Source of the DNA: an uncultured Bacteroidia bacterium
Lineage (GTDB): Bacteria > Bacteroidota > Bacteroidia > Bacteroidales > UBA932
Length of the DNA stretch: 50,860 nucleotides
NCBI GenBank assembly: GCA_902789445.1
Contig: CADAOB010000010.1
Coordinates: 1 to 50,860, forward strand
Direction of reading: 5' to 3'
A model generated the notes under the pieces. It worked only from the letters and a program-made list of their open reading frames with translations. It was not told the DNA's origin and made no database searches. Made by a program: the position numbers and the translations under genes. Below, piece after piece: positions 1-50,860 of the stretch; positions within the stretch are counted from its first letter, which is position 1; each line of letters opens with the position of its first letter.

Positions 1-138
1 AGCGAATAGATTATTTCCGGGTCAGGACAATTTGATTCAGGATAATCCGGCTTTTGGAATCTTCCGGATGATCCGACGTTGCCCACATTTCAAATCGTAA
101 GCCGGCAGGGTTGTATTCTTCCTCATAGGCGGACAGCA
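1..138 (-). other. Unidentified C-terminal gene fragment
   Basis: Reading the minus strand from about 138, one frame gives LSAYEEEYNPAGLRF, continues for about 40 codons and stops near position 16. It is a different frame from the adjoining transposase remnant and has no start of its own. It looks like the tail of a gene joined to the transposase relic by a deletion. I do not recognise the family. Confidence 0.25.
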
Positions 139-557
139 TCAATGAGTTTTTGCCCTTTGTATCCGCCATCAGCCAGTATCTTTTTCAATCTTGGGACGCA
201 ACCTTGCATGGCGTCAATAACCGAATGAGCACCCACACTGGGTGTATCTTCACGCCCCATCAACCTGCGGATGATGACATGCAGGGTGTCAACAAGTTCC
301 TCAAACACACCTTCCAACTTCCACTTATTGAAGTAGTAGAAGACTGTGTTGTAAGGCGGAAAGTCTTTGGGGAGCATTCGCCATTGGCAGCCTGTTTTCA
401 CCATATACATGATAGCATTCATTATCTCCCTGAGCGGGTATTTTCTCTTCCGATGTTGCGGATCCAGGATAATTTCAGTAACTTGCCACTGTTTATCAGT
501 GAGGTTAGTTGGATATTTAAAGTTGCGAAAAAATTCAATCAACATACTGATTTTCAA
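120..557 (-). pseudogene. IS5-group transposase remnant (DUF4096 type)
   Basis: The N-terminal half is that of an IS5-group DDE transposase: YPTNLTDKQWQ, then KRKYPLREIMNAI, then WRMLPKDFPPYNTVFYYF. After REDTPSVG the protein jumps through a short foreign stretch to RLKKILADGGYKGQ and stops after LIDAVRL. Intact relatives have about 100 more residues between these blocks, including the first catalytic Asp, and about 70 more after them with the catalytic Glu. The gene therefore has an internal deletion and has lost its 3' end. The best start is the ATG at 545; the open frame reaches back to 557. It cannot encode an active enzyme. Confidence 0.85.
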
Positions 558-616
558 TTACTTACAAGCTTCCTTAGTAAATAGTTTCACTCATATTTAA
601 ACAGCTTCCAAATAGT

Positions 617-1144
617 CTACTGGAAAGGACCTTTAATCCTTGTTTTCGTATATTTCGTTAAGTCTTTTTTACAAATACAATATCTAATGCCTTCCATTCC
701 ATCATTATGCACTCCTCCTACGATGAATGGCAGATCATTGAAACGGTAATCGATATGATCATACTTTTCTAAGACTGACAGCAACTCTTGCGTGATGACC
801 TGAGTTGAATCATTCCAATAAAAAAGATTACCTTCATTTACAACATAGTTAGTCGGGAAAGAAGGGTCATAGGCACCGATACTGTCTTTTGCACTTGGCA
901 GGACAACATCATCAGCGATGGCAATGGTCACCTGAATACATTTTGCATTTTTTTCGGTAATAGATACCGTAAAAATGCTGTCTTTTTTACTCAAATTGGA
1001 AGTATGTATAAAATCAATAATGGCATTGTTTATAGCGTGTGTCAGATTGCCTCTTTGAACCAGATCCTGTTGCCATTTATCATTTGTGCAACTAGATAAA
1101 AGAAGAAAACATGTTAACCAAATGAAAGTTTTACTTATATACAT
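617..1144 (-). CDS. Lipoprotein next to an RHS C-terminal domain, possible immunity protein
   Basis: Encodes about 175 residues from the ATG at 1144; an in-frame TTG lies four codons further up. The N-terminus is a lipoprotein signal, hydrophobic and ending in a lipobox LLLSSC, so the mature protein should be anchored in the outer or inner membrane facing the periplasm. I do not recognise the rest, which is mixed alpha/beta with no metal or nucleotide motif. It starts one base after the stop of the RHS C-terminal domain, the usual place for an immunity gene of a polymorphic toxin. That role is inferred from position only. The upstream RHS gene is broken, so this may be an orphan. Confidence 0.55.
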   Translation of the reverse strand: MYISKTFIWLTCFLLLSSCTNDKWQQDLVQRGNLTHAINNAIIDFIHTSNLSKKDSIFTVSITEKNAKCIQVTIAIADDVVLPSAKDSIGAYDPSFPTNYVVNEGNLFYWNDSTQVITQELLSVLEKYDHIDYRFNDLPFIVGGVHNDGMEGIRYCICKKDLTKYTKTRIKGPFQ

Positions 1145-1145
1145 A

Positions 1146-1928
1146 TCAGTACTCAATAGGTGGATAACCAGATGTTAATATAATGAACTTTTTAATACCA
1201 TATCCCTGTTGATTCCTTTTATGCCCTATATCACCATCTCCGTATAATGATCCGGAAGGATGTAATCTATCATTGAGAGAGAACTTTGAGAGATGCGTAT
1301 GAAAATCAGCATAAAATACAACATCGCTTGGCTTGATCCCCGAAACTTTATAGTCAAAAGTAGCATGAGCCTTTCGATCGGTATTCCACCTACGTGGATT
1401 ATCTTTAGAACTTTGATAACGTCCAATATATACATTTCTAATAGCAGTCGCTCCTTTGGGAGAATACTCAAATCCACCTATTTCTAAACCAACCATTTCA
1501 GATAATTCAATAACAAAGGATTCAACCCCTTCAACACTCGGTTCTCCAGTTCGCCCTACGGATATGACTACATCATTTTCTTTAAAATTGATGCCGTCCT
1601 TAATACCATTTTGTGTTCTGCTCGTATTCCCCTGACTCTTTGTTCAAATGGTATCCTAATACTCTATCTGTTTTTTCATTCGTTAATTGCATTAAAAAGA
1701 ATTGCCCTGTCTTATCATCATATCGGTAATCGTCCATTCCTGTTGGATCGATATGATTCACCGGATTACCCGCGCAATAGCCATACGCATTCACGCCATA
1801 GTACTTCTCCGCCATCGGATCGGGGACGGTATAGAGCGGAATCGAGATGTCCACCGCACCCTTGTTCCCATCCACCGGATAGTTCACCGCGTCGTGCAGC
1901 GACGACGCCTGCGGCGACAGTGCGATTC
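1146..1928 (-). pseudogene. RHS-family protein relic: head fused to tail by deletion, then frameshifted C-terminal domain
   Basis: Three pieces of one large RHS protein are visible. From 1928 the frame reads ALSPQASSL, then YPVDGNKGAVDISIPLY, which is the N-terminal region of Bacteroidales RHS/SpvB-like proteins. It passes directly into DPMAEKYYGVNAYGYCAGNPVNHIDPTG, the closing RHS core motif (quoted here in overlapping parts: DPMAEKYYGVNAYGY and GYCAGNPVNHIDPTG). More than a thousand residues of YD repeats are therefore missing. That frame stops at 1600. The C-terminal domain continues in another frame (GIKDGINFKENDVV, SVEGVESFVIELSEMVG, FHTHL, DRLHPSG, GDGD) and ends at 1146. Removing one G from the GGGG run near 1627 restores continuity. 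The FHTH...D pattern suggests a JAB/DUF4329-like fold. Confidence 0.8.
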
Positions 1929-1935
1929 AATGAAC

Positions 1936-3279
1936 TCAAAAGCCATTGAGGGATAAGCAGATGACCGTATCAATGTCTTCGATGGCAGATTTCGGGAGCG
2001 TAACGGTCAGAAAGCCGTCTCGGGACAATTCGTAGGAAAGTTTCGCGCCGGAAGTCAGCAAGGCGACGGCGTCCTTGCGGGACGGGCGGAGGTCCCGCGG
2101 CAAAGCGACGACCAGCTTGCAGAGGCCGTCGCGGCACGGAAGGGCTTCCGGAGTGAGGATGTGCAGGAAGAGTGTCCGGTCGTTCTGCGTCGTCACGCCC
2201 CAGGACTGTTCGGGGACGGCGGTGGAGGTGGTCCCGTCTACCGAGACGCTGTGGCCGCGCATCCAGCGGCCCAGGCCGGCGAGGCGGTCCAGCGCCGGGG
2301 CGGGCAGTTCCCCGTTGGCCATCGGGCCGATGTTCAGCAGCAGGTTGGCATTCTTGGCGGCGGCGCGGACCAGCAGGTGGACCAGTTCCCGGACGCTCTT
2401 GTACCAAGGATCGTCAATCCGGTAGCCCCAGGCGCTGTTCATCGTCTGGCACATCTCCAGCGGCAGCGTACCGATCCCCTGCCCCGAATAACCGGCTTTG
2501 TTCTCGCCCGGCAGGTCGCGCTCGAACATCTGGAAATCCTCGCCGTCACTCGGCAGCTGGTGATGGTTGTTGCCGATCAGCAGCTCCGGCTTGAGACGGT
2601 GGATATAGGCGTAGAATTCCGGCATCCGCCAGTCGAAATCCGGATCCTGGTCGTGGTCCCAGAGGCCGTCGAACCACAGGGCGGACAGGTTGGGGTACTG
2701 CGTGATCAATTCTTTGACCTGGGCCTTCATGAAATCGAAGTAGTGACCATAGTCCTGCCGGTCGCCCTTGCGGCCCGTTTTCAGGCCGGTACGCCCCTGC
2801 GGGTAGTCTTCGCGGATCCAGTCCAGCAGCGAATAATAGGCCTGGAACCGCAGGCCTTCATCGGCACAGGCCCGGGCGAGTTCAGCCACGATGTCGCGGC
2901 CGAAAGGCGTGGCATCCACGATATTATAGCTTGACGCAGCCGACTTGAACAGGGAAAAGCCGTCGTGATGGCGCGAGGTGATGGTCACATAGCCCGCACC
3001 TGCGTCACGGAAGGCCCGGGCCCAGGCTGCGGCATCAAAGCGCGCGGGACAGAAACTCTGGGCGGCGACGGCATAGTCTTCCTGCCGGAGCCCCGCCGTT
3101 TCCAGATACCATTCTCCCTGGGCATAGGTGGCATAGATGCCCCAGTGGAGGAAGATGCCGAGGCGGTGCTGCTGGAAAGCGGCCCGCTCCCGCAGGTTTT
3201 CCGGGGACGGCACATAAGACTGGGCCAGCGCACTGCCGCAGAGCAGCAGCGCCGCGAACAAAGACAGGATCCGTTTCAT
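1936..3279 (-). CDS. Secreted alpha-L-fucosidase, GH29
   Basis: 447 residues with a signal peptide (MKRILSLFAALLLCGSALA|Q), so periplasmic or exported. Family GH29 retaining fucosidases remove terminal alpha-L-fucose from glycans. Visible motifs in order: FLHWGIYA (about residue 45), SRHHDGFSLF (about 100), LWFDGLWD (about 205, holding the likely nucleophile Asp), FERDLPGENKAGY (about 250, region of the acid/base), and LLLNIGPMANGELP (about 315). The length fits a catalytic domain plus a small C-terminal beta domain. It starts 9 bases after the thioredoxin-like gene and is probably co-transcribed with it. There is no SusCD pair nearby. The stop codon abuts the RHS relic. Confidence 0.93.
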   Translation of the reverse strand: MKRILSLFAALLLCGSALAQSYVPSPENLRERAAFQQHRLGIFLHWGIYATYAQGEWYLETAGLRQEDYAVAAQSFCPARFDAAAWARAFRDAGAGYVTITSRHHDGFSLFKSAASSYNIVDATPFGRDIVAELARACADEGLRFQAYYSLLDWIREDYPQGRTGLKTGRKGDRQDYGHYFDFMKAQVKELITQYPNLSALWFDGLWDHDQDPDFDWRMPEFYAYIHRLKPELLIGNNHHQLPSDGEDFQMFERDLPGENKAGYSGQGIGTLPLEMCQTMNSAWGYRIDDPWYKSVRELVHLLVRAAAKNANLLLNIGPMANGELPAPALDRLAGLGRWMRGHSVSVDGTTSTAVPEQSWGVTTQNDRTLFLHILTPEALPCRDGLCKLVVALPRDLRPSRKDAVALLTSGAKLSYELSRDGFLTVTLPKSAIEDIDTVICLSLNGF

Positions 3280-3288
3280 GGGGCGGCG

Positions 3289-3798
3289 TTATTTCGCGCC
3301 GACGGCGGCCGGCGTCCAGTTCTTGAAGAAACGCTGGACCTTGGCCTTGTCGTAGCCCTGGCCCTCTTCCAGGAAACTGGAGTCCTGCGTATGGAGGACC
3401 TTGCCCTTGGCATCGAGCACCACGAAGACCGGATATCCGAAGCGGCCCGGATTGCCAAGGCGCTTCATCATCTTTTCAGCCTCCCGGGCCTTCGCGGCAT
3501 CGGTCTTATCCGCTCGGGGATTGTAGTTGACGTGGATATAGACGAAATTGTCGGCGATCAGTTTGCTGATGTCGGCATCCTTCGTGATGAAATCGGCAAA
3601 GCGCAGGCACCAGGGGCACCAGTTTCCGCCGACCTGGCAGACCACGAACTTCCCCGCGGATTTCGCCTGGGAAAGCGCCTTGTCGATCTGCTGGTTCACG
3701 TTGATTTCCTCGTCATAGACTTTTTTCATTCCGGCCTGGCCGTAGGCCGCCGCCGCGAGCAGGACGGCGAGCAGGGCGATGGTGATTTTCTTGGTCAT
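3289..3798 (-). CDS. Exported thioredoxin-fold protein (CPWC)
   Basis: 169 residues from the ATG at 3798. The frame stays open far upstream, but only because it runs antisense to the peptidase gene; the signal peptide MTKKITIALLAVLLAAAAYG fixes this start. The redox motif C61-P-W-C64 sits in GGNWCPWCLRF, followed by a thioredoxin fold of the DUF255/thioredoxin_7 kind (YPVFVVLDAKGKVLHTQ). Likely a periplasmic thiol oxidoreductase or disulfide reductase. It is the first gene of a two-gene unit with the fucosidase, and is divergent from the M28 peptidase across 66 bases. Confidence 0.85.
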   Translation of the reverse strand: MTKKITIALLAVLLAAAAYGQAGMKKVYDEEINVNQQIDKALSQAKSAGKFVVCQVGGNWCPWCLRFADFITKDADISKLIADNFVYIHVNYNPRADKTDAAKAREAEKMMKRLGNPGRFGYPVFVVLDAKGKVLHTQDSSFLEEGQGYDKAKVQRFFKNWTPAAVGAK

Positions 3799-3837
3799 AG
3801 TCGTCGTATTTCCCTGTAAATTTAGGCAAAAAACCCG

Positions 3838-3845
3838 TATCTTTG
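3838..3845 (+). promoter_or_regulatory. -7 promoter box for the M28 peptidase gene
   Basis: TATCTTTG matches the Bacteroidota -7 consensus TAnnTTTG exactly and lies 19 bases before the ATG at 3865. Confidence 0.7.
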
Positions 3846-3864
3846 TAGGAAAACCTTCAAGAAA

Positions 3865-5466
<1,602 letters not shown>

Positions 5467-5475
5467 TGAAAGTGC

Positions 5476-6129
5476 TTAGATTTCGGCGATCAGGGAAGAA
5501 ACGCCCTTGACCAGGTCGCCGACCTTGACGCGCAGCTGCGCGTCAAGCGGCAGGTAATAGTCGATGCGGGAACCGAACTTGATGATGCCGCACTGCTCGC
5601 CGGCGCGGACCGCCATCCCGGGTTTCGCATAGCAGACGATCCTGCGGGCGAAACCGCCGGCCAGTTGCTTGAACATCACTTCTTTTCCCTCCGGGGTGCG
5701 GATGGCCGTGCAGCAATGCTCGTTTTCTTCGGAGGCCTTGGGCTTGAACGCCAGCATGTGTTTGCCGGGAAAATACTGGGTGTAGGATACCGCACCCGTC
5801 ACCGGCCAGAAATTGGCATGCAGGTCCCAGAAATCCATATAGACGGAGACCATGAGCGCCTCCCGTTTCAGATAGCCCGATTCGAAGACTTTGCCGATAT
5901 GGACGACTTTCCCGTCCGAGACAGCCGTCACCCGGTGGTTGTCGCCGACCGGTTTCCGGTCGGGTACCATGTGGAAATAGGTCTGCCAGCCGCACACCCA
6001 GAGCAGGCCGAGCGTGAGCGGCCACTTGATCCATCCCTGCGGCACGAAGCGCAGCAGGAGGAAGATAGCGACGGCGCAGACCAGATAGACCAGCAGCACA
6101 GTCCCGTAAGTATTTTTATCCAGTTTCAT
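5476..6129 (-). CDS. psd: Phosphatidylserine decarboxylase
   Basis: 217 residues, the short proenzyme form common in Bacteroidota. It converts phosphatidylserine to phosphatidylethanolamine at the inner membrane. Two N-terminal membrane segments are followed by DLHANFWPVTG, FARRIVCY and the self-cleavage site in IIKFGSRIDYYLP; cleavage at the G-S bond (about residue 187) would give a small pyruvoyl alpha chain. It overlaps cdsA by 4 bases (ATGA), so the two genes of this pathway are translationally coupled at the end of the rsfS-ftsH-cdsA-psd unit. Confidence 0.95.
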   Translation of the reverse strand: MKLDKNTYGTVLLVYLVCAVAIFLLLRFVPQGWIKWPLTLGLLWVCGWQTYFHMVPDRKPVGDNHRVTAVSDGKVVHIGKVFESGYLKREALMVSVYMDFWDLHANFWPVTGAVSYTQYFPGKHMLAFKPKASEENEHCCTAIRTPEGKEVMFKQLAGGFARRIVCYAKPGMAVRAGEQCGIIKFGSRIDYYLPLDAQLRVKVGDLVKGVSSLIAEI

Positions 6130-6953
6130 AAGAGGGAAAACAGAGACAGGTAGAGTGCGGCCAGCGGCAGGACGAAAAGCACGTCGTCGAAACGGTCGAG
6201 CAAACCGCCATGGCCGGGAATCAGTTGACTGGCGTCTTTCACGCCGGCGTGCCGCTTGAGGAGCGATTCATACAGGTCGCCCAGGACGCCGAAGACAGAA
6301 ACCAGCAAGGCAAGGGCAAACCAATGCACCCGCGGAAGGACAGCGGCGCCAAACGTGGCTGAGACCACCCACGCCGTCAGGAAGGAAAACAAGGTGCCAC
6401 CCACCACGCCGATCCAGGATTTCTTGGGAGAGAGCGCGGGGAAAAGCTTGCGGCTGTCCGGCCGCTGCCCCATCGACATGCCGAAGACATAGGCCCCGAT
6501 GTCATTGAGCCAGAGCAGGACGATCAGGCCCAGCAGCAGGCGCCAGGTAAACACGCCCCCGGGCCAGGCGAGCCACAGGGCTGCAGCCAGCGGCAGCGTG
6601 AAATACAGCAGCGGGAAATAGACGGCTGCGGGAAAAGCATGGTCCTGCGCCGCATCGAAGAGCAGGAGAATATGGGCCAGGGCTACGGGGATAAAGGCCA
6701 GTCCCACGAAGCGGAGCGGCAGCCCCGCCTGGAAATGGAAGAACAACAGGACCAGCGCGGTCAGGGAGGCCAGGGAAATACAGACAGCCTCCTTGCGGAA
6801 ACGGGCTTCCACCGTCATCTTGAAAAACTCGTAGCCCAGCAGGACGGACAGGAGGACGACCAGGGCGAGCAGGCCCCAGGGCGTGAGGAGTCCGCCCACG
6901 ACGACGAGGGTGAACAAGAGTCCGAAAACGGTCCGTTTCAGCAGCGTTCCCAT
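6126..6953 (-). CDS. cdsA: Phosphatidate cytidylyltransferase
   Basis: 275 residues, with about eight hydrophobic segments. The C-terminus carries the CDP-diglyceride synthase signature, spread over SPKKSWIGVVGG, GVLGDLYESLLKRHAGVKD and IPGHGGLLDRFDDVLF. It makes CDP-diacylglycerol from phosphatidate and CTP, the precursor used upstream of Psd. It starts 2 bases after the ftsH stop and overlaps psd. Assignment is firm. Confidence 0.96.
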   Translation of the reverse strand: MGTLLKRTVFGLLFTLVVVGGLLTPWGLLALVVLLSVLLGYEFFKMTVEARFRKEAVCISLASLTALVLLFFHFQAGLPLRFVGLAFIPVALAHILLLFDAAQDHAFPAAVYFPLLYFTLPLAAALWLAWPGGVFTWRLLLGLIVLLWLNDIGAYVFGMSMGQRPDSRKLFPALSPKKSWIGVVGGTLFSFLTAWVVSATFGAAVLPRVHWFALALLVSVFGVLGDLYESLLKRHAGVKDASQLIPGHGGLLDRFDDVLFVLPLAALYLSLFSLL

Positions 6954-6955
6954 GG

Positions 6956-8971
<2,016 letters not shown>

Positions 8972-9331
8972 TTAAGCTTCCTTGTCGGTGTAAGTGGTTT
9001 TGACAGCATCCGCCCACAGGTCCTCGAGCCGGTAGAACAGGCGCTGGTCCGTCTTGAAGATATGGACGACGATATCACTGTAGTCGAGAATGATCCAGAA
9101 GGCATTCTCCCGCCCCTGCTTGCGCAGGACGCTGCGGCCAAACTCCTTTTCCATCATCTCTTCCACGTAGTCGGAAATGGCGACGACCTGGGTCGTCGAA
9201 TCTGCGTTGCAGATCACAAAATGGTCGGCAATGGCGGTGCCGATCCGCGTCAGGTCCAGCGATACGACGTCCTGGGCCTTCTTCTCCAGCATGGCTTCGG
9301 CGATTACGCCGACTTCACTCTTCTCGTTCAT
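8972..9331 (-). CDS. rsfS: Ribosomal silencing factor RsfS
   Basis: 119 residues of the Iojap/YbeB family, which binds ribosomal protein uL14 and blocks subunit joining in starvation. Visible family blocks: AQDVVSLDLTRIGTAIADHFVIC, split as KKAQDVVSLDL and ADHFVICNADSTTQV, then FWIILDYSDIVVHIF near the C-terminus. I chose the ATG at 9331 over an in-frame TTG one codon earlier. It is the first gene of the rsfS-ftsH-cdsA-psd unit; the stop abuts the ftsH start. Confidence 0.93.
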   Translation of the reverse strand: MNEKSEVGVIAEAMLEKKAQDVVSLDLTRIGTAIADHFVICNADSTTQVVAISDYVEEMMEKEFGRSVLRKQGRENAFWIILDYSDIVVHIFKTDQRLFYRLEDLWADAVKTTYTDKEA

Positions 9332-9342
9332 CAAATTTAAAC

Positions 9343-9350
9343 TATCTTTG
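9343..9350 (+). promoter_or_regulatory. -7 promoter box for birA
   Basis: TATCTTTG, an exact TAnnTTTG match, 70 bases before the birA ATG. It is interleaved with the opposing rsfS promoter. Confidence 0.65.
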
Positions 9351-9367
9351 CAGGGAAATACAAATTA

Positions 9368-9375
9368 CAAATATA
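9368..9375 (-). promoter_or_regulatory. -7 promoter box for the rsfS-ftsH-cdsA-psd operon
   Basis: On the minus strand this reads TATATTTG, an exact TAnnTTTG match, 36 bases before the rsfS ATG. Confidence 0.65.
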
Positions 9376-9420
9376 AGACTTTCTTGCAAATATTCGGCCA
9401 TTTGGCCCAAAACTGAAATT

Positions 9421-10185
9421 ATGGCAGATTCCATCCGATGGTTTGACACGGTCGATTCGACCAATACGCAGCTGATGAACGACAAAGACAGCCTTCCCGA
9501 CCGCAGCGTCTATGCCGCCCTGTTCCAGACGGCGGGCCGCGGCCAGAAAGGAAACCGCTGGGAAAGCCGTGCAGGCGAGAACCTCACCTTCTCCATCCTG
9601 CTCAAGCCGGCCTGCATCGCCGTATCCGAACAGTTCATCCTCTCGCAGATCGTCGCCCTGGGACTGCTGGACTATCTGGCAGGCGAGGGCGTGACCGCCA
9701 CCATCAAATGGCCGAACGACATCTATGTCGGTGACCGGAAAATCTGCGGCACCCTGATTGAGAACACCCTCTCAGACGGGAAGATCGCCGCCAGCATCGC
9801 CGGCATCGGCCTGAACATGAACCAGCGGGAATTCGATCCTTCCCTCCCCAATCCGACGTCCCTTACCCTGCAGACCGGGAAAAGCTACGACGTAAAGGAA
9901 GAACTGCCCAGGCTGCTCTCCTGCTGCTTCCGCTACTACGACCAGCTCGACTCGGATTACGCCCGAAACGGATTCGATGCAGCCTATCTGGCCCGGCTCT
10001 ACCGCCGGGGCGCCTGGCACTTTTTCGAAGAGATGCCCTCCAGCGACATCCCGACCGAACACAGGTCGGGCCTCCGCATCGAAGCCCGGATCCTGGGCAT
10101 CGACACGAAGGCCCGTCTGCTGCTGGAGCACCGCGACGGCACGCTGCGCGCCTACGGCTTCAAGGAGATCAAATACGTCCTTTAG
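9421..10185 (+). CDS. birA: Biotin--[acetyl-CoA-carboxylase] ligase
   Basis: 254 residues. The protein begins directly with the catalytic domain (DTVDSTNTQL, GRGQKGNRWESRAGENLTFS, TIKWPNDIYV, KICGTLIEN, GIGLNMN) and lacks the DNA-binding winged helix of E. coli BirA, so it is a monofunctional ligase attaching biotin to carboxylase carrier domains. A short SH3-like C-terminal domain follows (LRIEARILGIDTKARLLLEH). Its stop overlaps the convergent rpe stop by 4 bases. Confidence 0.94.
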   Translation: MADSIRWFDTVDSTNTQLMNDKDSLPDRSVYAALFQTAGRGQKGNRWESRAGENLTFSILLKPACIAVSEQFILSQIVALGLLDYLAGEGVTATIKWPNDIYVGDRKICGTLIENTLSDGKIAASIAGIGLNMNQREFDPSLPNPTSLTLQTGKSYDVKEELPRLLSCCFRYYDQLDSDYARNGFDAAYLARLYRRGAWHFFEEMPSSDIPTEHRSGLRIEARILGIDTKARLLLEHRDGTLRAYGFKEIKYVL

Positions 10186-10838
10186 GCATCCAGCAGGGCG
10201 CGGACGGCCGCCTTGGGATCGCCCGACGAGAACGCGGCCGATCCGGCGACGAACACACCGGCACCCAGACGCTCGAGTTCGGCGATATTCTCTACGTTCA
10301 CCCCGCCGTCCACCTCGATGAAGCAGTCGGCTTCCGCGCTGGCGATCATCTCGGCAAGGACAGCCACCTTCTCGGTCGTCTCCGGGATGTATTTCTGGCC
10401 GCTGTAGCCGGGATGGACCCCCATCACCACGACATAGTCGATGCTGCGCAGGTAGGGGATCAGCACTTCGGCCGGCGTCTCGGGATTGATGGCGACGCCT
10501 GCACCCATGCCGTTTTCGCGGATGAGTTTGATACATTCTTTCAGGTGCCTGTCGCCGCAGGCTTCGTAGTGGACGCTCAGGTATTTGACGCCCAGCTGGG
10601 CAAAACGCTCGATGTAGCGCCAGGGCTCGACGATCATCAGGTGGGCGTCGAGCGGCTTTTCGGCCACGGCCGCAATGGCCTTGCAGACCGGGAAGCCGAA
10701 GGAAATGTTCGGAACGAAGATGCCGTCCATCACGTCGAGGTGGAACCAGCCGGCCGCGCTGCGGTTTACCCGGCGGCAGTCGCGGTCAAGATTGCCGAAG
10801 TCGGCGGAAAGCATCGAAGGGGCAATGAGTCTGGGCAT
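10182..10838 (-). CDS. rpe: Ribulose-phosphate 3-epimerase
   Basis: 218 residues, a TIM barrel. It interconverts ribulose-5-phosphate and xylulose-5-phosphate in the pentose phosphate pathway. Motifs: IAPSMLSADFGNL, HLDVMDGIFVPNISFG, LDAHLMI, VMGVHPGYSGQKYIP, EVDGGVN and FVAGSAAF, with the metal-binding His and Asp pairs all present. It begins 2 bases after pepD, so the two are probably one transcript; the stop overlaps birA. Confidence 0.97.
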   Translation of the reverse strand: MPRLIAPSMLSADFGNLDRDCRRVNRSAAGWFHLDVMDGIFVPNISFGFPVCKAIAAVAEKPLDAHLMIVEPWRYIERFAQLGVKYLSVHYEACGDRHLKECIKLIRENGMGAGVAINPETPAEVLIPYLRSIDYVVVMGVHPGYSGQKYIPETTEKVAVLAEMIASAEADCFIEVDGGVNVENIAELERLGAGVFVAGSAAFSSGDPKAAVRALLDA

Positions 10839-10840
10839 AT

Positions 10841-12271
10841 CTACAGGTTTTTGAGGACATCAAGCAATACGGCATAGAAACGGTCGAGCGAGGCCAGGTC
10901 GAGGCGTTCGCCGGGGGCATGGACGCCGCGCAGGGTAGGTCCGAAGGCGATCATGTCCATATCGGGAAACTTCTCGGTGAACAGGCCGCACTCCAGGCCT
11001 GCGTGGATGGCGCGGACCACCGGTTCGCGGCCGAACAGACGCTTGTAGGAAGCCACGCAGACATCCTTCACGTGCGAGTGCATATTGGGTTTCCAGCCGG
11101 GATAGCCGTCGGAATGGCGGACTTTCGCGCCGGCAAGTTCCAGGACGGCGGCGATGCGCTGCGAGAGGAAAATCCGCTGGCTGTTGACCGAGCTGCGCTG
11201 CATCGTGCCGATCACGATCCGGCGTCCTTCCTCCATCTTGACGGAAGCCAGGTTGGTCGAGGTCTCGATCAGGCCGGGGATGTCGGCGCTCATCGCGATG
11301 ACCCCGTGCGGGATGGCCAGCAGGGCGGCAATCACCCGCCGGGCGGTATCCGTATCGATGGCTTCTTTCTTCCATTCGACCTTTTCGTGCTCGAAATAGA
11401 GCCCCGGATCGGTGACGGCGTATTCGGCTTTCAGCCGGGCCGCGAAATCCGCGAAGGCCGCGACGACCTTCCGGACCTGACGGGCGGGTACGGCCAGGAT
11501 GACTTCACCGCCGCGGGCGATGGCATTGCGCTTGTTGCCGGCGGCGATCCGGCAGAGTTCCACGTGGTATTTCCAGACCTCGTTGACGAAACGGGCGGTC
11601 TGCTGCACGCCGTTGATGCGGCCCTTGTCGATGTCGTCGCCGCTGTGGCCGCCCTGGCCGCCGCCAATGGTGAACTTCAGCAGCACATGATCGGTCGTCA
11701 GGTGCATCGGGATGTATTTGAACGTACCCGCGGTATCCATGCCGCCGGCGCAGCCGACGCAGAAATAGCCCTCGTCCTCGTCATCCAGGTTGATGAGGGT
11801 CTTGCCCGAGATGAAGTCCTTTTTCACGGCGCGCGCACCGTCGAGTCCCGTTTCTTCGGAAACCGTGAACAGGCATTCCACGCGCGGATGCGGCAGCGTG
11901 TCATCGTCCAGGATGGCCATCGCCGTGGCCACGCCGATGCCGTTGTCGGCACCGAGCGTCGTGTCGTGGGCAATCATCCAGCCGTCTTCGATCACATAGT
12001 GGATCGGATCTTTGGAGAAGTCGAAATTCGAAGTACTCTTCTTTTCGCACACCATGTCGGTATGGCCTTGGAGGACAACCGTCGGATGATCTTCATAGCC
12101 CTTGGAGGCCGGCTTGGCAATCATCACGTTGCCCACTTCGTCGGTCTTGCATTCCAGACTGCGCGCCGCGGCGAACTGCTGCAGATAGGCGACAATCTGT
12201 TCCTCATGTCCGGATTCGCGGGGAATCCGGGTGATTTCCTGGAAGAAACCCAAAACTTTTTCTGTATTCAT
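10841..12271 (-). CDS. pepD: Beta-Ala-His (Xaa-His) dipeptidase PepD
   Basis: 476 residues of peptidase family M20C. It hydrolyses dipeptides such as those containing histidine, in the cytosol. Zinc and catalytic motifs: VVLQGHTDMVCEK (His, Asp), LGADNGIGVA (bridging Asp), TVSEETGLDGA (Glu pair), LDDEDEG, and HAGLECGLF near the C-terminus. The lid/dimerisation insert lies about 190-390. The upstream region overlaps the dnaA terminator, and I see no clear -7 box for it. Confidence 0.93.
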   Translation of the reverse strand: MNTEKVLGFFQEITRIPRESGHEEQIVAYLQQFAAARSLECKTDEVGNVMIAKPASKGYEDHPTVVLQGHTDMVCEKKSTSNFDFSKDPIHYVIEDGWMIAHDTTLGADNGIGVATAMAILDDDTLPHPRVECLFTVSEETGLDGARAVKKDFISGKTLINLDDEDEGYFCVGCAGGMDTAGTFKYIPMHLTTDHVLLKFTIGGGQGGHSGDDIDKGRINGVQQTARFVNEVWKYHVELCRIAAGNKRNAIARGGEVILAVPARQVRKVVAAFADFAARLKAEYAVTDPGLYFEHEKVEWKKEAIDTDTARRVIAALLAIPHGVIAMSADIPGLIETSTNLASVKMEEGRRIVIGTMQRSSVNSQRIFLSQRIAAVLELAGAKVRHSDGYPGWKPNMHSHVKDVCVASYKRLFGREPVVRAIHAGLECGLFTEKFPDMDMIAFGPTLRGVHAPGERLDLASLDRFYAVLLDVLKNL

Positions 12272-12289
12272 ACACTATCGGTTTAAATC

Positions 12290-12322
12290 AAAAAAAACGC
12301 CGCAGCCGGAACCCGGCTACGG
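12290..12322 (-). terminator. Intrinsic terminator after dnaA
   Basis: On the minus strand, CCGTAGCCGG, loop GTT, CCGGCTGCGG (one G-T pair), then CG and a run of eight T. It lies 40 bases after the dnaA stop and just before pepD. Confidence 0.75.
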
Positions 12323-12362
12323 AAGGCGAATTTAACGAAAAAACGGCGTACCGCCAAAAAAA

Positions 12363-13796
12363 CTACTCGGGCGACTGGAGCACGCGCTCGATGTCGTGGA
12401 CAAAGCCGCGGAAGCTGCGGTCGGTGTCCATCAGGTCGTTCACCGTGTTGCAGGCGTGCAGCACCGTGGCGTGGTCCTTGCCGCCGAGCTGGGCGCCGAT
12501 CGAGGAGAGCGACGTCTTGGTAAGGCTGCGGCTCAGATACATCGCAATCTGGCGGGCCTGGACGATCTCGCGCTTGCGGGTCTTGGAGAGGAACACCTCG
12601 TCGGTAATCCCGAAATAGCGGCAGACGGCTTCCTGGATCTTGCCGACCGTGATCTCGCTCTTGGGATCGGTCACGATCTTGTCCACCAGGCGCTGGGCCA
12701 GGTCCAGGGTGATTTCCTGCTTGTTGAAGGTGGCGTTGGCGATCAGCGAGAAAAGGATGCCTTCCAGCTCGCGGATGTTCGACTTGACGCTGCGGGCGAC
12801 GAACGAGAGCACTTCGTCGGAAATGACGACGCCTTCCCGGGCGCACTTCGACTTGAGGATGGCCAGGCGCGTCTCATAAGCCGGGGGAAGCAGCTCCGCG
12901 GAGAGTCCCCACTTGAAGCGCGAGAGCAGGCGCTGGTCGAGTCCCTGCAGGTCCACCGGCGGCTTGTCGGAGGTCAGGATCAACTGCTTGCCACTCTGAT
13001 GCAGGTAATTGAAGATGTGGAAGAACGCGCCCTGCGTGCCTTTCTTCTCGGCGAACTCCTGCACGTCATCGATGATCAGCACGTCGATGAGCTGGTAGAA
13101 GCGCAGGAAGTCGGCCACCTTGTTGCCGTTGTTGGCACTCTTGGCCGAGCAGGCGGCGTTCATGTACTGGTTCTGGAATGTATTGGCGCTGACGTAGAGC
13201 ACCACTTTTTCCGGGAAGCGTTCCTTGACGGCGATGCCGATGGCCTGTGCCAGATGGGTCTTGCCCAGGCCGGGACCGCCGTAGATGAACAGCGGGTTGA
13301 AGGTGCTGCGGCCCGGGTTGGCCGCGATGCTCAGGCCGGCGGAGCGGCCCAGGCGGTTGCAGCTGCCTTCAATGAAGTTCTCGAAATTATAGACCGGATT
13401 GAGGCAGGGCTCGATATTGAGCTTGCGCAGGCCCGGAATCGCATAGACGCTGCCGGTGTAGTGCTCGCCCGCATCGGGGATGGGCATATCCGCATTGCGG
13501 ACACGGCCGCCCTTGGGACGCTGCTCGATGAAAATGTCGTCGAGAATGCGCACTTTATAAAGAAGGGAGGCCGAAGGGCCGATCTCCCGGCGGAGCACCT
13601 TGCTCAGCAGGCCGATGAAATGCTCTTCGATGTACTCCCGCCAGAAATCAGAGGGGACCTCGATCGTCAGCCGCTGGTCTTCGAGCGAGATCGGCTTGAT
13701 GGGACCGAACCAGGTCTTGAACGTTTCTTCGTTCAAGTTGTCCCTGAGGATCTCAAGGCAGCGGTTCCATACGGTAATCTGGTTGTCGGGAGTCAT
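12363..13796 (-). CDS. dnaA: Chromosomal replication initiator protein DnaA
   Basis: 477 residues with all four domains. N-terminal domain I is ITVWNRCLEILRDNLNEETFKTWF (seen as NRCLEILRDN and EETFKTWFGPIKP); a short linker runs about 100-130; AAA+ domain III has Walker A YGGPGLGKTHLAQAIG (about 172) and Walker B LIIDDVQEF; domain IV has the DnaA-box-binding signature GGKDHATVLHACNTV. It binds DnaA boxes and opens the origin. Transcribed alone, away from an AT-rich intergenic gap. Confidence 0.98.
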   Translation of the reverse strand: MTPDNQITVWNRCLEILRDNLNEETFKTWFGPIKPISLEDQRLTIEVPSDFWREYIEEHFIGLLSKVLRREIGPSASLLYKVRILDDIFIEQRPKGGRVRNADMPIPDAGEHYTGSVYAIPGLRKLNIEPCLNPVYNFENFIEGSCNRLGRSAGLSIAANPGRSTFNPLFIYGGPGLGKTHLAQAIGIAVKERFPEKVVLYVSANTFQNQYMNAACSAKSANNGNKVADFLRFYQLIDVLIIDDVQEFAEKKGTQGAFFHIFNYLHQSGKQLILTSDKPPVDLQGLDQRLLSRFKWGLSAELLPPAYETRLAILKSKCAREGVVISDEVLSFVARSVKSNIRELEGILFSLIANATFNKQEITLDLAQRLVDKIVTDPKSEITVGKIQEAVCRYFGITDEVFLSKTRKREIVQARQIAMYLSRSLTKTSLSSIGAQLGGKDHATVLHACNTVNDLMDTDRSFRGFVHDIERVLQSPE

Positions 13797-14029
13797 AAAG
13801 TTGTCGGTTCAGGTCTTGTTCCAACAACAAAATTGGGGAAAAATCTGTGGAAAAAAAAACTTTTTTTCAATTGTTTTTTTAAAAAATCCGCAAGTGGCTA
13901 AAAATCAAGAAAAAAATTTTTCCGTGTTTGTTCGGTACTGATAATCAGCACTTTACAAAAGCAACAAACGGCTACCCTACTGAAAATAATCTACTTATAA
14001 ACGCAAGCCGGTTCAAAGCCGGCAGGCTC
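13797..14029. other. AT-rich intergenic region upstream of dnaA, candidate origin
   Basis: 233 bases without a gene, strikingly AT-rich against GC-rich surroundings. It contains long A and T runs at 13851-13920 and one match to the relaxed DnaA-box consensus TTWTNCACA (minus strand TTTTCCACA, 13846-13854). I see only one such box, so origin function is unproven; it may just be the dnaA promoter region. A GCCGG/CCGGC hairpin at 14005-14023 may end the amidase transcript. Confidence 0.3.
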
Positions 14030-15139
14030 TCATTCGACCGGGATGATGAAGGCCCCCGGAAATATGCGGCGGAAGGCCGGAAGCTGGCGGGCGGCCGCCT
14101 CCCGCGTGGCGAAGTTACCAACAGAATATTTATAGAAACCGTTGATAAACCGTACGTGGTAATCCTTCTCCCCCTTGAGCTCCGGGGAGCCGTTTTTCAG
14201 CTTGGTCTTCGAGGCCAGGATCTGGATTTCGAAGTGCGGGCCGGCAGCCGGGGACACGGCCGGTTCATCCGCGGGATCCGCCGGTTCCTGGGCGGCAAGC
14301 GCCTCTTCGTCCAGCGTAAAGGTACCGCCGTTGGAATCGTATTGCTGCTTGAAAGACTGGAAGGCCCGGAAAATGTCTTCGGCGATCTTCTGCCGGTTGG
14401 CCGGCTGGTTCATCACGCTGCGGTCGGACGAATTGGAGAGGAAGCCGACTTCGATCAGCACGGAAGGCATGGTCGTGCGCCAGAGAACCATCAGCGGCGC
14501 CTGCCGGACGCCCCGGCTCTTCTTGATGGGCCCGTTCGTCTTGAACTGCTGCTGCACCAGGGCGGCGAAGGCGATGCTCTGCTCGAAGTGCGCGTTCTGC
14601 ATCAGGTTGAAGATGATGTAGGACTCCGGATTGTCGGGATCGAAGCCTTCGTAGGCCGTGGAATAGTCGTCTTCCAGCAGGATCACGGAGTTCTCCCGTT
14701 TGCAGACCTCCATGTTGGAAGCGCTCTTGTCGGTACCCATGACGAAGGTCTCCGTGCCGGAGGCCGACGAACTGCCCGCCGAATTCACATGGATGGAGAT
14801 GAACAGGTCCGCGTGGTTGCGGTTGGCGATGTTGCCGCGCTCGACCAGTTCGACGAAGCGGTCGGTCTTGCGGGTATAGATGACCTTCACGTCGGGACAG
14901 GATTTCTCGATGAGGGCGCCCAGCCGCAGGGCCAGGTCGAGGTTGATCTGCTTCTCGGAGAGTTTGCTGTACTTGGAAATGGCGCCCGGGTCGTGCCCGC
15001 CGTGGCCGGCGTCGATGACCACGGTACGGAGCCGTACGCCGCCGTCCTGCGCCGCTGCAGCGGCAGGCAGCAACAGCCAGAAGAACGCTGCAAGCCGGAT
15101 GACGAGCCTCCTGAACGGCATATTTCCTCGTGATGGCAT
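14030..15139 (-). CDS. N-acetylmuramoyl-L-alanine amidase with SPOR domain
   Basis: About 369 residues from ATG 15139; ATG 15121 (MPFRRL) is an equally possible start. A signal peptide ends in PAAAAAQ. The Amidase_3 zinc domain is complete: VVIDAGHGGHDPGA (His), the Glu in LSEKQINLDLALRL, SIHVNSA (His) and SVLIEVGFLSN (catalytic Glu). A Pro/Ala linker leads to a C-terminal SPOR domain (HFEIQILAS ... FYKYSVGNFATREAA), which binds denuded septal glycan. It cleaves peptide stems from murein during division. Divergent from lptD. Confidence 0.93.
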   Translation of the reverse strand: MPSRGNMPFRRLVIRLAAFFWLLLPAAAAAQDGGVRLRTVVIDAGHGGHDPGAISKYSKLSEKQINLDLALRLGALIEKSCPDVKVIYTRKTDRFVELVERGNIANRNHADLFISIHVNSAGSSSASGTETFVMGTDKSASNMEVCKRENSVILLEDDYSTAYEGFDPDNPESYIIFNLMQNAHFEQSIAFAALVQQQFKTNGPIKKSRGVRQAPLMVLWRTTMPSVLIEVGFLSNSSDRSVMNQPANRQKIAEDIFRAFQSFKQQYDSNGGTFTLDEEALAAQEPADPADEPAVSPAAGPHFEIQILASKTKLKNGSPELKGEKDYHVRFINGFYKYSVGNFATREAAARQLPAFRRIFPGAFIIPVE

Positions 15140-15159
15140 GTTAGTTGCTGAAAAATTAT

Positions 15160-15167
15160 TAATTTTG
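15160..15167 (+). promoter_or_regulatory. -7 promoter box for lptD
   Basis: TAATTTTG fits TAnnTTTG. It places the transcript start downstream of the ATG at 15138 and so favours a later start for lptD. Confidence 0.5.
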
Positions 15168-15175
15168 CCTTTCTG

Positions 15176-15183
15176 CAAAGATA
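15176..15183 (-). promoter_or_regulatory. -7 promoter box for the amidase gene
   Basis: Minus strand TATCTTTG, an exact match, 36 bases before ATG 15139. It lies 8 bases from the lptD box on the other strand. Confidence 0.65.
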
Positions 15184-15194
15184 CGAAAATTGTT

Positions 15195-17885
15195 TTGCAA
15201 AAAATAAGAATATTCATCGTCCTGCTGCTGACCGCACTCAGCGTCCCGCTCCTGGCCCAGGAAGCGGATTCGCTGCGCGTTCTGCCGCACATCGATTCGC
15301 TGGCCGCCAGACCCGATTCGCTGGTCTGGGACGGTGAAAAGCGCGATACGCTGTTCACCCAGCCCAAAGGTTCGCTCGACCGGCCCGCCTTCTCCGCCGC
15401 CCGCGACTCCGTGATGGAAGACCTCGAGAAGAACATCATCTACTATTTCGGCGACGTGACGGCCAAGTACCAGGACATGGAGCTCAAGGCCGACTACATG
15501 GCCTACAACACCAAGATGAACGTGGTCTATGCCAAGGGCGTCCTCGACACCATCACGGGCGAGCTGAGCGGCCGGCCGGTGATGACCCAGGGCGGGACCA
15601 GCTATGAGATGGACGAGGTCTATTACAATTTCCAGACCCGCAAGGCCCGCATCCGGAACATGGCCACCAAGCAGGATGAAGGCAAGCTGATCGGCAGCAA
15701 GCTCAAGATGATGCCCGACCAGTCCATCAACATCTCGGGCGGCCAGTACACGGTCTGCGACGCGGAGCATCCCCACTACTACCTGAAGATGACCACGGCC
15801 AAGATCATGACCGAACCCCGGCAGAAGACGATGTTCGGCCCCGCCTACGCCGTGATCGAAGACGTGCCGCTGCCGCTGGTCATCCCCTTCGGCTTCGTGC
15901 CCGAAAAACCCGACCGGGCGAGCGGCATCCTGATCCCCACCTACGGCGAAGAAAACGCCCGCGGCATCTACCTGCGCGATTTCGGCTATTCCTTCGTCAT
16001 CGGCGACTACCTGGACCTGGCCCTTACCGGCGACGTCTATACCTATGGCTCCTGGGCCGCCCGGCTCACTTCGCGTTATAAAAAGAGGTATGCCTTCGAC
16101 GGCTCCCTGTCCATCAACTATTCCGACGACATCACCGGGGAACGCGGGACCTCGTCGTTCTCCGAATCGAAGAACTTCGGCGTGAACTGGAGCCATTCCC
16201 AGGACGCAAAGGCCCGTCCCGGTACGACCTTCCGGGCCTCCGTGAATTTCTCCAGCCCGTCCAACAACCGCTATAACGCCGCCAACGTGAACGAAGCCCT
16301 CCAGAACCAGGCTTCCTCCTCGATTTCCTATTCCAAGGCCTGGAGCGGCGTATCGCTGTCGGTCAACATGCTGCACAGCCAGAACTCGCGCGACAGTTCC
16401 TATTCGTTCACCCTGCCCAACATCACCTTCAATGTCAACCGCTTCTATCCCTTCAAACGCAAGAACCGCGTGGGGAAAGAGCGCTTCTACGAGCAGATAT
16501 CCTTCAGCTACAATGCCACGATGCAGAACAAGGTGGCCTTCAAGGCCAGCGAGTTCGCCATGGACAAGGCCATGCTCAACCGCATGCAGAACGGTGTCAA
16601 CCACAGCCTCAACATCGGTCTGCCGGGCTTCACGCTGCTGAAGTATTTCCAGTTCACGCCCAGCGTGAGTTACGGCATGAACTGGTTCTTCCGCGAACAA
16701 TACCGCCAGTACGACGAAGAGACCGGCCAGCTCCAGACCCTGTGGACCGACCAGTTCAGCCGCTTCGGCGTGACGCAGAACTATTCGGGCGGCATCTCCA
16801 TGAACACCCGTATCTACGGTATGTTCAATTTCGGAAAACGGAGCAAGCTGCAGGCCATCCGGCACATGATCACCCCTTCGGTGAGTTTCTCCTTCAGCCC
16901 GAACCTGGCCACCAAGGCCAATGGCTACACCTCCTACGCCTATACCGACAAGGACGGCGTGGAACGGACCGTGGACTACAACCGCTATGCCGGCCAGCTT
17001 TATTCGCCGCCGGGCACCGGCCGCAACGCCAACCTCTCCTTCTCCTTTGCCAACAACCTGGAAGCGAAGGTGCTCAAGAGTACCGACCCGATGGCCGAAG
17101 AGCCGGAGAATCCGAAAGACAAATACGAGAAGATCAAGCTGCTCGACCAGCTCAACATTTCGGGCTCCTACAATTTCCTGGCGGACTCGATGCGGCTGTC
17201 GAACATCAATGTCACGGCCAGCACCACCATCTTCGGCAAGCTGGGCCTCAACGGAAACATGTCGCTGGACCCCTATGCCATCAATGAGCAAGGGCGCCGC
17301 ATCAACCAGCTCAATGTCCTGAAAACCGGACGGCCGTTCCGCCTGACCAATGCCAGCGCCTCCCTCTCCTACTCCATCAACGGCGACGGGAAGTATTCCG
17401 GCAACGACGGACACAACGACAAGTCGCAGGGCGCTTCGGCCAGCGGCGGCAACTCCGACTACGCCCGCGTGTATTATCACCCCATCACCGGCGAATATAT
17501 TCCCGGCGGCTGGGTTTACTATATGAATCCCAATATTCCCTGGTCGCTGAGCTTCAACTACAACTATTCCTATTCCCGGACCTACCAGGTCGCCAACGAC
17601 CAGCTGCAGACCAAGCACAGCCACGTCCAGACCCTGAGCCTGTCCGGTCAGCTGCGCCTGACCAAAGCGATGAATTTCAACATCAACACCGGCTTCGACC
17701 TGACCAAGATGCAGTTGAGCACGACGCAGGTCAGCGCCACCTACGACCTGCACTGTTTCGCCATCTCCGTGTCTTGGGTGCCGACCGGCCAGTGGGAGAG
17801 CTGGAGCTTCCGGATCGCCGCCAAGGCTTCGGCGCTGAGCGACTTGCTGCAGTTCAAGAAATCAGCCAGTTATTGGGATAAATAA
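15195..17885 (+). CDS. lptD: LPS-assembly outer-membrane protein LptD
   Basis: About 896 residues of the Bacteroidota LptD/OstA type. The protein inserts lipopolysaccharide into the outer leaflet together with LptE. The N-terminal OstA-like beta-jellyroll is visible around [18 protein letters not shown] and [15 protein letters not shown]; the rest is a large beta barrel with alternating aromatic strands, ending in F-rich segments. I prefer the TTG at 15195, which gives a compact signal peptide ([21 protein letters not shown]); the in-frame ATG at 15138 lies upstream of the likely promoter, and the open frame further up is antisense to the amidase. Confidence 0.88.
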
Positions 17886-17896
17886 ATATTTTTACT

Positions 17897-17904
17897 ATCT
17901 TTGC
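17897..17904 (+). promoter_or_regulatory. -7 promoter box for rho
   Basis: TATCTTTG, an exact match, 60 bases before the rho ATG, leaving a leader of about 55 bases. Confidence 0.65.
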
Positions 17905-17964
17905 ACCATCAAATACGAACCGGTATACCCGTCTCTTTCGGATCCGGTTTTTCCATCCATACAA

Positions 17965-19776
17965 ATGTTAGACATCATCGAACTGAACAGCAAGAGTCAA
18001 GACGACCTTGTTGCCATTGCAAAAGAACTGAAAATCCGTAAGCCCGAATCCCTGAGCAAGGAAGACCTTGTTTACGCCATTCTGGACGAACAAGCCATAC
18101 AGAGCAACGAATCCCCGGCCGCAGCCAAGAAACAGCAGCGGAAGAGCAGCCGGAAGAAGGCAGCCGCACAGGAGAAAGCGGCAAACAGCGAAGCCGCTCC
18201 CGCTCCGGCCGAAGCCCCCGCCGCAGAGGCCCCGGCCCCGACCCAGGAAAAACGCAAACGCGGCCGTCCGCGCAAGAACCCCCTGCCCGAAACTCCGGAA
18301 GCCGGCGCGACGGAAGCGGCGGCAGCCCCGGCAGAACCGGCGGCCAAGGTCCAGGACAACGCCGCAAGCGAGCAGCCGCAGCAGAAACAGAACAAGAAAG
18401 GGGAAAAGAAGCAGCGCCCGCGCGTCCAGCGTGAAGCCGCTGCCGCACCGGCCGAAGAAGCCGTAAAGCCGGCCGAAGCGAAGAAAGAACAACCGCAGGC
18501 CCAGCAGCCGCAGCAACAGGCCCCGCAGCAGCAGGCCCAAGCGCAGCCGCAACAGCAGCAGCAACAGCAACAGCAGCAGCGTCAGCCCAGGCCCATGCAG
18601 CAGCCCCAACAGCAGCAGCAGCCCCGCCAGCCGCGCATCGAATTCGAAGGGATCGTGGAAGCTACGGGTGTGCTCGAGATCATGCCGGACGGCTACGGTT
18701 TCCTGCGCTCCTCCGACTACAATTACCTCAACTCCCCCGATGACATCTACGTCTCGCAGAGCCAGATCAAGATGTACGCCCTCAAGACGGGCGACACCAT
18801 CCTGGGCGAGATCCGTCCGCCGCGCGAAGGCGACAAGTATTTCCCGCTGGTGAAGATCAACCGAATCAACGGCCGTTCGCCGGAATTCATCCGCGACCGC
18901 GTCCCCTTCGATTTCCTGACCCCGCTCTTCCCGAACGAGAAATTCAACCTGACCGGCCACGGACACAACAGCAATATCTCGGTCCGCGTGGTCGATCTGT
19001 TCACCCCGATCGGAAAAGGCCAGCGCGGCCTGATCGTGGCCCAGCCCAAGACCGGTAAGACCGTCCTGCTGAAAGACATCGCCAACGCCATCGCCGACAA
19101 CCATCCGGAAGTCTATATGATCGTCCTGCTCATCGACGAACGTCCGGAAGAGGTGACCGACATGCAGCGCAGCGTCAAGGCCGAAGTCATCGCCTCCACC
19201 TTCGACGAACCGGCCGACCACCACGTGAAAGTGGCCAACATGGTGCTCGAGAAAGCCAAACGCCTGGTCGAATGCGGCCACGACGTGGTCATCCTGCTCG
19301 ACTCGATCACCCGCCTGGCACGCGCCTTCAACACCGTGCAGCCGGCCTCCGGCAAAGTGCTCTCCGGCGGTGTGGACGCCAATGCGCTCCACAAGCCCAA
19401 GCGCTTCTTCGGCGCTGCCCGCAACATCGAGGGCGGCGGCTCACTGACCATCCTGGCCACGGCCCTCACCGAAACCGGTTCCAAGATGGACGACGTGATC
19501 TTCGAGGAATTCAAAGGCACCGGCAACCTGGAGCTCCAGCTCGACCGCAAGCTCTCGAACCGCCGCATCTTCCCGGCCGTCGATGTGACGCTCAGTTCCA
19601 CCCGCCGCGACGACCTGCTCTACGATCCCGAGTATGTCAACCGCGTATGGATCCTGCGCAACCACCTGGCCGACATGACCTCGCTCGAAGCCATGGAATT
19701 CATGAAGAGCCGCCTCGAAAAGACGCGCGACAACGAAGAATTCCTGATCTCGATGAACGGCGACAAATTGAGCTAG
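17965..19776 (+). CDS. rho: Transcription termination factor Rho with large disordered insertion
   Basis: 603 residues, well over the usual 420. A Rho-N domain ([20 protein letters not shown], about 1-45) is followed by a low-complexity stretch of A, P, E, K and Q (about 46-224), including an almost pure glutamine run at about 196-206 coded by 18551-18580. The RNA-binding cold-shock domain follows ([20 protein letters not shown]), then the RecA-like motor with Walker [13 protein letters not shown] and the [13 protein letters not shown] block. It ends transcripts by tracking RNA. The insertion is typical of the phylum and known in Bacteroides to drive condensate formation. The stop overlaps the convergent esterase by 4 bases. 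Confidence 0.97.
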
Positions 19777-20531
19777 TTCTTTTTGCGCTTCGAGAACAGC
19801 CAGGGCATAAAATCCGGCATCTCGAAGGCCTTCCACCAGCACACGTGGCCGCAGCCCGGGAACTCATGGTAGCGGACATCCGCGCCGGCGGCTTTCAGGG
19901 CCCGGTAAGCATCCCGGGAACCGGAAACCGGGACGGCCTGGTCGCTGTCGCCGTGGTAGAGGCTGAAGGAGACGCCTTCGAACTTGCCGAGCCGGTCCGG
20001 ATTGATGTCGCCGCAGATGGGAACCGCTGCGGCAAAGACTTCCGGGTGACGGGCGACGGCGTCGAACGCGCCGATTCCGCCCATCGACATGCCGTAGATA
20101 TAGACCCGGTCCGGATCGACGTCCGGCCGCTGCCGGAACAGGTACACGAGTTCCATCACCTCCTTCATGATCTTGCTTTCCGGATAGTCCTTCGGGAAAT
20201 CGTAGGAGCCGGGGCTCACGTCGAAGGCCCAGGTATGGTTTTCAGGGCATTGCGGTACGATGACGAAGCAGGGATACTCCTCCCGGTTGACGGGATTGAG
20301 GAACATCTGGGCGCCGAAGATGGTCCCTTCGTTGTCGTTTCCGCGTTCGCCGGAGGTATGCAGGTACAGGACAAGGGGATACCGTGCGTCCGCAGCCGGA
20401 TTTTCCGGGGTAAGGTAACGATAGAGAAGGGTGTCGCCGTCTGCGCAGCGAAGTTTTCCATACTCGTAAGACTGGGCCTTGACCGCCAGTGCGGAAAGGA
20501 AGGCCAGCAGGATCAGACTCCAACGTTTCAT
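19773..20531 (-). CDS. Exported alpha/beta-hydrolase, carboxylesterase-like
   Basis: 252 residues with a signal peptide ([20 protein letters not shown]). The fold has a nucleophile elbow GMSMGGIGA, an oxyanion strand [14 protein letters not shown], a late Asp in [11 protein letters not shown] and a His in [10 protein letters not shown], giving a full Ser-Asp-His triad. It resembles the phospholipase/carboxylesterase and poly(3-hydroxybutyrate)-depolymerase-like esterases often found with polysaccharide use, so the substrate may be an acylated sugar, but nothing here fixes it. Monocistronic, converging with rho. Confidence 0.82.
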
Positions 20532-20560
20532 GGTGATAAGGGTTTACAGGGATAATTATC

Positions 20561-20568
20561 CAAAATTA
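20561..20568 (-). promoter_or_regulatory. -7 promoter box for the esterase gene
   Basis: Minus strand TAATTTTG fits TAnnTTTG, 29 bases before the ATG. Confidence 0.5.
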
Positions 20569-20597
20569 AGAAAAACCCGTGAAAATTCATCAAAATA

Positions 20598-20629
20598 TTT
20601 TGCCAGTCGGAAAAAAGTTCCTACATTTG
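20598..20629 (+). promoter_or_regulatory. Promoter of tRNA-Lys (-33 and -7 boxes)
   Basis: TTTTG at 20598-20602 (-33) and TACATTTG at 20622-20629 (-7), 19 bases apart, as expected for the housekeeping sigma of this phylum. The mature tRNA begins 23 bases later. Confidence 0.7.
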
Positions 20630-20652
20630 CAATCCCAAAACGAAAGGGACCT

Positions 20653-20728
20653 GCTTCCTTAGCTCAGTTGGTAGAGCACGACACTCTTAATGTTGGGGTC
20701 CAGGGTTCGAGCCCCTGAGGGAGCACCA
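20653..20728 (+). tRNA. tRNA-Lys (anticodon CTT)
   Basis: 76 bases with encoded CCA. Acceptor GCTTCCT pairs with AGGGAGC (one T-G), discriminator A. D-arm GCTC...GAGC; anticodon stem CGACA/TGTTG with loop CTCTTAA, so the anticodon is CTT, reading AAG (Lys). T-arm CAGGG-TTCGAGC-CCCTG is perfect. Confidence 0.95.
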
Positions 20729-20761
20729 AAAAAGACTTAGCTTGTTGCTAAGTCTTTTTTT
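20728..20761. terminator. Two-way terminator between tRNA-Lys and clpX
   Basis: GACTTAGC, loop TTGTT, GCTAAGTC, flanked by a run of six A on the left and seven T on the right, so it can end transcripts from either strand: tRNA-Lys (+) and tig-clpP-clpX (-). A second perfect palindrome, GCTCCCGGGAGC (20765-20776), followed by T6 may reinforce the + direction. Confidence 0.85.
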
Positions 20762-20821
20762 GTTGCTCCCGGGAGCATTTTTTCTTCTGGGTCTCTGCCC
20801 CAGACCCCCACCTAACGGTGC

Positions 20822-22072
20822 CTACTCAAGGCCGATCATCTTGCCGGCGAATTTGTCGATCTTCTCCTTGGCATAGTCGAGGGTAATGGTCAGCGATTTC
20901 TTGTGGCTGGTCGGGGCATCGAACATGGCATCGGTCATGATGGCTTCGCAGATGGAGCGGAGGCCACGGGCACCGAGCTTGTACTGGATCGAGGTATCGA
21001 CGATGAATTCCAGCACTTCGGGCTTGATCTTGAGTTTGATGCCGTCCAGGGCGAAGAGTTCCTCGTACTGCTTGACCAGCGCATTCTTCGGCCGGGTAAG
21101 GATGGCCAGGAGGGTCGGCCGGTCGAGCGGGTCGAGGTGGCAGAGCACGGGCAGACGGCCGATGATCTCGGGAATCAGGCCGTAGGCCCGCAGGTCCTGC
21201 GGGGCTACGTACTGGATGAGATTGTCGGTGTCGATAGTCTCGTGTTTCTTGCGGGCGCCGTAGCCGATGACCTGGGTATTGAGGCGCTGGGCGATATGAC
21301 GGTCGATGCCTTCGAACGCGCCGCCGCAGATGAAGAGGATGTTCTCGGTATTGACCGTGATCATCCGCTGCTCCGGATGCTTGCGGCCACCCTGGGGCGG
21401 CACGTTGACCAGGCTGCCTTCCAGAATCTTGAGGAGCGCCTGCTGCACGCCTTCACCCGACACGTCGCGCGTGATGGAAGGGTTGTCGCTCTTGCGGGCG
21501 ATCTTGTCGATCTCGTCGATGAAGACAATGCCCTTCTCGGCCTTGGATACATCGTAGTCCGCATCCTGCAGCAGCCGCGTCAGGATGCTTTCCACATCTT
21601 CACCCACATAGCCGGCCTCGGTCAGGACCGTGGCATCGACGATGGCAAAGGGCACGTTGAGCATCTTGGCGATGGTCCGCGCCAGCAGGGTTTTGCCGGT
21701 GCCGGTAGGTCCCACCATCAGGATGTTGGATTTCTCGATCAGGTCGTTCTTCAGGTTGATGCGCTTGTAGTGATTGTACACGGCCACCGCCAGGAAACGC
21801 TTGGCCTCTTCCTGGCCGATGACATATTCGTCGAGGAACGCCTTGATCTCTGCAGGCTTGTAAAGTTTGCTCTCGCCGACGATCTTCCCGTTGGTACGGA
21901 TATGGTCTTCGCCCGGATTGAGGGCCTCCTTCGCATATTCGTACGCCATGCGGGCACAGTCGGAACAGATGGCCACCTCCCCGGCTGAAATCAGCAGATC
22001 GACTTCTTCCTGTCCGCGGCCGCAGAAAGCGCAATGGTCGCCGCCTTCGTGCTTATCTTTCTTCTTTGCCAT
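20822..22072 (-). CDS. clpX: ATP-dependent Clp protease ATP-binding subunit ClpX
   Basis: 416 residues. The N-terminal zinc-binding domain has two Cys pairs (HCAFCGRG and AICSDCA). The AAA+ domain has Walker [16 protein letters not shown], Walker [12 protein letters not shown], pore loop GYVGEDVES and sensor 2 GARGLRSI. It unfolds substrates and feeds them to ClpP. Its start overlaps the clpP end by 20 bases; the order is tig-clpP-clpX, as in many bacteria. Confidence 0.98.
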
Positions 22073-22736
22073 TCTTGCTCTTCTCCACGATGCGGTCCAC
22101 CATTCCGTACTTGCGCGCCTCTTCGGCGGTCATCCAGAAGTCGCGGTCGGCGTCCTTGACGATCTGTTCCATCGGCTTGCCGGTGTGGTCGCACAAGATC
22201 TGGTAGAGTTCCTTCTTGAGTTTGACGATCTCGCGGACGGTGATTTCCATCTCGGAGGCCTGTCCCTCGGCGCCGCCCATCGGCTGGTGGATCATCACGC
22301 GGGAGTGCGGAAGCGCGGAACGCTTGCCCTTGGCGCCGGCGGCCAGCAGGATCGAGGCCATCGAGGCGGCCATGCCGGTGCAGATGGTGGCCACGTCGGG
22401 CTGGATGGTCTGCATCGTATCATAAATGCCCAGACCGGAATATACCACGCCACCCGGCGAGTTGATATAGAGCATGATATCGGCTTTCGGGTCGTTGCTC
22501 TCCAGGAACAGGAGCTGGGCCTGGATGATGTTGGCCACGTCGTCGTTGATGGGGCAGCCCAGGAAGATGATGCGGTCCATCATCAAGCGGCTGAAGACAT
22601 CCATCTGGGCGACATTGAGCTGGCGCTCCTCGATGATCATCGGATTCATATAGCTCGCATAGAGCGAGTTGAATCGATGCATGCTGAGCGAGCTGATGCC
22701 GCGTCCGCGGATGGCGTATTTCTCGAATTCGGTCAT
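22053..22736 (-). CDS. clpP: ATP-dependent Clp protease proteolytic subunit ClpP
   Basis: 227 residues. Catalytic triad: Ser in [11 protein letters not shown], His in [10 protein letters not shown], Asp in DADRDFWM. The oxyanion motif INSPGGVV is present. Forms the 14-mer chamber that degrades proteins unfolded by ClpX. The N-terminus is about 20-30 residues longer than E. coli ClpP, consistent with a propeptide. It is 32 bases after tig and overlaps clpX. Confidence 0.97.
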
Positions 22737-22768
22737 TTCGGCAATCTGTCTTTTAAGGGTTTGCAGGA

Positions 22769-24088
22769 TTATTTCGTGAGTTCACGCATCTCTTCAAGGG
22801 AGATGTCCTTCTTCTCGAGGGTGGCGGTACCGCGGAGCCAGTTCAGGACGAGGTCGTCCTCAACGCGCTCGACGATGCGCTCGGCCTGCTGGCGGTCGCC
22901 CAGCAGCTGCTCGGCATAGCGGGTCAGGTGTTCTTCCGGAACGTTCTGCATGCCGTACATGGCGAACTGGTAGGATGCCATCGACATGGCCTCTTTCATC
23001 AGATCTTCTTTCGAGACCTTCATGTCCTGGTCCTTCATGAGCTTGGTACGGATCATGTTCCAGCGGAAATCCTTGGCGAAGAGGTCATATTCGGCCTCGA
23101 TCTGCTCCATGGTGAACTTGTCTTCGTTGGCGGTCTTGATCCAGCGCTTCATGAATGCGTCGGGAAGCTGGATGGCGGCCTTGCCGATGAGGTATTCCTT
23201 GGCGTCGAGCATGAAGCGGTAGTCGCTTTCGCGGCTGTATTCTTCCTGCAGGCGTTCCCGGACCTTGGCGTCGAATTCAGCCTCGTCCTTGCACTTGCCT
23301 TCGCCGAAAATCTGGTCGAAGGTGGCCTGGGTCAGCGGGGCATCGACAAAGGTCTTGACATCATTTACCGTCATCGTCCATTCCGCGGGGAGCGTGTCGA
23401 GTTCCTCTTTCTTGACATGGAACATCGCGGCGCGGTCGGCTTCGTTGGGGAAGGACTTGACGATGTCCACCGTGCGGACGTCGCCCTTCTTCAGGCCCAC
23501 GAAATCCTTCTTGCCTTCGTCCGACATGCTGCGCAGGGCAACATAGGCGCCTTCCACCTTCTGCTCTCCGCTGACGAAGTCGGCGATCACGAAGTCGTCT
23601 TCCCCGGCGGCCTCACCGCTCTCGAGCTGGCCGAACTGCTTGAGCAGGCCGTGGCGGTAATCCTTGAGGGCTTCGTCGGTGATGGTGACATTGTAATAGG
23701 GAATCTTGTCGTCGGCCGAAACCGTGAGTTTGACCTCGGGGGCCACTGCCAGGTCGAAGTCGAACGAGAACTTGTCGGGATCCTCCCAGTTGTTGTCCGC
23801 CTGCTTCTCGCTCGGGAGCGGTTCGCCGATGAGATTGAGTTTGTTCTCGTCGATGAAATGATTGAGGGCGTCGGTCACGAGGGTGTTCACCGCTTCGCCG
23901 AGCGCCTGTCCGCCATGGATCTTCTCGATGAGCGACATCGGGGCCATGCCGCGGCGGAAGCCGCGGATGTCCGCGTTGCGGCGGTACTCGTTCAATTTCT
24001 TCTTCCGGGGTTCAGCCCAATCGTTCTTGTCGAGGGCGATGCTGACGGTCATGTTGAGGTCGTCAACCTGGTTTTTCGTTACTTCCAT
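22769..24088 (-). CDS. tig: Trigger factor
   Basis: 439 residues, ribosome-bound chaperone. The N-terminal ribosome-binding domain shows RRNADIRGFRRGMAPMSLI, whose FRxG-like loop is the ribosome contact. The central region (about 150-235) keeps a degenerate PPIase-like fold (EDDFVIADF, VGLKKGDVRTVDIVKSFP), and the C-terminal helical arms run to the end. Expressed with clpP and clpX from a promoter at 24124. Confidence 0.95.
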   Translation of the reverse strand: MEVTKNQVDDLNMTVSIALDKNDWAEPRKKKLNEYRRNADIRGFRRGMAPMSLIEKIHGGQALGEAVNTLVTDALNHFIDENKLNLIGEPLPSEKQADNNWEDPDKFSFDFDLAVAPEVKLTVSADDKIPYYNVTITDEALKDYRHGLLKQFGQLESGEAAGEDDFVIADFVSGEQKVEGAYVALRSMSDEGKKDFVGLKKGDVRTVDIVKSFPNEADRAAMFHVKKEELDTLPAEWTMTVNDVKTFVDAPLTQATFDQIFGEGKCKDEAEFDAKVRERLQEEYSRESDYRFMLDAKEYLIGKAAIQLPDAFMKRWIKTANEDKFTMEQIEAEYDLFAKDFRWNMIRTKLMKDQDMKVSKEDLMKEAMSMASYQFAMYGMQNVPEEHLTRYAEQLLGDRQQAERIVERVEDDLVLNWLRGTATLEKKDISLEEMRELTK

Positions 24089-24123
24089 TATCGTAATTGT
24101 GTTTTTCTATTTCGTAAGGGGTG

Positions 24124-24131
24124 CAAAGTTA
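24124..24131 (-). promoter_or_regulatory. -7 promoter box for tig-clpP-clpX
   Basis: Minus strand TAACTTTG, an exact TAnnTTTG match, 35 bases before the tig ATG. Confidence 0.65.
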
Positions 24132-24143
24132 TAAAAAAATCAC

Positions 24144-24151
24144 TATATTTG
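24144..24151 (+). promoter_or_regulatory. -7 promoter box for the M20 peptidase gene
   Basis: TATATTTG, an exact match, 24 bases before the ATG at 24176; divergent from the tig box. Confidence 0.65.
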
Positions 24152-24175
24152 TAGGAATTAGCAAATAAAATCGGT

Positions 24176-25522
24176 ATGAAACAATACATTGAACAGAACA
24201 AAGAACGCTTCTTCGACGAACTTTTCTCCCTGCTCCGCATCCCTTCCATCAGCTCGGAGTCAGCCCACCGCCCCGACATGTACCGCTGCGCCGAACGGCT
24301 GGTCGAACTGCTGAAAGAGGCCGGTGCCGACCGCGCCGCCGTCTATGAGACCACCGGCCACCCGGTCGTCTTCGCCGAGAAGAAATACGATCCGAAAGCA
24401 CCTACCATCCTGGTTTACGGCCACTACGATGTGATGCCGGTCGATCCGCTCAATCTCTGGAACTCCAATCCTTTCGAACCCGAGATCCGTGACGGGGCCA
24501 TCTACGCCCGCGGCGCAAACGACGACAAGGGCCAGACCTTCATGCACCTCAAGGCTTTTGAATACCTGGTACGCACCGGCCGGCTCCGCCACAACATCAA
24601 GTTCATCCTGGAGGGCGAAGAGGAGATGGGCTCGGCCGCCCTCTCGAAATGGATCAAGACCCACAAGAAGCTGCTCGCCTGCGATATCATCCTGGTCTCC
24701 GACACCACGATGCTCAGCGACAAGATTCCTTCGATCAACTGCGGCATGCGCGGTATCTGCTACATGGAAGTCAAGGTCACCGGCCCGAAGAAAGACCTGC
24801 ACTCCGGCCACTACGGCGGCGCGGTGTACAACCCCATCAATACGCTCTGCAAGATGATCGATTCGCTCATCGACGCGGATGGCCACATCACGGTGAAAGG
24901 CTTCTACGACGATGTGGTGGAACTCAGCCGCAAGGACCGCAAGATGCTGGGCCGGGCGCCCTACAATGCGCAGGAATACATGGACAACATCGGCGTGAAA
25001 GCGCTCACGGGTGAAAAAGGCTACACGACGCTCGAACGCGTGGGCATCCGTCCCTGCCTCGACGTGAACGGCATCTGGGGCGGCTATACCGGGGAAGGTT
25101 CCAAGACGGTCATCCCCAGCGAGGCGCACGCCAAGATCTCGATGCGCCTGGTCCCGAATCAGGACTCCGCGACCATCGCCAAGCTCTTCGCCCGGCACTT
25201 CAAGGCCATCGCACCCAAGGGCGTGACGGTCGAGGTGCAGGAGAAGCACGGCGGCGACGGCTTCCTCATTCCGATTTCCTCGAAAGCCTACCAGGCGGCC
25301 TCCCGCGCGGTCGGCGAGGTTTACGGCGTCGAACCGGTCCCCAGCCGGGGCGGCGGCAGCATCGCCATCCTGGCGGAAATGCAGCGCGCGCTCCACGCCG
25401 ACCCGCTGCTGATGGGCTTCGGCCTCGAACGCGACTTCATCCACTCCCCCAACGAGAGTTATCTCATCGACCAGCTCTTCAAGGGCATGGAGTCGATCGC
25501 CAAATTCTATCAGTATTTTTGA
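24176..25522 (+). CDS. M20 family dipeptidase
   Basis: 448 residues without a signal peptide, so cytosolic. Zinc ligands and catalytic residues are complete: VYGHYDVMPVD, YARGANDDKG, LEGEEEMGS (Glu pair), VSDTTM (Asp) and HSPNESY (last His). The dimerisation domain runs about 200-350 (DLHSGHYGGAVYNPI). The family includes carnosinase-like and succinyl-diaminopimelate-type enzymes; sequence and length fit a broad dipeptidase. Its stop is followed by the first arm of a palindromic repeat after 9 bases. Confidence 0.9.
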   Translation: MKQYIEQNKERFFDELFSLLRIPSISSESAHRPDMYRCAERLVELLKEAGADRAAVYETTGHPVVFAEKKYDPKAPTILVYGHYDVMPVDPLNLWNSNPFEPEIRDGAIYARGANDDKGQTFMHLKAFEYLVRTGRLRHNIKFILEGEEEMGSAALSKWIKTHKKLLACDIILVSDTTMLSDKIPSINCGMRGICYMEVKVTGPKKDLHSGHYGGAVYNPINTLCKMIDSLIDADGHITVKGFYDDVVELSRKDRKMLGRAPYNAQEYMDNIGVKALTGEKGYTTLERVGIRPCLDVNGIWGGYTGEGSKTVIPSEAHAKISMRLVPNQDSATIAKLFARHFKAIAPKGVTVEVQEKHGGDGFLIPISSKAYQAASRAVGEVYGVEPVPSRGGGSIAILAEMQRALHADPLLMGFGLERDFIHSPNESYLIDQLFKGMESIAKFYQYF

Positions 25523-25531
25523 TACTGAAAT

Positions 25532-25899
25532 GATTATGCTTCCAGTTTCGGCTTATATGGCTTTCAGACCGTCTCGCTACGCTCGACCCCTCCCAAAATC
25601 CGAGATTTTGGGCCCCTCCCTCTAATAGCCGAGGGTGGCTAAGGTCTTCAAGCCATATAAGCCTCAACTTGCAGCATAATCGATTACCTGTTCCGAGAAT
25701 CATCAAGTCCGCATCAGCGGACCGCCGGAGGCCGGTACTTTGCTGACCACATCTCAAAAACGCACGTCTCCCAGCGTTAGCAAAGTACTAAGGCCGGGAG
25801 GCGCGGGGGTTACTCCCGAAGGTCGTGCTCTCGCCTACGGCTCGGGTGGGGCGGAGCCCCAGTATTCAAGCCATATAAGCCGAAACTGGAAGCAGAATC
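25532..25899. repeat. Nested palindromic element with three related arms
   Basis: Fills the 375-base gap between the M20 peptidase and the transposase. A 32-base arm (25532-25563, containing GCTTCCAGTTTCGGCTTATA) recurs inverted at 25868-25899 with one mismatch, and a third, diverged inverted copy is at 25650-25681 (four differences from the first). Unit 1 (25532-25681) folds into one long stem, extended by AGACC/GGTCT, around a perfect hairpin CCCAAAATC-cga-GATTTTGGG. Unit 2 contains a GGTACTTTGCT / AGCAAAGTAC stem (about 25733-25792). The outer right arm overlaps the transposase stop codon. The core matches the element at 30077-30208. Confidence 0.85.
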
Positions 25900-26941
25900 A
25901 GTAACACGATTCAAGAAGTTGCTTCTGGAGAGGTGTGGGCTGGATGAGGACGGATTTGGGGCGGCGGGTGTAGGGCGAGATGTAGTTCAGGCGGTACATC
26001 GTGCGGGCGGCCTCGCACACCTGGTCGAAAGAGAACCGGGCCATGCGGTCGCGGATCATCCGTTCCACTTCCCGCCGGATCGCATAGGCCGCCAGGCAGA
26101 TGCACAGATGGCCTTCGATGCGGCCCTTCACCCGGCGGTGGAACGGCCGGATGTCGAGGTCCATTTCATTCATTTGGAAAATCTGCGGAAGGAAGGGATC
26201 CTCATCGAAGACGACCGAGGGCTCGCTGACGCGGCATTTTTTGAAAAAGCGGCGAAGGGTCTGATACAGTTTCTCTTCCGGAAGGTCCCGGGCGATCATC
26301 CGGCAGGCCAGCGGACGGTCCTGGTCGGAAACCATCAGCGCTGCCTGCAGGCGGGGCAAACGCGGTTTGCGGCCCTTCGGGCGGGCGGGCAGGCTGCCGT
26401 CGGCGGCATCGGCCGCCACGGTTTCTAGCGGAAACAGGAAACAGCCCGCGCGGACAGCTTCTTCTTCCGTGCCCAGAAGGAAATCCGTCAGGCGGAGGCC
26501 GTCCACACAGCGATAGATCCGGGCGTCGTCAATCTCCTGCCCCAGATAGCGCCGTACATAGTCCGCCGCGCGACGCTTGCTTCCCGGATCGAAGAGCCGG
26601 CAAAGGACAAGATGACGGAACAGCGGATCCCGGCCAGTCCCCAGTCCGAGGCGGTCGAAGACGGGACCGAAAAAGAGTTCGGGGCCGGCCAGTTCGATGC
26701 GCCCCTGTTCGAGCGTGGCGGCGTAATCGCGAAGCTGCGCCTCGTCCATCTTGTCGAAAAGGGTTTCAGGTTCCCCGGTCTGCTCCCGTACGAATTCACG
26801 GGCCCGGTTCTCGAGCAAGTCGGCTTCCGCCGCCGTTTTGGCTGCGCCAAACGAACGGACCACCTCATAGCGGCCGCGGCTCTTGTCCACGACGCTGATG
26901 CTGATGCTACCTGAGCGGTTTATCTTGCGACGGACGAACAT
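25898..26941 (-). CDS. Shortened IS1634-like transposase derivative, probably inactive
   Basis: 347 residues, against about 500-600 for intact IS1634-family transposases. The N-terminus is characteristic (MFVRRKINRSGSISISVVDK, then GRYEVVRSFG), as is the C-terminal RRVKGRIEGHLCICLAAYAI with the expected catalytic Glu. The middle is shortened: where relatives have a first Asp in a DVTT-like motif this one reads FPLETVAADA, and the stretch between the second Asp region (VVFDEDPFLP) and the Glu is only about 25 residues. The frame is otherwise intact, with no stops. Either a decaying copy or a repurposed DNA-binding protein. It follows the alpha-CTD-like gene by 9 bases. Confidence 0.7.
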   Translation of the reverse strand: MFVRRKINRSGSISISVVDKSRGRYEVVRSFGAAKTAAEADLLENRAREFVREQTGEPETLFDKMDEAQLRDYAATLEQGRIELAGPELFFGPVFDRLGLGTGRDPLFRHLVLCRLFDPGSKRRAADYVRRYLGQEIDDARIYRCVDGLRLTDFLLGTEEEAVRAGCFLFPLETVAADAADGSLPARPKGRKPRLPRLQAALMVSDQDRPLACRMIARDLPEEKLYQTLRRFFKKCRVSEPSVVFDEDPFLPQIFQMNEMDLDIRPFHRRVKGRIEGHLCICLAAYAIRREVERMIRDRMARFSFDQVCEAARTMYRLNYISPYTRRPKSVLIQPTPLQKQLLESCY

Positions 26942-26950
26942 ACTCCAAAG

Positions 26951-27172
26951 TTAGTATGTATCCGCGTTATTTCCAAATAATTCCGTTAAAAGCTGGAGCA
27001 ATTCTTCCGTCGTGGCGGGGCCGAAGCCGCGAAGCAGGCGGATGCGGCTCAGATCGTAGAGGACGAATTCCTTCAGATCCGTGAACCCGTTCTCCGTCAA
27101 GGCCGTGCGCAGGCGGCTCGACAGACGTTTTGCCGCAAAGAGCGAAGAGACGGAGGTATCGGTCGGTTGCAT
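26951..27172 (-). CDS. Small helix-hairpin-helix protein resembling the RNA polymerase alpha C-terminal domain
   Basis: 73 residues. LSSRLRTALTENGFTDLKEF and IRLLRGFGPATTEELLQLL follow the pattern of alpha-CTD (S-x-R-x-x-x-x-L ... G-x-G-x-x-T-x-E-E-L), a helix-hairpin-helix DNA-binding fold. It is not a fragment of rpoA: it has its own start and stop and no N-terminal domain. It sits 9 bases upstream of the transposase-like gene and is preceded by a structured leader whose T run reaches its start codon. Function unknown; it could bind DNA or contact RNA polymerase. Confidence 0.6.
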   Translation of the reverse strand: MQPTDTSVSSLFAAKRLSSRLRTALTENGFTDLKEFVLYDLSRIRLLRGFGPATTEELLQLLTELFGNNADTY

Positions 27173-27177
27173 AAAAA

Positions 27178-27398
27178 AGTGTGGGCCATCACAGCCGTAA
27201 CCGATGAACCGGGCTCTGGACTGCCTCGAGTGTCGGGTAGGACGAACGGCTCACACTTCGCTATAGCGTGGCCGAAGGCCGACGAATAGCCCAGTGCAAG
27301 CGTTCCGCTTCCATCCGCGACTCGATTTGAATTGTCCAGATTCGGTTCGAGCGGACAGGCTGAACGCTGTCAAAAGTGTATCAAGGTCCCGAAGGACC
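27178..27398 (-). ncRNA. Structured leader or small RNA upstream of the alpha-CTD-like gene
   Basis: About 220 bases between a strong -7 box and the ATG, with several perfect pairings read by eye (plus coordinates): hairpin 27385-27398; AGCGTTC/GAACGCT joining 27362-27368 and 27299-27305; inside it TCCGC..TCGA pairing 27347-27355 with 27314-27325; a long hairpin at 27260-27290 with a GGCC-ttc-GGCC tip; and AGTGTGAGCC/GGCCCACACT (one mismatch) pairing 27248-27257 with 27178-27187, followed by a T run that ends at the start codon. The last stem looks like a terminator or attenuator. I match it to no known riboswitch. Confidence 0.45.
27206..27225. repeat. 20-bp direct repeat, copy 1
   Basis: GAACCGGGCTCTGGACTGCC, identical to 27504-27523 and in the same orientation, 298 bases apart. 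This copy lies inside the leader RNA, enclosed by its terminator-like stem. Confidence 0.9.
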
Positions 27399-27401
27399 CG
27401 A

Positions 27402-27409
27402 CAAAGATA
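27402..27409 (-). promoter_or_regulatory. -7 promoter box for the leader/alpha-CTD/transposase unit
   Basis: Minus strand TATCTTTG, an exact match. The transcript would begin near 27396, giving a leader of about 225 bases. Confidence 0.6.
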
Positions 27410-27433
27410 GCGATAAAGTTTTTATTTTTTTGT

Positions 27434-27462
27434 ATAAAAAATTGCTTTTCTGTTAAGCAATT
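27434..27462 (-). terminator. Probable terminator of the mtgA transcript
   Basis: Minus strand AATTGCTT, 7-base loop, AAGCAATT, then TTTTTAT. It lies about 110 bases beyond the mtgA stop and just before the leader promoter, so the mtgA 3' untranslated region includes direct-repeat copy 2. Confidence 0.6.
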
Positions 27463-27503
27463 CCGGGAAGAAATGGTTTACTTTGCCCCCGCAACCGGAA
27501 ATC

Positions 27504-27523
27504 GAACCGGGCTCTGGACTGCC
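27504..27523. repeat. 20-bp direct repeat, copy 2
   Basis: Identical to 27206-27225. It lies in the 3' flank of mtgA. On the minus strand the following bases read GATTTCCGGTTGCGG, loosely similar to ATCGGTTACGG after copy 1, so the duplicated unit may be longer and diverged. Confidence 0.9.
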
Positions 27524-27542
27524 GCCGCGATAAAGGGTGCTG

Positions 27543-27577
27543 CGTGTCTGCGGTGAAAGCCGCAGGCACGTTTTATT
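27543..27577 (+). terminator. Plus-strand hairpin with T run at the mtgA 3' end
   Basis: CGTGTCTGCGG, loop TGAAAG, CCGCAGGCACG (11 pairs, one T-G) followed by TTTTATT. As a terminator it works for plus-strand transcription, but no plus-strand gene precedes it. A short plus-strand RNA starting near the TTACTTTG at 27478 is possible. Confidence 0.5.
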
Positions 27578-28313
27578 CTTCCACCCAGTCCGGGAATTGC
27601 ACATTGGGAAGATTCTGCATGCGGACGGCCTGCAGGTCCCACAGCTCCCGGTGCGCCGCATCGGGTTGCTCCAGCGGCGAAAGCAGGCGCGGATTGCGCA
27701 GGCAGGTGGCCAGGTCGAAAGACCGTTTCAAATCCAGTTCCGAAGCCGGAATCCCATAATAAACCCGCGCCGCCGTTTCGAAGCCATACATCCCCACACC
27801 GGTTTCAACCACATTGAGATAGACTTCCAGGATACGCGGCTTGCCCCAGATCACTTCGATCAGAACGGTCCACCACGCCTCGACCACCTTCCGAAAGACA
27901 TTTTGTGCGCCGAATGTGAACACATTCTTGGCCGTCTGCTGGGAAATGGTACTGAACCCCCGCAGGGGCTTGCCATCCCGCCAGTGGTCCTGCCACATGC
28001 GGCGGACCGTCGCAGCGTTGAGCAACGAATCGAAGTTGAACCCGTGGTTGTAGCAGAAATGCCGGTCTTCCGTCCGGATGACGGCTTTGCGCAGTGCCGG
28101 GGAAAACGACTGGAGCGGCACCCAGGCCTTTTGCGTATGGAAGCTGCTGTCGGCGCGGTATTCGATGCTGCGCTTGAGCATCAGCGGGGTATAGCGGACC
28201 GGAACCCATTTGAGCAGCAGTACAAGCAGGATGCTGAATGCAAGCAGGCACAGGATGATCCGGACCAGCCAGCGCAGAAAGGGAGTCTTGACGAACAGTG
28301 CCGCACGCTTCAT
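27573..28313 (-). CDS. mtgA: Monofunctional peptidoglycan glycosyltransferase
   Basis: 246 residues, family GT51, without a transpeptidase domain. One N-terminal membrane anchor (about 14-36) is followed by the catalytic motif IRTEDRHFCYNHGFNFDSL (Glu near 83), STISQQTAKNVF and RKVVEAWWTVLIE...KPRILEVYLN. It polymerises lipid II into glycan strands on the outer face of the inner membrane. The -7 box ends 4 bases before the ATG, so the mRNA is probably leaderless. Confidence 0.94.
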   Translation of the reverse strand: MKRAALFVKTPFLRWLVRIILCLLAFSILLVLLLKWVPVRYTPLMLKRSIEYRADSSFHTQKAWVPLQSFSPALRKAVIRTEDRHFCYNHGFNFDSLLNAATVRRMWQDHWRDGKPLRGFSTISQQTAKNVFTFGAQNVFRKVVEAWWTVLIEVIWGKPRILEVYLNVVETGVGMYGFETAARVYYGIPASELDLKRSFDLATCLRNPRLLSPLEQPDAAHRELWDLQAVRMQNLPNVQFPDWVEE

Positions 28314-28317
28314 AGGG

Positions 28318-28325
28318 CAAAGTTA
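28318..28325 (-). promoter_or_regulatory. -7 promoter box for mtgA
   Basis: Minus strand TAACTTTG, exact, only 4 bases before the ATG; transcription should start at or next to the start codon. Confidence 0.6.
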
Positions 28326-28345
28326 ACAAACTATCCGGTTTTTCG

Positions 28346-28353
28346 TATCTTTG
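28346..28353 (+). promoter_or_regulatory. -7 promoter box for the HD-domain gene
   Basis: TATCTTTG, exact, 5 bases before the ATG at 28359. Divergent from the mtgA box 20 bases away. Confidence 0.6.
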
Positions 28354-28358
28354 CAGCA

Positions 28359-28988
28359 ATGAATCCGAAACTCAAAGATTATATTGCGCGGGAGATCCTG
28401 CCGCGCTACACGCATTTTGACAAGGCGCACCAACTGGACCATATCAATACGGTGATCAGCCAGAGTGCCGCCCTGGCCGACATGCTCGCCGCACAAGGTA
28501 CCGAAGTGGACCGCGACATGGTCTATGTCATCGCCGCCTACCACGACCTGGGCATTGTGAACGGCCGGGAGAATCACCATATCGATTCGGGCAAGATCCT
28601 GATGGCAGACCCGGAACTCCCGAAATACTTTAGCCCCGAACAGCTCCAGACGATGAAAGAGGCCGTGGAAGACCACCGGGCCTCCGCGAAAAGCGCGCCC
28701 CGCTCCCTCTACGGACGCATCGTAGCCGAAGCAGACCGGCAGATCGACCCGAGGACCATCGTGCTCCGCACCCTGCAATACGGGCTGGAGCATTATCCCG
28801 AACTCGACAAGGCCGGGCACTTCGCGCGCGCAGAGGCGCACCTGAAGGAGAAATACGGCGAAGGCGGCTACCTGAAGCTTTGGTTCGCCGAATCGGAAAA
28901 CGCCCGCCGCCTGGCCGAACTCCGCACCCTGATGGCCGACCGCCAGGCGCTGCAGGCCCTGATGGAGGATATCTGGATCCACCTATGA
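28359..28988 (+). CDS. HD-domain metal-dependent phosphohydrolase
   Basis: 209 residues from the ATG at 28359; the open frame further upstream is antisense to mtgA. HD signature: HFDKAHQLDHI (first His), AAYHDLGI (His-Asp pair), a helix with EDHRAS and a late Asp in AEADRQIDPR. Such small HD proteins hydrolyse nucleotides or related phosphates; the substrate cannot be read here. The stop overlaps the first chromate-transporter gene by 4 bases (ATGA), so the three genes form one unit. Confidence 0.8.
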   Translation: MNPKLKDYIAREILPRYTHFDKAHQLDHINTVISQSAALADMLAAQGTEVDRDMVYVIAAYHDLGIVNGRENHHIDSGKILMADPELPKYFSPEQLQTMKEAVEDHRASAKSAPRSLYGRIVAEADRQIDPRTIVLRTLQYGLEHYPELDKAGHFARAEAHLKEKYGEGGYLKLWFAESENARRLAELRTLMADRQALQALMEDIWIHL

Positions 28989-29542
28989 AGACACTGCTGC
29001 AACTCTTCTGGACGTTCTTCAAGATCGGTGCCTTCACCTTCGGCAGCGGGTATGCGATGATTCCGATGATCGAGAAGGAGGTGGTGGACCGCCGCAAGTG
29101 GTTCGAGCGCGACGAGTTTTACGACCAGTTCGCCCTTGCCTCGTCGGCCCCCGGTCCTTTTGCCCTCAACACGGCCGTCTTCGTGGGCTACAAGTTGAAA
29201 GGCTGGTGGGGCTCGCTCTTCGCCGTGCTGGGCGCCGTGCTGCCCTCGTTCCTGATTATCCTGCTGATTGCAATGTACTTGAGCGGATTCCGCGGGAACC
29301 GCTATGTGGAGGCCGCTTTCAAAGGCATCCGGCCCGCCGTCATTGCCCTGATCGCCGTGCCGTTCATCAATATGCTCAAGCGGCTTCCGTGGTATTTTAT
29401 GCTGATGGCCCTTGCGGTGGCCGGTGTCATCTGCTACGTGGGGGTCTCCCCCATCTGGTTCATCCTGGCCGGCGCCCTGGCCGGTGTGGTGCTGACCTGG
29501 TATGAAAAGCCCCGTCCGGACGGGAAAGGAGGTGCGGAATGA
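28985..29542 (+). CDS. Chromate transporter family protein, first half of a split pair
   Basis: 185 residues with about five membrane segments. The CHR domain is recognisable: LFWTFFKIGAFTFGSGYAMIP, ASSAPGPFALNTAVFVGYK and a long hydrophobic C-terminal half. Short-chain CHR proteins work in pairs that correspond to the two halves of ChrA. They are annotated as chromate efflux, but in gut anaerobes the natural substrate is uncertain. Overlaps both neighbours by 4 bases. Confidence 0.88.
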   Translation: MKTLLQLFWTFFKIGAFTFGSGYAMIPMIEKEVVDRRKWFERDEFYDQFALASSAPGPFALNTAVFVGYKLKGWWGSLFAVLGAVLPSFLIILLIAMYLSGFRGNRYVEAAFKGIRPAVIALIAVPFINMLKRLPWYFMLMALAVAGVICYVGVSPIWFILAGALAGVVLTWYEKPRPDGKGGAE

Positions 29543-30063
29543 TCTATCTGCAACTCTTCCTCTCCTACCTGAAGATCGGGTTCTTCGGCTTCGGCGGCGG
29601 CTATGCGATGCTGTCGCTCATCCAGAACGAGATGGTGACGCGTCACGGCTGGATGACCGCCACGGAACTGGCCGACATCGTCGCCGTGTCGCAGATGACG
29701 CCCGGTCCGATCGCCATCAACTGCGCCACGTATGTAGGCTACACCGTGACGGGCAACATCTGGGGCTCGATGCTGACGACCTTTGCCGTCAGCCTGCCGC
29801 CGCTGACCCTGATGGTCTTGATCACCATTTTCTACAACCGCCTGAAAAGCAACGCCTACATGCAAGGGGCGATGAAATGGATGAAGCCGATGATCTGCGG
29901 GATGATCGGTGCGGCCGCCCTGCTTTTCCTCAACGGCGAGACCTTCATCGACTGGAAGAGCTATGCCATCTTCGCCGTCTGTTTCATCGCGACCTGGTTC
30001 AAGGTCGATTCCATCCTGATGATCGTCCTATCCGCCGCCGCGGGCATCCTGTTATATCTGTAA
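29539..30063 (+). CDS. Chromate transporter family protein, second half of a split pair
   Basis: 174 residues, homologous to the preceding protein: LFLSYLKIGFFGFGGGYAML, SQMTPGPIAINCATYVGY and four or five membrane segments. The GFGGG and PGPIA motifs match those of its partner, as expected for an antiparallel two-subunit transporter. Followed after 13 bases by a palindromic repeat. Confidence 0.88.
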   Translation: MIYLQLFLSYLKIGFFGFGGGYAMLSLIQNEMVTRHGWMTATELADIVAVSQMTPGPIAINCATYVGYTVTGNIWGSMLTTFAVSLPPLTLMVLITIFYNRLKSNAYMQGAMKWMKPMICGMIGAAALLFLNGETFIDWKSYAIFAVCFIATWFKVDSILMIVLSAAAGILLYL

Positions 30064-30076
30064 ATACGCAACGATC

Positions 30077-30208
30077 GATGGCTGTTTTGCTTCTGTGCAG
30101 CGAACGTGGCCGCCCGTGGCCCATGAACGGGAGGGGCCCAAGCTTGCTTGGGAGGGGCGAGCCGGCTTTGCCGGCGAAGGTGAGCTGCTCAGAAGCAAAA
30201 CAGCCATC
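30077..30208. repeat. Palindromic element with conserved CCCCTCCC core
   Basis: Perfect 19-base inverted arms at 30077-30095 (GATGGCTGTTTTGCTTCTG) and 30190-30208, extended inward by CAGC/GCTG. The interior holds CCCAAGC-tt-GCTTGGG and GCCGGC-ttt-GCCGGC hairpins. On the minus strand the core reads GCTCGCCCCTCCCAA ... TTGGGCCCCTCCC, the same as in the element at 25532-25681, although the arms are unrelated. Confidence 0.85.
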
Positions 30209-30228
30209 AAGAAATTGTACAAACAACA

Positions 30229-30858
30229 ATGGCTGACAACTATCTGGAAAAGAAATTCGAAGAATTCCGCAGCAAGCCTGCGGCAAAAAAACACAGCGCC
30301 TCGCTCGGGACGCTGCTGCGACAGAACCGCAGTTATCGCGGATACGACAAGACCTGCGTCGTCTCGCAGGCCCAGTTGCGCCGCATCGTGGAAGTCTGTA
30401 CCAAAATCCCCTCGGGCCGCAACCAGCAGGTGCTGCGCTTCAAACTGCTGACCCGCGGAGAAGGATCCGAAAAGATGCAGGGTCTCTACAAACTCGGCGC
30501 GGCCCTGCCCGAACTGCATCTCCCCTTCCCCGGCACGGAACCGGAGGCTTTCATCATCCTCTGCAGCACCGTCACGCCCGACAAGTGGGTCCATATGGAC
30601 GTCGGCATCGCTGCGCAGAGTATGTTGCTCAAGGCCGTGGAGATGGGCCTCGGCGGCATCTGCATCGGCGCGTTCAACAAGGACAAAGTCGCGGAGACCT
30701 TCGGGCTGTCCTGCGAACCGGTGCTCATCCTGGCCATCGGAAAGCCCGCCGAAAAAATCGAACTCGTGCCGGTGCACGAGGGCCAGCCGTTGAAATACTA
30801 CCGGGAAAACGGCGTCCACTATGTACCCAAGATCACGGCAGACGACCTGATCCTCTGA
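30229..30858 (+). CDS. Nitroreductase family protein
   Basis: 209 residues. FMN-dependent nitroreductase fold: LLRQNRSYRGYDKT (phosphate/FMN contact), KIPSGRNQQVLRFKLL, then DVGIAAQSMLLKAVEMGLGG and CEPVLILAIGKPAEK. There is an extra N-terminal helix of about 25 residues. It reduces nitro or quinone compounds with NAD(P)H; the true substrate is unknown. It starts 20 bases after the palindromic element, which therefore replaces its promoter region, and I see no TAnnTTTG box. Confidence 0.88.
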   Translation: MADNYLEKKFEEFRSKPAAKKHSASLGTLLRQNRSYRGYDKTCVVSQAQLRRIVEVCTKIPSGRNQQVLRFKLLTRGEGSEKMQGLYKLGAALPELHLPFPGTEPEAFIILCSTVTPDKWVHMDVGIAAQSMLLKAVEMGLGGICIGAFNKDKVAETFGLSCEPVLILAIGKPAEKIELVPVHEGQPLKYYRENGVHYVPKITADDLIL

Positions 30859-30867
30859 TACGGACCG

Positions 30868-31779
30868 TCAGTTTTTCCGGAACTGCGCAGGCGTCATCCC
30901 TGTGTGGGCCTTGAAGAACTTGGTAAAGGTGGGCTGGTCGGAAAAATGGAGCTGCCAGACGATCTGCTTGATCGACATATCCGAATACTTCAGGTAATTC
31001 TTGGCCTCCAGGATGACATAATGGTCGATCCATTCCGGCGCACTGCGACCGCTGGCAGTCTTGATCAGTTTTGAGAAATACTTGGGACTCAGGCAGAGCT
31101 TGCTGGCATAGAAGCTGACGCTCCGCTCCCGGGTGTGATAGTCGGCCAGCAGGCGCAGGAACTTGTTGAAGACATCTTCCGCACGCGAATGCGGGACGAC
31201 GGTATCCTGGCGGGCCAGGTCCATCCGCTTGTTGAATACGCCTTCCGACAGATAGAACAGCGAAGAGATCAGGGATCCGAGGCACTCCCGCTTGTTGGGG
31301 ACATCGGAACCCAGGACGATCGTCCCCAGCTCCAGATAGCGCATCGCGATGCGCTTCTCATCGGCCGAAAGCCGGACGCAGGGGTTGTTGAGCAGCGCCG
31401 TCCCTTCCGCAAAGATCCGGTTCAGGTCCAGGTGAAGCGCCGAGAGGTAGCGGCGGCTCATGGCAACCATGACATAGTGAAGCTGGGACTTGTCGTCCAC
31501 TTCCACATCGACGACCTGGCCGATGTAACCGGGGATCATCAGGGCGATCTGGTCTTCTTCTATCACGAATTCCTTCATATTGACGCTCAGCCGGACGTTC
31601 CCGCGGATGCAGAACAGGACCAGATAGGCATCCAGGCGAACGGGCGACTGCAATTTGAGCAGTTTTTCATCGTAACGCACGTCAACGATGCAGAAATCAT
31701 CGCCGAGGGCGACCTGACGCTCGTCGGTAAAGAGCTCCTTGAACTGCGCAAGCTCCATATTGTAGAAGGGACTGTCCAT
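30868..31779 (-). CDS. AraC family transcriptional regulator
   Basis: 303 residues from ATG 31779 (an in-frame TTG lies 8 codons upstream). The N-terminal half is a cupin-like sensor (VRLDAYLVLFCIRGNVRLSV). The C-terminal half has the two helix-turn-helix units: SVSFYASKLCLSPKYFSKLI and MSIKQIVWQLHFSDQPTFTKFFK, ending GMTPAQFRKN. It is the last gene of the export operon, 25 bases after the permease, and likely regulates it in response to an exported compound. Confidence 0.9.
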   Translation of the reverse strand: MDSPFYNMELAQFKELFTDERQVALGDDFCIVDVRYDEKLLKLQSPVRLDAYLVLFCIRGNVRLSVNMKEFVIEEDQIALMIPGYIGQVVDVEVDDKSQLHYVMVAMSRRYLSALHLDLNRIFAEGTALLNNPCVRLSADEKRIAMRYLELGTIVLGSDVPNKRECLGSLISSLFYLSEGVFNKRMDLARQDTVVPHSRAEDVFNKFLRLLADYHTRERSVSFYASKLCLSPKYFSKLIKTASGRSAPEWIDHYVILEAKNYLKYSDMSIKQIVWQLHFSDQPTFTKFFKAHTGMTPAQFRKN

Positions 31780-31804
31780 GGCCTGAGGGGATTTTGTCTG
31801 CAAG

Positions 31805-33010
31805 TTAAGAATTTTTCCGGTCGAGCCAACGATTTTCGAACAAAACGGCCAGGCTGGCCAGCAGGTAGTAGATGACGGTCTGGAGGGTCATCGCCTTGAT
31901 CTCGGGAGCAATGGCGGAAAGCGTGCCGGCATTCGAAAGGGTGAGGAACGCCTTGCAGCCGAAAGTACTCGGGAACAGATAGGAGACCCAGTGCCAGAAC
32001 GGCGGGAAATTCGAGGCCGGCCAGGTAAGGCCCGTCAGGAAGACCGCGATCGGCGACATGAAGAGGAAGAGCACGAAGACCGTCTCCCGCCGGTCGATGA
32101 CCGTGGACCAGGTGAAGCTGAAAAAGATGATGTCGGCCACGTAGAACAGGAGCAGGACCAGGACGGCCGTCCAGTCGGCCGCCTGCGGCAGGTGGAACAG
32201 GTGCGGCACCAGCAGCGTGCCATACACACCCAGTCCCATGAACACCAGGAAATAGGCAGCGCCGCGTCCGAGGACCACGCGCCCCATGCCAAAGCCGCTC
32301 AGATTGTCGGTCAGGCGCGCGAAACTGCGGTGCTGCTCGCGCAGCGTCCCGGCCAGCATCGCCGATCCATAGAACATCACCTGCTGGAGGATCATCATCA
32401 GTACCATCGGTACGAAGAAGAGGGTATAGGACATCGCCGGGTTGTAGCGCAGCTGCTCATCGTATTCGACCGGTGTGATCAGCTGGGCCGCGTCGATGCC
32501 GGCAAAGCCGGCCGCCGCGTAATGCTCCGCCTGGATCTTATGGACCTCGTCGAGCATCACCTTGTTGGTGGCCACCATCAGGCTCTTGTAATATAGGAAA
32601 CTGGACATGTCCGCGAAGGTCGAGATGACGGCCTTGTCCTGCCGGACGATATTCCGGTCGAAATCGGCCGGTATGCAGATGATGCCGTGGATTTTCTGGC
32701 GGGCCATCAGATCCTCCGCCTCCGCCATGCTGACGCAGTCGTAGGCGATCCGGCATTCCCGGCAGGCATCCACTTCCCGGACATAGCGCCGGCTGTATTC
32801 GCCCTGGGAAAGATCCACCACGGCCACGGGCATCTCGTCCACCATCCCGTTCCCGTACATCCAGCTGTAGAGCAGCGGATAGATCAGTCCCGCGAAGCAG
32901 AAGATCAGCATCACGCCGCCGTCCGACCAGATCAGTTTCAGTTCATTGGCCAGAATGCCCAGAAAGTCGCGGAACCAGCGGCCCGCATAGCTTATTCTAT
33001 TTTGTTTCAT
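31805..33010 (-). CDS. ABC-2 type permease, second of pair
   Basis: 401 residues. One N-terminal membrane segment (about 28-46), a large periplasmic domain (about 50-200, VAVVDLSQGEYSRRYVREVD), then five or six hydrophobic segments, the last at about 370-385. This is the YhbR/ABC2_membrane_3 layout. It starts 5 bases after its paralogue. No ATPase gene is present in the cluster. Confidence 0.88.
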   Translation of the reverse strand: MKQNRISYAGRWFRDFLGILANELKLIWSDGGVMLIFCFAGLIYPLLYSWMYGNGMVDEMPVAVVDLSQGEYSRRYVREVDACRECRIAYDCVSMAEAEDLMARQKIHGIICIPADFDRNIVRQDKAVISTFADMSSFLYYKSLMVATNKVMLDEVHKIQAEHYAAAGFAGIDAAQLITPVEYDEQLRYNPAMSYTLFFVPMVLMMILQQVMFYGSAMLAGTLREQHRSFARLTDNLSGFGMGRVVLGRGAAYFLVFMGLGVYGTLLVPHLFHLPQAADWTAVLVLLLFYVADIIFFSFTWSTVIDRRETVFVLFLFMSPIAVFLTGLTWPASNFPPFWHWVSYLFPSTFGCKAFLTLSNAGTLSAIAPEIKAMTLQTVIYYLLASLAVLFENRWLDRKNS

Positions 33011-33015
33011 CGTTC

Positions 33016-34194
33016 TTAGTCCTTCGGATAATTCTGATATTTATAGGCATTGTAGAGCCGATGCGACGAAAGGTACGGCAGGATGAGGAAGACCAGCAGG
33101 CAGACCAGATAGACCCACCAGCCGGCAAAGCCGCTTCCGTAGATCACTTCCCGCGTATAGATCTGGTAGTAAAAGCGGAGCGGGAAGATGACCGACAGGC
33201 CCTGCAAGGCCGGCGGAAGGGCGGTCAACGGCAGCGTAAAGCCGGCGAAGGTAATGCCCAGCACGCTGTACAGGGAGCCGATGCTGATGGACAGCCGCAG
33301 GGTCGGGACCATCGAAATGATGAATACGGCCACGGACTGGTAAGCGAGGACCATCACCGTAACGGCCAGGATCATCCAGCCGACGCTGCCCTTGATCGGA
33401 TAACCGGCCCAGCCGAAGAGCAGCAGCTCCAGCAGGCTTCCCAGCAGGGCGAAGAGGACGGTATAGGGCAGCAGTTTCCCCAGCAGGGCGGTTCCCACCG
33501 AATCGCCGGCGGTTTCAAGCAGTTCGGTCGAAGTGCCGTACTTGAGTTCCGCACCGACCGAATAGATGGTCACAAGCACGACGCTCATCGCCAGAATCGC
33601 CGAGAGGATCATATTGACCAGATAATAGGCATAGCTGCCGGAGGCGTTGCCGATGGTGTGGGTATCGATTTCGAAAGGCTGGATGCGGGCCATGATCCGG
33701 TCGTCAGGCACACCGCGGGCGCGAAGCGCCTCGCGCTGCACCGCCCCGTTGGTCAGATTGACCATCGTCAGCAGGTCCTTGTAGGCCAGGGCGCCGCCGA
33801 CAAAAGGATTCTTCGTGTTGACATAGACGCCCATCTTCGGGCAGCGGAAGGCCTGCACATCCGCATTGAAATGGGCGGGGATGACCACGAAGCCATTGAT
33901 GTCACCGCGCTCCAGGGCCCTTCGGGCCTCCGGGAAGCTCTCGAAATCCACCACGCGGGAGCGCTGGGTCGCGTCGAGCTGCTGCCGGAAATTCCGGGAT
34001 GTGGACGTCCGGTCCAGATCCACCACGCCCACGGGCAGGTCCTGCGGGAGCCCTTCCGTGAAAAAGGTCAGGAAGAACAGTGCGGCGACCGTCATCGTTC
34101 CCACCGAGCCCAGGAAATAGAGCGGGCGCAGCCGGATCAGGCGGAATTCCCGCCGGATGACTTTTCCGATGTCAACAAGCCATTTGGGTGTCAT
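33016..34194 (-). CDS. ABC-2 type permease, first of pair
   Basis: 392 residues with the same layout as the next gene: N-terminal membrane segment (about 25-45), periplasmic domain with VGVVDLDRTSTSRNFRQQLD, and a C-terminal membrane domain of five or six segments. With its paralogue it should form the inner-membrane part of a tripartite exporter with HlyD and TolC. It starts 7 bases after the HlyD gene. Confidence 0.88.
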   Translation of the reverse strand: MTPKWLVDIGKVIRREFRLIRLRPLYFLGSVGTMTVAALFFLTFFTEGLPQDLPVGVVDLDRTSTSRNFRQQLDATQRSRVVDFESFPEARRALERGDINGFVVIPAHFNADVQAFRCPKMGVYVNTKNPFVGGALAYKDLLTMVNLTNGAVQREALRARGVPDDRIMARIQPFEIDTHTIGNASGSYAYYLVNMILSAILAMSVVLVTIYSVGAELKYGTSTELLETAGDSVGTALLGKLLPYTVLFALLGSLLELLLFGWAGYPIKGSVGWMILAVTVMVLAYQSVAVFIISMVPTLRLSISIGSLYSVLGITFAGFTLPLTALPPALQGLSVIFPLRFYYQIYTREVIYGSGFAGWWVYLVCLLVFLILPYLSSHRLYNAYKYQNYPKD

Positions 34195-34201
34195 CGTCCT
34201 G

Positions 34202-35191
34202 CTACTCCCCGCTGGTGAAAAGCGCTGTCATTCCGGGACGGAGTCCCGCTACATATTCGTCGGGGCGGAGCCGGACCTCAAAGGTCTTCGTGTCGTACTC
34301 GCCCGCCTCGCGGGTCGCCCGCCAGGTGGCATACGACTCCCGGACCGCCAGGTAATAGACCGTCGCCCGGATCTTGCGGCCGTCCAGCGCCGGAATCTGA
34401 AGTTCCACCTTGTCGCCGTTCTTGAGGCTGTGGAGACGGTCTTCCCGGATGTTGAAAGTGAACCACATGTCGTGCAGGTCCTCGATGGTCATGATCGGAG
34501 AGCCCTGCCCCACCAGTTCGCCAACTTTCGGATAGCGGTTCGACACGACCCCGTCGGCCGGCGACACGAGGACGATCTCGTCGAGATAGGCGTTCACCAG
34601 GTCAACGGCGGCATTGGCGCGTTCCACAAGCGCCACGGCCGCATCCTTGTCTTCCTGGCGGGCACCCCGCACGGCCATATCGTACTGGCTCTTGGCGGCG
34701 GCGGCCGTCGCGACGGCGGCGTCGTACTGCGCTTTGGTCTCATCGTATTTCTGGTCGGAGACGACCTTCTGTCCGTGCAGCTTTTCCACGCGTGCGAGCG
34801 ACTTGCGCATCACTTCCTCGCCGACAAGGGCCTTCTGCCACAATTCGTAGGCGCCGGTGATCTGTTCCCGCTGAGCGCCGTTGTAGGCTTTGTTGCGCTG
34901 GGCGACGGCCGCCGCCCGGGCGGCTTCCGCCTCGGCGATCTTCGAACGGATTTCCGGAGAATCGATCAGCACCAGGGTATCGCCCTTGCGGACGGTATCG
35001 CCTTCCTCCGCCCGGAATTCTCCGATACGGCCGGCCACCTTGCCGGATATCCGGTAGGAAGCCGCTTCCGCTTCTCCCTGGATGACGACTGGTCTGGGAC
35101 GGGACACGAAATAACCGACCAGCGCGACGAGGATGATAATGGCGACCAGCGCACCCACGCCGATCATCAGATTATAGTTTTTCTTGGACAT
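34202..35191 (-). CDS. HlyD family membrane-fusion (periplasmic adaptor) protein
   Basis: 329 residues. One N-terminal membrane anchor (about 8-28) is followed by the lipoyl half-motif ISGKVAGRIGEFRAEEGDTV, a long alpha hairpin (about 75-195, rich in A, E, K and Q), the second half-motif LVSPADGVVSNRYPKVGELV and a beta-barrel domain. It bridges inner-membrane permeases to TolC. Gene order is tolC-hlyD-permease-permease-araC. Confidence 0.93.
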   Translation of the reverse strand: MSKKNYNLMIGVGALVAIIILVALVGYFVSRPRPVVIQGEAEAASYRISGKVAGRIGEFRAEEGDTVRKGDTLVLIDSPEIRSKIAEAEAARAAAVAQRNKAYNGAQREQITGAYELWQKALVGEEVMRKSLARVEKLHGQKVVSDQKYDETKAQYDAAVATAAAAKSQYDMAVRGARQEDKDAAVALVERANAAVDLVNAYLDEIVLVSPADGVVSNRYPKVGELVGQGSPIMTIEDLHDMWFTFNIREDRLHSLKNGDKVELQIPALDGRKIRATVYYLAVRESYATWRATREAGEYDTKTFEVRLRPDEYVAGLRPGMTALFTSGE

Positions 35192-35216
35192 ATTGCTTTT
35201 AAGATTATCAGATTAC

Positions 35217-36815
35217 TTATTCCGTGAGATTGCGGCCTTCGGCGCGGGCCAGCCTGGAAGCGGCCATCTGCAGTTCGATGCCGGCGTCGATGCAGTCGGA
35301 GTGGGCGGAGAGCCAGGCCGTCTGGGCGCCCAGCACGGTCTCGGTCGGGACGACGCCGGCCTCGAAGCCGAGCGTGGCCGCCCGCAGGTTCTCTTCCGCG
35401 CTGGACAGGTTGGACGAAGCCATCTTCAGTTTGTCGGCCGCTTCTTCCAGCATCTGCCGCTGCTGGGTGACCTGCAGTTCGATTTTCTCGCAGGCATCCG
35501 CATACTGGTACTCATAGAGGCGTGCTTCCGTGCGGGCCTTGCGATACTTGTAGAGATTCTCGCCGCCGTGGAAAAGCGGGACGCTGACCACCACCCCTGC
35601 ATTGAAGAGCCCGCCCTGCCAGGTTTTCTGGAAACCGTTGTACAGGTTGGGATTGGTCATCAGGTAGTTGGCGCTCAAGGCCACTTTCGGGAGCATGTCC
35701 GCCCGGACGACTTTCGCCTTGCGGTCGAACAGGCGGGATGCCAGTGCCAGGCTGCGGGTCTCCGGCCGGGCCTGATAGATTTCCTCGAGCGAACGGGGTT
35801 CCGCGGTGACGGGTGACGGAACCTCCTCGAGATTCTCGTCGGCCAGGGTAAGCTGCGTATCGAGCGGAAGGCCGATCCGTTTGCAGAGCAGCATCTTCGC
35901 CAGCACCAGTCCGTTCTTCGACCGGGCCAGGAGCATGTCGGCTTCATTGGCCTTGACGCGGATCTGCAGGGCATCCGCCTCGGTCATCAGACCCGCTTCC
36001 ACGGAAGCATCGACATTGTGCTGCAGCGTGTGCAGCAGTCCGGCGTAGGCTTCGGCCAGGCGGCATTTGCTGCCGATGGAAACGATCTGCCAATAGGCCT
36101 GGTCCACATCGATCACCACGGCGGCTTCCTCCTGGTCATACCGGCTCTCGGCCAATTCCTTCGCGAGGGCGGCCATCCGGTTGGCATAGAATATCTTTCC
36201 ACCCGTGAATACCGGCTGCTGCACGGTCACGGCCGCAGCCCACAGATTGTGGGTGTCCGGATGCAGGGCCGCGTCGATCTGCTGTCCGATGGCGTTGATG
36301 GGCTCCGCCACATCGGGCGCCATCGCGGCGATGGCGGAGGGATCGGCCTGCTGGAGCATGCCCAGGACGGTCTGCCACATCGGGCTGGACATATATTCCT
36401 GCGCCAGGGCGGGATTGGTCTTGATGGCCGTCATCAGCGAGGTCATCGCCTGCGACATCGTACCGCCGACCTGGCCGGCGGCATTGGCGAACGCGGCATC
36501 GATTTCACTCTGGACCAGGGTCCCGGCGTTCTGCAGGAGCGCCGAGGGGACATCCCCGATCAGGGCGAGGTCGCGGTTGTTGTACATATAGGTCCCCGTC
36601 ACGCTGACGTTCGGGAAATAATTGGCGCGGGCGACTTTCTGGTCATAGGCGGCCATTTCGATCTTCGCACGCGACTGCTCCAGGCCTTTGTCGGTGCGGA
36701 GCGCCATCTGGCGGCATTCTTCCAGCGTCAGCGGCGCCTGCGCGAAGAGCGGCAGGGCCGGCGCCAGCAGAAGGGCCAGCAGGAAAGCTTTAGGTTTTTT
36801 CATTCTATCCATCAT
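35217..36815 (-). CDS. TolC family outer-membrane efflux protein
   Basis: 532 residues with a signal peptide ending ALPLFA|Q. Two OEP repeats are visible (LTLEECRQMALRTDKGLEQS ... and RSLEEIYQARPETRSLALAS), plus the duplicated long helices of a TolC channel. A longer than usual insertion (about 85-190, rich in A, M and Q) lies between the first strands. The start may be either of two adjacent Met codons or the internal MKKPKAFL. First gene of the export operon. Confidence 0.92.
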   Translation of the reverse strand: MMDRMKKPKAFLLALLLAPALPLFAQAPLTLEECRQMALRTDKGLEQSRAKIEMAAYDQKVARANYFPNVSVTGTYMYNNRDLALIGDVPSALLQNAGTLVQSEIDAAFANAAGQVGGTMSQAMTSLMTAIKTNPALAQEYMSSPMWQTVLGMLQQADPSAIAAMAPDVAEPINAIGQQIDAALHPDTHNLWAAAVTVQQPVFTGGKIFYANRMAALAKELAESRYDQEEAAVVIDVDQAYWQIVSIGSKCRLAEAYAGLLHTLQHNVDASVEAGLMTEADALQIRVKANEADMLLARSKNGLVLAKMLLCKRIGLPLDTQLTLADENLEEVPSPVTAEPRSLEEIYQARPETRSLALASRLFDRKAKVVRADMLPKVALSANYLMTNPNLYNGFQKTWQGGLFNAGVVVSVPLFHGGENLYKYRKARTEARLYEYQYADACEKIELQVTQQRQMLEEAADKLKMASSNLSSAEENLRAATLGFEAGVVPTETVLGAQTAWLSAHSDCIDAGIELQMAASRLARAEGRNLTE

Positions 36816-37066
36816 TTCGACATTTTTGCAAGTCAGTTTGTCATACGGGAGAAACGATATTGCAAAATTGTGCCATAAATCCGCTCTTTTATAGTATTTT
36901 TGTCTTATACTTTTGTCATTTCTACGCTTTTTGGAGCAGAAACAGCGATTTTGTAAAAATAAAAAGAATTGACTGCACTTTATTGACCGTTTCGGCGATT
37001 TTGCTTATATTTGCAAACTGAAAACGAAAAATTTTACCAAAATATAAATCAAAACACCGAAACACT
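36816..37066. promoter_or_regulatory. Divergent control region between tolC and the oxidoreductase operon
   Basis: 251 AT-rich bases. The rightward promoter is at 36983-37013. For tolC the best minus-strand box is CAATTTTG at 36863-36870, one base off consensus, leaving a leader of about 45 bases. A TACTTTTG at 36908-36915 on the plus strand fits the consensus but has no gene directly after it. I see no clear operator for the AraC protein. Confidence 0.4.
36983..37013 (+). promoter_or_regulatory. Promoter of the 2-oxoacid:ferredoxin oxidoreductase operon
   Basis: TTG at 36983 (-33) and TATATTTG at 37006-37013 (-7, exact), 20 bases apart; the first ATG is 53 bases further on. Confidence 0.65.
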
Positions 37067-37288
37067 ATGGCAGTAAAAGGTACTATCGTCGTTGACACGG
37101 AGAAGTGCAAGGGATGCAACGTCTGCGTGGTCAACTGTCCATTCGGGGTCATTGCGCTCTCCCACGAGGTGAACAGCAAAGGCTACAACTTCCTCCACAT
37201 GGTCGAACCGGACAAATGCACCGGCTGCGCCAGTTGCGCGACCGTCTGTCCCGACTCCGTGATCACCGTCTATCGCGTAAAAATCTAA
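37067..37288 (+). CDS. 2-oxoacid:ferredoxin oxidoreductase, ferredoxin (delta) subunit
   Basis: 73 residues with two 4Fe-4S motifs, CKGCNVCVVNCP and CTGCASCATVCP. It passes electrons from the TPP centre to ferredoxin. First of four genes; the next begins 13 bases later. Confidence 0.92.
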   Translation: MAVKGTIVVDTEKCKGCNVCVVNCPFGVIALSHEVNSKGYNFLHMVEPDKCTGCASCATVCPDSVITVYRVKI

Positions 37289-37301
37289 AAAAACCGACAA
37301 T

Positions 37302-38381
37302 ATGGCAGAAAAAGTCTTGATGAAGGGTAACGAAGCCATCGCCTACGCAGCCATCAACTGCGGCGCCGACGGCTATTTCGGCTACCCGATCACTCCCCAG
37401 TCAGAAGTAATGGAAACCCTGATGAAGGAGAAACCCTGGGAAAGCACCGGCATGGTCGTCCTCCAGGCAGAAAGTGAAACAGCCTCCATCAATATGGTCT
37501 ATGGCGGCGCCGCCTGCGGCAAGAAAGTGATGACCTCCTCCTCCAGCCCGGGCATCAGCCTGATGTGCGAAGGCCTCACCTATCTGGCCGGCAGCGAGCT
37601 CCCCTGCCTGGTGGTCAACGTCATGCGCGGCGGCCCGGGCCTGGGTACCATCCAGCCCAGCCAGGGCGACTATTTCCAGGCCACCAAGGGCGGCGGACAC
37701 GGCGACTACCGGCTCATCGTCCTGGCCCCTGCCTCCGTGCAGGATATGTATGATTTCGTGGATACGGCCTTCGAGCTGGCCTTCAAGTACCGCAACCCGG
37801 CCATGATCCTGGCCGACGGCGTCATCGGCCAGATGATGGAGAAAGTCGAGTTCCGGCCGAAGAAAGCGCGCCGCACCGACGAGGAAGTCCGCCAGCAGTG
37901 CGACAGCTGGGCCACCCTCGGCAAGCCCAAGACCCGCGAACGCAACATCATCACCTCCCTGGCCCTCGACCCGGTGGTCATGGAGAACTTCAACATCAAG
38001 CTCCAGAAGAAATACGCCGAGATCGAAGCCAACGAAGTCCGCTACAGCACCTACAAGACCGAGGACGCCGAACACCTGATCGTCGCCTTCGGCTGCATGT
38101 CCCGCATCTGCGAGAACGTGGTGGACATGGCCCGTGAAAACGGAATCAAGCTCGGCCTGCTGCGCCCGATCACCCTCTTCCCCTTCCCGAAGAAACCGAT
38201 CGACGCACTCGTTCCGCAGCTCAAGAGCATCATGTCGGTCGAGCTCAACGCCGGCCAGATGGTCGAAGACGTACGGCTTGTTGCCAACGGCCGCGTGCCC
38301 GTCGGATTCTACGGCCGCCAGGGCGGCGTGGTCCCCAACCCCGACGAAATTTATGAAGCATTCCTCAAATTCATCAAATAA
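37302..38381 (+). CDS. 2-oxoacid:ferredoxin oxidoreductase, alpha subunit (VorB/KorA-like)
   Basis: 359 residues. LMKGNEAIAYAAINCGADGYFGYPITPQSE (seen as GNEAIAYAAINCG and YFGYPITPQSEVM) is the alpha-subunit start; it continues SSSPGISLMCEGLTYLAGSELP and NVMRGGPGLGTIQPSQGDYF, ending with the transketolase C-terminal-like domain. With its partners it oxidises a 2-oxoacid (2-oxoisovalerate or 2-oxoglutarate; the sequence does not decide) to acyl-CoA with ferredoxin as acceptor, or runs in reverse. Confidence 0.92.
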   Translation: MAEKVLMKGNEAIAYAAINCGADGYFGYPITPQSEVMETLMKEKPWESTGMVVLQAESETASINMVYGGAACGKKVMTSSSSPGISLMCEGLTYLAGSELPCLVVNVMRGGPGLGTIQPSQGDYFQATKGGGHGDYRLIVLAPASVQDMYDFVDTAFELAFKYRNPAMILADGVIGQMMEKVEFRPKKARRTDEEVRQQCDSWATLGKPKTRERNIITSLALDPVVMENFNIKLQKKYAEIEANEVRYSTYKTEDAEHLIVAFGCMSRICENVVDMARENGIKLGLLRPITLFPFPKKPIDALVPQLKSIMSVELNAGQMVEDVRLVANGRVPVGFYGRQGGVVPNPDEIYEAFLKFIK

Positions 38382-38389
38382 TCAGGACT

Positions 38390-39151
38390 ATGGACATCAA
38401 TGACATCATCAAGCCCGAAAACAAGGTTTACGGCAAATCGTCGGTTCTGACCGACAACATTATGCACTATTGTCCTGGTTGCTCCCACGGCGTGGTCCAC
38501 AAACTGGTGGCCCAGGTCATCGAGGAGATGGACATCCAGGACAAGACCATCGGCGTCAGCCCGGTGGGCTGCTCCGTGTTCGCCTACAACTATCTGGACA
38601 TCGACTGGCAGGAAGCCGCCCACGGCCGCGCACCGGCCCTGGCGACCGCCATCAAGCGCCTCAACCCCGACAAATACGTGTTCACCTACCAGGGTGACGG
38701 CGACCTGGCCTCCATCGGTACGGCCGAAACGATGCACGCCTGCAACCGCGGCGAGAACATCGTCATCATCTTCATCAACAACGCCATCTACGGCATGACC
38801 GGCGGCCAGATGGCCCCGACCACCCTGCTGGGACAGGTAACCGCCACCACGCCGTATGGCCGCAAAGCCGAGCTCAACGGTTATCCGCTCAAGATCACGG
38901 AGCTCCTCGCACAACTGGAAGGCACCTGCTACGTCACCCGCCAGAGCGTCCAGAACCCGGCCGCCGTCCGCAAGACGAAAGCCGCCATCCGCAAGGCGTT
39001 CGAGAATTCGATGATGAAGAAAGGCACCTCCTTCGTGGAAGTGGTCAGCACCTGCAACTCCGGCTGGAAGATCTCCCCGGTGGAAGCCAACAAGTGGATG
39101 GAAGAGAACATGTTCCCCTTCTACCCGCTCGGTGATATGAAAGACAGATAA
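38390..39151 (+). CDS. 2-oxoacid:ferredoxin oxidoreductase, beta subunit (TPP-binding)
   Basis: 253 residues. Binds thiamine diphosphate: MHYCPGCSHGVVHKLVAQV, ISPVGCSVFAYNYL-like block (reads GVSPVGCSVFAYNYLDID), the GDGD-type motif in YQGDGDLASIGTAE, and IFINNAIYGMTGGQMAPTT. Forms the active site with the alpha subunit. 8 bases after the alpha gene. Confidence 0.93.
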   Translation: MDINDIIKPENKVYGKSSVLTDNIMHYCPGCSHGVVHKLVAQVIEEMDIQDKTIGVSPVGCSVFAYNYLDIDWQEAAHGRAPALATAIKRLNPDKYVFTYQGDGDLASIGTAETMHACNRGENIVIIFINNAIYGMTGGQMAPTTLLGQVTATTPYGRKAELNGYPLKITELLAQLEGTCYVTRQSVQNPAAVRKTKAAIRKAFENSMMKKGTSFVEVVSTCNSGWKISPVEANKWMEENMFPFYPLGDMKDR

Positions 39152-39165
39152 AAACAGTGCACAGT

Positions 39166-39711
39166 ATGAAAGAAGAAATCATCATAGCCGGATTCGGAGG
39201 ACAGGGCGTCCTCTCGATGGGCAAGATCCTCGCCTACGGCGGCATCATGCAGGACCAGGAAGTCTCCTGGCTCCCCTCCTACGGCCCGGAAATGCGTGGC
39301 GGCACCTGCAACGTAAGCGTCATTCTGAGTGACAACAAGATCAGCTCGCCGATCCTGAGCCGCTTCGACACGGCCATCATCCTCAACCAGCAGTCGATGG
39401 ACAAGTTCGAGAAACAGGTCAAGCCGGGCGGACTGCTGATCTACGACACCAACGGCATCACCCGCCACCCCGAGCGCACCGACATTACCGTCTGCCGCAT
39501 CGACGCGGTGGAGGAAGCCGCCAAATTGGGCAATGCCAAAGCCTACAACATGGTCGTCCTGGGCGCCTTCCTCAAGATGAAACCGATCGTCACGATGGAA
39601 AACGTGATCCGGGGCCTCAAGAAGTCGCTCCCGCCGCGGCGTCACAACCTCATTCCGATGAATGAGGAAGCGATCACCGTCGGCATGAACGCCGTCGTCA
39701 AAGTCAGATAG
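39166..39711 (+). CDS. 2-oxoacid:ferredoxin oxidoreductase, gamma subunit
   Basis: 181 residues from the ATG at 39166; an in-frame GTG at 39157 is less likely. EIIIAGFGGQGVLSMGKILA is the nucleotide/CoA-binding start of the gamma domain, followed by PSYGPEMRGGTCNVSVILSD. It completes the four-subunit complex. The stop converges on the TonB receptor stop, 4 bases apart. Confidence 0.93.
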   Translation: MKEEIIIAGFGGQGVLSMGKILAYGGIMQDQEVSWLPSYGPEMRGGTCNVSVILSDNKISSPILSRFDTAIILNQQSMDKFEKQVKPGGLLIYDTNGITRHPERTDITVCRIDAVEEAAKLGNAKAYNMVVLGAFLKMKPIVTMENVIRGLKKSLPPRRHNLIPMNEEAITVGMNAVVKVR

Positions 39712-39715
39712 GATC

Positions 39716-41653
39716 CTACAACTCGACCACGAATCCGGCATTGAACCAGAGGCCCGGCATCAGCAGGCCGCCGAAATCGAAATACCGGGTTCCGGTCAGG
39801 TTCTCCGCTTCAAGATAGATCCGCAACGATCCGTTGCGGATCCATTTTTTTGACACGTAGCTCAAGTTGCCGTTCAGCAGGAAATACGGACGGTAGGCCG
39901 CCGTGGTGCCGTCGGCCGCGGAATAATTGCCGATACGGTCGTAGAGCGTACCGTCCAGGTGGAGGTTGATCCGGCCGTCGAAGGGACGCAGGTCGAGGGC
40001 CGCGCCCAGTTTGTTGCGCAGATAGTCGAGGGCATAGGCTGAGATCAGGCCGGCGCTCTCCTTGCCCGTGCGGATAAAGCCATAGAGCAGCGTCGCGCGG
40101 TGGAGCAGGTTTTCATCCCGGTATTCCGCCTTGATGTCGGCGCCATAGGTATCGAGTTCCGTGATCTGCATGGAATGCCACTCGGACTGGGCACTTTCCC
40201 GCACCCAGTCGATCACATTGTCGCCGTGCCGGTAGAAGCCCGTCAGCGCCACGCCGAAGCAGCCCGTCGCATAGCTGACGCCCGCCCTGCCGGTGAGGGC
40301 GCGCTCCGGCTGCAGGTTCGGATTGCCCTTGTGCCCGGGTGCATTGTAATAGAGGTCCGTGAAAGTGGGAAGCCGCATCGACTGGGCGACTCCCGCATCG
40401 AAATGCCAGCCGCGGACCGGACGCCAGTCGAGATGGGCGTTCCAGAGCGGTGCGGTGCCATACGGAGAAAAGGCTGCACCCGCAGAGACCTGCATGCCCA
40501 GGGTCCGGCAGCTCCATTCGTGGCGGAGGAAAGCGTCGCCGGTATGACGGACCTTGTATTTGGTATAGGTACGGTCATAGCCCTTGACCTGAAGACGGCT
40601 TTCGCGGATCTGTCCCTCGGCGATCGGATCGCCGAGAACCGTACTCAGGATGACATTGGAGGCATAGTTGGCCACCACGGTCGTCGTGCCGGCCGCCCAG
40701 TTGTAGCCGACGGCGGCGTGGGCGCCGTAGTTGTCGGTCTGGTGATGGTTGTAGGGGACGCGGGATTCATCGCCCCGGATCAGTTGGAAACAGTCGAAAT
40801 TCTTGCGGTAGGCGATCCAGTGGTCAAACGTGAGCCGGCCGGAAGCTTTCATCCAGCGGATGGAGCCCAGGGCCGTGGAGGTCTTCTCATACTGGTCGGG
40901 AAAAGCCAGCGAATAGAAACCGGCAGCACCGAAATCGCGCTTCTGCCAACCGGCCTGCGCGTCGATGGTACCGCTCTTGGGCGTGATGTAGGTCGCCCGG
41001 GCATAGGTGTTCCAGTTGGCGAAATCCGTCCCCGGCTGGTAGCCAGCGCTGCGGCGGTAGGAGCCGGCGCCCAGCAGCGTGAGCCGCTCGCCGGACAGGC
41101 GCTTTGCGCCGCTCAGGTTCCCATAGAAATAGCGGTGGCTGCCCCAGGTGAAATTGCCGCGCAGGAAATCCCGCTCGCTCCGGAGCGTACGCATGTTCAC
41201 GGCGCCGGTCAGGCCCGTGTTGCCGCCGATTCCCTCGACCAGGTCGATGCCGGAAAGCAGGTCGGCATCCACCGGCAGGCTGTGGCTCTGGTGGCCGGTG
41301 CGGGCATCGGTGAAATCGATGCCGTTGAGCTGGACCATCGTCTGGTCGAAGCTGCCGCCCCGGATGCAGATGTCCGTCTGGACGCTTTTTCCGCCCCGTT
41401 CGCGGATGTCGATGGCCGGCATCATGCGGAGCAGCTGTTCCGTGGTACGGGCGTGTCCTTCAGGCAGGTCAGCCCGGCTGATGAGTGCTTCCTGGGTCAT
41501 CAGGCTGCGCATGCCGGCACCTTTGTCGGCGGCGATGACCGTGGTCCGGATCGTATCTTTCTCAGGCTTCCGCTGCTCGCGGGGTTCCAGGTTCTGCGCA
41601 AGGCAGGGCAGTGCTGCAACCAGGCAGCACGCGGCGAAAAGCATCTGTTTCAT
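39716..41653 (-). CDS. TonB-dependent outer-membrane receptor, probably for a queuosine precursor
   Basis: 645 residues with a signal peptide ending LPCLA|Q. A TonB box is likely at DTIRTTVIAAD (about 33-43). The plug domain covers about 60-165 (TTEQLLRMMPAIDIRERGGK, DICIRGGSFDQTMVQLNGI), followed by a barrel of about 22 strands. It lacks the carboxypeptidase-like N-terminal domain and any SusD partner, so it is a small-ligand receptor of BtuB size and not a glycan importer. It begins 17 bases after queF and is the third gene of the yhhQ-queF unit, controlled by a preQ1-type leader. Import of queuine, preQ1 or preQ0 is therefore the best inference; a cobamide or siderophore ligand is the alternative. 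Confidence 0.85.
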   Translation of the reverse strand: MKQMLFAACCLVAALPCLAQNLEPREQRKPEKDTIRTTVIAADKGAGMRSLMTQEALISRADLPEGHARTTEQLLRMMPAIDIRERGGKSVQTDICIRGGSFDQTMVQLNGIDFTDARTGHQSHSLPVDADLLSGIDLVEGIGGNTGLTGAVNMRTLRSERDFLRGNFTWGSHRYFYGNLSGAKRLSGERLTLLGAGSYRRSAGYQPGTDFANWNTYARATYITPKSGTIDAQAGWQKRDFGAAGFYSLAFPDQYEKTSTALGSIRWMKASGRLTFDHWIAYRKNFDCFQLIRGDESRVPYNHHQTDNYGAHAAVGYNWAAGTTTVVANYASNVILSTVLGDPIAEGQIRESRLQVKGYDRTYTKYKVRHTGDAFLRHEWSCRTLGMQVSAGAAFSPYGTAPLWNAHLDWRPVRGWHFDAGVAQSMRLPTFTDLYYNAPGHKGNPNLQPERALTGRAGVSYATGCFGVALTGFYRHGDNVIDWVRESAQSEWHSMQITELDTYGADIKAEYRDENLLHRATLLYGFIRTGKESAGLISAYALDYLRNKLGAALDLRPFDGRINLHLDGTLYDRIGNYSAADGTTAAYRPYFLLNGNLSYVSKKWIRNGSLRIYLEAENLTGTRYFDFGGLLMPGLWFNAGFVVEL

Positions 41654-41670
41654 GTTCTCTCTCCTCCCCC

Positions 41671-42132
41671 CTATTGATGATTGGCAAAACGCTGAACCGC
41701 AAGGGCCTCGTAGCGGGTACCCGGGCGGCCGTAATTGGCATAGGGGTAAATGGAGATGCCGCCGCGCGGCGTAAAGAGGCCGGTCACCTCGATATATTTG
41801 GGATCCATCAGGGCTTTGAGGTCCTTGAGAATCGTGTTGACCGTGTCTTCGTGGAAGCCGCCGTGGTTGCGGAAGCTGGTCAGGTACAGCTTGAGCGATT
41901 TGCTCTCGACCATCCGCTGGTCCGGAATGTAAGAAATGCGGATTTCCGCGAAGTCGGGCTGTCCGGTGATCGGGCAGACCGTGGTGAATTCAGGGCAGTT
42001 GAAGCGCACCCAATAATCCAGGTCGGGATGCTGGTTGGAGAATGTTTCAAGTACCTCGGGTGTATAGTCGAAGCGATACGGAGTCTCGTGGCCCAGGGCG
42101 CCGAGTCCTTCTTTCTTTCTGTCGTTTTCCAT
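41671..42132 (-). CDS. queF: NADPH-dependent 7-cyano-7-deazaguanine (preQ0) reductase
   Basis: 153 residues, the short unimodular QueF. The catalytic Cys is in [18 protein letters not shown] (about residue 51, with its partner Asp) and the NADPH motif is [21 protein letters not shown]. It reduces preQ0 to preQ1 in queuosine synthesis. It begins 1 base after the yhhQ stop and is followed by the receptor gene. Confidence 0.96.
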
Positions 42133-42133
42133 A

Positions 42134-42850
42134 TTATTCTATTTTGTTGATGAACGGATTGTATGAAATATCATAATCATAGGTATCCAGTCCTTCCGCC
42201 TGCTTGAGGCGCCGTGCGATGACGCCGGTGAGGGGCAGGATCAGGACCTCGTAGAGCGTCTTGACCGTCACCTGGGTCAGGATGATCGAGAAGATGGCAC
42301 CCAGCGGCATCACGCCCAGGAAAGCCAGCGGATAGAAGACCAGGGAATCGCAGAGTTCGCCGCCGAGCGTGGACAGGATGGCACGCCAGCCGAAACCCTT
42401 TCCCTGCTGGAGCACTTTCATGCGCGACATCACCCAGGCGTTCATCTGCGAGCCGAGGATGAAGGCCAGCAGCGAGGCGACCGTCGTGCGGGGAATCAGT
42501 CCGAAGAGGGAATTGAAATTCGCGGCGACAGCCTGGTTCTCCGGATAGATCGGCGCCGGCAGCCAGCTTACCAGCTGGGCGGCGATGGCCACGAAGGCAC
42601 TCAGGGCAAAGCCCATCCAGATGACCTGCATGGCCCGGCGATAGCCATAGACCTCCGTCAGCAAGTCGTTGATGATGTAAGAAATCGGGAAGATGACGAC
42701 AGCGCCGGAAAGTTGCAGCGAGAACTTTCCCACCTGCCAGAGACGGGGGACAAAGAGGTTGGAGGTTACCAGGCACACACAGAAGGTGACAGCCAGCCAG
42801 ACGAAAGTGATGGACAGCCCCTGCTGTCCGGATTTGTTGTTTTCAGACAT
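42134..42850 (-). CDS. yhhQ: Queuosine precursor transporter, YhhQ/VUT family
   Basis: 238 residues with six membrane segments. Family features: [41 protein letters not shown] and [17 protein letters not shown]. Members import preQ0/preQ1 across the inner membrane. First gene of the unit. The leader ends in a preQ1-I-like pseudoknot 6 bases before the ATG. Confidence 0.93.
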
Positions 42851-42856
42851 TTTCTA

Positions 42857-42885
42857 CTTGTTTTTAGAGTGGTTCCAAGCACACT
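42857..42885 (-). promoter_or_regulatory. preQ1-I-like riboswitch upstream of yhhQ
   Basis: On the minus strand: AGTG (42885-42882), loop containing CTTG (42879-42876) and GAAC, CACT (42871-42868), an A-rich linker CTAAAAA, then CAAG (42860-42857). AGTG/CACT forms stem 1, and the loop CTTG pairs with the tail CAAG as stem 2, an H-type pseudoknot with an A-rich third loop. This is the architecture of class I preQ1 riboswitches, whose ligand-binding C lies just before the second P1 strand, as here in GAAC-CACT. It ends 6 bases before the yhhQ ATG. Read by eye; stem 1 is only 4 pairs. Confidence 0.6.
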
Positions 42886-42914
42886 TGCGGCGGGGCTTTC
42901 CCGCTACTCGGCGG

Positions 42915-42922
42915 CAAAGATA
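42915..42922 (-). promoter_or_regulatory. -7 promoter box for yhhQ-queF-receptor
   Basis: Minus strand TATCTTTG, exact. The leader would be about 60 bases, which includes the pseudoknot. Confidence 0.65.
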
Positions 42923-42991
42923 AGACAAAATTTGTAATTTTAAGGGCCGATTCCTGCAACAAAGCATTTCGGCGGACGTTTTAAAGACAGA

Positions 42992-43507
42992 ATGACCCGA
43001 AAAGAGATCACAGCGTTTTACCAGGCCCACAGCCGCCGGCTCTTCAACATGAGCCGCCGGATCCTCCTTACGACGGAGGATGCGGAAGAGGTGATGCAGG
43101 ACACGATCCTCAAGTTCGTGACGATGCCCTTCCGCCCGATGAAGCCCGAACAGGTGTCAGCCTGGCTTGCACGCACCTGCATCCGCGCTTCGGTGGACCG
43201 GCTCCGCAAACGCGAGCGGGAAGCGGCATTCCTGGAAGAATACGCCCTCGAGGCCGCGGCGGAGCCGGACCCGTCGGTTCCGGCCGGGATTCCGGCCGAG
43301 ATTCCGGCCGCCCGGATCCTGCAGGCGATGGAGCGCCTGCCCGACCCCTACCGGCTGGTGGTGACGCTGGTCCTTGCCGAAGGGCTCGACTATCAGGAGA
43401 TTGCCGGCTATACCGGCATGAAGGAAGCGACGCTGCGGTCTCATTTCCTGCGCGGCAAACAGAAACTCCTAACGCTATTGAAAGAAGAAGATGGACAATC
43501 AATTTGA
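42992..43507 (+). CDS. ECF-type RNA polymerase sigma factor
   Basis: 171 residues. Region 2 (FYQAHSRRLFNMSRRILLTT, EDAEEVMQDTILKFV) and region 4 (MERLPDPYRLVVTLVLAEGL, YQEIAGYTGMKEATLRSHF) are joined by a Pro/Ala linker. It starts a three-gene unit and its end overlaps the next gene by 17 bases, the usual arrangement with a membrane anti-sigma partner. Confidence 0.92.
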   Translation: MTRKEITAFYQAHSRRLFNMSRRILLTTEDAEEVMQDTILKFVTMPFRPMKPEQVSAWLARTCIRASVDRLRKREREAAFLEEYALEAAAEPDPSVPAGIPAEIPAARILQAMERLPDPYRLVVTLVLAEGLDYQEIAGYTGMKEATLRSHFLRGKQKLLTLLKEEDGQSI

Positions 43508-43955
43508 CCTTTACGACCTGCCCGAAGGGCACCAGGACCGCTTCGAAGGGAAACTTGCCCAACGGCTCGCCCGGCGCCCGCGCCGGAAGCTCCTTCCCTG
43601 GGTTGCAGCCGCCGCCGGCCTGGCAGCCGTGGTCTGGCTCGGCCTGCGGAGCAATGCCCGCTACGCCTTCGAACGGGCGCGGACGCCGGAAGCCGTCTAT
43701 GCGGCCTATCTGGAAGAGGTCGGCAAACTCTACGAACTGCTGGCCGACAACACCGGTGCCGACAACGGCACGGTGGACTGGGAAGCGGTTCTCCACGAAC
43801 TGACCGAAGAGAACATGCCGCTCTTCGACCAGCTTCCCGAGGAACTGTCCGCAAGCGAAAAGACGGCGCTCCTCAAACAGTACTACGGCGGACTCCTCAA
43901 CGAAGCCGGACAAATCCGAAAACAATTGAACAAAGAAAACAGATTCCTGCGATGA
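43491..43955 (+). CDS. Single-pass membrane protein, probable anti-sigma factor
   Basis: 154 residues: a cytoplasmic N-terminus of about 34 residues (DLYDLPEGHQDRFEGKLAQR), one membrane segment (LLPWVAAAAGLAAVVWLGL, about 34-52), then a helical periplasmic domain. No zinc-binding motif. Position between a sigma factor and an exported protein, overlapping both (17 and 4 bases), supports an anti-sigma role. The family is one I know only as hypothetical. Confidence 0.6.
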   Translation: MDNQFDLYDLPEGHQDRFEGKLAQRLARRPRRKLLPWVAAAAGLAAVVWLGLRSNARYAFERARTPEAVYAAYLEEVGKLYELLADNTGADNGTVDWEAVLHELTEENMPLFDQLPEELSASEKTALLKQYYGGLLNEAGQIRKQLNKENRFLR

Positions 43956-44863
43956 AAAAGACTATGCTCCTTATCCTGGCGCTTGCCGCCATGCTGACCC
44001 CGGTTTTCGCAGAACCCGGATCCGACAAAGACCGATTCTCGAAGAACTACGATTACAGCGGTTTCACGACCATTTCCGTCTCCCACTCCTTCCGCGTCGA
44101 CCTGAACTTTGCCGACCGCTATGAAGTGTATGTGGAAGTCCCGGCCTACATAGAGCCTTACCTGCTCGTCACCCAAAGCGGCGAACGGCTGCGGATCGAC
44201 CTGGAACGCCTGCCGGTCGACATCCAGAACAAGCTGGGCAAGGAAGCCGACCGGCTCAAGGCCCGGATCTCCCTGCCGAAGATGACCAGCCTCCAGGCCA
44301 GCGGAGCCGTGGACATCGACGCCCACGGGAAACTGATCCTGGATGAAGAGACGCTCCGGATCCAGATCAGCGGCGCCTCCAAGCTGAATGATTTTGAGGC
44401 CGAAGGCGAGGGACAGATCCACCTCCAGCTGAGCGGGGCCTCCACGGCCTCCATGAGAGCCTCCTTCCAGGAGAAAGCCATGCTCGACCTCTCCGGTGCC
44501 TCCAAACTGGCCTTTGACGGCAGCAGCGAGACGCTCACCCTGGAGGGATCCGGCGCATCCAAAGCACAGGTCAAGGGCGACTACGACAAGGTGATCGCCG
44601 GCTTCTCAGGTTCTTCCTCGGGTAAGATCGAGGGCGATGCCGACGACCTGACGCTGGAATCTTCCGGCGCCTCCAATTTCGAAATCGAGGGCACGACCGG
44701 CGACGCGACGGTCGAACTGAGCGGCGTAGCGAAATGCCGGCTTGCCGTCAAGGGAAAACTCCAGTACGAGATTTCCGGCGTTTCCACGCTCAAAGTCAAA
44801 GATCTGGGGGTCTCGGCCAAAGGCAACATCAGCCGCGGCTCCAAATTCGAATACATCCGGTAG
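43952..44863 (+). CDS. Exported DUF2807 (GIN-domain) protein
   Basis: 303 residues with a signal peptide (MKKTMLLILALAAMLTPVFA|E). The body is a right-handed beta-helix made of repeats bearing SGAS or SGVS about every 20 residues (ISGASKLNDF, LSGASTASM, LSGASKLAFDG, GSGASKAQVKG, SSGASNFEIEG). Such head-GIN proteins are common with sigma/anti-sigma pairs in Bacteroidota; the function is not known to me, and a role as envelope-stress output or sensor is inferred. Confidence 0.85.
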   Translation: MKKTMLLILALAAMLTPVFAEPGSDKDRFSKNYDYSGFTTISVSHSFRVDLNFADRYEVYVEVPAYIEPYLLVTQSGERLRIDLERLPVDIQNKLGKEADRLKARISLPKMTSLQASGAVDIDAHGKLILDEETLRIQISGASKLNDFEAEGEGQIHLQLSGASTASMRASFQEKAMLDLSGASKLAFDGSSETLTLEGSGASKAQVKGDYDKVIAGFSGSSSGKIEGDADDLTLESSGASNFEIEGTTGDATVELSGVAKCRLAVKGKLQYEISGVSTLKVKDLGVSAKGNISRGSKFEYIR

Positions 44864-44882
44864 CACTGTATTGATTTCTGAT

Positions 44883-44890
44883 TACCTTTG
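44883..44890 (+). promoter_or_regulatory. -7 promoter box for the EamA transporter gene
   Basis: TACCTTTG fits TAnnTTTG, 12 bases before ATG 44903; this supports that start over the earlier in-frame codon. Confidence 0.5.
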
Positions 44891-44902
44891 TGCCTCATTG
44901 TT

Positions 44903-45841
44903 ATGGCACACCTGGGTGAAATCATCTCTCTGGTCGTCGCGGTCAGCTGGACCGCGACGGCGCTTTTTGCCGACGAAGCCAGCCACCGGCTCGGCTCCCT
45001 GACGGTCAATGTAATCCGCCTTGTCCTCGGCTCGGTCTTTCTCGGCCTGATTCTCTGGCTGACCATCGGGGTCCCCTATCCGCGCTATGCGGACGGCCCC
45101 ACCTGGCTGTGGCTGGCGCTCTCCGCCCTGGTCGGATACCTGTTCGGCGATTTCTGCCTGTTCAACTCCTACCTGGTGATCGGAGCCCGTTTCGGCCAGT
45201 TGTTCATGACCCTGGCCCCGCCGATGGCCGCCATCGCAGGCTGGATCATGCTTGGAGAGACGCTGTCCTGGCGCTCGATCCTGGCCATGCTCGTCACCAT
45301 CAGCGGCATCGCCATCTCCATCCTGGCCAAAGGACAGGACAAGAAAATGCATTTCACCCTGCCGCTCAAGGGCATCCTGCTGGGGCTCGGCGCCGGTGCC
45401 GGTCAAGGCGTCGGCCTGGTGCTCAGCAAGGTGGGCATGCAGCACTATGAAGCGGCGCTGCCGGCCGACATGCCGGCTGTCATGGGCACGATGATGCCTT
45501 TTGCCGCCACGCAGATCCGCGCCATCGTCGGCGGACTGGGATTTGTGATCATGCTGCTCATCCAGCGCCAGGGGCGCCATTTCCTGGAGGTGACGCACAG
45601 CGACCGCAAAGGCGTCCGCGCCGCGATCCTGACAACCCTCTTCGGCCCGGTCCTGGGCGTCTCGCTTTCGCTGATGGCCGTCCAGTACGCCCGTGCCGGC
45701 ATCGCCTCCACGCTGATGGCGCTCACGCCGGTACTGATCATCCTCCCCTACGCCATCATCCACAAGCAACGGGTCAAGCCCAAGGAACTCCTGGGCGTGG
45801 CCGTCTCCATGCTCGGCGTCGCGATGTTCTTCCTGCTGTAG
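44903..45841 (+). CDS. EamA/DMT family transporter
   Basis: 312 residues with ten membrane segments in two EamA repeats (repeat 1 about 5-135, repeat 2 about 155-310). Typical stretches: LAPPMAAIAGWIMLGETLSW closes the first repeat and LTPVLIILPYAIIHKQRVKP the second. Exports or imports small metabolites such as amino acids; the substrate is unknown. Confidence 0.9.
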   Translation: MAHLGEIISLVVAVSWTATALFADEASHRLGSLTVNVIRLVLGSVFLGLILWLTIGVPYPRYADGPTWLWLALSALVGYLFGDFCLFNSYLVIGARFGQLFMTLAPPMAAIAGWIMLGETLSWRSILAMLVTISGIAISILAKGQDKKMHFTLPLKGILLGLGAGAGQGVGLVLSKVGMQHYEAALPADMPAVMGTMMPFAATQIRAIVGGLGFVIMLLIQRQGRHFLEVTHSDRKGVRAAILTTLFGPVLGVSLSLMAVQYARAGIASTLMALTPVLIILPYAIIHKQRVKPKELLGVAVSMLGVAMFFLL

Positions 45842-45876
45842 CCTTCGCGGACGTGCGCCAGTTTGGCGGTGGGGTA

Positions 45877-46383
45877 CTAGAGCGAAAGTTTGACGCTGAT
45901 GTCGCCGGCGCCGGCCTTGAGGAAGGATTTGAGGTCTTCCAGCGAGGCGTATTTGATCTTGCCCAGCCGGGTGTAGCTCCAGGTATTGCTGTCGTAGAAC
46001 AGGACGATGCTGCTCCCGTTGTACAGGATGACGTCGCCGGCCTGGGTGGTGATCTGCGAATTAGCGGCCGGGAGGGAACGGCCCAGGGAGCCGACCTTCT
46101 CGAAGCCACCGTAGTCGCTGGCCGTAAAGGTGATGGAAGATTTCCGCAGGGCTTCCACGAGCGCCCGGGTGGCGGCATTGTCTACGATACTGACCGGGAG
46201 GGTGGTCCCGGAAACCGTGATATGGATCTGATCAGGCATCTGGTTTTCTGTTTTAGGTGGCTCTTGATTATCTCCTTCCGGCACCGCCCCATCACCGGAA
46301 CCCGGCAGGCCGGCGCACGAAATGAATGCCAGGAGCAGGATGCCTGCTCCCAGCCCTTTCATCCATCGAAGAAACATCTGCAT
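45877..46383 (-). CDS. Lipoprotein with a cyclophilin-like domain
   Basis: 168 residues. The lipobox LAFISC ends a hydrophobic signal, followed by a Gly/Pro/Glu linker. The folded part (about 53-168) reads ITVSGTTLPVSIVDNAATRA, FTASDYGGFEKVGSLGRSLP and ILYNGSSIVLFYDSNTWSYT, matching the bacterial cyclophilin-like domain seen in periplasmic proteins. Real prolyl isomerase activity is not assured. It lies 18 bases after the SDR gene and probably ends that unit. Confidence 0.78.
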   Translation of the reverse strand: MQMFLRWMKGLGAGILLLAFISCAGLPGSGDGAVPEGDNQEPPKTENQMPDQIHITVSGTTLPVSIVDNAATRALVEALRKSSITFTASDYGGFEKVGSLGRSLPAANSQITTQAGDVILYNGSSIVLFYDSNTWSYTRLGKIKYASLEDLKSFLKAGAGDISVKLSL

Positions 46384-46401
46384 CGGCGTCCTGGCTGAAG
46401 T

Positions 46402-47160
46402 CTAGTTTCGGCAGATGACGGAGCCGCTGGCCTGGTGGGTGGCCAGGATGAGGACTTCGGCAATCTGGACGTGGGCCGGCGCCTGGGCGGCGTAGAGGGC
46501 CACGTCGGCAATGTCGTCGCCCGTAAGCGGCTGAATGCCTTTGTACACGTTGGAGGCACGCTCGGTATCGCCGTGGAAGCGGACATTGCTGAAATTGGTT
46601 TCCACCAGGCCGGGTTTGAGGTTCGTCACACGGACCGGCGTATGGGCCAGGTCGATGCGGAGGCCGTCCGAGAGGACTTTCACGGCGGCCTTCGTGGCAC
46701 AATAGACGGCCCCGCCGGCGTAGGCGGCATCGCCCGCCACGGAACCGATATTGATCACATGCCCTTTCTGGCGTTCGACCATGCCGGGCACCACGAGCCG
46801 GGTCATATAGAGCAGCCCTTTGACATTGGTGTCGATCATCGTCTCCCAGTCGGTGAAATCACCGGCATACTCCGGTTCCAGGCCGAGCGCCAGGCCGGCG
46901 TTGTTGATCAGCACGTCGATGCTGCACCAGTCGGCGGGCAGCGACGCGAGGGCGCGGCGGACTGCTTCGCGGTCGCGGACGTCGAAGGCGAGCGGCAGCA
47001 CCTGCACGCCAAAGCCCTGGGTGAGTTCATCGGCCATCACCGAGAGCAGGTTCTCGCGGCGGCCGGTGATGATCAAATCGTATTTCGCTCCGGCAAACTT
47101 GCGGGCACAGGCAGCACCGATTCCGCTGGTGGCGCCGGTGATCAAAGCAATCTTCTTCAT
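46402..47160 (-). CDS. Short-chain dehydrogenase/reductase, YdfG-like
   Basis: 252 residues. Rossmann motif TGATSGIGAACARKF, LINNAGLAL, catalytic Ser in INIGSVAGDAAY and YCATKAAVK (Tyr-x-x-x-Lys). The sequence is close to the 3-hydroxy acid dehydrogenases (serine, 3-hydroxypropionate) that use NADP. The partner GH28 gene upstream suggests a carbohydrate-related substrate, but this is weak. Confidence 0.9.
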   Translation of the reverse strand: MKKIALITGATSGIGAACARKFAGAKYDLIITGRRENLLSVMADELTQGFGVQVLPLAFDVRDREAVRRALASLPADWCSIDVLINNAGLALGLEPEYAGDFTDWETMIDTNVKGLLYMTRLVVPGMVERQKGHVINIGSVAGDAAYAGGAVYCATKAAVKVLSDGLRIDLAHTPVRVTNLKPGLVETNFSNVRFHGDTERASNVYKGIQPLTGDDIADVALYAAQAPAHVQIAEVLILATHQASGSVICRN

Positions 47161-47178
47161 ATCGTAAACTGAGTTTTT

Positions 47179-48519
47179 CTAGTCAAAAGTATGGTAGCGT
47201 ACATTGTTGAAACGGATCATCGCCGGATCGTCGATGTCGCAGGCGCGCTCGTTGTAGAAAAAGACCGCGTCTTCGATGGTGATGCCATGGACCGACGTGA
47301 GCGGGCCCTTGGCCCGGACCGCCGTCGCACAGCTGCGGCAGATGATCCGCGACATCCGGATGTCCGTAAATTCGGGGAGGAAGTTCTGCGTCGTGGCGGG
47401 CTGGTTCGTGTCATACCCCGCCGGGCGGTCGGCATAGTCCGTCTGGAAGATGACGGCCTCGTCCTTGATGTCGGTCATATAGATGTCGCTGATGACGATG
47501 TTCTTCGTCTTGCCACCGCGCTCGGGTGCGCTCTTGAAGCGAAGGCCCGTGTCGGTACCGCAGAAGGTATTGTGCCGCACGATGATGTTTTCCATCCCGG
47601 CCGAGAATTCCGAGCCGATGACAAAGCCGCCGTGGGCATGATAAACCGTATTGTTCTCGATCAGGATATCCTTGCAGGGCCCGTCTTCAAGCGATTTGGC
47701 GCCGGCGCCGGCCTTGAGGCAGATACCGTCGTCACCCACGTCGACCGTACAGCTGCGCACGATCACGCGCTGGCTCTGCATGATGTCGATGCCGTCGCCG
47801 TTCTGCGCATTCCAGGGGCAGCGGACGGTCACGCCGTCGATCGTCACGTCGGTGCAGTGCGTAGGGACCAGATGGAATTTCGGGGCATTCTGGATGGTCA
47901 CGCCCGACACGAGCACACGCGTGCAGTCGGTGAAACGCACCAGATGGGTCCGCATTTTCTCCTGATCCAGATACGAAGGGACCAGATCGGGGAAATGTTT
48001 CAAGCCATGGGCATACCAGAGCGAGCCGTCTTCGGTGACGGTCCCGCCCATCTTCAGGAATTCCTTCCACTCGACATCGCTGACCTTGCTGCGTTTGACC
48101 GGGCGCCACCAGGCGCCGTTGCCGTCGATGATGCCCGCGCCGGTAATGCTCACGTCGTGGCGCTTGGAGGCGGAAATGCCCGGGCGTATCTTTCCCTTCT
48201 CAAGGAAATCCCGCTTGTCAGGCGACAGCAGGATGACGGCACCCCGCTCCAGATGCAGGTCGATGCAGTCTTTCAGCACGACGGGGCCGGTCAGGAAAAT
48301 GCCTTCGGGAACAATCAGGTGGCCGCCGCCCTGCTTCGAAAGGGCGGCGACGGCCTTGCGGAAAGCCTCGGTATTGGAACTGACGCCATCGCCGACACCC
48401 CCGTAATCCAGCAGGGATACGGACCGGTCGGGGATTTGGACGGCTGCGGGTAGGATCTCCTGGGAGCGGGCCGTGAAAAAGGCCGGCAAAAGGAACAAGA
48501 GGACGAGTATTCTTTTCAT
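47179..48519 (-). CDS. Exported polygalacturonase-like glycoside hydrolase, GH28
   Basis: 446 residues from ATG 48519 (an in-frame TTG lies 3 codons earlier); signal peptide ending FFTARS|Q. Parallel beta-helix with the GH28 signatures: CPWNAQNGDGIDIMQS (first Asp), VDVGDDGICLKAG (Asp pair), YHAHGGFVIGSEFSAG (His-Gly) and LRFKSAPERGG (the RIK position). The enzyme hydrolyses pectic galacturonan or rhamnogalacturonan. First gene of GH28-SDR-lipoprotein. Confidence 0.92.
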   Translation of the reverse strand: MKRILVLLFLLPAFFTARSQEILPAAVQIPDRSVSLLDYGGVGDGVSSNTEAFRKAVAALSKQGGGHLIVPEGIFLTGPVVLKDCIDLHLERGAVILLSPDKRDFLEKGKIRPGISASKRHDVSITGAGIIDGNGAWWRPVKRSKVSDVEWKEFLKMGGTVTEDGSLWYAHGLKHFPDLVPSYLDQEKMRTHLVRFTDCTRVLVSGVTIQNAPKFHLVPTHCTDVTIDGVTVRCPWNAQNGDGIDIMQSQRVIVRSCTVDVGDDGICLKAGAGAKSLEDGPCKDILIENNTVYHAHGGFVIGSEFSAGMENIIVRHNTFCGTDTGLRFKSAPERGGKTKNIVISDIYMTDIKDEAVIFQTDYADRPAGYDTNQPATTQNFLPEFTDIRMSRIICRSCATAVRAKGPLTSVHGITIEDAVFFYNERACDIDDPAMIRFNNVRYHTFD

Positions 48520-48525
48520 AATCAG

Positions 48526-48533
48526 CAAATATA
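48526..48533 (-). promoter_or_regulatory. -7 promoter box for the GH28 operon
   Basis: Minus strand TATATTTG, exact, ending 6 bases before ATG 48519, so the mRNA is probably leaderless. Confidence 0.55.
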
Positions 48534-48857
48534 CAAAATTATTCCGAACTGGATGACAAACTATACAGACAGGCGCAGCCGCATTTTTTCGCCCGCCATC
48601 CTCAAATCGGCGGCTGTTTGAGGATGGCGGGCGAGATCAAAACCGGCAGACCGCGTCGGGAGGATGACCAGTAGGTGCCACCGTAACCCTTAGCCGACAC
48701 CTGCGTGCTGGTACTTCCATGTGGCCGCAGCGCCCACATCGAAGCCGGCTGGTTTGCCGGCTTTTGATGGGGTGGTGAGGAGCGTTGAAGAACTTATCGT
48801 TGCCGATACGGACCTTGGGGATAAAGGGTTTCCAGGAGATTGTTGAGTTGCATGCTT
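48534..48857. other. Intergenic region with two inverted repeats, no gene seen
   Basis: About 324 bases between the GH28 promoter and the AbiEii-like stop. A perfect 17-base stem (48590-48606 with 48617-48633, CGCCCGCCATCCTCAAA and its complement) has a 10-base loop. A second stem, AAGCCGGC-tggttt-GCCGGCTT, lies near 48750. Short open frames on the minus strand have no start or family I can support; one contains GTYWSS, which may be a relic. Confidence 0.6.
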
Positions 48858-49925
48858 CTACCCCAGTTCCTCCAGGCGACGTGCATAGAAGAAAGCCTCG
48901 ATGTTGACTTTCTTGAGGCGGTTGAGTTTATTGAGGGCCTGATCCTCGATGATTTCCGTGGCGAGGACGGCATCGTCGGCCGGTGTGTAGTGGCGCACTT
49001 CGTTAATGCCAAGCTGCAGGAGACGTGCGAGATAGGCCACTTTGGCGGCATCCCGGACGGCACGTTCCATGGCATAGTTCTCCGTGAGGATGAAACTGTT
49101 TACGCGGTGGGCTCCGCTGGTGAGCCAGGTGTATTCCTGGCGGTCCAGGGCTCCGTAGAGGCAGATGTTCATGGCCGTGTTGTAGGCATCGGCAAGTACA
49201 TCAGCGGCAGAGAGTTCATCCAGACCCCGGTAGCCAAGCTCGATGGGGACGATGGCGTTGAAGGTGCGACGGACGGTTTCAAGGGAGCCCGTGCGGTCCA
49301 GGATGGTGCTGATGTCGAAGAGTTGCTTCATTATCTCCATGGAGAAGGGCTTATCCCCTTTGAAGAACGGGATGCCCGTGGTATGCGGGGCGAAGGCGGT
49401 GAGTTTGTCGCCCAGCATGTCTTCCAGCGACGGGATCCGGACCATCACCGGCTCTCCGTCCGTCTTGAGCAGCGGGCTTTGGATAGGCATCGACAGTACC
49501 TGATTGTACTGAATGTCTTCATATAGGACGTCAAGAAGGATTTCACTATTTGTATAGCCGGAGGGATAGGACACCAGGTACTGGTAGGAGGCGTGTGTCT
49601 TGGGCACCATGGTGCGGGACTGCCGGGAGAATTCCGTGACGCCGGTGAATCCGTACTCGGCCGCATAACGTTCCAGATAATCCCCGATGTTGGTGCCTGG
49701 CTTGCAGACAATGTCCACGTCGATGGAAAGCCTGCGGGAGGAGCCTAGATGGAGCATCAATGCTGTTCCCCCTTTGAAGACGAAGGGGCAGCCGGAACGC
49801 AAGAGCGATTCCAACAGGGAGAAGGCCCGGATGGTCTTTTCAAGCAGGGATGCGTCTTTGATGTAGGGATAGCGGGCGCGGAGGGAATCTATCCACTCCA
49901 GGGTACGGCTTTCGGGGTTAATCAT
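48858..49925 (-). CDS. AbiEii-like nucleotidyltransferase toxin
   Basis: 355 residues of the AbiEii/DUF1814 superfamily. The nucleotidyltransferase signature is FKGGTALMLHLGSSRRLSID followed by VDI, with a later basic motif in PSLEDMLGDKLTAFAPHTTG. In type IV toxin-antitoxin (AbiE) systems this toxin transfers nucleotides to tRNA or other targets and gives phage defence. It overlaps its partner gene by 8 bases. Assignment to the superfamily is firm; activity is inferred. Confidence 0.88.
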   Translation of the reverse strand: MINPESRTLEWIDSLRARYPYIKDASLLEKTIRAFSLLESLLRSGCPFVFKGGTALMLHLGSSRRLSIDVDIVCKPGTNIGDYLERYAAEYGFTGVTEFSRQSRTMVPKTHASYQYLVSYPSGYTNSEILLDVLYEDIQYNQVLSMPIQSPLLKTDGEPVMVRIPSLEDMLGDKLTAFAPHTTGIPFFKGDKPFSMEIMKQLFDISTILDRTGSLETVRRTFNAIVPIELGYRGLDELSAADVLADAYNTAMNICLYGALDRQEYTWLTSGAHRVNSFILTENYAMERAVRDAAKVAYLARLLQLGINEVRHYTPADDAVLATEIIEDQALNKLNRLKKVNIEAFFYARRLEELG

Positions 49926-50655
49926 GGTCAGGCATGTCGATATTGGAAATTAATTTTTGAACAGCCTCCGTGCAGCCACGGCGGCGGGCATAACGGAGCA
50001 TGGCAGGAAGGGACAGCGCGTAGCTGCGGAAGGCCCGCTCGCAGATGGTGTACACCTCCGAGCCCTGCAGGTAGTCGAATTCCGGATTGACAGCGATGTC
50101 CACCAACACCTTTTCGGCTGCAGGGACGCGGAGCCCGCCGAAGGAATCCAGCGGAGATTCGGAGTAAAGCGGATGGATGACGATGCTGTCGCGACCGTCT
50201 CCATAGGTGAAGAATTCTTCCTTTGTAGGATGCGGGAGTACGCTGAAAGAGGGGCACATCTCCTTGAGGGCGTCGAAGAAAGTATCCTGAAGGTCCCGCT
50301 CCACGTCCACCACGATGATGTTCACGTTGGGCACGTGCAGCATCAGCGGCACTACGCAGAAGGAGTCCCAAATGCAGAAATCCACCAGCGGATAGCGCTT
50401 TTTCAGCGCCTGGCCGATCTTCATTGCCTCCTCCCGAGGGCGAATCAAAAGCGGTGGCCTGGCCCCTTCCGGAAGAGAATACGCTCCCCATCCGGTCTTC
50501 ACCAGCCGTCCGGTTGAAACCAGCCGTGCCAGAATGGCCGAAAGACTGGCCTCGTTGAGGGACGCATCGGAGCGCAGCGCATCCAGCAGCTCCTTCCTGC
50601 TGAAAGAGCCACCATTCTGCGACGCAAACGATATGACATTCTCCGTAATGGGCAT
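49918..50655 (-). CDS. DUF6577/AbiEi-like antitoxin
   Basis: 245 residues. The N-terminal winged helix (SFSRKELLDALRS, LSAILARLVSTGRLVKTG, WGAYSLP) is followed by a domain containing VDFCIWDSFCVVPLMLHVPN and IVVDVERDLQDTFFDALKE. This layout fits the antitoxin partner of AbiEii-like toxins. It is first in the pair and is preceded by a palindrome at the promoter, as expected for autoregulation. Confidence 0.8.
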   Translation of the reverse strand: MPITENVISFASQNGGSFSRKELLDALRSDASLNEASLSAILARLVSTGRLVKTGWGAYSLPEGARPPLLIRPREEAMKIGQALKKRYPLVDFCIWDSFCVVPLMLHVPNVNIIVVDVERDLQDTFFDALKEMCPSFSVLPHPTKEEFFTYGDGRDSIVIHPLYSESPLDSFGGLRVPAAEKVLVDIAVNPEFDYLQGSEVYTICERAFRSYALSLPAMLRYARRRGCTEAVQKLISNIDMPDHD

Positions 50656-50674
50656 CGTTTCTTTTTTCTGGCTA

Positions 50675-50682
50675 CAAAATTA
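50675..50682 (-). promoter_or_regulatory. -7 promoter box for the AbiE-like pair
   Basis: Minus strand TAATTTTG fits TAnnTTTG, 19 bases before the ATG at 50655. Confidence 0.55.
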
Positions 50683-50683
50683 T

Positions 50684-50725
50684 AACAAAAATGGCACAAA
50701 ACAAAGAATTTGTGCCAAAAATGTT
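50684..50725. promoter_or_regulatory. Palindromic operator of the AbiE-like pair
   Basis: TGGCACAAA (50692-50700), 8-base spacer, TTTGTGCCA (50709-50717), perfect, with outer AACA/TGTT also matching. It covers the -33 region of the promoter, where a bound antitoxin would block transcription. Confidence 0.6.
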
Positions 50726-50782
50726 AAAGTTTTATGAAGCTCTTTCCGCCCAGGGTGGACAGAAGAATTCAGGGATTATTCG

Positions 50783-50790
50783 TAACTTTG
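50783..50790 (+). promoter_or_regulatory. -7 promoter box for the gene at the right edge
   Basis: TAACTTTG, exact TAnnTTTG, 20 bases before the ATG at 50811. Confidence 0.5.
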
Positions 50791-50810
50791 TGTGCACCAA
50801 ACCACAGCCC

Positions 50811-50860
50811 ATGGCCAGAATCTACGTCGCCTCCAGTTGGAGGAACCCATACCAGCCCGA
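50811..50860 (+). CDS. Start of a gene cut by the window edge, possibly nucleoside 2-deoxyribosyltransferase-like
   Basis: Only 16 codons are present (MARIYVASSWRNPYQP). The opening resembles small proteins of the nucleoside 2-deoxyribosyltransferase-like group, which begin with a beta strand followed by an ASSWRN-type loop. Too short for certainty. Confidence 0.45.
   Translation, partial: MARIYVASSWRNPYQP

Follow-up and report, generated by a model that had tools for sequence, protein, structure and literature searches.

QPTR/YhhQ and QrtT/QueT are the known transporters of queuosine precursors, and both YhhQ and QueT are inner-membrane importers. Only these two families are named as known in a 2024 survey (PMC11130926, excerpts), and the terms 'TonB' and 'outer membrane' are absent from its main text. 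In the literature passages searched (including PMC11130926, PMC6593275, PMC3766115 and PMC9508795; the search did not extend to bioRxiv preprints or to the greater part of the subscription literature), no TonB-dependent receptor for queuosine precursors was found, and the passage of these compounds over the outer membrane was unaddressed. For thiamine, passages of PMC5613172 describe OMthi (BT2390), PnuT and Tnr3 of Bacteroides, which are controlled by TPP riboswitches and lie in one operon in most genomes; OMthi and pnuT occur in 91 of 114 gut Bacteroidetes genomes. According to the same passages, OMthi single mutants have no defect, and a biosynthesis mutant without OMthi needs about 10 times more thiamine.

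In the window (the whole stretch of DNA analysed, 50,860 nucleotides), yhhQ is the first gene of an operon that also contains queF and a gene for a TonB-dependent receptor. On the minus strand, a promoter-like box (42922–42915), a leader (42910–42857), yhhQ, queF and the receptor gene follow each other from 5′ to 3′:

42915..42922, minus strand: promoter box TATCTTTG, fitting the presumed Bacteroidota –7 box TAnnTTTG; probable operon promoter
42887..42910, minus strand: hairpin that forms the 5′ part of the leader, its pairs variable (6-pair helix)
42857..42886, minus strand: preQ1-I-type pseudoknot core with P1 AGUG/CACU, P2 CUUG/CAAG and an A-rich tail (52.7 bits with model R1, the window site itself being among the model's source sequences)
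42134..42850, minus strand: yhhQ, inner-membrane queuosine-precursor transporter family (QPTR/COG1738; PF02592 151.9 bits; TIGR00697 97.5 bits, cut-off 50.95)
41671..42132, minus strand: queF, preQ0 reductase (QueF-II; TIGR03139 170.6 bits, cut-off 86.9)
39716..41653, minus strand: TonB-dependent receptor, 645 aa (PF07715 and PF00593; AF2 model, mean pLDDT 79.1; Foldseek)

The original prediction had placed the receptor third in a yhhQ-queF-receptor series, 17 bases past queF, and the coordinates and spacings confirm this: yhhQ and queF are separated by 1 nt, queF and the receptor gene by 17 nt (41654–41670). A gap of 4 nt separates the 3′-end of the receptor gene from an oxidoreductase gene running towards it (39157–39711, plus strand), which belongs to a convergent oxidoreductase gene set downstream of the operon (37302–39711, plus strand). 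Upstream, a divergent gene (42992–43507, plus strand) encodes an ECF-type sigma factor. We infer that the operon, including the receptor gene, is co-transcribed.

Leader RNA and salvage genotype

The sequence TAnnTTTG, which we take to be the Bacteroidota –7 box consensus, occurs in the 60 nt that precede the core of 18/18 genus leaders, and the box TATCTTTG is the probable promoter of the operon. The leader itself is nearly invariant 5′ of yhhQ-queF in 16 genus genomes, while a similar core without the 5′ hairpin precedes a diverged lone yhhQ in two further ones. Among the 16 sequences, five of the six pairs of the 5′ hairpin changed on both sides and 93.8% of cells are paired. In all 16 yhhQ-queF leaders of the genus an upstream CAAG is able to pair with CUUG instead of P2; this alternative pairing is a possible switch.

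The Rfam preQ1-I model (RF00522) gave no match at the gathering threshold in the whole window, none at E ≤ 10 in 42780–43010 and none in a set of 20 leader loci searched at E ≤ 5. As a leader test, Rfam was negative at all thresholds used and was replaced by covariation analysis and a covariance model built here. With the core model, 55 sites reached E ≤ 0.05, spread over 50 of 393 genomes of the order; the site in the window is one of them. The next gene at the 54 other sites is yhhQ (45), queC (7) or queD (1), and a single site (L201), retained as a miss, is followed by no queuosine gene. These counts include two sites relabelled yhhQ (L167) and queD (L171) on correction of the ORF-caller labels; queD and queE were named from matches to PF01242 and PF04055 together with gene order.

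Covariation in P1 was assessed in an alignment of 53 sites (44 distinct; 46 from the order places and 7 from the genus) fitted to the tested structure. All P1 cells (100%) are paired, 16 of them changed on both sides, with UA/AU and CG/AU/UG exchanges. The covariation score is 0.317 compared with 0.056 ± 0.022 in shuffles, a value reached by none of 500; of the five measures, two (pairs changed and further pair types) are not above shuffles. P2 (CUUG/CAAG) is complementary at 52 of 53 aligned sites, nearly invariant and without covariation; since it hardly varies, complementarity alone supports it. A C preceded by A stands just before the 3′ strand of P1 at 52/53 sites, a feature that a review (PMC11625349, consulted passages) describes for preQ1-I types II and III; the same passages list Bacteroidota among the phyla with preQ1-I. 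The pseudoknot anatomy, the P1 covariation, the AC before the P1 3′ strand and the queuosine genes downstream led us to read the leader as a putative preQ1-I-type riboswitch, which would bind and sense preQ1. The preQ1-type leader of the original prediction thus gained pseudoknot anatomy, P1 covariation and a queuosine gene next to it at 53 of the 54 other sites, and went undetected by RF00522.

We next consider the genes under this leader. QueF scored over the cut-off in 22/40 genus genomes, and in 18 of these 22 yhhQ is also present, adjoining queF by coordinates (in G039 a contig end splits queF). Full-length QueC (189–197 bits) was found in 4/4 queF genomes without a yhhQ match (G010, G016, G019 and G029) versus 0/18 genomes with both yhhQ and queF (Fisher test, p 1.4e-4). 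Many genus genomes are incomplete, which weakens single QueC absences and leaves the split unaffected. Weak QueC matches (≤30 bits, neighbours included, in ORFs of 293–629 aa) were read as other PP-loop enzymes. The window's genome (G000, 84% complete) encodes TGT and QueA, with no QueT match and no full-length QueC found; its QueF, TGT, QueA and importer without QueC make up a preQ0 salvage genotype. In the other species with a linked receptor (G011, 95% complete), QueF, yhhQ and QueA are present and full-length QueC was not found, the TGT search having covered G000 only. Given the yhhQ/QueC split and the genotypes of these two genomes, the operon most likely serves preQ0 salvage. Both the leader and the operon are solid.

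Receptor linkage in the genus, order and phylum

Close relatives of the receptor are present in 5/40 genus genomes (G000, G011, G004, G033 and G029), the next matches having at most 34% identity. Across 84,980 species, a pattern-based scan able to detect close relatives only returned five receptor loci: the same four beyond the window's genome, and RUG13584 (L117). In two of the six clade members (G000 and G011) the receptor gene lies beside yhhQ-queF. The four other orthologues, at 62–65% identity, sit elsewhere, in three contexts that have neither queF nor yhhQ in the vicinity: behind trkH (G004) or a trkH remnant (G033; the remnant was judged by eye), 9 nt behind an M28 peptidase gene (RUG13584), and divergent from a 5′-nucleotidase-like gene (PF02872), the receptor gene having its own promoter-like TACTTTTG (G029). 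The receptor tree joins G000 and G011 (100/100) in a pair that is sister to the remaining four members, which is consistent with a single origin of the linkage to the operon.

Within the genus, 2/16 leader-yhhQ-queF operons contain the receptor gene and 14 do not; G004 and G033 have such an operon without the receptor, and the receptor gene elsewhere. BLAST with the window's YhhQ and QueF proteins across 20 homologue regions of up to 20 kb each found the two genes only in that of G011, the other 19 regions representing three clade members and 16 homologues at 28–42% identity. In the 53 leader operons surveyed across the order, no gene was labelled as a receptor, four of the regions breaking off within 2.4 kb of the leader. 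A receptor-like gene lies further on, outside the leader operon, in three genus regions (L205, L207 and L215). In the phylum, a receptor was the next gene to yhhQ in 0/64 regions with a recognised yhhQ (72 fetched), at least 11 of which stop behind yhhQ, leaving nothing visible there. A SusC-type receptor is the second gene, after an unrelated one, in L305, and a receptor lies three genes upstream on the opposite strand in L292; eight regions were unparsed for yhhQ, and two of these (L265 and L291) hold a receptor-like ORF. For eleven yhhQ neighbours (the L305 gene of 304 aa and ten others of 577–902 aa) the N-terminus only was inspected, and none looked receptor-like. The detector was an HMM made from receptors fetched here, so very unlike receptors may have been missed, and the same limit applies to the order-wide survey. 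Receptor presence and the salvage genotype do not co-occur significantly (4/5 versus 14/35, p 0.16).

Co-occurrence of the receptor clade with yhhQ/queF and preQ1 leaders, which the original prediction had proposed to survey, was not borne out as a general tie, linkage being 2/6 in the clade and 0/53 in the leader operons of the order. Orthologues located mostly with cobalamin or iron genes and lacking any queuosine link had been named as evidence against the prediction: four of six clade members lack the link, and no location with cobalamin or iron genes was seen in the neighbourhoods scanned. The predicted route from receptor to YhhQ to QueF is partly supported: the operon fits preQ0 salvage, and the receptor gene runs in the same direction and has evolved under purifying selection in both linked species; a general tie of the clade to queuosine found no support.

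The selection estimates come from the pair of linked species. Their receptors are 86% identical (14% protein difference), with dN/dS of 0.095, similar to those of yhhQ (0.116) and queF (0.101), which indicates that the receptor gene is working. The dS of the receptor (0.90) is below those of yhhQ (1.33) and queF (1.62), so the receptor gene may have been exchanged after yhhQ and queF diverged. The window's genome and G011 are apart in the yhhQ-queF tree, where G011 groups with G027 (89/82), and together in the tree of the neighbouring oxidoreductase genes (99/99); exchange at the locus is possible.

Because relatives of the receptor are located elsewhere, its cargo assignment is that of a candidate. 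As it follows unrelated genes such as trkH and the M28 peptidase gene in other contexts, hitch-hiking is plausible: the protein could be a receptor for an unrelated small molecule whose gene moves in the genome and settles behind transcribed genes, the queuosine operon being one such site. We hold this to be a serious possibility, somewhat short of probable. The four contexts among six clade members (queF 2, trkH or its remnant 2, M28 peptidase 1, 5′-nucleotidase-like 1) and the lack of the receptor in all 53 order-wide leader operons speak for it, and the lower receptor dS in the linked pair would fit later exchange. However, the position behind queF has been maintained in two species at low dN/dS, and a receptor for an unrelated molecule would presumably gain little from a riboswitch-controlled operon. 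That the same arrangement is kept in two species, together with a salvage genotype and a leader tied to queuosine genes, and that the best folds, BtuB and PqqU, are small-cofactor receptors, suggests instead a receptor for queuosine precursors. We consider an unrelated receptor settled behind queF and a functional partner of the operon about equally likely.

A general nucleoside or nucleobase receptor, with deazapurines as part of its cargo, seems improbable. Purine-like cargo would fit both the secreted-looking 5′-nucleotidase-like gene beside the receptor in G029 and yhhQ-queF in the window; however, the former is the case in one genome only, the PF02872 match covers the C-terminal domain of the nucleotidase only, and the positions behind trkH and the peptidase gene are at odds with such a cargo. 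G029 (98% complete), whose unlinked receptor counts against a queuosine-precursor cargo, carries queF, queC and a queE-like gene, with no yhhQ match.

Receptor fold and the lipoprotein behind the operon

The receptor has the Plug (30.9 bits, cut-off 23.9) and TonB_dep_Rec_b-barrel (59.8 bits, cut-off 27) domains of TonB-dependent receptors, and its AF2 model shows barrel strands (pTM 0.79). It contains no further Pfam domain and hence no SusC-type N-terminal domain, and no SusD-like gene adjoins it in the window locus (ORFs and Pfam); as had been predicted, the protein lacks both the extension and the partner of the SusC/SusD class. A TonB-box-like DTIRTTV follows the signal peptide (by eye only). 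The earlier description as BtuB-sized agrees with the structural comparison, in which BtuB is the top fold match (1nqg) and is also the sole PDB sequence match at E ≤ 0.001 (best 2e-11). PqqU (9c4o) ranks third by Foldseek, and the best 50 of 226 PDB fold matches (E ≤ 0.001) open with TonB-dependent receptors; the iron receptors FrpB and PfeA take ranks 14–19 and the B12 transporters of B. thetaiotaomicron ranks 20–27. The model fits FrpB and PfeA almost as closely as BtuB and PqqU, so that the cargo cannot be read from the fold: the model predicts a small-molecule TonB-dependent receptor and nothing narrower.

The cargoes known for receptors with such a fold (corrinoids, haem, PQQ and siderophores) would agree with the BtuB-only sequence matches, with haem and BtuB as the best NCBIfam families, with PqqU and iron receptors among the fold matches and with the report of PqqU from some Bacteroidota (PMC12124388, consulted passages), but are improbable as well, because the NCBIfam matches are far under the curated cut-offs (78.1 of 316.85 bits and 67.1 of 836; for the curated BtuB models, PRK10641 67.1 of 836 and TIGR01779 58.8 of 599.7) and no cobalamin riboswitch reaches the gathering threshold in the 20 homologue neighbourhoods or the window. 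A cobalamin link of the receptor was looked for in these neighbourhoods and the window, and none was found; no B12 or iron families occur among the immediate clade neighbours scanned in Pfam.

In G011, the receptor gene is followed after 7 nt by a gene for a protein of 208 aa, in which inspection by eye shows a lipoprotein-type signal (Cys 22). Relatives of this lipoprotein (about 205 aa, 36–50% identity) are present in 10/40 genus genomes, G011 included, and in 10/10 of them the gene lies directly behind queF or, in G011, behind the receptor. Three members scanned had no Pfam match above cut-off, and the confidently predicted fold (pLDDT 87.5) had no PDB match at E ≤ 0.001. Among 295 order genomes there is one clear relative (E 6.5e-13, away from that genome's leader) and two weak ones. 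Nine of the 16 genus leader-yhhQ-queF operons have the lipoprotein alone, G011 has receptor and lipoprotein, and the window has the receptor alone; the commonest form in the genus is thus leader-yhhQ-queF-lipoprotein. Probably the receptor was inserted between queF and the lipoprotein, which was then lost in the window's species. Compared with the receptor, the lipoprotein has the stricter tie to the operon, and its role may be to bind the same compound; stable gene order alone would also explain its position.

Proposed salvage line and comparison with known systems

The computed basis for the following proposal consists of gene order, the salvage genotype, the leader's structure and association with queuosine genes, purifying selection and fold class. 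A preQ1-sensing leader would control yhhQ-queF; YhhQ would import preQ0 and QueF would reduce it, in a cell probably unable to make preQ0. In the lineage that unites the window's species with that of G011, a TonB-dependent receptor of the BtuB/PqqU type would have been placed behind queF and, as a consequence of that position, would be co-transcribed and switched with the operon. It would have been kept most likely for carrying a queuosine precursor (preQ0, preQ1, base or nucleoside) over the outer membrane, a role that would parallel that of the TPP-riboswitch-controlled OMthi for thiamine. We put forward the assignment as an outer-membrane queuosine-precursor receptor tentatively, its substrate being deduced from gene context. 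The full picture, in which a 7-deazapurine TonB receptor, the lipoprotein of the sister species and a preQ1-I-type riboswitch missed by Rfam make up a complete salvage line from outer membrane to inner membrane to QueF in one operon, is possible but rather doubtful.

If true, this would be the first 7-deazapurine outer-membrane receptor in the literature searched, as far as the passages extend. With the receptor gene joined to yhhQ and queF behind a preQ1-type leader, the operon provides a direct test case, tRNA queuosine being the read-out. The survey also points to a lipoprotein family linked to the queuosine operon, and to a preQ1-type leader that precedes queuosine genes in many Bacteroidales and that Rfam missed in the 20 loci tested.

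The leader shares with preQ1-I (RF00522) the H-type pseudoknot anatomy, the AC before the 3′ strand of P1 and the A-rich tail, but is unrecognised by RF00522 (E ≤ 5, 20 loci), has P2 CUUG/CAAG and, in the genus, carries an extra 5′ hairpin; the reference is what we take to be the anatomy of the B. subtilis preQ1 aptamer. BtuB is the closest match of the receptor by both fold and PDB sequence, yet the two are 16% identical in the top fold alignment, the score is 67.1 bits against a cut-off of 836, and no cobalamin riboswitch is nearby. PqqU (YncD), the third-ranking fold (E 2.9e-25), offers a case in which a small soluble cofactor is scavenged via a TonB-dependent receptor (PMC12124388, in the passages concerned), although it is 14% identical to the receptor and PQQ is not a deazapurine. 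The OMthi set is alike in bringing together a riboswitch, an outer-membrane TonB-dependent receptor, an inner-membrane importer and a salvage enzyme (PMC5613172, in the passages cited above). OMthi is widespread and genetically tested, whereas the candidate receptor described here is found at the operon in two species. With OMthi as a precedent, it is reasonable to read the receptor as a partner of the queuosine operon.

De novo and salvage genotypes within the genus

Queuosine supply within the single genus is cleanly split between de novo and salvage forms. Four genomes (G010, G016, G019 and G029) carry queF together with queC and give no yhhQ match; 18 other genus genomes possess yhhQ-queF and show no full-length queC.

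A lipoprotein family behind yhhQ-queF

Directly behind the yhhQ-queF operon of G011, the second species with the receptor in this operon, lies an uncharacterised lipoprotein gene:

L031:6804-7427 (-), lipoprotein of about 205 aa, G011
L206, L208, L209, L211, L215, L216, L218, L228, L232, loci of relatives

The family was found in 10 of the 40 genus genomes, the window's genome yielding no match, and is located directly 3′ of the yhhQ-queF operon in all 10. None of three members scanned had a Pfam match above the cut-off, and a fold search against PDB returned zero matches at E ≤ 0.001.

Leader and neighbouring genes

Features of the window upstream of yhhQ:

42857-42910, preQ1-I-type leader preceding queuosine genes (further loci L121-L204)
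42992-44863 (+), divergent ECF-type sigma factor; 154-aa protein (no Pfam match); DUF2807 protein

For the preQ1-I-type leader 5′ of queuosine genes, our model search gave matches in 50/393 genomes of the order Bacteroidales; an RF00522 search of 20 leader loci detected none. A 5′-nucleotidase-like gene (PF02872; L034:9117-10928, +) is divergent from the receptor orthologue of G029. The sigma factor gene also adjoins yhhQ at 9 of 28 other yhhQ loci of the genus.
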